Virus record (IMG/VR): IMGVR_UViG_3300042566_000100 | Coordinates: 1-35,326 of that record | DNA: 35,326 bases | Direction: 5' to 3' (one strand) | DNA from: a virus | In this document: positions 1 to 35,326 of the stretch, one piece after another | How positions within the stretch are numbered: the stretch's first letter is position 1 | Layout of the letters: each line of letters begins with the position of its first letter | Position numbers and translations under genes: made by a program | Notes under the pieces: model-generated | What the model was told of the DNA's origin: nothing | Databases searched by the model: none | What the model saw: only the letters and a program-made list of their open reading frames with translations

Positions 1-510
1 GTGGTTCGCCAACCTGCTTCGTTACCTTTTGAGCAACAAAATACTGAACTACTCGATGTGTTATCCCTAACACCATACTTTAAGTTTGCTTCATAACTCC
101 TACCTTGGTAGGTGAAGAGTAAGGATACTAGCAACACCACTTGCTTTTTATCTTACCTTTCGGTTTTAAACAAACTCTGATATTGAATCACGCAATTGTT
201 GAAAGGGATTAAGTTTCAGTTTCTCGCAATAACTCTATGGATTATTCTTATTGTTGTTCCCAACTCAACTGAACTATCTACTTTAGCCCAGTCATTTCAC
301 CACCCTCTTTACAGTGTTACCCTCAATACTAAAGGTGAAATGATATTCCACTTGCCTACTCAAGCTCCTTTCGAAGCCGCAAAATGCTTAAACCAAACAC
401 TTCACTTTATCCTACTTTCGTAGTTTATTTCACGACCATAGGCGGCCGATGTACACTATGTAGAACTAGTCTACTATGTGCTTATATTTTAAAGAACTTT
501 TTCTTTTAAT
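1..510 (-). ncRNA. Large structured non-coding RNA, family not recognised, runs off the window edge
   Basis: No credible protein is encoded here, but a strong host-type promoter (517-549) fires into it on the minus strand. Read on that strand, four hairpins close with GNRA tetraloops: CTAC-GAAA-GTAG (412-423), CTTC-GAAA-GGAG (365-376), ACC-GAAA-GGT (155-164) and GTGTTA-GGGA-TAACAC (58-73). A 10-bp stem pairs 292-301 with 334-343 and encloses a second helix. Further hairpins lie at 453-479, 99-112 and 3-14. GNRA loops form only on the minus strand, agreeing with the promoter. It lies beside tRNA and tmRNA genes, the setting in which large ornate phage RNAs such as GOLLD and ROOL are found; membership is inference. 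I see neither RNase P conserved motifs nor intron splice features. The 3' end lies before position 1. Confidence 0.6.
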
Positions 511-516
511 GTTTTA

Positions 517-549
517 CAAAGATACGAAAATTATTTTTTATTTCCAAAT
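517..549 (-). promoter_or_regulatory. Host-type promoter of the large ncRNA
   Basis: The minus strand reads ATTTGG (544-549), 19 nt, then TATCTTTG (517-524), a full match to the Bacteroidota -33/-7 consensus. The start would fall near 510, just ahead of the structured RNA. No start codon with a credible reading frame follows. Confidence 0.75.
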
Positions 550-614
550 CTTTTTAACTTTTTTTTTTAATTTGTTTGACCGAGTATCTTTCATCACCTA
601 TTGGTCTCAAATCT
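550..614 (-). other. Short stretch between two promoters, possible small RNA or leader
   Basis: This 65-nt stretch follows the promoter at 621-653 and ends at the -33 box of the next one. On the minus strand it has a GACC/GGTC pairing (about 582-607) followed by an A-rich run, not the T-run of a terminator. It could be a tiny RNA, or the upper promoter may simply be a second start for the large RNA. Confidence 0.25.
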
Positions 615-620
615 ATAATA

Positions 621-653
621 CAAATATACGAAACTTTTTTCATATATCCAAAT
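621..653 (-). promoter_or_regulatory. Host-type promoter downstream of the tRNA gene
   Basis: The minus strand reads ATTTGG (648-653), 19 nt, TATATTTG (621-628). The surrounding 44 bp are nearly identical to the tRNA promoter at 757-800, so the element looks duplicated. It would drive 550-614 and the ncRNA below it. Confidence 0.7.
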
Positions 654-671
654 AATCTTTCGATTATTTTT

Positions 672-746
672 TGGTTGCGGGAGACAGAATCGAACTATCG
701 TAGACCTGGCTTATGAGACCGGTGGGAAACCAACATCCTCCCCGCG
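672..746 (-). tRNA. tRNA-Met (CAT), initiator-like
   Basis: The minus strand folds as a tRNA. The acceptor CGCGGGG pairs with TCCCGCA, leaving a C1/A72 mismatch, the mark of bacterial initiator tRNAs. The anticodon loop is CTCATAA (anticodon CAT). The T stem GATAG/CTGTC carries a TTCGATT loop, the discriminator is A, and CCA is encoded (672-674). The D arm is weak (about 3 bp, GGA/TCC) and the anticodon stem has one mismatch. It has its own promoter at 760-792. An elongator or Ile2 (lysidine) identity is possible for a CAT anticodon, but the C1/A72 mismatch favours initiator. Confidence 0.88.
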
Positions 747-759
747 ATTTATTATGATA

Positions 760-792
760 CAAATATACGAAACTTTTTTCATATATCCAAAT
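760..792 (-). promoter_or_regulatory. Host-type promoter of tRNA-Met
   Basis: The minus strand reads ATTTGG (787-792), 19 nt, TATATTTG (760-767), 14 nt upstream of the tRNA 5' end. Confidence 0.75.
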
Positions 793-810
793 GATTTCTC
801 ATTTATTTTT

Positions 811-1213
811 GTGGAGATGCAGGGATTCGAACCCTGGTCCAAAGAATTAACTAATATGTTTCATTCACAAGCTTATTCAATTTTTATAAACTGAAAAAAT
901 ATAGAGTTTCTATTTTGCCATTGCCACTCTCAAATGTGGAAGATTCACTTTAATAGGTAGAACCTCAAACGAGACCTTTTGTTTTCCCACTCTTATTTAT
1001 AGAGTCAGCGAGCCGTACTCTTTACTTATTTTTCTATTTGTAACTTTCTGTTTCCAAGTTGTTACCACTCATACTACTTTTTCCCTTTGGGATTAGGCAG
1101 CGATAGCGTAATTAAATTCGCCTTTTACTTTGTGATAGATTTATGGTTTCCAATCTAACCATGCTTGCATCAACTATACTATTTACGATTCCTGTCAAAT
1201 GCCAGTCATCCCC
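811..1213 (-). ncRNA. ssrA: tmRNA (transfer-messenger RNA)
   Basis: tmRNA rescues ribosomes stalled on broken mRNA and tags the nascent peptide for proteolysis. The 5' end GGGGATG (1213-1207) pairs with CATCTCC (819-813) as a 7-bp acceptor stem with one G-U. The 5' part continues with the tmRNA-typical GACTGGCATTTGACAGG. The 3' part has a T arm, CAGGG-TTCGAAT-CCCTG. In between is a resume frame encoding GEFNYAIAA and a stop (1122-1093), ending in the YAxAA-type degron. CCA is not fully encoded (A then CAA), so it would be added after transcription. Total length is about 403 nt. It has its own promoter (1233-1265). The host surely has its own ssrA, so this is an extra, phage-borne copy. Confidence 0.95.
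1093..1122 (-). other. tmRNA tag-peptide reading frame (GEFNYAIAA)
   Basis: Codons GGC GAA TTT AAT TAC GCT ATC GCT GCC TAA follow an A-rich resume region. With the alanine carried by the tmRNA itself the tag would be AGEFNYAIAA. It resembles GENNYALAA-type tags I associate with Bacteroidota, with an Ile for Leu change just before the AA degron. Confidence 0.9.
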
Positions 1214-1232
1214 ATATTTCAAATAACTTATA

Positions 1233-1265
1233 TAAATATACGAAACTTTTTTCGTAATTCCAAAT
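1233..1265 (-). promoter_or_regulatory. Host-type promoter of tmRNA
   Basis: The minus strand reads ATTTGG (1260-1265), 19 nt, TATATTTA (1233-1240), a single mismatch in the -7 box. It ends 20 nt before the mature tmRNA 5' end. Confidence 0.7.
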
Positions 1266-1281
1266 AATATATATTTTTTTT

Positions 1282-1842
1282 TTAAAAATCGTATAAACCA
1301 GCTACTGATTTAATATTACAATCTGAATTAAATGATATAATTGTTTTTACTATATTACTTTCTACGTTTGGTGCTCTATGTAATATGAAACTTGGGAACG
1401 TTAAAACATCACCTTCGTTTACATCTAGCTCAATAATTTCTTTTTGGTTCATTGGATTTAAAAGTTGCGTTTTTGGTGCTCCTTCTGGTAAATCCACATA
1501 ATAAACATTTGTAAATTGGCAATTTAAATGAACATGCCAACCATGCTCTGAACCTTTTTTGTATTGTTGAAACCATACGTTGTGTATATTGATTTCATTA
1601 AAACCTAATTGTAAAAATCTATTTTGCATTAACTCCACAATAGGAGGCATTGCTATTTTTGTATATTCTCTTTCAATATCTCTACTAACATTCCAATCCG
1701 TTCTTGTTATATCGGTGTAATCGTTTGGATATGAATAACGATTTGCTTCCGCATCGTTAATTAAATCTAAAACATCTTCCTTTATTAAATTATGTTCCGG
1801 TAGTTTGGAAATAATATATGGACATTCAATCCCTTTAATCAT
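1282..1842 (-). CDS. 2OG-Fe(II) oxygenase-like protein, phage type
   Basis: This 186-aa protein looks like the small 2-oxoglutarate/Fe(II) dioxygenases common in T4-like phages. The double-stranded beta-helix signature is WHVHLN (W102, H103, H105), followed by a YYV strand, then FPSFILHRAP carrying H155, and KTIISFN, where Lys166 sits in the place of the usual 2OG-binding Arg. It follows the next oxygenase-like gene with only 3 nt between them, so the pair is co-transcribed. The substrate is unknown; protein, nucleic-acid or small-molecule hydroxylation are all possible. It is the last protein gene before the RNA block. Confidence 0.7.
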   Translation of the reverse strand: MIKGIECPYIISKLPEHNLIKEDVLDLINDAEANRYSYPNDYTDITRTDWNVSRDIEREYTKIAMPPIVELMQNRFLQLGFNEINIHNVWFQQYKKGSEHGWHVHLNCQFTNVYYVDLPEGAPKTQLLNPMNQKEIIELDVNEGDVLTFPSFILHRAPNVESNIVKTIISFNSDCNIKSVAGLYDF

Positions 1843-1845
1843 AAT

Positions 1846-2448
1846 TTAATTTTCAAAATTTAAAATAACATTTCCAGCTGCTACTATTCTTTCTTTTGTA
1901 GAACTTGGCGATAAAGATGGTAGATGTTCTAAATTTGCATCAAATACATAGATGTATCCTTCTTCGGGAAAAAATGTATGTGTTATACTATGGTCTTTAT
2001 TATCTCTAAAAAACAATTTGCCTTCCGGTCCTTTACAATTATCAGGAACTTGCACATAATATACCCAAGTCCAATCTGTAAATGTATCAAAATCTGGGTG
2101 GAATTTTAAATGATTATGATAATGTGCCTGCTTTAATTCAGGAACTGCTATGTATATCCAAGTTCGTTGATACCCACTTAAATATTTTTCATTGTTTAGT
2201 TCCGTAAAGAAATCTCTTATTTTATTAAAGCATGATGAAAACATATTACGGGTTTCATCACCACATAGAGTCTGCCCATCCATTTGTAAACCTGGTGCTC
2301 TCATTCTAGTATCATTGAAACGCTTATCAGGCATCCACAAATCTCTATCAATTTGTATTTCTTTGATAACTTTTTGATTATCAATACCACTCATGGGTAT
2401 TTTGTAAATCGTATGATTTAAAAAACCAATTTCTTCGTAACTAATCAT
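1846..2448 (-). CDS. 2OG-Fe(II) oxygenase-like protein
   Basis: This 200-aa protein has a cupin-type dioxygenase pattern: HYHNH (H109, H111, H113), a WVYYVQVP strand, GKLFFRDN, a turn PEEGYIYVFD, H175 as the probable distal iron ligand, and ERIVAAGNV with R187 as the candidate 2OG anchor. Its overall layout parallels the 186-aa neighbour but sequence similarity is low, so it looks like a different subfamily rather than a recent duplicate. It begins 14 nt after the kinase gene and is probably transcribed with it. No substrate can be inferred. Confidence 0.65.
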   Translation of the reverse strand: MISYEEIGFLNHTIYKIPMSGIDNQKVIKEIQIDRDLWMPDKRFNDTRMRAPGLQMDGQTLCGDETRNMFSSCFNKIRDFFTELNNEKYLSGYQRTWIYIAVPELKQAHYHNHLKFHPDFDTFTDWTWVYYVQVPDNCKGPEGKLFFRDNKDHSITHTFFPEEGYIYVFDANLEHLPSLSPSSTKERIVAAGNVILNFEN

Positions 2449-2462
2449 AACTATTTATACTT

Positions 2463-3263
2463 TTATTTTATACTCTTCAATGCTCTTGCAGTTGCTATCC
2501 ATTTTTTAGCAATTGGATTTGTTATTGGTTGTGCTAAAAATTTAGATGCTGCTTTTGTTACATCACCATGCTTAACACCACTTACTGAATTATCTACAAT
2601 TGAGAATTTGTATCCACCAAATAATCTTTGGAACTTACCCATATTCTCTTGACATGCTTTCCAACTTTTTGTCAATAATTCTTCTGGTACTACTCTGCTT
2701 CTTTGTAAGTTTCTTTCTTTTGCTACTTCCAAAGATGTGTTTACAAATACCATATAGCAATCATAACCCAAATCTTCAGCATGTGCTTTTTGTTTAGCAA
2801 TCTTATCGTACTCGTGACCAGTACCATCAATAATCATACCCAATCTACCAGCTTCGTAAAAATCTTTTAGTTGTTTTGTTACACCTTTAGCTACATTACG
2901 AATTGAATCTGATGATTTACCTTGTATTTTATCCCATAATTGTGGGTCTTCTTTCTCAATCTTTGCTAAATCTTTTGGGTCTATACCATTTTTCTTTAAA
3001 CCAGCTTCAAATGCTGCATCTGAATTTACAACTTTCAAACCAGATGGTGCGAATTTTGTATAATCAACTACACCAAATATTTCTTTTGATGTGTAACCTT
3101 TACCACTGCCAGGTCCACCTGCTAAAAATACAATCTTAAAAATACCAGGGTCATCAACACCTTCCGCAATCATTTGCTCTTGCAACTTTTGCTTTGTTCT
3201 TTGTAAGTATATACTTAAAGTAGATAGTTCATCTATCCCCTCATTCAATAAATGTTTTGACAT
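2463..3263 (-). CDS. Zeta-toxin-like P-loop kinase
   Basis: This is a 266-aa P-loop NTPase. The Walker A motif is GGPGSGKG (residues 49-56). It is followed by VVNSD (78-82), a strand-plus-DGTG segment near 145, and an Arg-rich lid (ERNLQRSR, about 188-195), the layout of zeta-toxin/shikimate-kinase-like nucleotide kinases. The N-terminal 40 residues are helical and charged. The substrate may be a nucleotide, nucleotide sugar or nucleic acid end; sequence alone does not decide. No antitoxin-like partner is adjacent, which argues against a toxin role. Its promoter lies at 3285-3318. Confidence 0.7.
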   Translation of the reverse strand: MSKHLLNEGIDELSTLSIYLQRTKQKLQEQMIAEGVDDPGIFKIVFLAGGPGSGKGYTSKEIFGVVDYTKFAPSGLKVVNSDAAFEAGLKKNGIDPKDLAKIEKEDPQLWDKIQGKSSDSIRNVAKGVTKQLKDFYEAGRLGMIIDGTGHEYDKIAKQKAHAEDLGYDCYMVFVNTSLEVAKERNLQRSRVVPEELLTKSWKACQENMGKFQRLFGGYKFSIVDNSVSGVKHGDVTKAASKFLAQPITNPIAKKWIATARALKSIK

Positions 3264-3284
3264 ATTTAATTCGTTTATATAGTA

Positions 3285-3318
3285 TAAATATATATTTTTT
3301 TTAAATATGTGTCCAAAT
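3285..3318 (-). promoter_or_regulatory. Host-type promoter of the P-loop kinase gene
   Basis: The minus strand reads ATTTGG (3313-3318), 20 nt, TATATTTA (3285-3292). The -33 box lies inside the end of the upstream helix-turn-helix gene. The start codon is at 3263. Confidence 0.55.
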
Positions 3319-3474
3319 TTCTCTTCTAACTATCTTACGAACATTGGTAGTTGATACTCCGTTGTTCCTTGCAATTACTTTCAAATTACGATGTCCTATT
3401 TCCCATAGGTGTCTGATAGATATAACCTGTACATCCGTTAGTTTATGATTTGGATGTTGTTCGCCTTTTAACAT
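3301..3474 (-). CDS. Small helix-turn-helix protein (57 aa)
   Basis: This short frame starts with ATG at 3474, 3 nt after the HAD gene stop, and ends TAA at 3301. The protein reads KLTDVQVISIRHLWEIGHRN and continues LKVIARNNGVSTTNVRKIV before a final RREIW. That is the helix-turn-helix pattern seen at the ends of phage HNH/homing endonucleases (LTxxQVxxIRxL, then IAxxxGVSxxxVxxI, then W). Here it stands alone without a nuclease domain. It could be a stand-alone DNA-binding regulator or the remnant of a lost homing endonuclease. The tight spacing and clean frame suggest it is expressed. Confidence 0.75.
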   Translation of the reverse strand: MLKGEQHPNHKLTDVQVISIRHLWEIGHRNLKVIARNNGVSTTNVRKIVRREIWTHI

Positions 3475-3477
3475 TTA

Positions 3478-3858
3478 TTAAAGTCCTACATTTTCCCAAT
3501 TCGAATTGATGAACCCAGCATCCCTACCAACGGCAACTGCCATAGCACGTGCGTTTTCGGGCTCACCCTTTGAATTGTTGTTGATTAAAATTCTCTCTTC
3601 TCTTCCGATACCCATTACTAACTGATGAAACCGAATACCTGCTTTTTCCATTTGTAATGTAGTTATCAATCTTAAATAATCTGGTCTTGCAGTAGTTAAA
3701 ACAATATAGTGTCCGGCTTCATACCATTCATTCATTTTCTCTGCAACACCTGGCAATACATTTACTACATTTGCATCTAACTCTTCGAATCTAACTTGCT
3801 CAATTAGAGTCCCGTCAATATCACTAAAAATAGTTTTGTAATTTTGTTCTCTTTTCAT
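3478..3858 (-). CDS. HAD-superfamily phosphatase-like protein
   Basis: This 126-aa protein opens with the HAD motif I FSDIDGTL (D13, D15), followed by motif II LTTARP (T55/T56) and a C-terminal LINNNSKGEP. Related small HADs usually have Asp (LIND) in that last motif to hold Mg; here it is Asn, so activity may be altered. There is no cap domain of note. The likely reaction is phosphate-ester hydrolysis on a nucleotide, sugar or nucleic-acid 3' end. A P-loop kinase is encoded two genes downstream, which recalls T4 polynucleotide kinase-phosphatase split into parts, but that is inference. It has its own promoter at 3890-3922. Confidence 0.75.
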   Translation of the reverse strand: MKREQNYKTIFSDIDGTLIEQVRFEELDANVVNVLPGVAEKMNEWYEAGHYIVLTTARPDYLRLITTLQMEKAGIRFHQLVMGIGREERILINNNSKGEPENARAMAVAVGRDAGFINSNWENVGL

Positions 3859-3889
3859 ATCTTTTTAATGTTTAACTCTCACTACTCTA

Positions 3890-3922
3890 TAAAGGTAAGC
3901 AAAATAATCCACATTTCCTAAT
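3890..3922 (-). promoter_or_regulatory. Promoter and leader of the HAD gene
   Basis: The minus strand reads ATTAGG (3917-3922), 19 nt, TACCTTTA (3890-3897), then a leader TAGAGTAGTGAGAGTTAAAC. The same leader with few changes precedes the next gene upstream (4259-4302), so this control region is duplicated. Confidence 0.5.
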
Positions 3923-3937
3923 TTTTAACCATTTATT

Positions 3938-4258
3938 TTATAAATAATTTACCCCGTAAACACCATATTTGGCAGTTCCGTCAATGATGTTTCCTCTACT
4001 ATGTTTAGCAGGAGAATCACGAGATGCTGCTTTCATTAAATCGCCTTTCTTAATTGGAACTCCTTTGTAATCACCATCGTATCGAGAGATAAAACCCCAC
4101 ACATAACCATCATTAATTAATTTAATAAATTTAGTACCAACACGCATTGTTAATTTAGGTGGTGTTAGATTTGATAAACTAGTTGTGTAGTATTCTTCAA
4201 TTTCAAGATTAACTTTCTCAATAAATGCGTCAACGATTGGGTTATTGTAATCTTTCAT
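3938..4258 (-). CDS. Hypothetical phage protein, 106 aa
   Basis: I do not recognise a function. The protein has a helical N-terminus, a central beta-rich segment (MRVGTKFIKL, then GYVWGFISRYDG) and a conserved-looking C-terminus with GDLMKAAS and SPAKHSRGNIIDG. It looks like a small, single-domain soluble protein with no membrane segment. It has its own promoter (4295-4327) and sits in a run of separately promoted small genes typical of early accessory regions. Confidence 0.7.
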   Translation of the reverse strand: MKDYNNPIVDAFIEKVNLEIEEYYTTSLSNLTPPKLTMRVGTKFIKLINDGYVWGFISRYDGDYKGVPIKKGDLMKAASRDSPAKHSRGNIIDGTAKYGVYGVNYL

Positions 4259-4294
4259 ATTATTATTGTTTTATGTTTAACTCTTATTACTCTA

Positions 4295-4327
4295 TAAAGA
4301 TAAGCATAATAATTTATATTTCCTAGT
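4295..4327 (-). promoter_or_regulatory. Promoter and leader of the 106-aa gene
   Basis: The -7 box TATCTTTA (4295-4302) is preceded at the usual 19-nt spacing by ACTAGG (4322-4327), two mismatches to ATTTGG. The leader below it matches that of the HAD gene. Confidence 0.45.
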
Positions 4328-4344
4328 CTTTTCTCAATTATTTT

Positions 4345-4710
4345 TTATGTTCTAAAATGTGCTCCGTTTGATGCCCAACCTTTTGAATGATTGCTGTAAT
4401 TAGGACGAGGAGTGTAAGCGAATGAACCAGCAACCGATGGTGAAAACTTACCAATAGTATCCCATTCAGATTCCCATTTTTCAGGCAATACACCCTCTTT
4501 AATAGAAAAACATTGTGTATCGCCAATCAATCCAATTGGTATAATATCTTTTCTATTAACTTTACGGAAAATGTTTTTGCGATTTTCTTTATCTACCTCA
4601 ATGAATAGAACTGAACGAGCTTTTACCTTACAAAGTTTAAGGATTTTAGTTCCCTTTTTACCATCTTTGGAAACCACTACATGAACCATTTGACCTATTA
4701 GATTTTCCAT
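4345..4710 (-). CDS. Hypothetical phage protein, 121 aa
   Basis: Function not recognised. The N-terminal half is a small beta-rich basic domain (MVHVVVSKDGKKGTKIL, then VLFIEVDKENRKNIF), reminiscent of nucleic-acid-binding beta barrels but too short to assign. The C-terminal third is Ser/Gly/aromatic rich (PSVAGSFAYTPRPNYSNHSK) and may be disordered. I preferred this frame over a 62-aa overlapping frame (4338-4526) because it is longer, begins with ATG behind a promoter (4734-4766) and has a balanced composition. Confidence 0.65.
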   Translation of the reverse strand: MENLIGQMVHVVVSKDGKKGTKILKLCKVKARSVLFIEVDKENRKNIFRKVNRKDIIPIGLIGDTQCFSIKEGVLPEKWESEWDTIGKFSPSVAGSFAYTPRPNYSNHSKGWASNGAHFRT

Positions 4711-4733
4711 ATCTTTATCATTTTGTTATATAG

Positions 4734-4766
4734 TAAAGATAAGTAATTTAAATCAAAAAGTCAAGT
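4734..4766 (-). promoter_or_regulatory. Promoter of the 121-aa gene
   Basis: The -7 box TATCTTTA (4734-4741) and, 19 nt upstream, ACTTGA (4761-4766) keep the TTG core of the -33 box and the spacing seen at the other promoters. Confidence 0.45.
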
Positions 4767-4776
4767 CTTTTCGTAA

Positions 4777-5484
4777 TTATTTTTTAGGTTTTTTGATTGC
4801 CGCAAATGCTGTCTTATATGCAGTTGATGTTTTATCGTATCCTAATGCGGTTTTAACTTTTATGCTTCTACCTGTTTCTGGATTCTTTATCCTCTTATCT
4901 AATGCCCCATCGGGAATCATAGATGATAATTTTTTAATATTGGCTTGTTGTTTTTCTGCACCAGCTTTTGTTCCACTTTGTGCTTTTTTACCTTTCATAA
5001 ATAAGAATGTTTTTTCGTTGTTCTTAAACTTTGAAAATGCTTGTGCAGTTTGATTTGGATGAAACTTACCTATGTTTTCCTCACCACCTTCTCTAAAAAT
5101 TAGGTGTGCGTTTCCTTTTGTATCTTTACCACCATATACTACCGCATCTTGGTTATACTTTTTAGCTATATTAGCCATAAACTCTTTGGATGCACCTGGA
5201 ATGAATAGAGTTTCTTCTGTTGAATCTACCAATTTATCAGATGGACAATCTTCGTATTTAATATTTGAATCTTGACACTCTCTCCAATGTCCATCAATTT
5301 TAAAAAATCCCAAACCTTTTGCTCTACACTCTGCTTCTAATTGTTTGTTTAGTGCTTTGTTTTCTTTTGGAGTATTTGAGTATCTATATGCAGTTGCCAT
5401 ACCCCAACTACCAATCTTTTTATCTATTACGTGTTGGTATGCCCTTGTTAATGATGCTTCGGATAGTTTGTGAAATTTGTCCAT
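4777..5484 (-). CDS. DUF3293-like hypothetical protein, 235 aa
   Basis: The N-terminal half resembles DUF3293 proteins: a TAYRYSNTPKENKALNKQLE segment, then GFFKIDGHWREC, then a strand-rich part with LFIPGAS and AVVYGGKD. The C-terminal part is basic (KGKKAQSGTKAG, KIKKPKK-like tail) and carries NPETGRSIKVKTALGYD, similar to the short NPxTGRxIKV motif seen in some viral DNA-associated proteins. The biochemical role is unknown. A basic tail suggests nucleic-acid contact, which is inference. It is transcribed from its own promoter (5503-5536). Confidence 0.6.
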   Translation of the reverse strand: MDKFHKLSEASLTRAYQHVIDKKIGSWGMATAYRYSNTPKENKALNKQLEAECRAKGLGFFKIDGHWRECQDSNIKYEDCPSDKLVDSTEETLFIPGASKEFMANIAKKYNQDAVVYGGKDTKGNAHLIFREGGEENIGKFHPNQTAQAFSKFKNNEKTFLFMKGKKAQSGTKAGAEKQQANIKKLSSMIPDGALDKRIKNPETGRSIKVKTALGYDKTSTAYKTAFAAIKKPKK

Positions 5485-5502
5485 TCTTTTATATTATACT
5501 AA

Positions 5503-5536
5503 TAAATATAATAGTTTTTTCTTTTACCTACCAAAA
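5503..5536 (-). promoter_or_regulatory. Promoter of the 235-aa gene
   Basis: The -7 box TATATTTA (5503-5510) has TTTTGG (5531-5536) 20 nt upstream, inside the 3' end of the AAA gene. The start codon is at 5484. Confidence 0.4.
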
Positions 5537-6642
5537 CCGATTTTAGGCTTATCTTCTACCGTTTTGAATTGTTCTGTATTAATGTTGTAAATATCTGCTA
5601 ATGTCATTCCTTTATCTACCACATTATCCATACCTAAATGTTTAATAAGAATGTTTGTATCTTCTACATTTAGTTTATCAAACTTATGCTCTGCAATCAA
5701 TCTACCTTTTCTTAATAAAGCAGAATCAATCTTCTCCTTATCCATATTGAATGTTGCAATGATACTGATATTTAGAATATCACCCAATATACCATCGGTT
5801 AAATTAAGAATGTTAGACACACCAGTAGATGCATACGAATTATTCCTATCACCTATAATCTTTTCAGCATCCTCAATCACCAAAATACAATCTTTGTTAT
5901 CCATTAAGAATGGTACAAAATCAGGATTAACAATACTCTCTGCTAAAATTGGTGGTAAAAATAATACCTTTCTCTTCATATGATTTGCCAACCATTTGAT
6001 GTATGTAGTTTTACCCGTACCTGGCAACCCATGTAACAATACCAATCTACCCCTTTGTTCTTTTTTAGATGTAAGTGCAGTTACAATTGAGTCATTTATC
6101 TTAACAAAATCCTTACCATAGTTTAATTCCAAATCAATCTTTGGTTTTGGTAATTTGAACTCCTCGGTTTCAAATCCATAAGATGTTGCTTTCAATAAAT
6201 GTATCTTACCCTCTTTACTTTGTTTAGATAGTTTTGCTATATCATTTAATATAGTATCTTTTAATACATCGTTTGTACAAGTATATGCAAAAGATATTCT
6301 GTATTGGTTTTTCTTTGTAGATTTTATTTCATCACTATATTCTGGCTCATCAAAGTAATCACCATCTATCTCCGATGCGTTTATTAATATTAAATCACCA
6401 AAAATTCTTTTTTCATACGAACAATTTGTTTTTGATTGTTTTGGAGTTACAAAATATTCGGATTCTTGTATTTTAGTAAAACCAGCGGTTTCTATTAAAT
6501 TTAATATTCGTTTATCAAACTTTATATCATTAGCAAACTTTGTAGTATTGTACAACTTACCAGTCTTTAGAGCAATATATTTACCCATAGAGAAGTCATC
6601 ACCATGTCCTGCTGTGTATAGTTTTTCTAATTCCGTATTCAT
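5524..6642 (-). CDS. AAA+ ATPase, BCS1-like
   Basis: This 372-aa protein has a C-terminal AAA+ module: Walker A GLPGTGKT, Walker B ILVIEDAE, sensor-1 IIATFNMD, and an arginine-finger region RKGRL. The first half (about 180 residues) is a phage-specific domain of unknown fold with no membrane segment. I start at the ATG at 6642, which overlaps the stop of the upstream mom-like gene as TAATG and implies translational coupling; a TTG two codons earlier is possible. AAA proteins of this type remodel protein or nucleoprotein complexes. Linkage to two Mom-like genes suggests a role around DNA modification or packaging, but this is only context. Confidence 0.8.
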   Translation of the reverse strand: MNTELEKLYTAGHGDDFSMGKYIALKTGKLYNTTKFANDIKFDKRILNLIETAGFTKIQESEYFVTPKQSKTNCSYEKRIFGDLILINASEIDGDYFDEPEYSDEIKSTKKNQYRISFAYTCTNDVLKDTILNDIAKLSKQSKEGKIHLLKATSYGFETEEFKLPKPKIDLELNYGKDFVKINDSIVTALTSKKEQRGRLVLLHGLPGTGKTTYIKWLANHMKRKVLFLPPILAESIVNPDFVPFLMDNKDCILVIEDAEKIIGDRNNSYASTGVSNILNLTDGILGDILNISIIATFNMDKEKIDSALLRKGRLIAEHKFDKLNVEDTNILIKHLGMDNVVDKGMTLADIYNINTEQFKTVEDKPKIGFGR

Positions 6643-7445
6643 TACCAAAAGTTTTTAGCTATTTCTGTACTTGGTTCTATTGTAGTATGGTGTTCAATTC
6701 CTTTATTATACTCTCTTGCATTTTTAGGATACTCTCTGATTGGATGTTTTAATCGTTTCATCAAATCTTTTTTCTCCCTTTTATCCTGTGGTATTAATTG
6801 GATGTATCTATGTTTTGGTGGTTCTTCTCGTCTCCAAAATTCAATATAACCATCTTTACCAATCTCTCTTCGTAGGTGTTCTAAATTTCCACTACCCCAT
6901 TTTGTAAATACACTCCTACTATGTATCCATTTATATGGGTCTTTTTGGATTGATATACCATAATTTGGCATTAGTGCAATATCTGTATTTAATCCTTGAT
7001 AAATCCAATTGGTTGCTTGGTATATTCCACCTAAATGTTCTTGTCCATTATCAGCGTATGAGAGCAAAACTTTGATTGCCTTATCATTTTCTTTCAACCA
7101 CTTAAAAGATTGCCCCAAAGCAAAGCTTTCGATGTTAGAACCATACCCATCATCACAATACAAACGAGTCAATTCTAAAATATTATCTTTTGTTAAACCT
7201 TCACATACGGATGTGGGTGCTTTTGCTCCAACTGGAAACCCATAGATTAAACAACCTATTAGTTTTTCATTATCACCCAAAGCGTTTTCAGTATCCGTTT
7301 TGTAAAATATACCCAATGAGTATCTACAAGCAGTCCAAGCGTGAGTATAGTGTTTCTTTACAATTATTTCTTTTGCAATAGATGTACTAATCTCTCTAAC
7401 GGATACTTTGCTTGTATCACAATAATTTTTGTTAGCTTCTTTCAA
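6642..7445 (-). CDS. mom: Mom-like adenine hypermodification protein (paralogue 1)
   Basis: Mom of phage Mu converts adenine in DNA to a methylcarbamoyl derivative and so blocks restriction. This 267-aa protein has the Mom/GNAT-like core: LELTRL, DGYGSNIES, SYAD and GGIYQATNWIYQG. The residues I recall as important in Mu Mom (Y49, R101, S114, D139, Y149) line up as Y42, R94, S107, D132 and Y142, a constant offset of seven. The start is TTG at 7445, overlapping the upstream paralogue by 14 nt. The TTG is supported because the two paralogues align from residue 1 (MKxxxKxYCDTSK). There is no Com-like zinc protein beside it. Confidence 0.85.
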   Translation of the reverse strand: MKEANKNYCDTSKVSVREISTSIAKEIIVKKHYTHAWTACRYSLGIFYKTDTENALGDNEKLIGCLIYGFPVGAKAPTSVCEGLTKDNILELTRLYCDDGYGSNIESFALGQSFKWLKENDKAIKVLLSYADNGQEHLGGIYQATNWIYQGLNTDIALMPNYGISIQKDPYKWIHSRSVFTKWGSGNLEHLRREIGKDGYIEFWRREEPPKHRYIQLIPQDKREKKDLMKRLKHPIREYPKNAREYNKGIEHHTTIEPSTEIAKNFW

Positions 7446-8196
7446 TTGGTTCTAATTTATATATTTCATCAATGTGTTCTTCACCAACCTTTGGGTATGG
7501 GAATATTTCATGCTTCAAAGATTTAACTAATTGCTTTTTAACTTTTTTATCTTTCGTTAAAAAATAAACATAACGATGTTTTTGTGGTTCTCTTTTAATC
7601 CAAAAAGGTGATGTAACCATTGTTTGAATTTTCTTTGGGTCATTTGTACCATAGTATGGAAATATAGTTCTACCATGCTGCCACTCATCTATCTCACTCC
7701 ATTTAAAACTCCAACTATCACTCCATCTAATTTTATTACCCTGATAAATCCAATTGGTAGCTTGATAAATAGTTCCTTTATGCCCAACTTTTGGGTCTGA
7801 ATATGAAATTAGTGCTTTAATCTTTGGTGTATTATCTCGTAACCATTGAAATGTTTGTCCAACAAACCAACTTTCTATATTAGAACCATACCCATCAAAT
7901 ACAAATAAACGAGTCAATTCTAATACGGTATCTCTATTTAACATATCCGAAATAGATGCTCCAGTATTTCTACCAATAGGGTCACCATAACAAGCTACAC
8001 CTATTAGCTTTTCATTTACTCCACTAAAAAATTGATGCTCATCTGCTGATTGGTAAAACAAACCCAATGCATACGATACTTTTGTCCATATACCACTATA
8101 ATGGTTATTAACAATAATATCTTTTGCAACGGATTTGTTTACAGGTCTAACTATGAGTTTGGATGTATCACAATACTCCTTACCTTCTACTTTCAT
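7432..8196 (-). CDS. mom: Mom-like adenine hypermodification protein (paralogue 2)
   Basis: This 254-aa paralogue of the following gene shares YCDTSK, LELTRL, DGYGSNIES and IYQATNWIYQG with it. The presumed catalytic set is intact: Y42, R96, S109, D134, Y144. Between the core blocks the two proteins have diverged strongly, especially near residues 50-90 and after 150, so they are not a recent tandem copy and may act on different sites or form a heteromer. It is the first gene of its transcription unit. The promoter at 8202-8234 puts the start only a few nucleotides from the ATG, so the mRNA is probably near-leaderless. Confidence 0.85.
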   Translation of the reverse strand: MKVEGKEYCDTSKLIVRPVNKSVAKDIIVNNHYSGIWTKVSYALGLFYQSADEHQFFSGVNEKLIGVACYGDPIGRNTGASISDMLNRDTVLELTRLFVFDGYGSNIESWFVGQTFQWLRDNTPKIKALISYSDPKVGHKGTIYQATNWIYQGNKIRWSDSWSFKWSEIDEWQHGRTIFPYYGTNDPKKIQTMVTSPFWIKREPQKHRYVYFLTKDKKVKKQLVKSLKHEIFPYPKVGEEHIDEIYKLEPIERS

Positions 8197-8201
8197 AGTT
8201 A

Positions 8202-8234
8202 CAAAGATAATAAAACTTTTTTATATAACCTAAT
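8202..8234 (-). promoter_or_regulatory. Promoter of the mom-like operon, near-leaderless
   Basis: The minus strand reads ATTAGG (8229-8234), 19 nt, TATCTTTG (8202-8209), then TAACT and the ATG at 8196. A start seven or so bases after the box would fall at or just before the initiation codon. Confidence 0.65.
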
Positions 8235-8240
8235 TTTTTA

Positions 8241-8501
8241 CTACAAACTTTCGTTAATAGCGTTTACATATGCTACCTTTGAAGATACCCCAGCGAATCG
8301 TTGAACTTCCTTACCATTTTTTTCAATAATAACAGTAGGAACTGAACGGATGTTATATTTAGTTGCTAATTCAAATGCCTCATCTACATCATATTCTTCA
8401 AATTGAACACCACTTACAGATTGCTTAACCTCTTCGAAAATTGGTTTTAAGGTTTTGCATGGTCCGCACCAACTTGCGGAGAATTTCTTTACACTAATCA
8501 T
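8241..8501 (-). CDS. Thioredoxin
   Basis: This small thioredoxin-fold protein (86 aa from my chosen start) has the active site WCGPC (residues 11-15) and the cis-proline VPTVII loop. Its likely role is electron donor for the phage ribonucleotide reductase encoded two genes upstream, the role NrdC plays in T4. I use the ATG at 8501 because the purine-rich AAGGAAGGAAAATAAT lies right before it and it follows the phoH stop directly. A longer frame from 8549 would run into phoH and adds a non-thioredoxin leader. Confidence 0.93.
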   Translation of the reverse strand: MISVKKFSASWCGPCKTLKPIFEEVKQSVSGVQFEEYDVDEAFELATKYNIRSVPTVIIEKNGKEVQRFAGVSSKVAYVNAINESL

Positions 8502-8502
8502 A

Positions 8503-9231
8503 TTATTTTCCTTCCTTATTTTGTTTTTCTTTAAACTCATCATATGCATCTAACAATGCATCTACTACTGGATGTCTGTGGTTTGTTAGTAAAGTTTGAG
8601 AATCCATATCTTTAATCTTTTTAGCTGCCGTTACTAAAAACTTAAATCCACTTTCTCCTTTATACTTTAAATCTACTTGTTGTGAATCACCACATACAAC
8701 CATTTTACTACGCAAACCTAAACGAGATGTAATCATTTCCATCTGGTCATTAGTACAATTCTGTGCTTCATCTACGATAATGAATGCATCCAAAAATGTT
8801 CTACCTCTCATAAATGCCAATGGTACAATCTCCACTTGTCCGTTTTCTAAAATCTTATCAATCTTTTCTTTGTTATACAATTGATAAAAGTTAGAGTAAA
8901 CAGGTTGCATCCAAGGTTCCATCTTTTCCCTCAAATCACCTGGTAAGAATCCAATCTCTTCTTTACTTACGGTTGGACGGGTGATGATAATTTTGGTTAC
9001 GGATTTCTTAAACAACATATCTAATGCTACTTGGCAGGCAAGTAGTGTTTTACCACTACCTGCTTTACCACTTAATATTGTGATTGCGTTATTTAGGATT
9101 TTTTCCTTTGCTTCTTTTTGTTCTTCGTTTAGTTGAACCTGAAATTTAATTGGTCCTTTCGGTTTCTCAATAATTTCTTCTTTTATCTTTTCGGTCAATT
9201 CTTTATTTTTATTTGAAATATTCTCACCCAT
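8503..9231 (-). CDS. phoH: PhoH-like ATPase
   Basis: PhoH-family P-loop ATPase of about 242 aa, common in T4-like phages. Walker A is GKAGSGKT, followed by ITRP, a GFLPG block and Walker B IIVDEAQN, then the CGDSQQVD sensor segment and LLTNHRHP. These are the hallmark blocks of the PhoH ATPase core of superfamily 1-like helicases. The cellular role is unsettled (RNA metabolism and phosphate stress have been proposed). I take the ATG at 9231; a GTG at 9258 would overlap the nrdA stop by about 10 nt and add nine residues. It lies in the nrd operon. Confidence 0.9.
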   Translation of the reverse strand: MGENISNKNKELTEKIKEEIIEKPKGPIKFQVQLNEEQKEAKEKILNNAITILSGKAGSGKTLLACQVALDMLFKKSVTKIIITRPTVSKEEIGFLPGDLREKMEPWMQPVYSNFYQLYNKEKIDKILENGQVEIVPLAFMRGRTFLDAFIIVDEAQNCTNDQMEMITSRLGLRSKMVVCGDSQQVDLKYKGESGFKFLVTAAKKIKDMDSQTLLTNHRHPVVDALLDAYDEFKEKQNKEGK

Positions 9232-9247
9232 AACACTATTATTTAGT

Positions 9248-11029
9248 TTATCCTTCACAACTCACACAATCAGGGTCCATTGCTCTTGCCGCAATATCCC
9301 CTCTTAATACCGATTCTGTTCTCATATAGTATAGAGTTTTTACACCCTCTTTCCATGCTTCCATAGTTACCTGATTAATCCACTTTGGTTCTGCGGTTGC
9401 AGGGAATGCTAAATTAAGAGAAACTGCTTGGTCAATATATTGTTGTCTTACACCAGCTTGCTTTACTAAATCTAATTGGTTTATTTCTTTAAATGTTTTA
9501 AATACATCTTTAACGGAACTACATTTGTGCATATGGTCATCTGCTGTAACCTCATTACATTGTACCAACTTACCCTCAAAGAAACACCACTCATCTAAAA
9601 AGTCTAAATCTTGTACCGAACCACCATCTGCAAGGATTTTATCCCATACCTCTTTAGTGTTTTTGGTCATTTTCTTTAATACTTTTTCCAACTCTGGATT
9701 CTTTCTAATAAATGTACCCTTTGATGTTTGTTCTGTAAATACATTAGCTGCCCAAGGTTCGATACCACTACTAACATTACCACTCAATTTAGAGTTAGAT
9801 ACTGTTGGTGCTACCGCTCTCAAGTGAGTATTACGGAAACCTGTATCTCTACACCATAATGGTTCACCATACTCTGCTGCCATATCTCTACTTGCTCTTT
9901 CACTCTCAATTTTCATTTGAGAGAAAATCTTACGAGTTTCAAATTGTGCTGGCAAACCTTCAAATGGAATACCCTTTTGTTGTAGGTATGTGTGCCATCC
10001 TAATACACCTAATCCTAATGCTCTTCCTTTTGCCGCTGAACGTACTGAATTATCAAATCCAACCAATCCTTTAGCTCTTTGGATAAACTCCTCTAATACA
10101 CCATCTAAAAACATTGTGGATGTATATACCAAATCAGTATCTTTCCACTCATCATATTTAGCCAAGTTTAAAGAAGATAAACAACATACAAATGAATGTG
10201 ATTCGTCTGTGTGTAAAACGATTTCACTACAAATGTTAGTCATATAAACTTTCAAACCATTCTTTTTATATGCTTCTGGGTTTTGTTTGTTTACATTACC
10301 CTTATACATAATATATGGTTCACCAGTTGCTTTTCTTTTTTGCAATAACTTACCCCACTTACGTCTTGCCTCCGATTCTCCTTCTTGTAACTTACGCATA
10401 AACTTATCACCTACTACTGCACATTGGTGCATATTAAGTGATTGTCTATTCACATCGCCTTTTGGTTCTCTAATCTCCAACCAATCTTCAAAGTCTTTGT
10501 GTTCGATATTCATATTCACCGAAGCTGCGCCTCTACGAACTGAACCCTGATTTGTTGCTAATATAGTTGAATCATAAATCTTACAAAATGGAACTACACC
10601 ATCCGATGTTCCGTTACCAGTAATCTTTGCACCTGCTGGTCTGATTTGGTTTATACCAATACCAACCCCACCACCATGCTTCGCTAATAACATTAACTCC
10701 AAATTCTTTGAACCAATCTCATAGATACTATCACCAACATCAATACCAAAGCAAGAGATTGGTAAACCTCTATCAGTACCAGTGTTAGATAATACAGGCG
10801 TTGCTAAACACAACCACCCTTTCCAAATGTAATCAAAAAACTTTGTAGCCAATTGTGGTTTACCCAATCGTTGTGCTACCTTTGTAGATACACGCCAATA
10901 CGCATCCTTTGGTTTCTCACCTTCTTGTAAGTAACCTTTAGATATAGTCTTTACATATATCTCATTATTTCCCCAGCTTGGGAAATCTACATCGAGCTCC
11001 CAGCCAAATTCTTCTCCGTAATTTCTCAT
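9248..11029 (-). CDS. nrdA: Ribonucleoside-diphosphate reductase, large (alpha) subunit
   Basis: This class Ia-type alpha subunit reduces ribonucleotides to dNTPs with NrdB. At 593 aa it is shorter than the roughly 760-aa E. coli enzyme because it lacks the N-terminal ATP-cone, so dATP overall inhibition is probably absent. Visible sites are TPVLSNTGT and PISCFGID (active-site Cys, about C93), TNICSEI with the radical cysteine C267 and E269, and VCCLSSLNLA with the partner Cys. The C-terminal tail CVSCEG provides the thioredoxin-reducible pair, matching the thioredoxin gene downstream. The nrdB stop lies 7 nt upstream of its ATG. Confidence 0.96.
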   Translation of the reverse strand: MRNYGEEFGWELDVDFPSWGNNEIYVKTISKGYLQEGEKPKDAYWRVSTKVAQRLGKPQLATKFFDYIWKGWLCLATPVLSNTGTDRGLPISCFGIDVGDSIYEIGSKNLELMLLAKHGGGVGIGINQIRPAGAKITGNGTSDGVVPFCKIYDSTILATNQGSVRRGAASVNMNIEHKDFEDWLEIREPKGDVNRQSLNMHQCAVVGDKFMRKLQEGESEARRKWGKLLQKRKATGEPYIMYKGNVNKQNPEAYKKNGLKVYMTNICSEIVLHTDESHSFVCCLSSLNLAKYDEWKDTDLVYTSTMFLDGVLEEFIQRAKGLVGFDNSVRSAAKGRALGLGVLGWHTYLQQKGIPFEGLPAQFETRKIFSQMKIESERASRDMAAEYGEPLWCRDTGFRNTHLRAVAPTVSNSKLSGNVSSGIEPWAANVFTEQTSKGTFIRKNPELEKVLKKMTKNTKEVWDKILADGGSVQDLDFLDEWCFFEGKLVQCNEVTADDHMHKCSSVKDVFKTFKEINQLDLVKQAGVRQQYIDQAVSLNLAFPATAEPKWINQVTMEAWKEGVKTLYYMRTESVLRGDIAARAMDPDCVSCEG

Positions 11030-11036
11030 AATTTAA

Positions 11037-12050
11037 TTAAAATATATCTCCCCAATCTTCACCTTCACCTGCTTTTGAATAATCCGTTGGTCTCATTGCA
11101 AAGAAATCAGTATGTGTTACTCCACCTGTAAGATGGTAGAACCAATCTAACTCACTTGCTTTTTTATCGTTGTATTCAAATCTGTCATCACCACCTACGA
11201 TTGGATTGTAACCCAATTCACCTAACTTTTCATTGATACGTTTTGTAATGAAATGTTTTAAATCATCTTTTTTAAGATTTTCCAAATCACCTCTTTCAAA
11301 TATCTTATCAATATACTTATGTTCCAAACCTTGCATAATGTGTGCCGCTTGGTAAATATCTTTTTTTGCTTCTTCTAACAATTCAGGAAACTCATCACAC
11401 ATATGTCTGAATAATTGGCAACCCATTTTAGAATGTAGTGATTCATCCCTTACACTCCATTTCATTTGTTGTCCAATTCCTTTTAATAGATTTCTCATTT
11501 GAAATGAGTAAAGAACTGCAAATGAAGAGTATAATGCTACACCTTCCGCAAATGCTGAAAATATTGCTAATGAACGTGCTACCTCTTTTCTAGCTAATGG
11601 GTTTGTTCTTATATCATTTGGTGTCCAATCTGCCGTAGTTTGTGTTAGCATCTCAAATCTTGCTCGCATTGCATCATCGTGTAAGAATCCTTCAAAGTCA
11701 TCTAACCCCAATGTTTCATTTAAATAAGAATATGCTACCGCATGGATTGTTTCTTGTGAACCAAATAACATAGCCATTTGTCTGATTTCGTGTTTAGGAA
11801 ACCATTTAGTAACCATACCAGTCCAATAATCGGAAACTGCACATTCTGTTTGAGCAAAACCCAATAGAATATTTCCAACTAAATTCTTTTCAGCAGGTGT
11901 AAGATTTTCATTCCAATCTTTAACATCACCTTGCATTGGTATTTCAGTATGTAACCAAAACGCTTGAGCTTGTAGTAACCAACCTTCCGTATAATAAACA
12001 GGGTATTCAAACGGCTTATATGCTACCCTTTCTGTAAATAATTTGCTCAT
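11037..12050 (-). CDS. nrdB: Ribonucleoside-diphosphate reductase, small (beta) subunit
   Basis: This 337-aa ferritin-like beta subunit generates the radical for NrdA. The metal ligands are all present: E69 (QTECAVS), E100 and H103 (QETIHAVAY), E169 (FAEGVAL), E203 and H206 (RDESLHSK). The tyrosine seven residues after E100 (Y107) matches the radical tyrosine Y122 of E. coli, so this is a tyrosyl-radical type, not a Phe-type class Ic. The C-terminus GEDWGDIF is the acidic, aromatic NrdA-docking tail. It heads the operon nrdB-nrdA-phoH-thioredoxin behind a promoter at 12078-12110. Confidence 0.97.
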   Translation of the reverse strand: MSKLFTERVAYKPFEYPVYYTEGWLLQAQAFWLHTEIPMQGDVKDWNENLTPAEKNLVGNILLGFAQTECAVSDYWTGMVTKWFPKHEIRQMAMLFGSQETIHAVAYSYLNETLGLDDFEGFLHDDAMRARFEMLTQTTADWTPNDIRTNPLARKEVARSLAIFSAFAEGVALYSSFAVLYSFQMRNLLKGIGQQMKWSVRDESLHSKMGCQLFRHMCDEFPELLEEAKKDIYQAAHIMQGLEHKYIDKIFERGDLENLKKDDLKHFITKRINEKLGELGYNPIVGGDDRFEYNDKKASELDWFYHLTGGVTHTDFFAMRPTDYSKAGEGEDWGDIF

Positions 12051-12077
12051 AGTTTTTTATCCATTTTTAATTTTAGG

Positions 12078-12110
12078 TATAGATAAGTATTGTATATATC
12101 CCCTTTTCAA
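12078..12110 (-). promoter_or_regulatory. Promoter of the nrdB-nrdA-phoH-trx operon
   Basis: The -7-like box TATCTATA (12078-12085) has TTGAAA (12105-12110) upstream at the common 19-nt spacing. The -7 box departs from TAnnTTTG, so the site is weaker than the others. Confidence 0.4.
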
Positions 12111-12113
12111 CCC

Positions 12114-12143
12114 AACTTTTCATAGGATTTTTCTATGTAAGTT
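12114..12143 (-). terminator. Hairpin after the helicase gene, doubtful terminator
   Basis: AACTT-CATAG pairs with CTATG-AAGTT around a short loop, with small bulges. It lies between the helicase stop and the nrdB promoter, where a terminator is expected, but no T-run follows on the minus strand. It could instead be an RNA-processing or regulatory hairpin. Confidence 0.25.
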
Positions 12144-12161
12144 TGGTAGTATTTTGGGATA

Positions 12162-13529
12162 CTATCCCATATCAGTTGGCATCGTTTCCAAATACTTTTT
12201 GTGTAATAATTTCTTTTCAATCTGAACTCCGTTATTACTTTCTTTGGTTGCCATAATACCATTTGATGATTGTGCATCATAGATTTCTATCTCACCTCTC
12301 ATCGTATCCATCTTTGTTGGAAACGTTAATCCATCTGGTCCGAATCGGTTTTTCATCACGTGTACCCTAGCCGTATTAGCCAACTTATCTTTATCCTTAC
12401 GAGATACACTCATAATAAAATCAGCCGTCATTACTTTAGCGTAACTATCTGCGATTGAATCTGCGTGGATAATCTCATCATCAATTGCACCTCTGTTAGT
12501 TTGTGATGCCGTCCAAATTGGAACACCAACCTCGCCACTCATACCACGTAATTCTTCATATACACCACCCAATTCTGCATACAAACCTTCACGTTTATTT
12601 ACAGGTTTAAGTAAATCCGCATAATCAACGATAATTAGATGTGGAATGAATCCAGTTGCTTTTAACTTATCAATGTGAGCTTTCATCGTTTTAACACTAG
12701 CTCCTCTGTTTGGATAATTTTTAATCATCAAACGAGATGAGTAAGTTTTCAACTTACGCTGGATTTCTTCTTTGTTGTTTTTTAAGTCTGCTAATGGGAT
12801 ACCTGTAAAGATTGTATCATATCTACAACCTACATAGTTCTCACTCAACTCCAAACTATAATGTAACACATTGAACCCCATTGCTACCGCATCTGCACCC
12901 AACTTACACAACAACCAAGTCTTACCGATACCGGATGGTGCTACTACAACACCTAATTCGCCAGGCCCTAAACCACCATCCATCAATTCATTAATTGGCT
13001 TCCAACCAGTAGGTACTGAATTTCTTTTTACATCTTCTAAACGATATAGAATATCCAAAAAGTAATCATGTCCTAAATTGTTTTCTAAACCAGCTCTTAA
13101 TGCATCTTGAATGATTGTACCAACCTCATCGTATTTACCACTTTGTAATAGGTCTACCGATTGAAAGATTGCAGATTTAAGTTTCTGTCTTTTACAAAAT
13201 TGTAGGTATTCTTTCTTAACAAAATCAGCATCTGGTGAACCAAATAAATCATAGACTTGTTGTAATCTGTCTACAATCATTTTCTTTTGAGCTTCCGTTT
13301 CTATTGCACTCAATTTAACTTTGAATACATCTAAAGTAGGAGCTGCGTTGGTTGTTTGATTATAGGATACAATTTCTCCTACAATCCACCTGTCTGCTTC
13401 TAATTCAAAAAAATCTTTTTTGGTTATATCTGAAACTTGATTTAAGAAAGGTTGGGATTCCAATAATGATGCCACTACTTTTGCCTGGTACGATTGTCCA
13501 AACTTTTGTAGATTATCTATTGTTTCCAT
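12162..13529 (-). CDS. gp41: Replicative DNA helicase, DnaB/gp41 type
   Basis: This 455-aa hexameric replicative helicase unwinds DNA at the fork and partners with primase. The RecA-like C-terminal domain has the entry MDGGLGPGELGVVVAPSG, Walker A APSGIGKT (197-204), Walker B LIIVDYADLL (about 300), the ASQTNRGA loop, and the NRFGPDG segment near the end. The N-terminal 150 residues are helical, as in T4 gp41, with QAKVVASLLESQPFL at the start. Its ATG overlaps the stop of the upstream 70-aa gene as TAATG, so translation is coupled. Confidence 0.95.
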   Translation of the reverse strand: METIDNLQKFGQSYQAKVVASLLESQPFLNQVSDITKKDFFELEADRWIVGEIVSYNQTTNAAPTLDVFKVKLSAIETEAQKKMIVDRLQQVYDLFGSPDADFVKKEYLQFCKRQKLKSAIFQSVDLLQSGKYDEVGTIIQDALRAGLENNLGHDYFLDILYRLEDVKRNSVPTGWKPINELMDGGLGPGELGVVVAPSGIGKTWLLCKLGADAVAMGFNVLHYSLELSENYVGCRYDTIFTGIPLADLKNNKEEIQRKLKTYSSRLMIKNYPNRGASVKTMKAHIDKLKATGFIPHLIIVDYADLLKPVNKREGLYAELGGVYEELRGMSGEVGVPIWTASQTNRGAIDDEIIHADSIADSYAKVMTADFIMSVSRKDKDKLANTARVHVMKNRFGPDGLTFPTKMDTMRGEIEIYDAQSSNGIMATKESNNGVQIEKKLLHKKYLETMPTDMG

Positions 13530-13741
13530 TATTTCTTATCCTTCTTCTTTCTTGCTAATCTTTTTTCTTCAACTGATAAATTAGGGTCTACCTCAACCTT
13601 TGCTCTGTCTTCTTTCTTTGGACGTAGGGCTTTCCACTCTGATTTGGGAACGAACACCCATCCGTAATTTGCTACCTTTTGGTCAGCTTCTAATTCAAAT
13701 ACTCTACGGATTTCTCCTTCTTTACTCTTAATGCACTTCAT
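13529..13741 (-). CDS. Small basic hypothetical protein, 70 aa
   Basis: Unrecognised. The N-terminal half reads as a compact strand-rich unit (RRVFELEADQKVANYGWVFV, then PKSEWK); the C-terminal half is a Lys/Arg/Glu-rich helix ending KRLARKKKDKK. It is translationally coupled to the gp41 helicase gene (TAATG overlap) and sits between helicase and exonuclease genes. A replication accessory or loader role is plausible from context only. Confidence 0.75.
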   Translation of the reverse strand: MKCIKSKEGEIRRVFELEADQKVANYGWVFVPKSEWKALRPKKEDRAKVEVDPNLSVEEKRLARKKKDKK

Positions 13742-13766
13742 AGACTTTGTCTCCGTGTTTAAATTG

Positions 13767-14822
13767 TTATTTACTATATTTACTTATTGTTCCGAAAGTT
13801 TTAGCCACCCAGCTATTTATATCACCAAGTGCATCAATAACTTTCATACTCATTGCTTTCTTAATAAAAGATAGTTTATCCAATTTGGATACATTCTCTT
13901 GGTATTTAGAATTAATTTTCATTCTTGTATTAGATGATATTTCTGGGTTCTCCAATTGCATCAATCTGAAATTACGTTCAACGATTGGTTTCCCATCTAA
14001 AATATCTTTGTAAATCTTTGGTCCTTTACCAGCACCACGTTCCTCACACAATTCGTATAGTTTATCAAACTCTACTCTTTGGGATTCAACCACTTCTGGA
14101 AATCTCTTAATAATTGTTTTGAGACCACACCCACTAATACCATTGATATTATCAGAGGTGTCACCATCAAGACAGCGATATACCATAAAATTGTTGGGAT
14201 GGATGCCAAACTCTTCAACAACCTTTTGCTCCGTATAAAGTTTCTTTTTGCTTGGTGAGTAAACTTCAACATTTGATTTAACTAATTGTAAAAAATCTTT
14301 ATCCGATGACATTACAATTGCGCCATCATCTTCTGTAACTAATTGCGATGCGATATACCCAATCACATCATCTGCTTCGATATTATCGAATAACATAATG
14401 TCAACAGGAAGATATTCAAGCAATTCTATTAAGCCAATCATCTGGCGTTTCATAGAAGCACTCTCATCTTCCTTTGACATCATATCTTCATATTGACGAT
14501 TTACTCTAAAACGGCTTTTACCTCTATCAGCTTTGTATCCACTAAATATCTTTTTACGGCTGTCCGAACCACCTTTACCATCAAATACAATGATACAACG
14601 AGTTGCTTTGTATTCTCTGATTGCATAACCTATACTCTTTAGGAATCCAGTTATACCACCGATGTGGTCACCATTATCATCCATTGTAGGATTTACCGTC
14701 CATGCTCTGATAAAAGTATTTAATCCATCTACCAATAGAACTTTTGAGTTTAATGATTGGTCTTTTACTTTCGTATGCTCATCACTAACCTCATCTAATA
14801 ACCTTTTATATAACTCGTTCAT
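13767..14822 (-). CDS. 5'-3' exonuclease / RNase H, FEN family
   Basis: This 351-aa flap-endonuclease-like protein is the counterpart of T4 RNase H, which removes RNA primers from lagging-strand fragments. Acidic metal-binding blocks appear in order: VDGLNTF (D32), IVFDGKGG (D81), EADDVIGYI (149-157) and SSDKDFLQL (172-180), then GDTSDNI (220-226) with the GISGCG helix-hairpin-helix turn. The basic KKxxxGYKADRGKSR stretch fits the helical arch. It lies between uvsX and the helicase operon genes, 9 nt after uvsX. Confidence 0.93.
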   Translation of the reverse strand: MNELYKRLLDEVSDEHTKVKDQSLNSKVLLVDGLNTFIRAWTVNPTMDDNGDHIGGITGFLKSIGYAIREYKATRCIIVFDGKGGSDSRKKIFSGYKADRGKSRFRVNRQYEDMMSKEDESASMKRQMIGLIELLEYLPVDIMLFDNIEADDVIGYIASQLVTEDDGAIVMSSDKDFLQLVKSNVEVYSPSKKKLYTEQKVVEEFGIHPNNFMVYRCLDGDTSDNINGISGCGLKTIIKRFPEVVESQRVEFDKLYELCEERGAGKGPKIYKDILDGKPIVERNFRLMQLENPEISSNTRMKINSKYQENVSKLDKLSFIKKAMSMKVIDALGDINSWVAKTFGTISKYSK

Positions 14823-14831
14823 ATGTTTTTT

Positions 14832-15959
14832 TTATTCTTCACCTAATACAGCCGTATCTACTACTAAATTATCCGTATCCAATGAATCCTTTTTGTATTG
14901 TAGAATAGTGTATTCGCAAATTCGTTTATAGATTTGTTCTTTTACCGATGGGTTTGCCTCTAATATTTCCTGCAACTCTTTGGCTTGGAACTTAAATTCT
15001 TCACCAGTTTCAGTATCAACATATGTGTACCAAGCTCCACCTTGTTTAACAAAGTTATAATCCTTCATTGCTCCCAACCATGCTCCGTAGTTATCAATAC
15101 CTCTATCAAAGAAAATATCAAAATCTGCTGAACGTAATGGTGGTCCTAATCTATTCTTAATAACGTTGGCTCTTACTTTAATACCAACTATTCTTTCATT
15201 CCCCTTCTCATCCTTTGCTTTGATTTTGCCAGTTGATGCTAATCTCAACCGAACCGAAGCGTGGAAAGCGATTGCTTTACCACCCGATGTAGTCCAAGGG
15301 TCTGAAAATGCCATTGCGTTCATCTTTTGGCGTAATTGGTTTGTGAATACTAATGTAATCTTTTGTCTACCAATCACATTTGTGATTTTACGCATTGCCT
15401 TTGAAATGATGATTGCTTTATCAGTTGCGTATCCATCTTTATCATAATCAGCTTCCAACTCTCTCTTTGTAGATGCTGCTGCTACTGAATCAACTACGAT
15501 AGTTACTAACTTATCTTTATCACCTTTTCGTACTTGCTCAATGATTGTATCAATTGTTTCAAATATATCCTCTACGGTATCAGCCGTAATGTATAATAGT
15601 TTGGATACATCTACACCAATTGCATCAAAGAACTCTCTACTCACCGCAGTTTCGGTATCAATCAATACCGCAACACCACCTTGCTTTTGGGTTTCCGCTA
15701 ACACGTGTGCTGATAATAATGATTTACCACTCTGCTCTAATCCCGTAATTTCCGTAATTCTACCAATTGGAAAACCTCCGAATGGTCTATTGGAAACTGC
15801 CACATCCAACATAGTTGCCCCAGAGGACACCCACCCCGTTATATTGGTGGGCGCATCCTCCGAGTCATCATCTAAAAAGAACGCAACCTTTTGGTCTTTG
15901 TATTTCTTATTTAGATTATCGGCAATTTGCTGTGCTAAATCCGCTTGAACTTTTGCCAT
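14832..15959 (-). CDS. uvsX: UvsX/RecA recombinase
   Basis: This 375-aa RecA-family strand-exchange protein drives recombination-dependent replication and repair. It has Walker A GLEQSGKS (73-80), the GRITEITG lead-in, LIDTETA, Walker B LVTIVVDSVAA, and the QLRQKMNAMAFSDPWTTSGG loop with the glutamine-type sensor and DNA-binding L2 region. A good Shine-Dalgarno (AAAAAGGAGTTACA) precedes the ATG at 15959, suggesting high expression. The order gp32, (GIY-YIG), uvsX, exonuclease, 70 aa, helicase forms a replication and recombination operon. Confidence 0.96.
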   Translation of the reverse strand: MAKVQADLAQQIADNLNKKYKDQKVAFFLDDDSEDAPTNITGWVSSGATMLDVAVSNRPFGGFPIGRITEITGLEQSGKSLLSAHVLAETQKQGGVAVLIDTETAVSREFFDAIGVDVSKLLYITADTVEDIFETIDTIIEQVRKGDKDKLVTIVVDSVAAASTKRELEADYDKDGYATDKAIIISKAMRKITNVIGRQKITLVFTNQLRQKMNAMAFSDPWTTSGGKAIAFHASVRLRLASTGKIKAKDEKGNERIVGIKVRANVIKNRLGPPLRSADFDIFFDRGIDNYGAWLGAMKDYNFVKQGGAWYTYVDTETGEEFKFQAKELQEILEANPSVKEQIYKRICEYTILQYKKDSLDTDNLVVDTAVLGEE

Positions 15960-15979
15960 TGTAACTCCTTTTTATTTGT

Positions 15980-16543
15980 TTAATTTATGTATTTCCACTT
16001 AAATCCTCCAGCCGTATTTCGTTTACCCAAACAACAAGATGATATATTTTTATATGATATTCCCAATGTGCTAAATACCTCTCTAGCACATATCCATTTC
16101 TTTACAAAAATGTCATCTAATGTATATTGATAAACTATTTTTTTATTTGGATGATTATTTAATAACCAATTACTATGGTCATCTCTGGTTTTGCCAAAGA
16201 GTGGATTATTTTTACCTAACTTGGAATTACTCTGCTTTTTTCTAGTTTCAGTTGAAACTATTTTTCCAAATGTACCATCTCCACCATTAGTTAGATTTAC
16301 TAAAGTACCTTCATTTAGGTCACGTCTACCATAGTGTTTAATCCATTCGGTTTCTTTATTACACGCTTCTTCCCAAGTTAAACCATCTTCTATAATTTCA
16401 GCATCATATCCAAACTTATTTACGATATTTTTCCAATGAGAGTTTCTGTTATTAGTTGATGTAATTCTACGATTATTTTCACCTATACCAATATAGAATA
16501 CCTCATTTGTATCTTTTCTAATATGTTTATATATGTATGCCAT
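15980..16543 (-). CDS. GIY-YIG homing endonuclease
   Basis: This 187-aa free-standing homing endonuclease is of the Seg type. The nuclease motif is YIYKHI (3-8) with FYIGIG (16-21), the catalytic Arg in GENNRR (R25/R26) and the Glu in the CNKETEWI region. The middle has a NUMOD3-like DNA-binding stretch (RKKQSNSKLGKNNPLFGK). The C-terminus (REVFSTLGISYKNISSCCLG) is a NUMOD1-like helix-turn-helix with a final GGFKWKYI. It sits between gene 32 and uvsX, 6 nt after the gp32 stop, a usual invasion site for mobile phage genes. No intron is evident. Confidence 0.92.
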   Translation of the reverse strand: MAYIYKHIRKDTNEVFYIGIGENNRRITSTNNRNSHWKNIVNKFGYDAEIIEDGLTWEEACNKETEWIKHYGRRDLNEGTLVNLTNGGDGTFGKIVSTETRKKQSNSKLGKNNPLFGKTRDDHSNWLLNNHPNKKIVYQYTLDDIFVKKWICAREVFSTLGISYKNISSCCLGKRNTAGGFKWKYIN

Positions 16544-16549
16544 TATAGT

Positions 16550-17410
16550 TTAGCTATTAAATAAATCTTCAAATGCCGATGCTACATCAACCTTTGTAGA
16601 AGCAGGTTTTTCTTCTGCTACATCCCAAGGTAACTCTGTAATTGGCTCTGCCGATTTAGGTACTGCAACAGGTTGAGGTGTTACTTGCTCCTGAACCGAT
16701 TGTGGTTTAGGTGCCAATGTTTCAGATGCTACCGATGGTGCAGGTGAATCTTCATCCTCATGTTGTGCAGTTGGGTTTAACCAATTTTCTAAAACACCTT
16801 TTAATTCAGCGTATGATAACTCACTATAAATGTCAGTAATTTCTGTCTGCTCATTTAATAATTTGTTTTCTAACTCTGGGTTTTCAGTTAATTTGGTTAC
16901 GTTTGGTTTTACTCTGATACGAGTTTCTGGATATGTTTTACCAGCTTCTTCTACGATTTCAATTACCACATCACGACCTTCGTTCTCATCTGTAATATCA
17001 CCATAATCAGGGTCTGCAATGATTGCAAGAATCTCTTGATATACAGTTTTACCAAATCCCCAAAACTTAACACCTTCGTTTTCTTGTCCTCTGATAACCA
17101 CAGGTGCAAATGTACGCAATTTAGGCTCCATCTTTTTACCTGCTTTCCAATTTTCAGTATCACCTAAACGTTTTAATTTTTCGGCAAACTCTAAAATCGG
17201 GTCAGGACGTTGGAACGAAGCTGGTGATAAATAAGTTTTGTTGTTAATGTTGTAATGAAATAAAAGTTCGATGAAAGGATTTTCTTTGTTGAACTTATAA
17301 GGAACTATGCGTAATACATATTTTCCTGGTTTTGGTTTCCATAAAGCATCTGTCTTTTTGGATGTGTTTTGTAACGAATTTAGACGTTGCTTGATTGCAT
17401 TAATGTTCAT
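16550..17410 (-). CDS. gp32: Single-stranded DNA-binding protein, gp32 type
   Basis: This 286-aa protein coats ssDNA at the fork and recruits recombination and replication proteins. The start NAIKQRLNSLQNTSKK corresponds to the cooperativity domain. The core contains GKYVLRIVPYKF and PFIELLFHYNI, matching the gp32 OB-fold entry, and ends with a Pro/Gln/Glu-rich linker and an acidic-aromatic tip (SAFEDLFNS) for partner binding. The zinc-ribbon cysteines of T4 gp32 are missing; I see no cysteine in the region. A strong promoter (17509-17541) and a structured leader of about 90 nt precede it. Confidence 0.88.
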   Translation of the reverse strand: MNINAIKQRLNSLQNTSKKTDALWKPKPGKYVLRIVPYKFNKENPFIELLFHYNINNKTYLSPASFQRPDPILEFAEKLKRLGDTENWKAGKKMEPKLRTFAPVVIRGQENEGVKFWGFGKTVYQEILAIIADPDYGDITDENEGRDVVIEIVEEAGKTYPETRIRVKPNVTKLTENPELENKLLNEQTEITDIYSELSYAELKGVLENWLNPTAQHEDEDSPAPSVASETLAPKPQSVQEQVTPQPVAVPKSAEPITELPWDVAEEKPASTKVDVASAFEDLFNS

Positions 17411-17452
17411 AATGTACGCTTTTTGTTTTTAAGTTTTATTTAATTAGATTTT

Positions 17453-17473
17453 AAGATTATCGCGATAAATCTT
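17453..17473 (-). promoter_or_regulatory. Palindromic hairpin in the gp32 mRNA leader
   Basis: The 21-nt element AAGATT-ATCGCGAT-AAATCTT is a near-perfect inverted repeat within the untranslated leader, 43 nt before the start codon. T4 gp32 represses its own translation by binding a structured leader, so a comparable role is plausible here, but the structure differs and this is inference. An operator for a dimeric protein is the alternative. Confidence 0.4.
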
Positions 17474-17508
17474 TCGGGTATAAATATCGGATTCTTAAAA
17501 TGTTGAAA

Positions 17509-17541
17509 CAAAGATACGAATATTTTTTCGTATCTCCAAAT
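17509..17541 (-). promoter_or_regulatory. Strong host-type promoter of gp32
   Basis: The minus strand reads ATTTGG (17536-17541), 19 nt, TATCTTTG (17509-17516), a full consensus match. It begins immediately after the halogenase stop codon. Confidence 0.75.
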
Positions 17542-19077
17542 TTAATTGAGGATAATATCATTGGATTTTATTAACTCAATTAATTCTTCATGCGAATATG
17601 CTAGAGATTCTGCATAGTTTATATCATTATCATATTTTATAAACCAATTTCCCAACTTATTATCCAAATCATATTCTTCATTTTCACGTTCATACACCGA
17701 TTTATCAATTACACCATTACCATATGCAACTGCAAACCAACTATGTTCTTCAAATTGAGTAAATAAAAAATCGCTATCAATAATGTTTACAGTTCTTTTT
17801 TTCCAACTATTTAAACGTCTTTTCATTTTTGGACTTAATGTAGTTCTTTTTTGATAATCTCTCCAAAAATCAGTATCATTTCTATCTGTAATATAATGGA
17901 ATTGTAAAAAATCAATTATTGTTTCGCAAGTATCCCCTATTAGTTTGTTGTAATCATCAATCTCATCTGCATCTATATTGTGTATATTATCCGATGTTAG
18001 ATTTCTCAATTGTGTTATTATTAACCAAATGGATGTTGCTTCGATTGGTTCGGTAAATGTTGAACTTAAACCAACTGCTATACAATTTTTAACCCAAGGT
18101 GTATCATATCTACCCGCATCAAATGGTATAACTTTGTTGATTTTTATTTCCTGCCCAACCATTTCTTCAACCTCTTTCTTTGCTTCCTCTACATTTATGT
18201 ATTTGTCATCAAACACATATCCACAGCCCCATCTATTCTGTAAAGGTATTTGCCACATCCAACCATATTTCATTGCTACCGCTTTGGTATATGGTGGTAG
18301 AGTATCTGATTTTGGTAAAAAGAATGGTATAGCAGTATTTACTTTTAATTTATCCTGATGTGATTTCCATTCTACACCAAAGTGTTTTCCAATAAATAAT
18401 CTTGCAAATCCAGTACAATCAAATACAAAATCTGATTTTATTTCAATATCATCGCATTTAATCGAACCAATACCACCATTCTCATTTGATATAATATCGG
18501 TTATTTTACCTTCAATTCTTTTTATACCACGTTCTTCGGCTTTCATTCTTAAAAATTTAGCCAATAAACTTGCATCAAAATGATAGCTATAATTTGAAAC
18601 AAATTTAACATTTTCATTTTCGTTTATAAATGGTGATTTATTATTGTAAGCAAGTTTAGAAACTAAACTTACATCATCAATTGTTTCACCATTTGCAATA
18701 GCATTTATATATGCATATTGCTGTCCATTATCAGGCAAACCACTTACTAATGTATTTTTTGTTTTTGTAAAATTATAAGGACTTAAATTTGAATCCGAAA
18801 CTCCGAAGCTATGCATATACTTTTTACCATCACCTCTCCAATTTTCAAAACTAATACCCATTTTTAAAGTTGCGTTTGCATATTTTATTAGTTCATTTTC
18901 ACTAATACCTAATGCATATAATATCCAAGGTAGTTGTGGAGTTGAGCCTTCACCTGCTCCCAATATACCAATATCTTCACTTTCAATGAGTGTTATATTA
19001 TCTTTTGGACAAATGTGCTTTGCATATAAAGCAGTCAACCATCCAGCAGTTCCACCACCAGCTACAACTATTTCCAT
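17542..19077 (-). CDS. Flavin-dependent tryptophan-halogenase-like protein
   Basis: This 511-aa protein is full length for the PrnA/RebH family. These enzymes use FADH2, oxygen and chloride or bromide to halogenate tryptophan. Features are the FAD-binding GGGTAGW (7-13), GAGEGSTPQ, ATLKMGISF with Lys72 at the catalytic lysine (K79 in PrnA), the signature GWMWQIP (272-278), and EPIEATS with Glu346 at the catalytic glutamate (E346 in PrnA). All diagnostic residues are kept, so halogenase chemistry is likely. The substrate in a phage is unknown, and no flavin reductase is nearby. The ATG overlaps the upstream stop as TAATG. Confidence 0.9.
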   Translation of the reverse strand: MEIVVAGGGTAGWLTALYAKHICPKDNITLIESEDIGILGAGEGSTPQLPWILYALGISENELIKYANATLKMGISFENWRGDGKKYMHSFGVSDSNLSPYNFTKTKNTLVSGLPDNGQQYAYINAIANGETIDDVSLVSKLAYNNKSPFINENENVKFVSNYSYHFDASLLAKFLRMKAEERGIKRIEGKITDIISNENGGIGSIKCDDIEIKSDFVFDCTGFARLFIGKHFGVEWKSHQDKLKVNTAIPFFLPKSDTLPPYTKAVAMKYGWMWQIPLQNRWGCGYVFDDKYINVEEAKKEVEEMVGQEIKINKVIPFDAGRYDTPWVKNCIAVGLSSTFTEPIEATSIWLIITQLRNLTSDNIHNIDADEIDDYNKLIGDTCETIIDFLQFHYITDRNDTDFWRDYQKRTTLSPKMKRRLNSWKKRTVNIIDSDFLFTQFEEHSWFAVAYGNGVIDKSVYERENEEYDLDNKLGNWFIKYDNDINYAESLAYSHEELIELIKSNDIILN

Positions 19078-19436
19078 TATTTACCCCATTTTTTGTTTTG
19101 TACAATTTGTGCAATGATTCCATATACCGAAAGGTCTTGGTAGGTATCTGTAAGCGATTCACCAACATTGTCTTGTGCACCAATAATAATCATCTGCTTT
19201 AAGCGATTGATTTTATCGTTGATACGAAACCATAATCCCGTAAGAGATAGTTTAACATCGGCATCACTTCTGCATTCAGTTCCTACTGAAATGTTACCTG
19301 GTCCGTAGTTTGATTGTTTGCGGCAGAATAGTTCGTATTGTTCTAACATAATGCGTTTGTATTCCGCAGTAGTTTCTGGATAATCTTTTTCCGCTTGAGC
19401 CACTATTTGTGGGTCTGTGTAATCGTTCTGTAACAT
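19077..19436 (-). CDS. DUF1599 / Nmad1-like protein
   Basis: This 119-aa protein resembles the DUF1599 family, called nucleotide modification associated domain 1. The pattern is EQYELFCRKQSNYGPGNIS, then LSLTGLWFRINDKINRLKQ, and a C-terminal GESLTDTYQDLSVYGIIAQI, an all-helical fold with conserved E, K-x-x-N-Y-G and R-x-x-D-K-x-x-R. The family is linked to phage DNA base modification, though its reaction is not established. It is coupled to the halogenase gene by a TAATG overlap. With two Mom paralogues elsewhere in the window it fits a modified-DNA phage. Confidence 0.7.
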   Translation of the reverse strand: MLQNDYTDPQIVAQAEKDYPETTAEYKRIMLEQYELFCRKQSNYGPGNISVGTECRSDADVKLSLTGLWFRINDKINRLKQMIIIGAQDNVGESLTDTYQDLSVYGIIAQIVQNKKWGK

Positions 19437-19450
19437 ATTTATTTTTGGTT

Positions 19451-19864
19451 TTAGTTAATTTGCAATCCTTCAATCTCAATCACATCAAATACTCTTGTTG
19501 TTATTTTTCTAACTCCTTCAGCATTTGTAAGTAATATACAATTTCTATACTCTTCCCAATCTACCTCATACTTGTCATCTAACATTCCACCCGTCTTTTC
19601 CATTACTAATTGGTTTAGGGCGTTTATTGTATATAAGGTATTGGTTTGTTTCTTTCTATGTACTAATATCGTTTTTAATTCACTTTCTGGGTGCTGTCCT
19701 TCAACAACAACATTATAAGTTACAAACAAATCGTTAGGGACATTTTTGTTTTGTAACACATAGATGTAATTATATGCTAATTTATAACTTTTTTTTATAA
19801 AATCCAAATTATTCTCAATATCTTTTTTAGTTGAGAACGTACATAGTAACTGCGTCTTTATCAT
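19451..19864 (-). CDS. Conserved T4-like phage hypothetical protein, 137 aa
   Basis: The start MIKTQLLCTFSTKKDIE and the ending ITTRVFDVIEIEGLQIN resemble a conserved hypothetical of T4-like cyanophages, as far as I recall. It has an alternating strand/helix pattern, VHRKKQTNTLYTINALN in the middle and an acidic VDWEEYRNCILL. There is no catalytic motif I can name and no membrane segment. It precedes the Nmad1-like and halogenase genes with 14 nt between frames, so it is probably in the same transcript. Confidence 0.75.
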   Translation of the reverse strand: MIKTQLLCTFSTKKDIENNLDFIKKSYKLAYNYIYVLQNKNVPNDLFVTYNVVVEGQHPESELKTILVHRKKQTNTLYTINALNQLVMEKTGGMLDDKYEVDWEEYRNCILLTNAEGVRKITTRVFDVIEIEGLQIN

Positions 19865-19903
19865 ATCTTCATTTTATACTCCCTATAAGTATAATAGAAT
19901 TGA

Positions 19904-21463
19904 TTATTTGGTTATGTGTCTAAACAATAATTTAAGACTTCCAGTATCTTCAGTTTTTAAATCTATTTGTAAATACGAATCTCCTTTACCACCCATATTA
20001 ATTACCAATTTAACACCATCGAACTTAACACCAAATGGTGGTTTTGGTTCACAATAATAATTCGGTGCTTTTATTTGTACATCTCCTGTATTTTTGTTTA
20101 TAATTTGAGTATAAACATCTTTACCACAACCATGTACATCTTTCCACATCTTAACAAGTTGTTGCTGTCCTTTTGGATTATTAGCCAACTCTTCCATTTT
20201 TTGAGAAAATTGTTGTAAATATGCTTGTTTTAATCCTTTCTTTTGAGAAGCCTTTTCAACATCACTCATAGTATTATCCCAACGATATTTTTCTTTTATT
20301 TTACTAAAAGATTCATCAATGGATTTACCAATTTCACCCAAATAAGTAGTACCAGCATTACTAACACCCGCATTTTTCATTGTAATATTTTTTGGGTCTG
20401 TATATGTTTTTGCTGATACTTTTATAATAGAATCTTTACCATTTACATCTTTGTAATTTAATATTAAATCAGTAGGGTCTACCTTTGGGTCTATACCCAA
20501 TGCATTTAATGCATTTTTACCAATACCACCAACTTGTTGAGCTCCGGTTATTGTAGAATCTTTAGGTAATATTTGCTTTATAACATCAGCTGCTTTTTTA
20601 TTTATCTTATCAAATTTAGCTTCATCACCACCTAATTGTTTAAATGTATTCTGTGTTGCTTTATATAAATCTAAATTCTCCTTTGTTGGGGATAGATATG
20701 CAACCACACCAGCCTCATTATGCTTGCCACTCATATCGGCTAAAGCTCTATCAGCTGCACCACCTCTCATTGGAACATCAATTCCCTCTTCTTTTATAAT
20801 TTTATTCATTTCAACCGTAATAGCATTACCATCGCCAGAAAGATGTTTGTATGGTAACGTTGTATTGGCTGATAGGTATATTTTCTTACCACCAGCGTGG
20901 GCTTCTATTAGATTGTTACTAGCCAATTCTCTAACTGCTGCTACTTTTTCTTCACGCGAAGTAGCCATTGTAAATTTATTCCAATTATTCTTTAATATAT
21001 CAACCCTAGTTTTAGTATCGGTATCTGCATTTTCTACAAACTTATCAATTTCAGCTATTTTTTGTTGAGTTGCTTTTACGGTTGATGGTTTATATTCAGA
21101 TGAAGTTTCTGCTGATTTTTGTGTTGGTTTTACTTCTTTCTCTTTTGATTTTGGTTTTTCTTTTGTTTGTGCTTTTTCTACTTCTTTTGATGATGCGGCA
21201 ATGTGAACTGAATTATCAAAATGTCCTTTTTGAATTTGATAAACATTTTTACTATCTTTCTTTTTTACCCATATTTTTCCAGCATCATCTGCTTCGCATA
21301 ATGATTTGATTAAAATCTCCGAATATTTGGCTAATTCACTTTCACCCAATATTTCATTAAATATTGCAAATTGATATTCATCTTTAAGATTTACTATACC
21401 CACTCTACAAGAAAGTTCTTCTAAAACTTCTTGATAAATCTCATCTAAATTATCTAAAATCAT
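19904..21463 (-). CDS. Hypothetical protein, possible nuclease, 519 aa
   Basis: A large protein without a family I can name. It has a helical N-terminal domain, a Lys/Glu/Pro-rich linker (about 95-125), a helical middle, and a C-terminal half with VDPTDLILNY, then IIKVSAKTY. The D...(V)xxK spacing is compatible with a PD-(D/E)xK nuclease core, as in restriction-type enzymes, but this is a weak call. I start at the ATG at 21463, preceded by AGGTGAAAATT; a GTG three codons earlier is possible. The frame overlaps the end of the polymerase gene by 14 nt, so it is co-transcribed with it. Confidence 0.65.
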   Translation of the reverse strand: MILDNLDEIYQEVLEELSCRVGIVNLKDEYQFAIFNEILGESELAKYSEILIKSLCEADDAGKIWVKKKDSKNVYQIQKGHFDNSVHIAASSKEVEKAQTKEKPKSKEKEVKPTQKSAETSSEYKPSTVKATQQKIAEIDKFVENADTDTKTRVDILKNNWNKFTMATSREEKVAAVRELASNNLIEAHAGGKKIYLSANTTLPYKHLSGDGNAITVEMNKIIKEEGIDVPMRGGAADRALADMSGKHNEAGVVAYLSPTKENLDLYKATQNTFKQLGGDEAKFDKINKKAADVIKQILPKDSTITGAQQVGGIGKNALNALGIDPKVDPTDLILNYKDVNGKDSIIKVSAKTYTDPKNITMKNAGVSNAGTTYLGEIGKSIDESFSKIKEKYRWDNTMSDVEKASQKKGLKQAYLQQFSQKMEELANNPKGQQQLVKMWKDVHGCGKDVYTQIINKNTGDVQIKAPNYYCEPKPPFGVKFDGVKLVINMGGKGDSYLQIDLKTEDTGSLKLLFRHITK

Positions 21464-22796
21464 AATTTTCACCTGTTACTATTGTTGCTGGAAACTCTTT
21501 TGAGTCTATTATTTTTTCATATATCTGTTCATATAAATATGTAATTTCGTAATTAGGAACATCAAAAACGAATGCATCATAGTTATACATTATCAGTTTA
21601 CCCAAACCTTTGTAATTATATTTTAATTGTTTTAGGATTTGGATGTTTCTTTCCGTTTCAAATGCTTGAATTACATAGTTTAGTACCTTTGCTGGTGGTG
21701 GATTATCCTCACCAAACTTTTCTTTTGTAATTGGTATATGATTCAATGGTGTTAGAACAAATCCATTCCTATCTAAATCTGCTTTGTACTTTAATGCTAA
21801 TAGGTGTACCTCATTAAAGAATGGTAATCCTTGCATTTCCACACTTACCCCACCATATATTGATTGGAATACTAATTTCTTTGCTTCTTCTCTTGCTCCA
21901 TCCAAATCTGCTATACCTAACTTTGCTGAAACCCAATCGTAGAAATCTACACCATACTTTGGACGTTCCCAATTTGTGTGTATATCATACTTTTCTATGA
22001 GTTCCATAATTAGATGTGGGTGATATGCTGAATAATCTATACTCACCAACTTACCACCTTTGAATCTACTAACGAATGCTTTACGCATATCACTCTTTTT
22101 TGGTATAGCCGAGTAGTTTATACCCCCATGTCTATTTGACGGGCGTAGAGTGGATGTAAATAGGTTGTATTCGGTGAACACCAACCCATCCTTATTGATG
22201 TGTTTTGATGGGAATAAATCTCTCATCTTTTCATCTACAAATATACCAGATTTTTCTACCCATTGGAATACTTCGGTTGCATCTTTTACAAAGTTTACTA
22301 TATTCTCATTACCATTAGGACCTAAATCATAACTCAATATATCTTTTACTATCCCAACTTGCTTTGATAATGGAATACTATCGTTTAGATTGTTTTGATA
22401 TAGTTGTGGAGTACTTCGTTTGTAGAATGATTGTAGTTCTCTGAATGAATCTTCGTTAGTTTCACCACTTGCAATAAATCTGTATAAATCTATATCAACT
22501 GCCTGCTTTAAATCTATTAGATGAGTTACACTCTTACCATTGATTACTGCTTTACTACGTTGTGATTCTTCTAACAACTTTAATGCATCTTCTCTTAAAC
22601 TCAACCCATCGGTGTGGTTTAGGTTGATTACATAATAATCGTTGATTTTTAAATTACGAACTACGATGAATGATATACGATTGTTTAGAGCATGCTTATC
22701 CGTATCCGAAAGTTGGATGTATATTCTACTTGGGTAGGAATTAAACCCCAATACGAAATCATTGAATGCTTGAGAATCCTCTATGTATATAACCAT
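21450..22796 (-). CDS. Family A DNA polymerase, short form
   Basis: This 448-aa protein carries the polymerase palm and fingers of family A. It has TSTLRPSN (214-221), motif A VSIDYSAYHPH with D254, motif B R302xxxK306xxxF310xxxYG, a perfect match, and motif C YNYDAFVF with D407, where the usual His of HDE is Tyr and the Glu is Ala. The N-terminal 200 residues lack the DxE exonuclease motif, so proofreading is absent or supplied by another protein. T4 relatives use a family B enzyme, so this may be the replicase of a divergent lineage or an accessory polymerase. A near-leaderless promoter (22801-22833) drives it. Confidence 0.85.
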   Translation of the reverse strand: MVIYIEDSQAFNDFVLGFNSYPSRIYIQLSDTDKHALNNRISFIVVRNLKINDYYVINLNHTDGLSLREDALKLLEESQRSKAVINGKSVTHLIDLKQAVDIDLYRFIASGETNEDSFRELQSFYKRSTPQLYQNNLNDSIPLSKQVGIVKDILSYDLGPNGNENIVNFVKDATEVFQWVEKSGIFVDEKMRDLFPSKHINKDGLVFTEYNLFTSTLRPSNRHGGINYSAIPKKSDMRKAFVSRFKGGKLVSIDYSAYHPHLIMELIEKYDIHTNWERPKYGVDFYDWVSAKLGIADLDGAREEAKKLVFQSIYGGVSVEMQGLPFFNEVHLLALKYKADLDRNGFVLTPLNHIPITKEKFGEDNPPPAKVLNYVIQAFETERNIQILKQLKYNYKGLGKLIMYNYDAFVFDVPNYEITYLYEQIYEKIIDSKEFPATIVTGENYDFR

Positions 22797-22800
22797 TTTA

Positions 22801-22833
22801 CAAATATAAGAAAAAGATTTGGTTTATCCAAAT
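22801..22833 (-). promoter_or_regulatory. Host-type promoter of the polymerase gene, near-leaderless
   Basis: The minus strand reads ATTTGG (22828-22833), 19 nt, TATATTTG (22801-22808), then only TAAA before the ATG. The transcript should start at or within a few bases of the start codon. The -33 box touches the stop codon of the upstream tail gene. Confidence 0.7.
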
Positions 22834-23183
22834 TATCCTCTATAAAATTTTGTAAGGTTTTTTACATAAGTATCTATGTTACTCATAGTTTCTTGTCCGT
22901 AGCTTATTGAACGTTGATTTGCTTGCTCAACCTCAAAATTATTACCACCTGATATTTTCCATTTCATACTTAATGTTAAATAGAAACTATTGTTTTGAAA
23001 ATTATCATACGTTTGCTTTGATACTTCTGTAATTATCCCAAAATTATCATTTCGTTTTCTTATAAAATATCTATAAATAAATCCAGCACTATAATCTAAA
23101 TCAGTTGGGATTTGTTCATAAGCTACAATCAATGGTTGTGATTTTGTATTAATTAACGAATTGTATGTATCTATACTTGCCAT
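22833..23183 (-). CDS. Hypothetical protein of the tail module, 116 aa
   Basis: It starts 7 nt after the hub gene and has no promoter of its own, so it belongs to the tail operon. Features are DYSAGFIYRYFIRKRND and FGIITEV, a beta-rich middle with YLTLSMKWKISGG, and a helical end NIDTYVKNLTKFYRG. The pattern is like small structural or baseplate accessory proteins of T4-like phages, but I cannot name it. It could also be a head or neck component. Confidence 0.7.
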   Translation of the reverse strand: MASIDTYNSLINTKSQPLIVAYEQIPTDLDYSAGFIYRYFIRKRNDNFGIITEVSKQTYDNFQNNSFYLTLSMKWKISGGNNFEVEQANQRSISYGQETMSNIDTYVKNLTKFYRG

Positions 23184-23190
23184 AATATTA

Positions 23191-25413
23191 TTAATTTTCG
23201 GGTCTAAATCCTAATTTTATAGTTGTTTCCCACGTATCCGATACCGTATGGTTTACTTCTTTTACTTGAAATAAACCTGCATTATCAAATGGTAAATTAC
23301 CCGGTGTCAAATATAAAACCTGACCAGCAACTATCCCAGATATACCAAGTACAGTTATTTCCAATTCAATTGGTAATAGTGGATTTTTTTTATTATGGTC
23401 CTTGCTATCAAAATAGAAAGATTTAAGTACATCTGTATTTTTAAATACAGCCTTAAATACCTCTTGCGGTTTAAATGTATCTGGCGAGTTGCTTTGTTCG
23501 GTACTATCATATTTTATAAAAATACAACTTTCATCAATTACTGCTTTAGCTGCGATTTTAGCTGCAGCTCTGGCGGTGGCACTTAAAGTAGGGTCATCTT
23601 GTACATACCAACCAGCACCTTGACTTGGATTTGTTGGACGAAGTAAGGCCGGTCCATAAAGATAAGCCCAAACCTTACCAGCTGGAATTGTTGGTGGAAC
23701 AGGAAGAGGGGGTACTACTCTTCCGTATGTATCCGTATCTCCTGGTTTATAACTACCTCCTCTAATCTTTACAAATATTGTACCGCCTCCGCCGCCTCCG
23801 CCGCCTCCGCCGCCTCCGCCGCTTCCGCCTCCTCCCTTATAATCGCTTGGACCAGGTGCATCTAATACAGTATCTTTAACATATTCAAAAAACAATTTTC
23901 CACCAACTTCTGTTGCTTTTCGATTACCCAACATTGCCATTGAGCCAATTTCTTTTGGTAAATCACAATTAAAAGATACATCTATTATAGTTGAATCCCT
24001 ACTATCCGATTCAAATAAATTTAATTGTTGGATTGCAGCTACTTTATCTGGAACAAGTGCGTAATCAACTACTGTAAATACTTCTTTTCCATCTTTTTTA
24101 GATGATACTTGTGGTGCTAAATCCGTTAAACCACACGATGCTATATTTATTTCATTACAAAGTTTTTCAACTATATCTACAATACTACCATCTCCGTTAT
24201 TTTTTATAATATCTTGAACAAATGAAACTTTAAAAAATATATTTTTTACATACCCCCATTTACCCGCTGGTATTGAATTTGCAGCGCCACCAAAAGTACC
24301 AGAGAAAGGGGATGTTTCTGGATACGAATGAGATTTGGGGTCTGTATCAAATATTTGAGGTTTTGTAATATCTAACGTTATTTCATTACTTGCTACAACT
24401 GGATTTGCTGCTGTTTTATTTAAAAATATAACATTTTCGGAATTAGAAATGATATTTGGATGTGCAACTGCTACCGCTTCATCTATATCAAATATGTAAT
24501 TTGCATTAACACCGGTAGGATTTTGATTTATTGCATATTTTTCAATTAAATAAAATGCCATATATATTTCATCGGTAACATTTTCATATTCCGAATGACC
24601 CATTATTGCACTTCCCAATGAGGCCACAAAATTCCACATTTTTTCCAAAGTACTTTGTGATGTATTGTAATTTAATAAACCAGGTCTTATTTCCGATTCA
24701 AATGGACCACCAGCAGCAAAATTAGCCTCAACAAGATTTAATAAAGAAGAAACTCTATATGATGCAATATTTTGTGCATCACTACTTTTAACCTTCGTTG
24801 AAGTTTGTTTGTGCGAACCCATAAATGCAACCAATTCATTTGGTGAACCAACTGTAAATACAACATCTACTGATGCATCATTATTTAGGGTAAAATTAAA
24901 ATTGATAAGAGGACCTACTATTATATCTGCGCTGTAAGACCAAGTTGCCAATTTTGTTCTCCAATTTTCAATGTTATTTACAACTTGTTGAGATGTGGCG
25001 GTGGTTGGATTGTCTATATTAAAATTATCACCGTTTAGTCTATTTTGATTCCATCCCCATGTAATTGTTTTTGCAGTACCAACTCTAAAAAAATCTTGAT
25101 ATTTGTTTAATTGGTCCATTGATGCAAATTTAACAGTAACAGAACCTTCTCTTACAACTCCCATTGTGCCAGTTGGTTTTACTTCTAAATTTGTAATTAA
25201 GGGAGGAAATCTTTCGGTGAGCTTTGGATTGTAAGCATATGTATCTAGTGTACCAATTGTATCAATATGACCCGGATTCCCCTTTTGACCATGCGCAGTA
25301 AAATATACAAATGGCATTGCTCCACTAAATTTTGCTCTAAAATCTGGAGTTGTATTTTGTATGGCATTTATTATTGTTTCACTAACAGGCGCCATAAATG
25401 GAAAATGATTCAT
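23191..25413 (-). CDS. Baseplate hub-type virion protein with polyglycine linker
   Basis: This 740-aa structural protein is rich in beta strands. The C-terminus (GLFQVKEVNHTVSDTWETTI) has the pattern of baseplate hub proteins of the gp27/gpD type, where such a segment closes a beta barrel around the spike. The middle holds strand-rich domains. Near residues 525-543 lies an almost pure glycine run encoded by 9-bp repeats (23783-23838), then a Pro-rich region (PPLPVPPTIP). The position next to LysM/gp53-like and gp48/54-like genes supports a baseplate role. The exact T4 equivalent is uncertain. Confidence 0.7.
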   Translation of the reverse strand: MNHFPFMAPVSETIINAIQNTTPDFRAKFSGAMPFVYFTAHGQKGNPGHIDTIGTLDTYAYNPKLTERFPPLITNLEVKPTGTMGVVREGSVTVKFASMDQLNKYQDFFRVGTAKTITWGWNQNRLNGDNFNIDNPTTATSQQVVNNIENWRTKLATWSYSADIIVGPLINFNFTLNNDASVDVVFTVGSPNELVAFMGSHKQTSTKVKSSDAQNIASYRVSSLLNLVEANFAAGGPFESEIRPGLLNYNTSQSTLEKMWNFVASLGSAIMGHSEYENVTDEIYMAFYLIEKYAINQNPTGVNANYIFDIDEAVAVAHPNIISNSENVIFLNKTAANPVVASNEITLDITKPQIFDTDPKSHSYPETSPFSGTFGGAANSIPAGKWGYVKNIFFKVSFVQDIIKNNGDGSIVDIVEKLCNEINIASCGLTDLAPQVSSKKDGKEVFTVVDYALVPDKVAAIQQLNLFESDSRDSTIIDVSFNCDLPKEIGSMAMLGNRKATEVGGKLFFEYVKDTVLDAPGPSDYKGGGGSGGGGGGGGGGGGGTIFVKIRGGSYKPGDTDTYGRVVPPLPVPPTIPAGKVWAYLYGPALLRPTNPSQGAGWYVQDDPTLSATARAAAKIAAKAVIDESCIFIKYDSTEQSNSPDTFKPQEVFKAVFKNTDVLKSFYFDSKDHNKKNPLLPIELEITVLGISGIVAGQVLYLTPGNLPFDNAGLFQVKEVNHTVSDTWETTIKLGFRPEN
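23783..23838. repeat. GC-rich 9-bp tandem repeat (CCGCCTCCG-type) encoding polyglycine
   Basis: About six near-perfect copies of a 9-bp unit lie in frame in the hub gene and give a run of glycines with one serine. The stretch is strikingly GC-rich compared with the rest of the window. Slippage would change the linker length in steps of three glycines without breaking the frame. Confidence 0.85.
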
Positions 25414-25419
25414 AAACTA

Positions 25420-25701
25420 TTAAAATAATTGTGTAACTACTGATGCTCTATTTGGTATTCTTAATTGTATTCCTGGTTCCAATTTTAAATCTATATCTGT
25501 CATATTATTATATACAGCTATTACCCACCATAAATTTGGGTCTCTATAAAATTGATTTGCCAATATATCTAACCTATCTTCTTCTTCCGTAATAATAACT
25601 ACATCGGAATCGGATGGTTCTATATATGGTAATAGTTGTGAGTAATACACTAATCCTTTACCATTTTTGTTTTGTATATTTAATTTATCGTATCTTCCCA
25701 T
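25420..25701 (-). CDS. gp53: LysM-type baseplate wedge protein, gp53-like
   Basis: This 93-aa protein carries a LysM-like segment: EEDRLDILANQFYRDPNLWW and VIAVYNNM, followed by LEPGIQLRIPN. This is the pattern of small baseplate proteins of the gp53/LysM class that connect hub and wedge. It lies between the hub and gp48/54-like genes with 6- and 15-nt gaps, as expected for a baseplate operon. Assignment to gp53 proper rests on motif and context, not full-length similarity. Confidence 0.7.
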   Translation of the reverse strand: MGRYDKLNIQNKNGKGLVYYSQLLPYIEPSDSDVVIITEEEDRLDILANQFYRDPNLWWVIAVYNNMTDIDLKLEPGIQLRIPNRASVVTQLF

Positions 25702-25716
25702 AATTATTTTAATTTA

Positions 25717-28080
25717 TTAATTTGCTCCCCCCAATGCACTAGTTGATGTTCTATTATTTATTGCTCTTCTAACTATATCATCTACATTTTGTCCACTAAT
25801 TGCATTAATTGATGCATCAAATGCGACGGGTCCAAATGATTCATTCAGTAATTCTCCTTGTCTTGTTTGTATTGCGTTTCTAACCGCATCGTTTACAAAA
25901 GAAGTTTGTTGAGAAACTAAACCCGCTTCTTGACCAAAATCACTAAAATTAATATTAGAGTTCAATAAATCAGCCGTATCACCTTTTATACGAGTATTCT
26001 TAATAGCACTTCGTAAATATTCTCTATTTTCAGTATCTATAAAATTTTGAGTTTCCGCATCTAATGCCATACCAGCTTCTAGTTTCATTAAATCAGCCTC
26101 TTCTGCTCTTTTTCGTTCTATTGTTTTTCGCTTCAGAGTTTCAAGTTTTTCTTCAAGTGATGGTTCTGATGGTGCTCCAGGCGATTTTGACTTATCTTCT
26201 ATAAATAATGGATTATCTTCGGTTTTTAAATCATCATACAAATTATTGTTTGCATGTATTACTTTATATGTTATATCCAATTCACATACAAATGGTGCTT
26301 GTTTACCTTCTTGTATTTCCCAAGGTGAAATATCCGGAACCGATAGTGTACAACTTGTTAAAAAACCAGCCGAACAATTTATTATATCTCCAATTTTTAA
26401 AGTTATAATATTTCCTTTTATTCCTTTAGAACCATTTGCTTGCCCATCCGTAAGCTTCATTATTTGATTTGCCTTCTTCCATACAAGCGGTAAGTTTCTT
26501 TCGCTTGTAGCATAGATTTGTGCTTTAAATGAAATTTCCCGTTCAAAACTTTCGTAAAAATAAAACTTATATGGTGAACCAATACCCTTTGCTTCCCCCC
26601 AGCTTGGTGTTGGAGTATCGGTAAGGCCAGTTATATTTGACATAAGCGCAATACCATTCATTGAAATTGTTATTAAATCTTTCTTATCGTCTCCCTTTTC
26701 CTCTTTAAATGTATTTAATGATTTTAATCTATGGTCTCCCTTTATAGTTTTTGCTTTTCTATTAGAATATCCACCAAATAAATAATAATTTATCTTTTGT
26801 CCGCTTGGGTCTAATACTTTTTCACTAAATCTTTTTGGTTTTCCTTCACTTATAATATCAGGTATTTTGTAGATAAAATCTTCATCTGCCGTAGAACTTT
26901 TTACTAATAAAAAGGTATCCGAATCGGATTTGGTAATACCTTCCATTCTATCTGTAAACGAAGCACTACTACCCTCACCAACATTTAATGTTGTTCCAGA
27001 AGTTTTAGCTAATTGATAATTATTATATATACCCCTAAAAGATTGAGCACGATTTACAGTTATAACTGAATTTGGATTAAATCCTAATTGAGAATCTTGT
27101 GTCATTTCACCAGCTCTAGTGTTAAATCTATCTACTCGTACAAAGTTTGATTTTTCGCTAGGATTTCTTGTTAAATAATCATCATAGTTTTCCGCTAATC
27201 CAGTTGATGTTCGTATATTTCTAACTGCACCATCGGTTGTTAATGCTGTTTTTATAGGTGAGTCATCATACATATTTGGGAAATCTTGCAATTTTGCAAA
27301 TTGGTCCTGTCCTATTACAATACCCGTTGGTTTATCTTCTTTATTTATTTTTGCTTTACTTTCTGCAAATATCGATGGGAATCTAGCCACACTAGCTAAA
27401 TTTGAATTGGTAGAATCTGTTAATGTTTGGCTTAAAGATTTTGTTTTACCAGCATCTTGTTTACCTAACCCAATTTTAGCTGCTGCCCAACCTAAACCTT
27501 TAAATGATAAATTAGTTAATTCATTAACAACTGCTCCACCTATTTTTACTTTACCATTACTAATATCACCAACTGCTGCTTTAAATTGAGATGGTGTTTT
27601 AAATTGTGTTAATAATCCAGTTATAGGGTTTTTAGAATTATCTACTCTAGCGTTTAATATATCACTATATAATCCATTCTCGGTAGAATTACCACTAATA
27701 GTATCACTTGGTTGTTTAACGCTTACCAATCCAGTTATAGAATTTCTTACAAACGAACCAACTGCATTATTATTTCCAAATATTCCACCAGCTATCCTTG
27801 CTGCTCTATTTACTATTTTTTTTGTAGCTTTATTTAAATCTACCGCACCACGCAATAATATTCTAGGTGCATCAGCTCCGTATATATCAACTATATTATT
27901 TGTTAATAATGAATATTGTTTATCATATGGTATTTTTACACCACTAACTGATAATCCTTTTATGTTTACCTCTCTAGCTATTTCTTTTGAAGACAACATA
28001 TCAGGTGTAACATTACGAGGATTAAATGTTTCATTTTGAAATTTAAATTCTCCCAATAAATCTTTTAAAGATTTTGCCAT
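25717..28080 (-). CDS. Baseplate / tail-tube junction protein (gp48/gp54-like)
   Basis: This 787-aa virion protein has a C-terminal-half domain (FYFYESFEREISFKAQIY, then VWKKANQIMKLTDG, ITLKIGDIINC, LTSCTLSVPDISPWEIQ, ELDITYKVIH) like the tube-initiator fold of T4 gp48/gp54: force the strands, list cut points, then a Trp-containing loop. The first 350 residues are low-complexity, Ser/Asn/Gly-rich with helical parts, and the last 150 are charged helical. It lies directly after the tape-measure gene (2-nt gap), where baseplate nucleation proteins are expected. Confidence 0.6.
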   Translation of the reverse strand: MAKSLKDLLGEFKFQNETFNPRNVTPDMLSSKEIAREVNIKGLSVSGVKIPYDKQYSLLTNNIVDIYGADAPRILLRGAVDLNKATKKIVNRAARIAGGIFGNNNAVGSFVRNSITGLVSVKQPSDTISGNSTENGLYSDILNARVDNSKNPITGLLTQFKTPSQFKAAVGDISNGKVKIGGAVVNELTNLSFKGLGWAAAKIGLGKQDAGKTKSLSQTLTDSTNSNLASVARFPSIFAESKAKINKEDKPTGIVIGQDQFAKLQDFPNMYDDSPIKTALTTDGAVRNIRTSTGLAENYDDYLTRNPSEKSNFVRVDRFNTRAGEMTQDSQLGFNPNSVITVNRAQSFRGIYNNYQLAKTSGTTLNVGEGSSASFTDRMEGITKSDSDTFLLVKSSTADEDFIYKIPDIISEGKPKRFSEKVLDPSGQKINYYLFGGYSNRKAKTIKGDHRLKSLNTFKEEKGDDKKDLITISMNGIALMSNITGLTDTPTPSWGEAKGIGSPYKFYFYESFEREISFKAQIYATSERNLPLVWKKANQIMKLTDGQANGSKGIKGNIITLKIGDIINCSAGFLTSCTLSVPDISPWEIQEGKQAPFVCELDITYKVIHANNNLYDDLKTEDNPLFIEDKSKSPGAPSEPSLEEKLETLKRKTIERKRAEEADLMKLEAGMALDAETQNFIDTENREYLRSAIKNTRIKGDTADLLNSNINFSDFGQEAGLVSQQTSFVNDAVRNAIQTRQGELLNESFGPVAFDASINAISGQNVDDIVRRAINNRTSTSALGGAN

Positions 28081-28082
28081 AT

Positions 28083-30695
28083 TTAGTTAGATTTATTTTT
28101 TTGTTGTCTTAAATTACTCATATACACCTGTCTTCCATCCATTTGTACTATAATAGGTTGTGCTTTTATGTCTGCTCTTAAACCCTGTATTTCCAATAAT
28201 AATGCATCATCTTTTGTTTCACCACCTTCACCGCCACCCATCATCATACCAACTGCACCTGCGGCTAAACCTATTCCAGCTAATACTGGAAGTGCTGCTA
28301 ATCCACTTACCGCAACCAATGCAAGAGAAGCACCTAATGTAGTTAATGCCGCTGCTAAACCAAATATTGGTAAGAAACTAACCTGCGATAAAGCAGATAG
28401 TTGTTCTACAATAGATGGTAATGATGCACTAACCAATGAAAATCCTTCGCCAAATAGTTTTGCACCCACACCTGCCAAAGCTAGTGCAGCACCAAAACCT
28501 AATATTCCCACCGTTGCAACTCCTAAACCCGTAGCTAATGCTGGATTTGAAAATATAGTTCCCAATACAAACATAGCAGTACCTAAACCAACCAAAGCCG
28601 CTCCTGCTTTTAACAAGGATTCGGGCTCTACCGTATTAAATTCTTGCAATGCTTTTGCTACTACAAATAAAGCTGCTGCCATTATCAATAAAGCGGCCGC
28701 TCCTTTAATTAAATCGGTTGCATTTATTCCACCAACTGAATTTGTAGTTTTATCTAAATTAGAAGTATCCATATCTGGTACTATTGATTTATTACTAGCA
28801 AAACGCATATCTGGCTTTCCTGCTTTTGTTAAAGGACCTGATACACTACTTGAAGGAACTTGTGGTGTTGCTGCAGGTGGTAGTGATAGTTCCGGTGCTG
28901 CTTCGGTTAAACTTTTAATACTCTTTTGGTCTTTCGTATCCAATGCATCAGTTAAACCTTTCCCAGCATCACCAGATAAAAGGCCACCTATTCCTTTTGC
29001 TGAATCTTTTATAAAATCCAAACCTTCCTTTGCATCGGATACTTGTTTTTTAAAATCTTTCATTCCAATCAACATACCACCAATACCTTTAACTGCGGTC
29101 CCTGCTATACCAGCTCCCATTTCTTGTACTGCAGCCGTTATTGAGTTAAATTGTCCTTCCAATTTTCCAACTGGTGTTAGTGCTTTTTCTTGGTTTGCAA
29201 CCATTTTTTGCAACTCATCCGCACCAACTCCAATTGCCTCTGCTACTGCACGTCTTTGGTAGACATCCATATCATTGTAGGCGTTAATACCACCAGCCGC
29301 CTCTAATGCTTCTTTCATTGCACCAGCCGCATCACCAGCGTATGCTAACTCTCTTGCTTTATTTAGATTTAAATTTCTACCTAATAAAACAGATGCTTGC
29401 ATTTCACTTTGAACCGATGATTGATAATCTAACAAATTATCACTAATCTTTGAAGCGGTAGATAAATCAACACCTAGTCTTTTAGCCTGTATTGCTGCTT
29501 CACCTATGTTTGCACCACCATCTTTTGCGTATAATGCAAAGAACTCTGTGTTTTGAGCAATATCTTTCATTACACCAGCAGGAGCTACACCATTAGCTGA
29601 TGCCAATTGCGATGTAGCTTCTAAAGTATTCATTGCAAATTCAGATGAACGACCTGATAGATTACCAAATTGGTTTACTAATGTAGCTGCTTCTTCACCA
29701 CTAACACCCAATCTACCTGTCAATGCACCAACACCAAGACTTAATTCAAGTGTTACATCATTTGCATCACCTAATTTTTCAGCTAAAGATGTTACTGCTG
29801 TTCCCGCTTCATCTCCTAATAATTTAGATACAGCAAATGATTGTGCTTTTAGTTGGAACATTTGTGTAACAGTCCCACCTACTCCTTTTGATAAATCATT
29901 AAAATCATCTACCAATCCACCAACAAAAGATAATGCAACTCCTGCTGCGTTTTTAAATGATGAAAAGAATATTTGAGTAGTCATTGCTACTTTTTGAAAA
30001 GTTTTTTCTATTGATTCCAAATCGCTACCCAATTCTTCATAAATTTCTTTGGCTTCTTTTGATACGTTTGAAAATTTAGAAGCCCCTACACCAAGATTTA
30101 GAATTTCAGCGTATTGTTCTTTTAACGCTTGTAGTATTTGTTTATCAATATCGGACAAGTTTTCACCTTGTGCTTCCATTGCTTCAATACTATTAGATAA
30201 TTTTGCATATAAACTTTCTAATTCTTGTGATTTTGATGCAATTTCAATTGTATCTTCTTTATTTAATTGTGCTAATTCGGCTGTAATAGAAGACATTTCC
30301 GATAACAATCTGTTAGAATCTTCAAATACTGCTTTGTTTGTAGATGATGCTTGAGCTATACTTTTTGAAAATTCTATTCCAAATTTAGTAGCGTTTTTCA
30401 TTTGGTCTTTAAAACCACCCATCATATTTGACATAGATGAGATAGAACTTTCGGTATCTTTGTATAAATCTATACCTTCTTTTATTTTTACATTATTTCC
30501 ATCTAGAAATTTATCAATTTTTACAAGATTTTTTTGGGTTTTTTCTAATTGTTTATTTTGTTCTACATTATACTCACCCGTTTTTTCATAATCTTCTGCT
30601 ATTTTTTTTTCCAACGCAGCAATTTCTATTAATAGATTATATCTATTTAAAGTTGCTTTTTCTGCCGCTGCATCGGTATTTTTGGTTTTAGCCAT
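28083..30695 (-). CDS. Tail tape measure protein
   Basis: This 870-aa protein sets tail length and is ejected with the genome. The N-terminal 250 residues are strongly coiled-coil (Lys/Glu/Gln heptads), then Ala/Gly-rich helices, a Ser/Pro linker (about 600-660), and a hydrophobic stretch (about 670-840) with several potential membrane-spanning helices (LLIMAAALFVVAKAL, GLAAALTTLGASLALVAV), ending in a charged tail. This is the standard tape-measure layout and the position is right, between tail chaperone-like ORFs and baseplate genes. A long antisense ORF at 28168-29262 is a composition artefact. Confidence 0.88.
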   Translation of the reverse strand: MAKTKNTDAAAEKATLNRYNLLIEIAALEKKIAEDYEKTGEYNVEQNKQLEKTQKNLVKIDKFLDGNNVKIKEGIDLYKDTESSISSMSNMMGGFKDQMKNATKFGIEFSKSIAQASSTNKAVFEDSNRLLSEMSSITAELAQLNKEDTIEIASKSQELESLYAKLSNSIEAMEAQGENLSDIDKQILQALKEQYAEILNLGVGASKFSNVSKEAKEIYEELGSDLESIEKTFQKVAMTTQIFFSSFKNAAGVALSFVGGLVDDFNDLSKGVGGTVTQMFQLKAQSFAVSKLLGDEAGTAVTSLAEKLGDANDVTLELSLGVGALTGRLGVSGEEAATLVNQFGNLSGRSSEFAMNTLEATSQLASANGVAPAGVMKDIAQNTEFFALYAKDGGANIGEAAIQAKRLGVDLSTASKISDNLLDYQSSVQSEMQASVLLGRNLNLNKARELAYAGDAAGAMKEALEAAGGINAYNDMDVYQRRAVAEAIGVGADELQKMVANQEKALTPVGKLEGQFNSITAAVQEMGAGIAGTAVKGIGGMLIGMKDFKKQVSDAKEGLDFIKDSAKGIGGLLSGDAGKGLTDALDTKDQKSIKSLTEAAPELSLPPAATPQVPSSSVSGPLTKAGKPDMRFASNKSIVPDMDTSNLDKTTNSVGGINATDLIKGAAALLIMAAALFVVAKALQEFNTVEPESLLKAGAALVGLGTAMFVLGTIFSNPALATGLGVATVGILGFGAALALAGVGAKLFGEGFSLVSASLPSIVEQLSALSQVSFLPIFGLAAALTTLGASLALVAVSGLAALPVLAGIGLAAGAVGMMMGGGEGGETKDDALLLEIQGLRADIKAQPIIVQMDGRQVYMSNLRQQKNKSN

Positions 30696-30700
30696 TTATA

Positions 30701-30892
30701 TTACTTATTTGATTTTTTAAGTAAATTACTATGTTTTTCAATAGCACGCATTAAATCAATTGTTTCGGGATGAACACCTTCTCTTTCGGCTGCATCTATG
30801 TATCTATCAGATACGCCTCTTTTTAAAGAATTAAAAAAATTATCAATAATTTTATCTAATAATCCCTCTTTTAATTGTTTCTTATTATCCAT
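30701..30892 (-). CDS. Small hypothetical tail-region protein, 63 aa
   Basis: A highly charged, helical protein (LKEGLLDKIIDNFFNSLKRG, then ERE and HPETIDLMRAIEKHSNLLKK) just upstream of the tape-measure gene with a 5-nt gap. It has an AT-rich late-type box at 30912-30920, 20 nt before its ATG. Position would suit a tail chaperone or tape-measure partner; sequence shows no known family. Confidence 0.7.
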   Translation of the reverse strand: MDNKKQLKEGLLDKIIDNFFNSLKRGVSDRYIDAAEREGVHPETIDLMRAIEKHSNLLKKSNK

Positions 30893-30911
30893 AGTGTTAG
30901 ATTTATTCTTA

Positions 30912-30920
30912 TATAAATAT
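30912..30920 (-). promoter_or_regulatory. Late-type promoter box
   Basis: The minus strand reads ATATTTATA, without ATTTGG at the -33 position. It lies 20 nt upstream of the 63-aa gene and could also serve the tape-measure gene. Confidence 0.4.
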
Positions 30921-30943
30921 CCATAAACAGAAAAAGTTAGGAT

Positions 30944-31159
30944 TTATCTCCTAACTTTACTGTTTGCGTTTTTAATTTGCTCTTGCTCTGCTTTTTTAAT
31001 CTTCAACAAATTATTTACATACATTCTCCTAATGTGTAATGGTAGATTGTAAACATCGGAAAATGTAAATCCTCCCCCACCACCCATTACCAAAAAGAAT
31101 ATCTCTTCGTGGAGTTGTAAGCTATAATTAGTTGGAAGGGTAAAAAAAGCTAATCCCAA
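30944..31159 (-). CDS. Tail-assembly-chaperone-like ORF, TTG start or frameshift product
   Basis: A 71-aa frame whose only early initiation codon is TTG at 31159; no ATG occurs until residue 25, and an in-frame TAG lies five codons upstream. It overlaps the 3' end of the gp26-type gene by 32 nt. The protein has LHEEIFFLVMGGGGGFTFSD and LPLHIRRMYVNNLLKIKK, like small proteins encoded next to gp26 in T4-like phages. It lies before the tape-measure gene, where many phages make chaperone extensions by ribosomal frameshifting. A run of seven T (31142-31148) in the overlap would allow a +1 or -2 shift from gp26 into this frame. The TTG start is the simpler alternative. Confidence 0.65.
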   Translation of the reverse strand: MGLAFFTLPTNYSLQLHEEIFFLVMGGGGGFTFSDVYNLPLHIRRMYVNNLLKIKKAEQEQIKNANSKVRR

Positions 31160-31976
31160 ACGGGATGTCTAGCGCCTCCGTTTCGCCTGTGATTTCTGAT
31201 GTGAAATCGTATTTAAGGTTCAAATCTGGTGAGATTGTTTTTACATATTCCCTAAATGCTCTTGTATCTTTTGCTAACATATTTTTAGCAAATTTAGCTA
31301 CATTACCCCTATCAGTATCCCCATCTACCGATGTAATCATATATTTTAAACGAGTAGAAACATCTGATGCAGTATCTTTATTTTTAGATAGTCTTTCCAT
31401 TGCCTGGGTTTCTGCATTTATATCTTTTTCATCTTTATGTGTCAACAACTTAAATGTTATTTTTTTCTTACTTAAAGGTAATTCTAAATCATAACGATTG
31501 TTTTCGTTTAATATTGAAAAATCAATATCTTTTGTTTGAATTTCAGATAAATCAATTACTACTTTTTGTTTTTCACCACTAAATGGGTCTGTAACTTCTA
31601 CTTCATAATCAGGACCATATCCTAATACTCTTGTTGCAAGGAATACCGCATTTTTATCGCCAATAACCAAATCATCCGCATTCACATCTGGCTGAACTAC
31701 TACCGATTCCAATAATTTATCCAATACAATACCTTTACGAATAAGATTTTGTGAAGAAAGTATATCTTCTTCTTTTGCCGTCATATATTTAATTTCCAAC
31801 GTTCCGTTACTTAACGGATTTGATTCTGCGTAGCATTTACCTTCCGATGGTAATGAGATAATTTGAGTTGGAAAATCAAATGTTCTTGTAATTGTTGGTT
31901 GTGGTGTTTGTTCCGTTTGAGGTTGTGGTACTTGAATTGCCTTTTTACCTCTTGAAATGTTTAAATTCTCTTCCAT
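31128..31976 (-). CDS. gp26: Baseplate hub / tail assembly protein, gp26-type
   Basis: This 282-aa protein belongs to the T4 gp26/gp51-like baseplate family. The pattern is ISLPSEGKCYAESNPLSNGT, MTAKEEDILSS, IRKGIVLDKLLE, GDKNAVFLATRVLGYG, then a VTDPFSGEKQK strand pair in place of the CPxC zinc pair seen in some relatives. The C-terminus is ALDIPFGISFFYPSN, the usual IPxGxxFFxP ending. The first 30 residues are Pro/Gln-rich and probably disordered. It overlaps the 71-aa frame at the end. It follows the 74-aa gene with 5 nt between. Confidence 0.85.
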   Translation of the reverse strand: MEENLNISRGKKAIQVPQPQTEQTPQPTITRTFDFPTQIISLPSEGKCYAESNPLSNGTLEIKYMTAKEEDILSSQNLIRKGIVLDKLLESVVVQPDVNADDLVIGDKNAVFLATRVLGYGPDYEVEVTDPFSGEKQKVVIDLSEIQTKDIDFSILNENNRYDLELPLSKKKITFKLLTHKDEKDINAETQAMERLSKNKDTASDVSTRLKYMITSVDGDTDRGNVAKFAKNMLAKDTRAFREYVKTISPDLNLKYDFTSEITGETEALDIPFGISFFYPSN

Positions 31977-31981
31977 ATAAC

Positions 31982-32206
31982 TTATAATAAATTGTTTTTA
32001 ATTCCTATTTGTCTAATACACTCTGGTCTTGTACATAGTTCGTTTGGTAAATTACCACATGAACATTTATTCTCATCTATATGCGATGAAAACTTTTGTA
32101 CACTATCTAAAAGTAATTGTTTATTTGAACTTGATTGTTGTTCTTTTAATAAATCTCTAATTTCTGTTAATAGAGTTTTTATTATTGCAAATTGTTCTAA
32201 TTCCAT
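31982..32206 (-). CDS. Small Cys-containing hypothetical protein, 74 aa
   Basis: A helical N-terminus (IKTLLTEIRDLLKEQQSSSN) is followed by KCSCGNLPNELC and RPEC, four Cys that could bind zinc (CxC...C...C). It is encoded between the tail-tube terminator and the gp26-type gene and has a late-type box at 32225-32234. Function unknown; a small zinc ribbon with a coiled-coil lead might act in tail assembly or as a regulator. Confidence 0.7.
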   Translation of the reverse strand: MELEQFAIIKTLLTEIRDLLKEQQSSSNKQLLLDSVQKFSSHIDENKCSCGNLPNELCTRPECIRQIGIKNNLL

Positions 32207-32224
32207 AACATTATTTTTTGTATA

Positions 32225-32234
32225 TATAAATATA
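32225..32234 (-). promoter_or_regulatory. Late-type promoter box
   Basis: The minus strand reads TATATTTATA, 19 nt upstream of the 74-aa gene. No -33 box; the upstream sequence is the tail-tube terminator. Confidence 0.45.
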
Positions 32235-32239
32235 CTAAA

Positions 32240-32272
32240 ACAAAAAAAGTGTGTAAAAAATTACACACTTTT
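32240..32272 (-). terminator. Rho-independent terminator after the tail tube gene
   Basis: A perfect 12-bp stem (AAAAGTGTGTAA / TTACACACTTTT, 32246-32257 with 32261-32272) with a 3-nt loop is followed on the minus strand by CTTTTTTTG. It separates tail tube from the 74-aa gene and the rest of the tail operon. It is AT-flanked and could also work on the plus strand. Confidence 0.8.
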
Positions 32273-32296
32273 CTTAAATTTATAATTATATTGTTA

Positions 32297-32785
32297 TTAG
32301 TATTCTAATACACAATAATCTACTGATAAAGTGATTGAGATGTTTACAGGGTCATTTGAACTCCAGTCCATTTCACCAAATTCAGCCGATGCAATAAATG
32401 CTCCAACTAACTTCCAGTTTTCAATTTTATCACCAACAGGTCCTAATGCGTAGATGTCAATGTTTTTCTTATAGAAATCTGCATAACCATCACGACCAGT
32501 AATAGATTCGTGCGAAGTTCTAATCCACTCCATTACTGCCTGTGCTCCAGATGGAACAATTGGGTCATATAATGTGATAGTTAAATCATCCCAGTTAGAT
32601 TTTCCTTTTATCTTACGTTTTACGTTGATATGGTCCAATGTGATAGTTTCACTTGTATATTTTGGTCTATTAGCTGCCTTTATCATAAATGATGGGATAC
32701 CATCCACTTCCATTACGAAACGTTGAGCTAATTTAGGTTCAAAATTAGTATAGAACATTTTATCAAACCCTAATACTTCTGCCAT
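32297..32785 (-). CDS. gp19: Tail tube protein, gp19-type
   Basis: A 162-aa tube subunit with the expected size and pattern: FEPKLAQRFVMEVDGIPSFM at the start, IKAANRPKYTSETITLDHIN, KGKSNWDDLTITLYDPI, and a C-terminal strand pair with GEMDWSSNDPVNISITLSVD and YCVLEY. These match T4 gp19-like tube proteins of T4-like cyanophages. A Shine-Dalgarno (AAGGAG) precedes the ATG and a late-type box lies 26 nt upstream. A terminator follows, so the transcript may be monocistronic and abundant. Confidence 0.93.
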   Translation of the reverse strand: MAEVLGFDKMFYTNFEPKLAQRFVMEVDGIPSFMIKAANRPKYTSETITLDHINVKRKIKGKSNWDDLTITLYDPIVPSGAQAVMEWIRTSHESITGRDGYADFYKKNIDIYALGPVGDKIENWKLVGAFIASAEFGEMDWSSNDPVNISITLSVDYCVLEY

Positions 32786-32810
32786 TTTTTATTTCTCCTT
32801 ATATCTTTTA

Positions 32811-32820
32811 TATAAATATA
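32811..32820 (-). promoter_or_regulatory. Late-type promoter box of the tail tube gene
   Basis: The minus strand reads TATATTTATA, 26 nt upstream of the tube ATG, with TAAGGAG between. No ATTTGG at the -33 position. Confidence 0.5.
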
Positions 32821-32835
32821 TCTTTTTTAAATTTA

Positions 32836-35088
32836 TTATGCTCCAAAAGTTGCACCAGTTGGTAAAATATTGAAGTCAATTTGGATAAATTCAGCAGTTT
32901 TAGTAGGTTGTAAGAAAATTGCTCCTTGTAAGATGTTTCTATCAATCACATCTGGTGTGTTGTTTGAATCATCCATTACCACTCTAAATGCGTATAAACC
33001 TTGTCTTTGTTGGATACCCTCTAAATATGGATTTACAGTATTTAAGAATTTGTTTCTAGTCTCTGCCGTATTTTGTTCAAATACTAAATATCTAGATGTA
33101 GATGCGATATACTTTTTAACAGTAATCAACAATCTTCTTACGTTGATTCTATCTAATGCAGATGGTCTAGATTGTAAAGTCTTTTGTCCAAATGCTACGA
33201 TACCTTGTCCTGGGAATTGTGCGATTGGATTAACTTTTCCTTCATATAACGTATCTCTATCAGAATGAGTTAAACGATTTACTACACCAATTGCTCCAGT
33301 GATACCACCTCTATTTAAACCTGCTGGTGCGAACCACTCTGCTGCCGAATTATCGTTTGCTGCAAATACTGCTGGCATCAATACCGATGGTGGAACTGCT
33401 ACCATTTTGTTAGTATTCAAATCAATTGTCTTAATCCAAGGGTAGTAAGTTGCTGCGTAGTTAGTATCTAATCCTTCAGCCACTTCAACTGCTCCAGAGA
33501 TTGTACCATCTTGTGCTACTGAATCCATAATATAGAAACAATCAGTACGAGCTTCACACAAATCAATACCTGCTTGTGCTACCGATGTATGTAATGTTTG
33601 AATAACACCTGGCATAACTACCAAGTTAATATCATATTCATCTTGGTTAGATATTGCATCCAATGCTTTTTGGTATGCTACCGAACCGCTTGTAGATGAT
33701 TCTGATAAATCGAATCCTTGTGTGTTTGTATTTGTAATATTGATTCCCTTTGCGATTGATTTAGCCGGGCTCATACCATCAAAACCACCTTGTAATGCTA
33801 CTGCAAATGCTCTTTTAGCTACATCTGCCGCTGCCGAACCCGTCAATGGATATTCGTTATTGTCATCCAATGCAAATGCCGATGATGTTGTTGCGTTAGC
33901 AGGAATTGGTTTTAAGAATTGAGTGTTATCTATTGAGTATGTACCTTCAAAATCAAAACCACCAGGATTTGTTGATGATGCAACAGATTTGTAAGTTACA
34001 TCTACCAATGAACCAGTATAAATACCAGCTGCAATTGGGTGATAATATCCAGCATTACCATATGGTGCAGCCGTTACAGGTATTGCATCAGGATTAGAAG
34101 GTGCAATATAGATATAACGAGATTTGTTAGAATAATCACCATATTCTGTGATTTTTCCACTTGCATCTGTTTGTATGTATCTATCACCAATTGCTCTTGC
34201 GATGTAGTTTGGTGATGTAGGGTCTAAATTTAAGTTAGAATAAGTTTCTAATACATATTTTCTCTTATCAGTATCATTATATTTTCTAACTTGCAATGTA
34301 AATGTTGCGTAATCTGAACCAGCAACTGAACCAGCAGCTTTAACATCTGAAATTACAACTTTAAATCTTGTGTTTTCAGCGTTACCATCAGAAATTGTTT
34401 TTACTTGGAACAAATCATATCTATCACCAGCAATTAGTTGTGATTGAATCATTGGAGTTGAAGCCCCAATTGCATCATCACTAAAGTTTTGTAATGGTAA
34501 AATTACAGTAGAAGCTGTATAGTGTGTAGTTCCTAAAATATTTTCAAAATAAGTGTATGCGTAAGCATTTTTAGTTCCTAATGGAGATGTTCCAAAAGTT
34601 TTTGTAACTGCGTATGTATCAGCAGGTGATAAAGATGCGGTTAAGTTTGAACCAATATGCGAACCACTAAATGTTAATACATCTGGATTTGTAAGTGATG
34701 ATGATACAGTTCCAGCAAATGATGCCGATGTGTTTGCATTTTCAGTATTGTTTAGTGTATAAACTAATTTTTGAAAATTACTACCAGATGCAATAATACC
34801 AATTGGTCCTAATTCTTTATATCCACCCAATCCAGCAACTCTTACGATTGTTGCTACACCAGTTTCTCTTAAATAATTTTGTACTGAATTTTCAGTATAA
34901 TAAGTGCTATCAACAACACCAAAAATATCTTCAAATTCAGATTGAGTGTTTACAATTGTAGGTTTGAATGCTGGTCCTTGTTTTAAAGGTCCGATGAAAA
35001 CTCCACCGATTGCACCAACACCCTGTGCTATAAAAGATAAATCATTCTCTCTAGTGAAAACACCAGGTGATACGATTTTTTCAGCCAT
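32836..35088 (-). CDS. gp18: Tail sheath protein, gp18-type
   Basis: This 750-aa contractile sheath subunit starts with SPGVFTRENDLSF and SFIAQGVGAIGGVFIGPLKQ, as in T4 gp18. The C-terminal core holds NRGGITGAIGVVNRLTHSDR, GIVAFGQKTL, RPSALDRINVRRLLITVKKY, RYLVFEQN, and a final strand IQIDFNILPTGATF that inserts into the neighbouring subunit. The central domains are surface-exposed and variable. It has a Shine-Dalgarno (AAAAGGAG) and a late-type box 39 nt upstream. The gap to tail tube holds only the tube promoter. Confidence 0.96.
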   Translation of the reverse strand: MAEKIVSPGVFTRENDLSFIAQGVGAIGGVFIGPLKQGPAFKPTIVNTQSEFEDIFGVVDSTYYTENSVQNYLRETGVATIVRVAGLGGYKELGPIGIIASGSNFQKLVYTLNNTENANTSASFAGTVSSSLTNPDVLTFSGSHIGSNLTASLSPADTYAVTKTFGTSPLGTKNAYAYTYFENILGTTHYTASTVILPLQNFSDDAIGASTPMIQSQLIAGDRYDLFQVKTISDGNAENTRFKVVISDVKAAGSVAGSDYATFTLQVRKYNDTDKRKYVLETYSNLNLDPTSPNYIARAIGDRYIQTDASGKITEYGDYSNKSRYIYIAPSNPDAIPVTAAPYGNAGYYHPIAAGIYTGSLVDVTYKSVASSTNPGGFDFEGTYSIDNTQFLKPIPANATTSSAFALDDNNEYPLTGSAAADVAKRAFAVALQGGFDGMSPAKSIAKGINITNTNTQGFDLSESSTSGSVAYQKALDAISNQDEYDINLVVMPGVIQTLHTSVAQAGIDLCEARTDCFYIMDSVAQDGTISGAVEVAEGLDTNYAATYYPWIKTIDLNTNKMVAVPPSVLMPAVFAANDNSAAEWFAPAGLNRGGITGAIGVVNRLTHSDRDTLYEGKVNPIAQFPGQGIVAFGQKTLQSRPSALDRINVRRLLITVKKYIASTSRYLVFEQNTAETRNKFLNTVNPYLEGIQQRQGLYAFRVVMDDSNNTPDVIDRNILQGAIFLQPTKTAEFIQIDFNILPTGATFGA

Positions 35089-35126
35089 TTTTAATTTCTC
35101 CTTTTAATAATAATTTTTTATCTTAA

Positions 35127-35138
35127 TATAAATATATA
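35127..35138 (-). promoter_or_regulatory. Late-type promoter box of the tail sheath gene
   Basis: The minus strand reads TATATATTTATA, 39 nt upstream of the sheath ATG, followed by a Shine-Dalgarno closer to the start. No -33 box is present at the usual distance. Confidence 0.5.
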
Positions 35139-35164
35139 AGATTGTGATGAAAAGATATATTTGT

Positions 35165-35326
35165 TTATTGTTTTGGTGTAAATTCCCCAGTATCAATATC
35201 TAAATTTCCTTCACCATATTCGGTTTGGATTTTAGATAATAATTCTTTCTCTTCTAAACCAAATTGTTGATATTGTTCTTGTAAGAATTTTTCATCTCTT
35301 TCAATTGTAGCTTTCTGAATTGCTAA
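35165..35326 (-). CDS. C-terminal end of an unidentified gene (start beyond the window)
   Basis: An open frame enters at the window edge and ends TAA at 35165; 53 residues are visible. They are charged and helical (KATIERDEKFLQEQY, then FGLEEKELLSKIQTEYG) with an acidic tail (DIDTGEFTPKQ). It lies upstream of the sheath gene. In T4-like phages terminase or neck genes are common there, but the visible part is not enough to name it. Confidence 0.75.
   Translation of the reverse strand, partial: LAIQKATIERDEKFLQEQYQQFGLEEKELLSKIQTEYGEGNLDIDTGEFTPKQ

What the first reader, a model, noticed from the sequence alone, without database searches (positions are those of the whole stretch)
6642..8196. 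Tandem, diverged Mom-like DNA modification genes
Both copies keep the five residues I recall as important in Mu Mom, at a constant offset (seven residues in copy 1), yet differ strongly elsewhere. Two active-looking Mom enzymes in one operon suggest two sequence specificities, two chemistries, or a heteromer. There is no Com-like activator beside them.
Basis: partly seen in the sequence, partly recalled or inferred. Interest (0 to 1): 0.72.

Follow-up and report, generated by a model that had tools for sequence, protein, structure and literature searches.

The report
Twin Mom DNA-modification genes in phages
A T4-like virus of bacteria carries two anciently duplicated, separately maintained copies of a rare DNA-disguising enzyme (Mom) side by side, a pairing conserved in dozens of related environmental viruses but found in none of the isolated phages searched, which suggests a two-enzyme shield against bacterial DNA-cutting defences.

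Summary
Both genes are Mom (PF25680, E about 1e-43), 43% identical to each other, with confident models whose top solved match is Mu Mom (Z 22.0 and 20.2). All Mom residues I tested, including the serine whose mutation inactivates Mu Mom, are kept in both copies. The pair is not a local accident: 62 of 81 distinct environmental viral loci hold both copies. In a 96-protein tree each copy forms one supported clade, so the duplication is old, and low dN/dS indicates that both are functional. Copy 1 (6642-7445) is never clearly missing. Copy 2 has changed state about six times on the copy-1 tree, presumably by loss. That argues against an obligate heteromer and for copy 2 as an optional enzyme, most likely with its own target specificity. 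Some relatives hold a third Mom. No Com was found, but relatives carry a single-copy ~60-residue helix-turn-helix gene whose stop overlaps the Mom start; in this window it lies 3.2 kb away in the same gene run. A SAM-lyase-like gene lies two genes downstream. No record in 50,697 phage entries showed two Mom copies. Target sequence, chemistry and activity are untested.

The parts
7432..8196 (-). Mom copy 2 (upstream, 'P2', 254 aa)
   Evidence: PF25680 E=7.7e-43; pLDDT 92.8 model, Z 20.2 to 8bv8; P2 clade of 23 rows, support 99
6642..7445 (-). Mom copy 1 (downstream, 'P1', 267 aa, TTG start overlapping P2 by 14 nt)
   Evidence: PF25680 E=2e-43; pLDDT 90.5 model, Z 22.0 to 8bv8; P1 clade of 27 rows, support 98
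8202..8209 (-). TATCTTTG, match to the Bacteroidota -7 element TAnnTTTG directly upstream of the P2 start (inferred promoter)
   Evidence: consensus from established knowledge; weak, as the 8-mer is only mildly over-represented on this strand (33 seen, about 23 expected)
3301..3474 (-). Small helix-turn-helix protein (57 aa); in relatives its orthologue directly precedes and overlaps Mom
   Evidence: similar to the DNA-binding end of HNH endonucleases, phrog_20467 E=3.7e-6
5524..6648 (-). AAA ATPase following P1, start overlapping the P1 stop; membership in the module uncertain
   Evidence: PF00004 E=3.6e-12; beside Mom only in the window's close relatives
4777..5484 (-). S-adenosylmethionine lyase-like protein; possible counter-defence partner
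   Evidence: PF23780 E=2.1e-11, 44.3 bits against cut-off 28; 11 of 38 Mom contigs carry one, near Mom in three arrangements

Best explanation
The locus encodes two paralogous, catalytically competent Mom-type enzymes of a T4-like phage, probably infecting Bacteroidota. Each is inferred to attach a small acyl-derived group to N6 of adenine in replicating phage DNA, as Mu Mom does, so that host restriction enzymes cannot cut it. Copy 1 is the core enzyme. Copy 2 is an anciently diverged duplicate kept because it covers targets that copy 1 does not: different sequence context is most likely, a different transferred group less so. It is dispensable where the local defences do not demand it. Shown: family, fold, conserved active-site residues in both clades, old duplication, purifying selection, asymmetric retention. 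Inferred: that both modify DNA, that the mark is on adenine, that specificities differ, and that the purpose is anti-restriction.
For: Family and fold. Active-site columns 93-100% conserved in each clade, including the serine mutated in PDB 8bv8, 'inactive mutant S124A'. Two reciprocal clades (98, 99) in one tree. Purifying selection: window against its nearest relative dN/dS 0.016 (copy 1) and 0.097 (copy 2), medians 0.15 and 0.19. 62 of 81 distinct loci have both copies and 11 have copy 1 without copy 2; no copy-2-only locus has more than about 1.3 kb of downstream flank. Copy-2 presence needs about 6 changes on the copy-1 tree, at least 5 forced. About 20 columns are fixed differently in the two clades while the active site stays fixed, as expected for changed specificity with retained catalysis. 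Further Mom types occur in some relatives.
Against: No activity, substrate or modified DNA has been measured. Mu Mom is very divergent from this group (long branch) and has R144 and Q204 where nearly all others have H and K, so identical chemistry is not assured. Clade-specific columns could reflect partner binding or stability rather than target choice. The tree is a quick one with SH-aLRT support only.
Confidence: 0.6

Rival explanations
1. The two copies form a heterodimer (or copy 2 is a partner that retargets copy 1), rather than two independent enzymes.
For: PHROG 1384 was treated as a validated dimer against PDB 8bv8, with a homodimer prediction of TM 0.88 and ipTM 0.88 (PMC13232217). 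Genes overlap or abut in 77 of 173 pairs. Copy 2 was never seen alone with a long flank.
Against: Copy 1 is kept without copy 2 in at least 11 distinct loci, including a 266 kb contig with a single Mom, so it does not need copy 2. Both copies keep the complete active site, which a non-catalytic partner would be expected to lose. In many relatives other genes lie between them.
Confidence: 0.18
2. The copies are functionally redundant and kept for dosage or timing of modification.
For: Same family, same conserved active-site residues, often one gene run.
Against: Dosage duplicates should stay similar; these are 43% identical and form two old clades with many differently fixed columns.
Confidence: 0.12
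3. One copy has moved to another acceptor or chemistry (RNA, protein, or a different acyl group), so only one is a DNA modifier in the Mu sense.
For: GNAT folds serve many acceptors; copy 1 has clade-specific R41, F70, P160, N161, R205 and an insertion at 199-200.
Against: Catalytic columns are unchanged in both clades and no residue tested points to loss of DNA binding.
Confidence: 0.1

Closest known systems
Mom of phage Mu (PF25680; PDB 8bv8)
   Same: Same Pfam family, top structural match to both models (Z 22.0 and 20.2), same H, Y, R, S, D, Y residues
   Different: Mu has one copy, preceded by Com; about 25% identity; Mu has R144 and Q204 where this group has H and K
Mom-like protein of Polaribacter phage P12002L
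   Same: Nearest annotated relative, 43-45% identity to each copy; falls with both clades in the tree
   Different: Single copy, different gene context (next to a DNA methyltransferase gene); not characterised in the record
Jumbo-phage Mom domains fused to REase-fold nucleases (PMC7824862)
   Same: Mom family in large phages, thought protective
   Different: Fused nuclease domain; here two stand-alone Mom proteins
T3 SAM lyase (for the companion gene at 4777-5484)
   Same: Matches the Pfam S-AdoMet lyase family PF23780, to which I assign T3's enzyme from general knowledge
   Different: Activity of the window's protein untested; phage SAM-AMP lyases are an alternative

Membership tests
Mom family (PF25680) | Score above the curated profile cut-off over the full domain | tested here: met
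   148.9 and 147 bits against cut-off 27.1, profile 2-202 of 202
Mom family (PF25680) | GNAT-like Mom fold | tested here: met
   Models pLDDT 90.5 and 92.8; best match 8bv8 Z 22.0 (182 residues, 3.2 A) and Z 20.2 (196 residues, 4.3 A), other GNATs about Z 12
Mom family (PF25680) | Conserved active-site residues (H48, Y49, R101, S114, D139, Y149 in 231-aa Mu numbering; S114 = S124 of 8bv8) | tested here: met
   All six present in both copies; 93-100% conserved within each clade
Mom family (PF25680) | Modification of adenine N6 in DNA | not testable with these tools
   Needs protein or virion DNA; no isolate of this phage group with Mom was found
Mu-type com-mom operon | Com zinc-ribbon regulator (PF10122) overlapping the mom start | tested here: inconclusive
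   No PF10122 match in the window, but no control genome rang either; relatives have an unrelated small HTH gene in that position
S-adenosylmethionine lyase family (PF23780), companion gene | Score above the curated cut-off | tested here: met
   44.3 bits against 28; catalysis untested

The most novel reading that the evidence does not exclude
A modular multi-enzyme Mom system: a small HTH protein, apparently translationally coupled to Mom in most relatives, controls or targets two (sometimes three) Mom paralogues that modify adenines in different contexts or with different groups. Because Mom is thought to use no SAM, the phage can destroy the cell's SAM with a neighbouring lyase and cripple SAM-dependent restriction while still marking its own DNA.
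Probability: 0.2. Interest if true: 0.75.

Novelty: new variant of a known kind. Interest (0 to 1): 0.52.

Why it matters
What determines Mom's target choice and what group it transfers are, as far as I know, still open. Two anciently diverged paralogues in one genome with the same active site and about twenty differently fixed positions form a natural comparison set that makes specificity directly testable by swapping segments. The pair also shows that Mom-type modification is common and elaborated in uncultured T4-like phages, although none of the 50,697 phage records searched showed two copies.

Tried and rejected
Assembly artefact: rejected, the same pair recurs in 62 distinct loci from many datasets. 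Recent duplication: rejected (43% identity, two clades). Pseudogene: rejected (open frames, low dN/dS). Obligate heteromer: disfavoured. Com-like gene in the window: none found, weak test. Anti-phage defence system models (PADLOC): no match for either Mom. Nearest isolate by UvsX, Microcystis phage Mel-JY01 (58%): no Mom match, so no cultured model there. Upstream neighbours of Mom in other phages as a shared HTH family: mixed; only Microbacterium phage LeeroyJenkins has an annotated HTH gene overlapping Mom, others have unknown, nuclease or Com genes, so a general HTH-Mom rule is not supported. Literature: no report of tandem Mom genes in the open-licence library; a look-up by the DOI I recalled for the main Mom biochemistry paper found nothing held, so Mu residue numbers other than S124 are from memory plus alignment. 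Models could not be read as coordinates in the Python box, so distances of clade-specific residues from the active site were not measured.

Full report
What is there. The window is a 35 kb fragment of a T4-like phage (UvsX, gp41-like helicase, ribonucleotide reductase, PhoH, and large ORFs that look like tail genes, nearly all on the minus strand). At 8196-7432 and 7445-6642 lie two ORFs of 254 and 267 aa that overlap by 14 nt. I call the upstream one copy 2 (P2) and the downstream one copy 1 (P1). Both match the Mom family with E about 1e-43 and PHROG 1384, and are 43% identical to each other.

Active site. By alignment of 96 Mom proteins, both copies keep the residues aligned to Mu H48, Y49, R101, S114, D139 and Y149. 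S114 in this numbering is S124 of the PDB chain, and PDB 8bv8 is titled 'inactive mutant S124A'; it is S107 in P1 and S109 in P2 and invariant in the set. Offsets from Mu are -16 for H48 and Y49 in both copies, then -7 (P1) and -5 (P2). In addition, H137 (P1) and K211 (P1) are near-invariant in the family but are R144 and Q204 in Mu, so Mu is the odd member and its exact chemistry should not be assumed.

Fold. AlphaFold2 models are confident (pLDDT 90.5 and 92.8). The best solved match of each is Mu Mom, Z 22.0 over 182 residues and Z 20.2 over 196; the next GNAT proteins score about 12.

Not a local event. Scans of IMG/VR gave 210 loci that collapse to 81 clusters sharing no exact 200-mer: 62 carry both copies, 11 carry copy 1 without copy 2 (upstream flank held), and the rest are cut by contig ends. 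In the tree, copy 1 and copy 2 are each one side of a branch with support 98 and 99 (quick search, SH-aLRT only). The nearest outsiders are the Mom of Polaribacter phage P12002L and one from a Brocadia assembly. The duplication therefore predates the spread of this phage group. dN/dS is 0.016 and 0.097 against the nearest relative, medians 0.15 and 0.19.

Asymmetry. No locus with copy 2 and more than about 1.3 kb of downstream flank lacks copy 1 (in some relatives the gap itself exceeds 1.3 kb, so the shorter ones are undecided). Copy 1 without copy 2 is found in several places on the copy-1 tree: about six changes, at least five forced by starred branches. Contigs of 238 and 266 kb carry copy 1 as their only Mom. 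So copy 1 can do without copy 2; an enzyme pair that works only as a heteromer is unlikely. Some relatives have three: a middle copy in L281/L284/L285, and a Synechococcus/Enterococcus-type Mom upstream of PhoH in others.

Companion gene. In almost all relatives the order is RNR, (PhoH), thioredoxin, a small HTH protein, P2, P1. The HTH stop overlaps the P2 ATG by 4 nt in most junctions, the hallmark of coupled translation. It is single-copy in 16 of 16 tested contigs, up to 266 kb, and lies within about 5 kb of Mom in all of them. In this window it lies at 3301-3474, still in the same gene run, and P2 begins behind a TAnnTTTG element. The HTH resembles the DNA-binding end of HNH endonucleases. 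It sits where Com sits in Mu but shows no relation to it. Conserved synteny alone could explain the position, so a role in Mom control is a hypothesis.

SAM lyase. The gene at 4777-5484 matches the S-AdoMet lyase family. T3's enzyme degrades SAM and blocks BREX (PMC12707154). Eleven of 38 Mom contigs carry such a gene; it lies within about 5 kb of Mom in three different arrangements (the window's close relatives, L043/L044, L130) and far away in four contigs. A SAM-independent modification next to a SAM-destroying enzyme is a sensible combination, but this is inference. The protein could instead be a SAM-AMP lyase, known from phages (PMC12255297).

Novelty. Searches with P1, P2 and the third type found Mom in about 260-285 phage records each, always one place per record. 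A second copy too diverged for tblastn at 1e-5 could be missed. No paper in the open library describes tandem Mom genes. I file the genes as Mom-family members in a new arrangement: a new variant of a known kind.

Verdict. Observation confirmed; interpretation partly supported. Two independent Mom-type enzymes with diverged target choice is the best reading (0.6).

Noticed in passing
window 4777-5484 (-): S-adenosylmethionine lyase-like protein (PF23780), two genes downstream of Mom copy 1; found near Mom in three different arrangements among relatives, far from it in others.
   Followed up: partly
window 3301-3474 (-): Small HTH protein that in relatives directly precedes and overlaps Mom; here displaced by about 3.2 kb within the same gene run.
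   Followed up: partly
L281/L284 2544-4801; L222, L223, L225, L130: Relatives with a third Mom: a middle copy between P2 and P1 in L281/L284/L285, or a Synechococcus/Enterococcus-type copy upstream of PhoH (two stop codons inside the profile match on the L223 and L232 contigs).
   Followed up: partly
window 809-1213 (-): Phage-borne tmRNA (Rfam RF00023, 56.3 bits) with an unusual predicted tag ending VAMAK.
   Followed up: no
window 17542-19077 (-): Full-length tryptophan halogenase (PF04820, E=4e-113) in a phage gene run.
   Followed up: no
window 524, 628, 767, 8209, 17516 (-): TAnnTTTG elements in intergenic positions, several preceded by a similar TTTCG stretch, suggesting Bacteroidota-type promoters and host.
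   Followed up: partly
window 5524-6648 (-): AAA ATPase whose N-terminal half has no Pfam match, start overlapping the stop of Mom copy 1; adjacent to Mom only in close relatives.
   Followed up: no
L192 3974-5248 and 6874-8385: Two long ORFs (about 425 and 504 aa) with Mom-like domains close together in a Synechococcales cyanobacterium assembly, possibly fused to another domain.
   Followed up: no
L160 496-1257 and 2846-3481: Two unlike Mom genes 1.6 kb apart on a contig filed under bacterium TMED198, probably phage sequence.
   Followed up: no
window 1282-2448 (-): Two adjacent 2OG-Fe(II) oxygenase-like genes next to a zeta-toxin/kinase-like gene (2463-3263).
   Followed up: no
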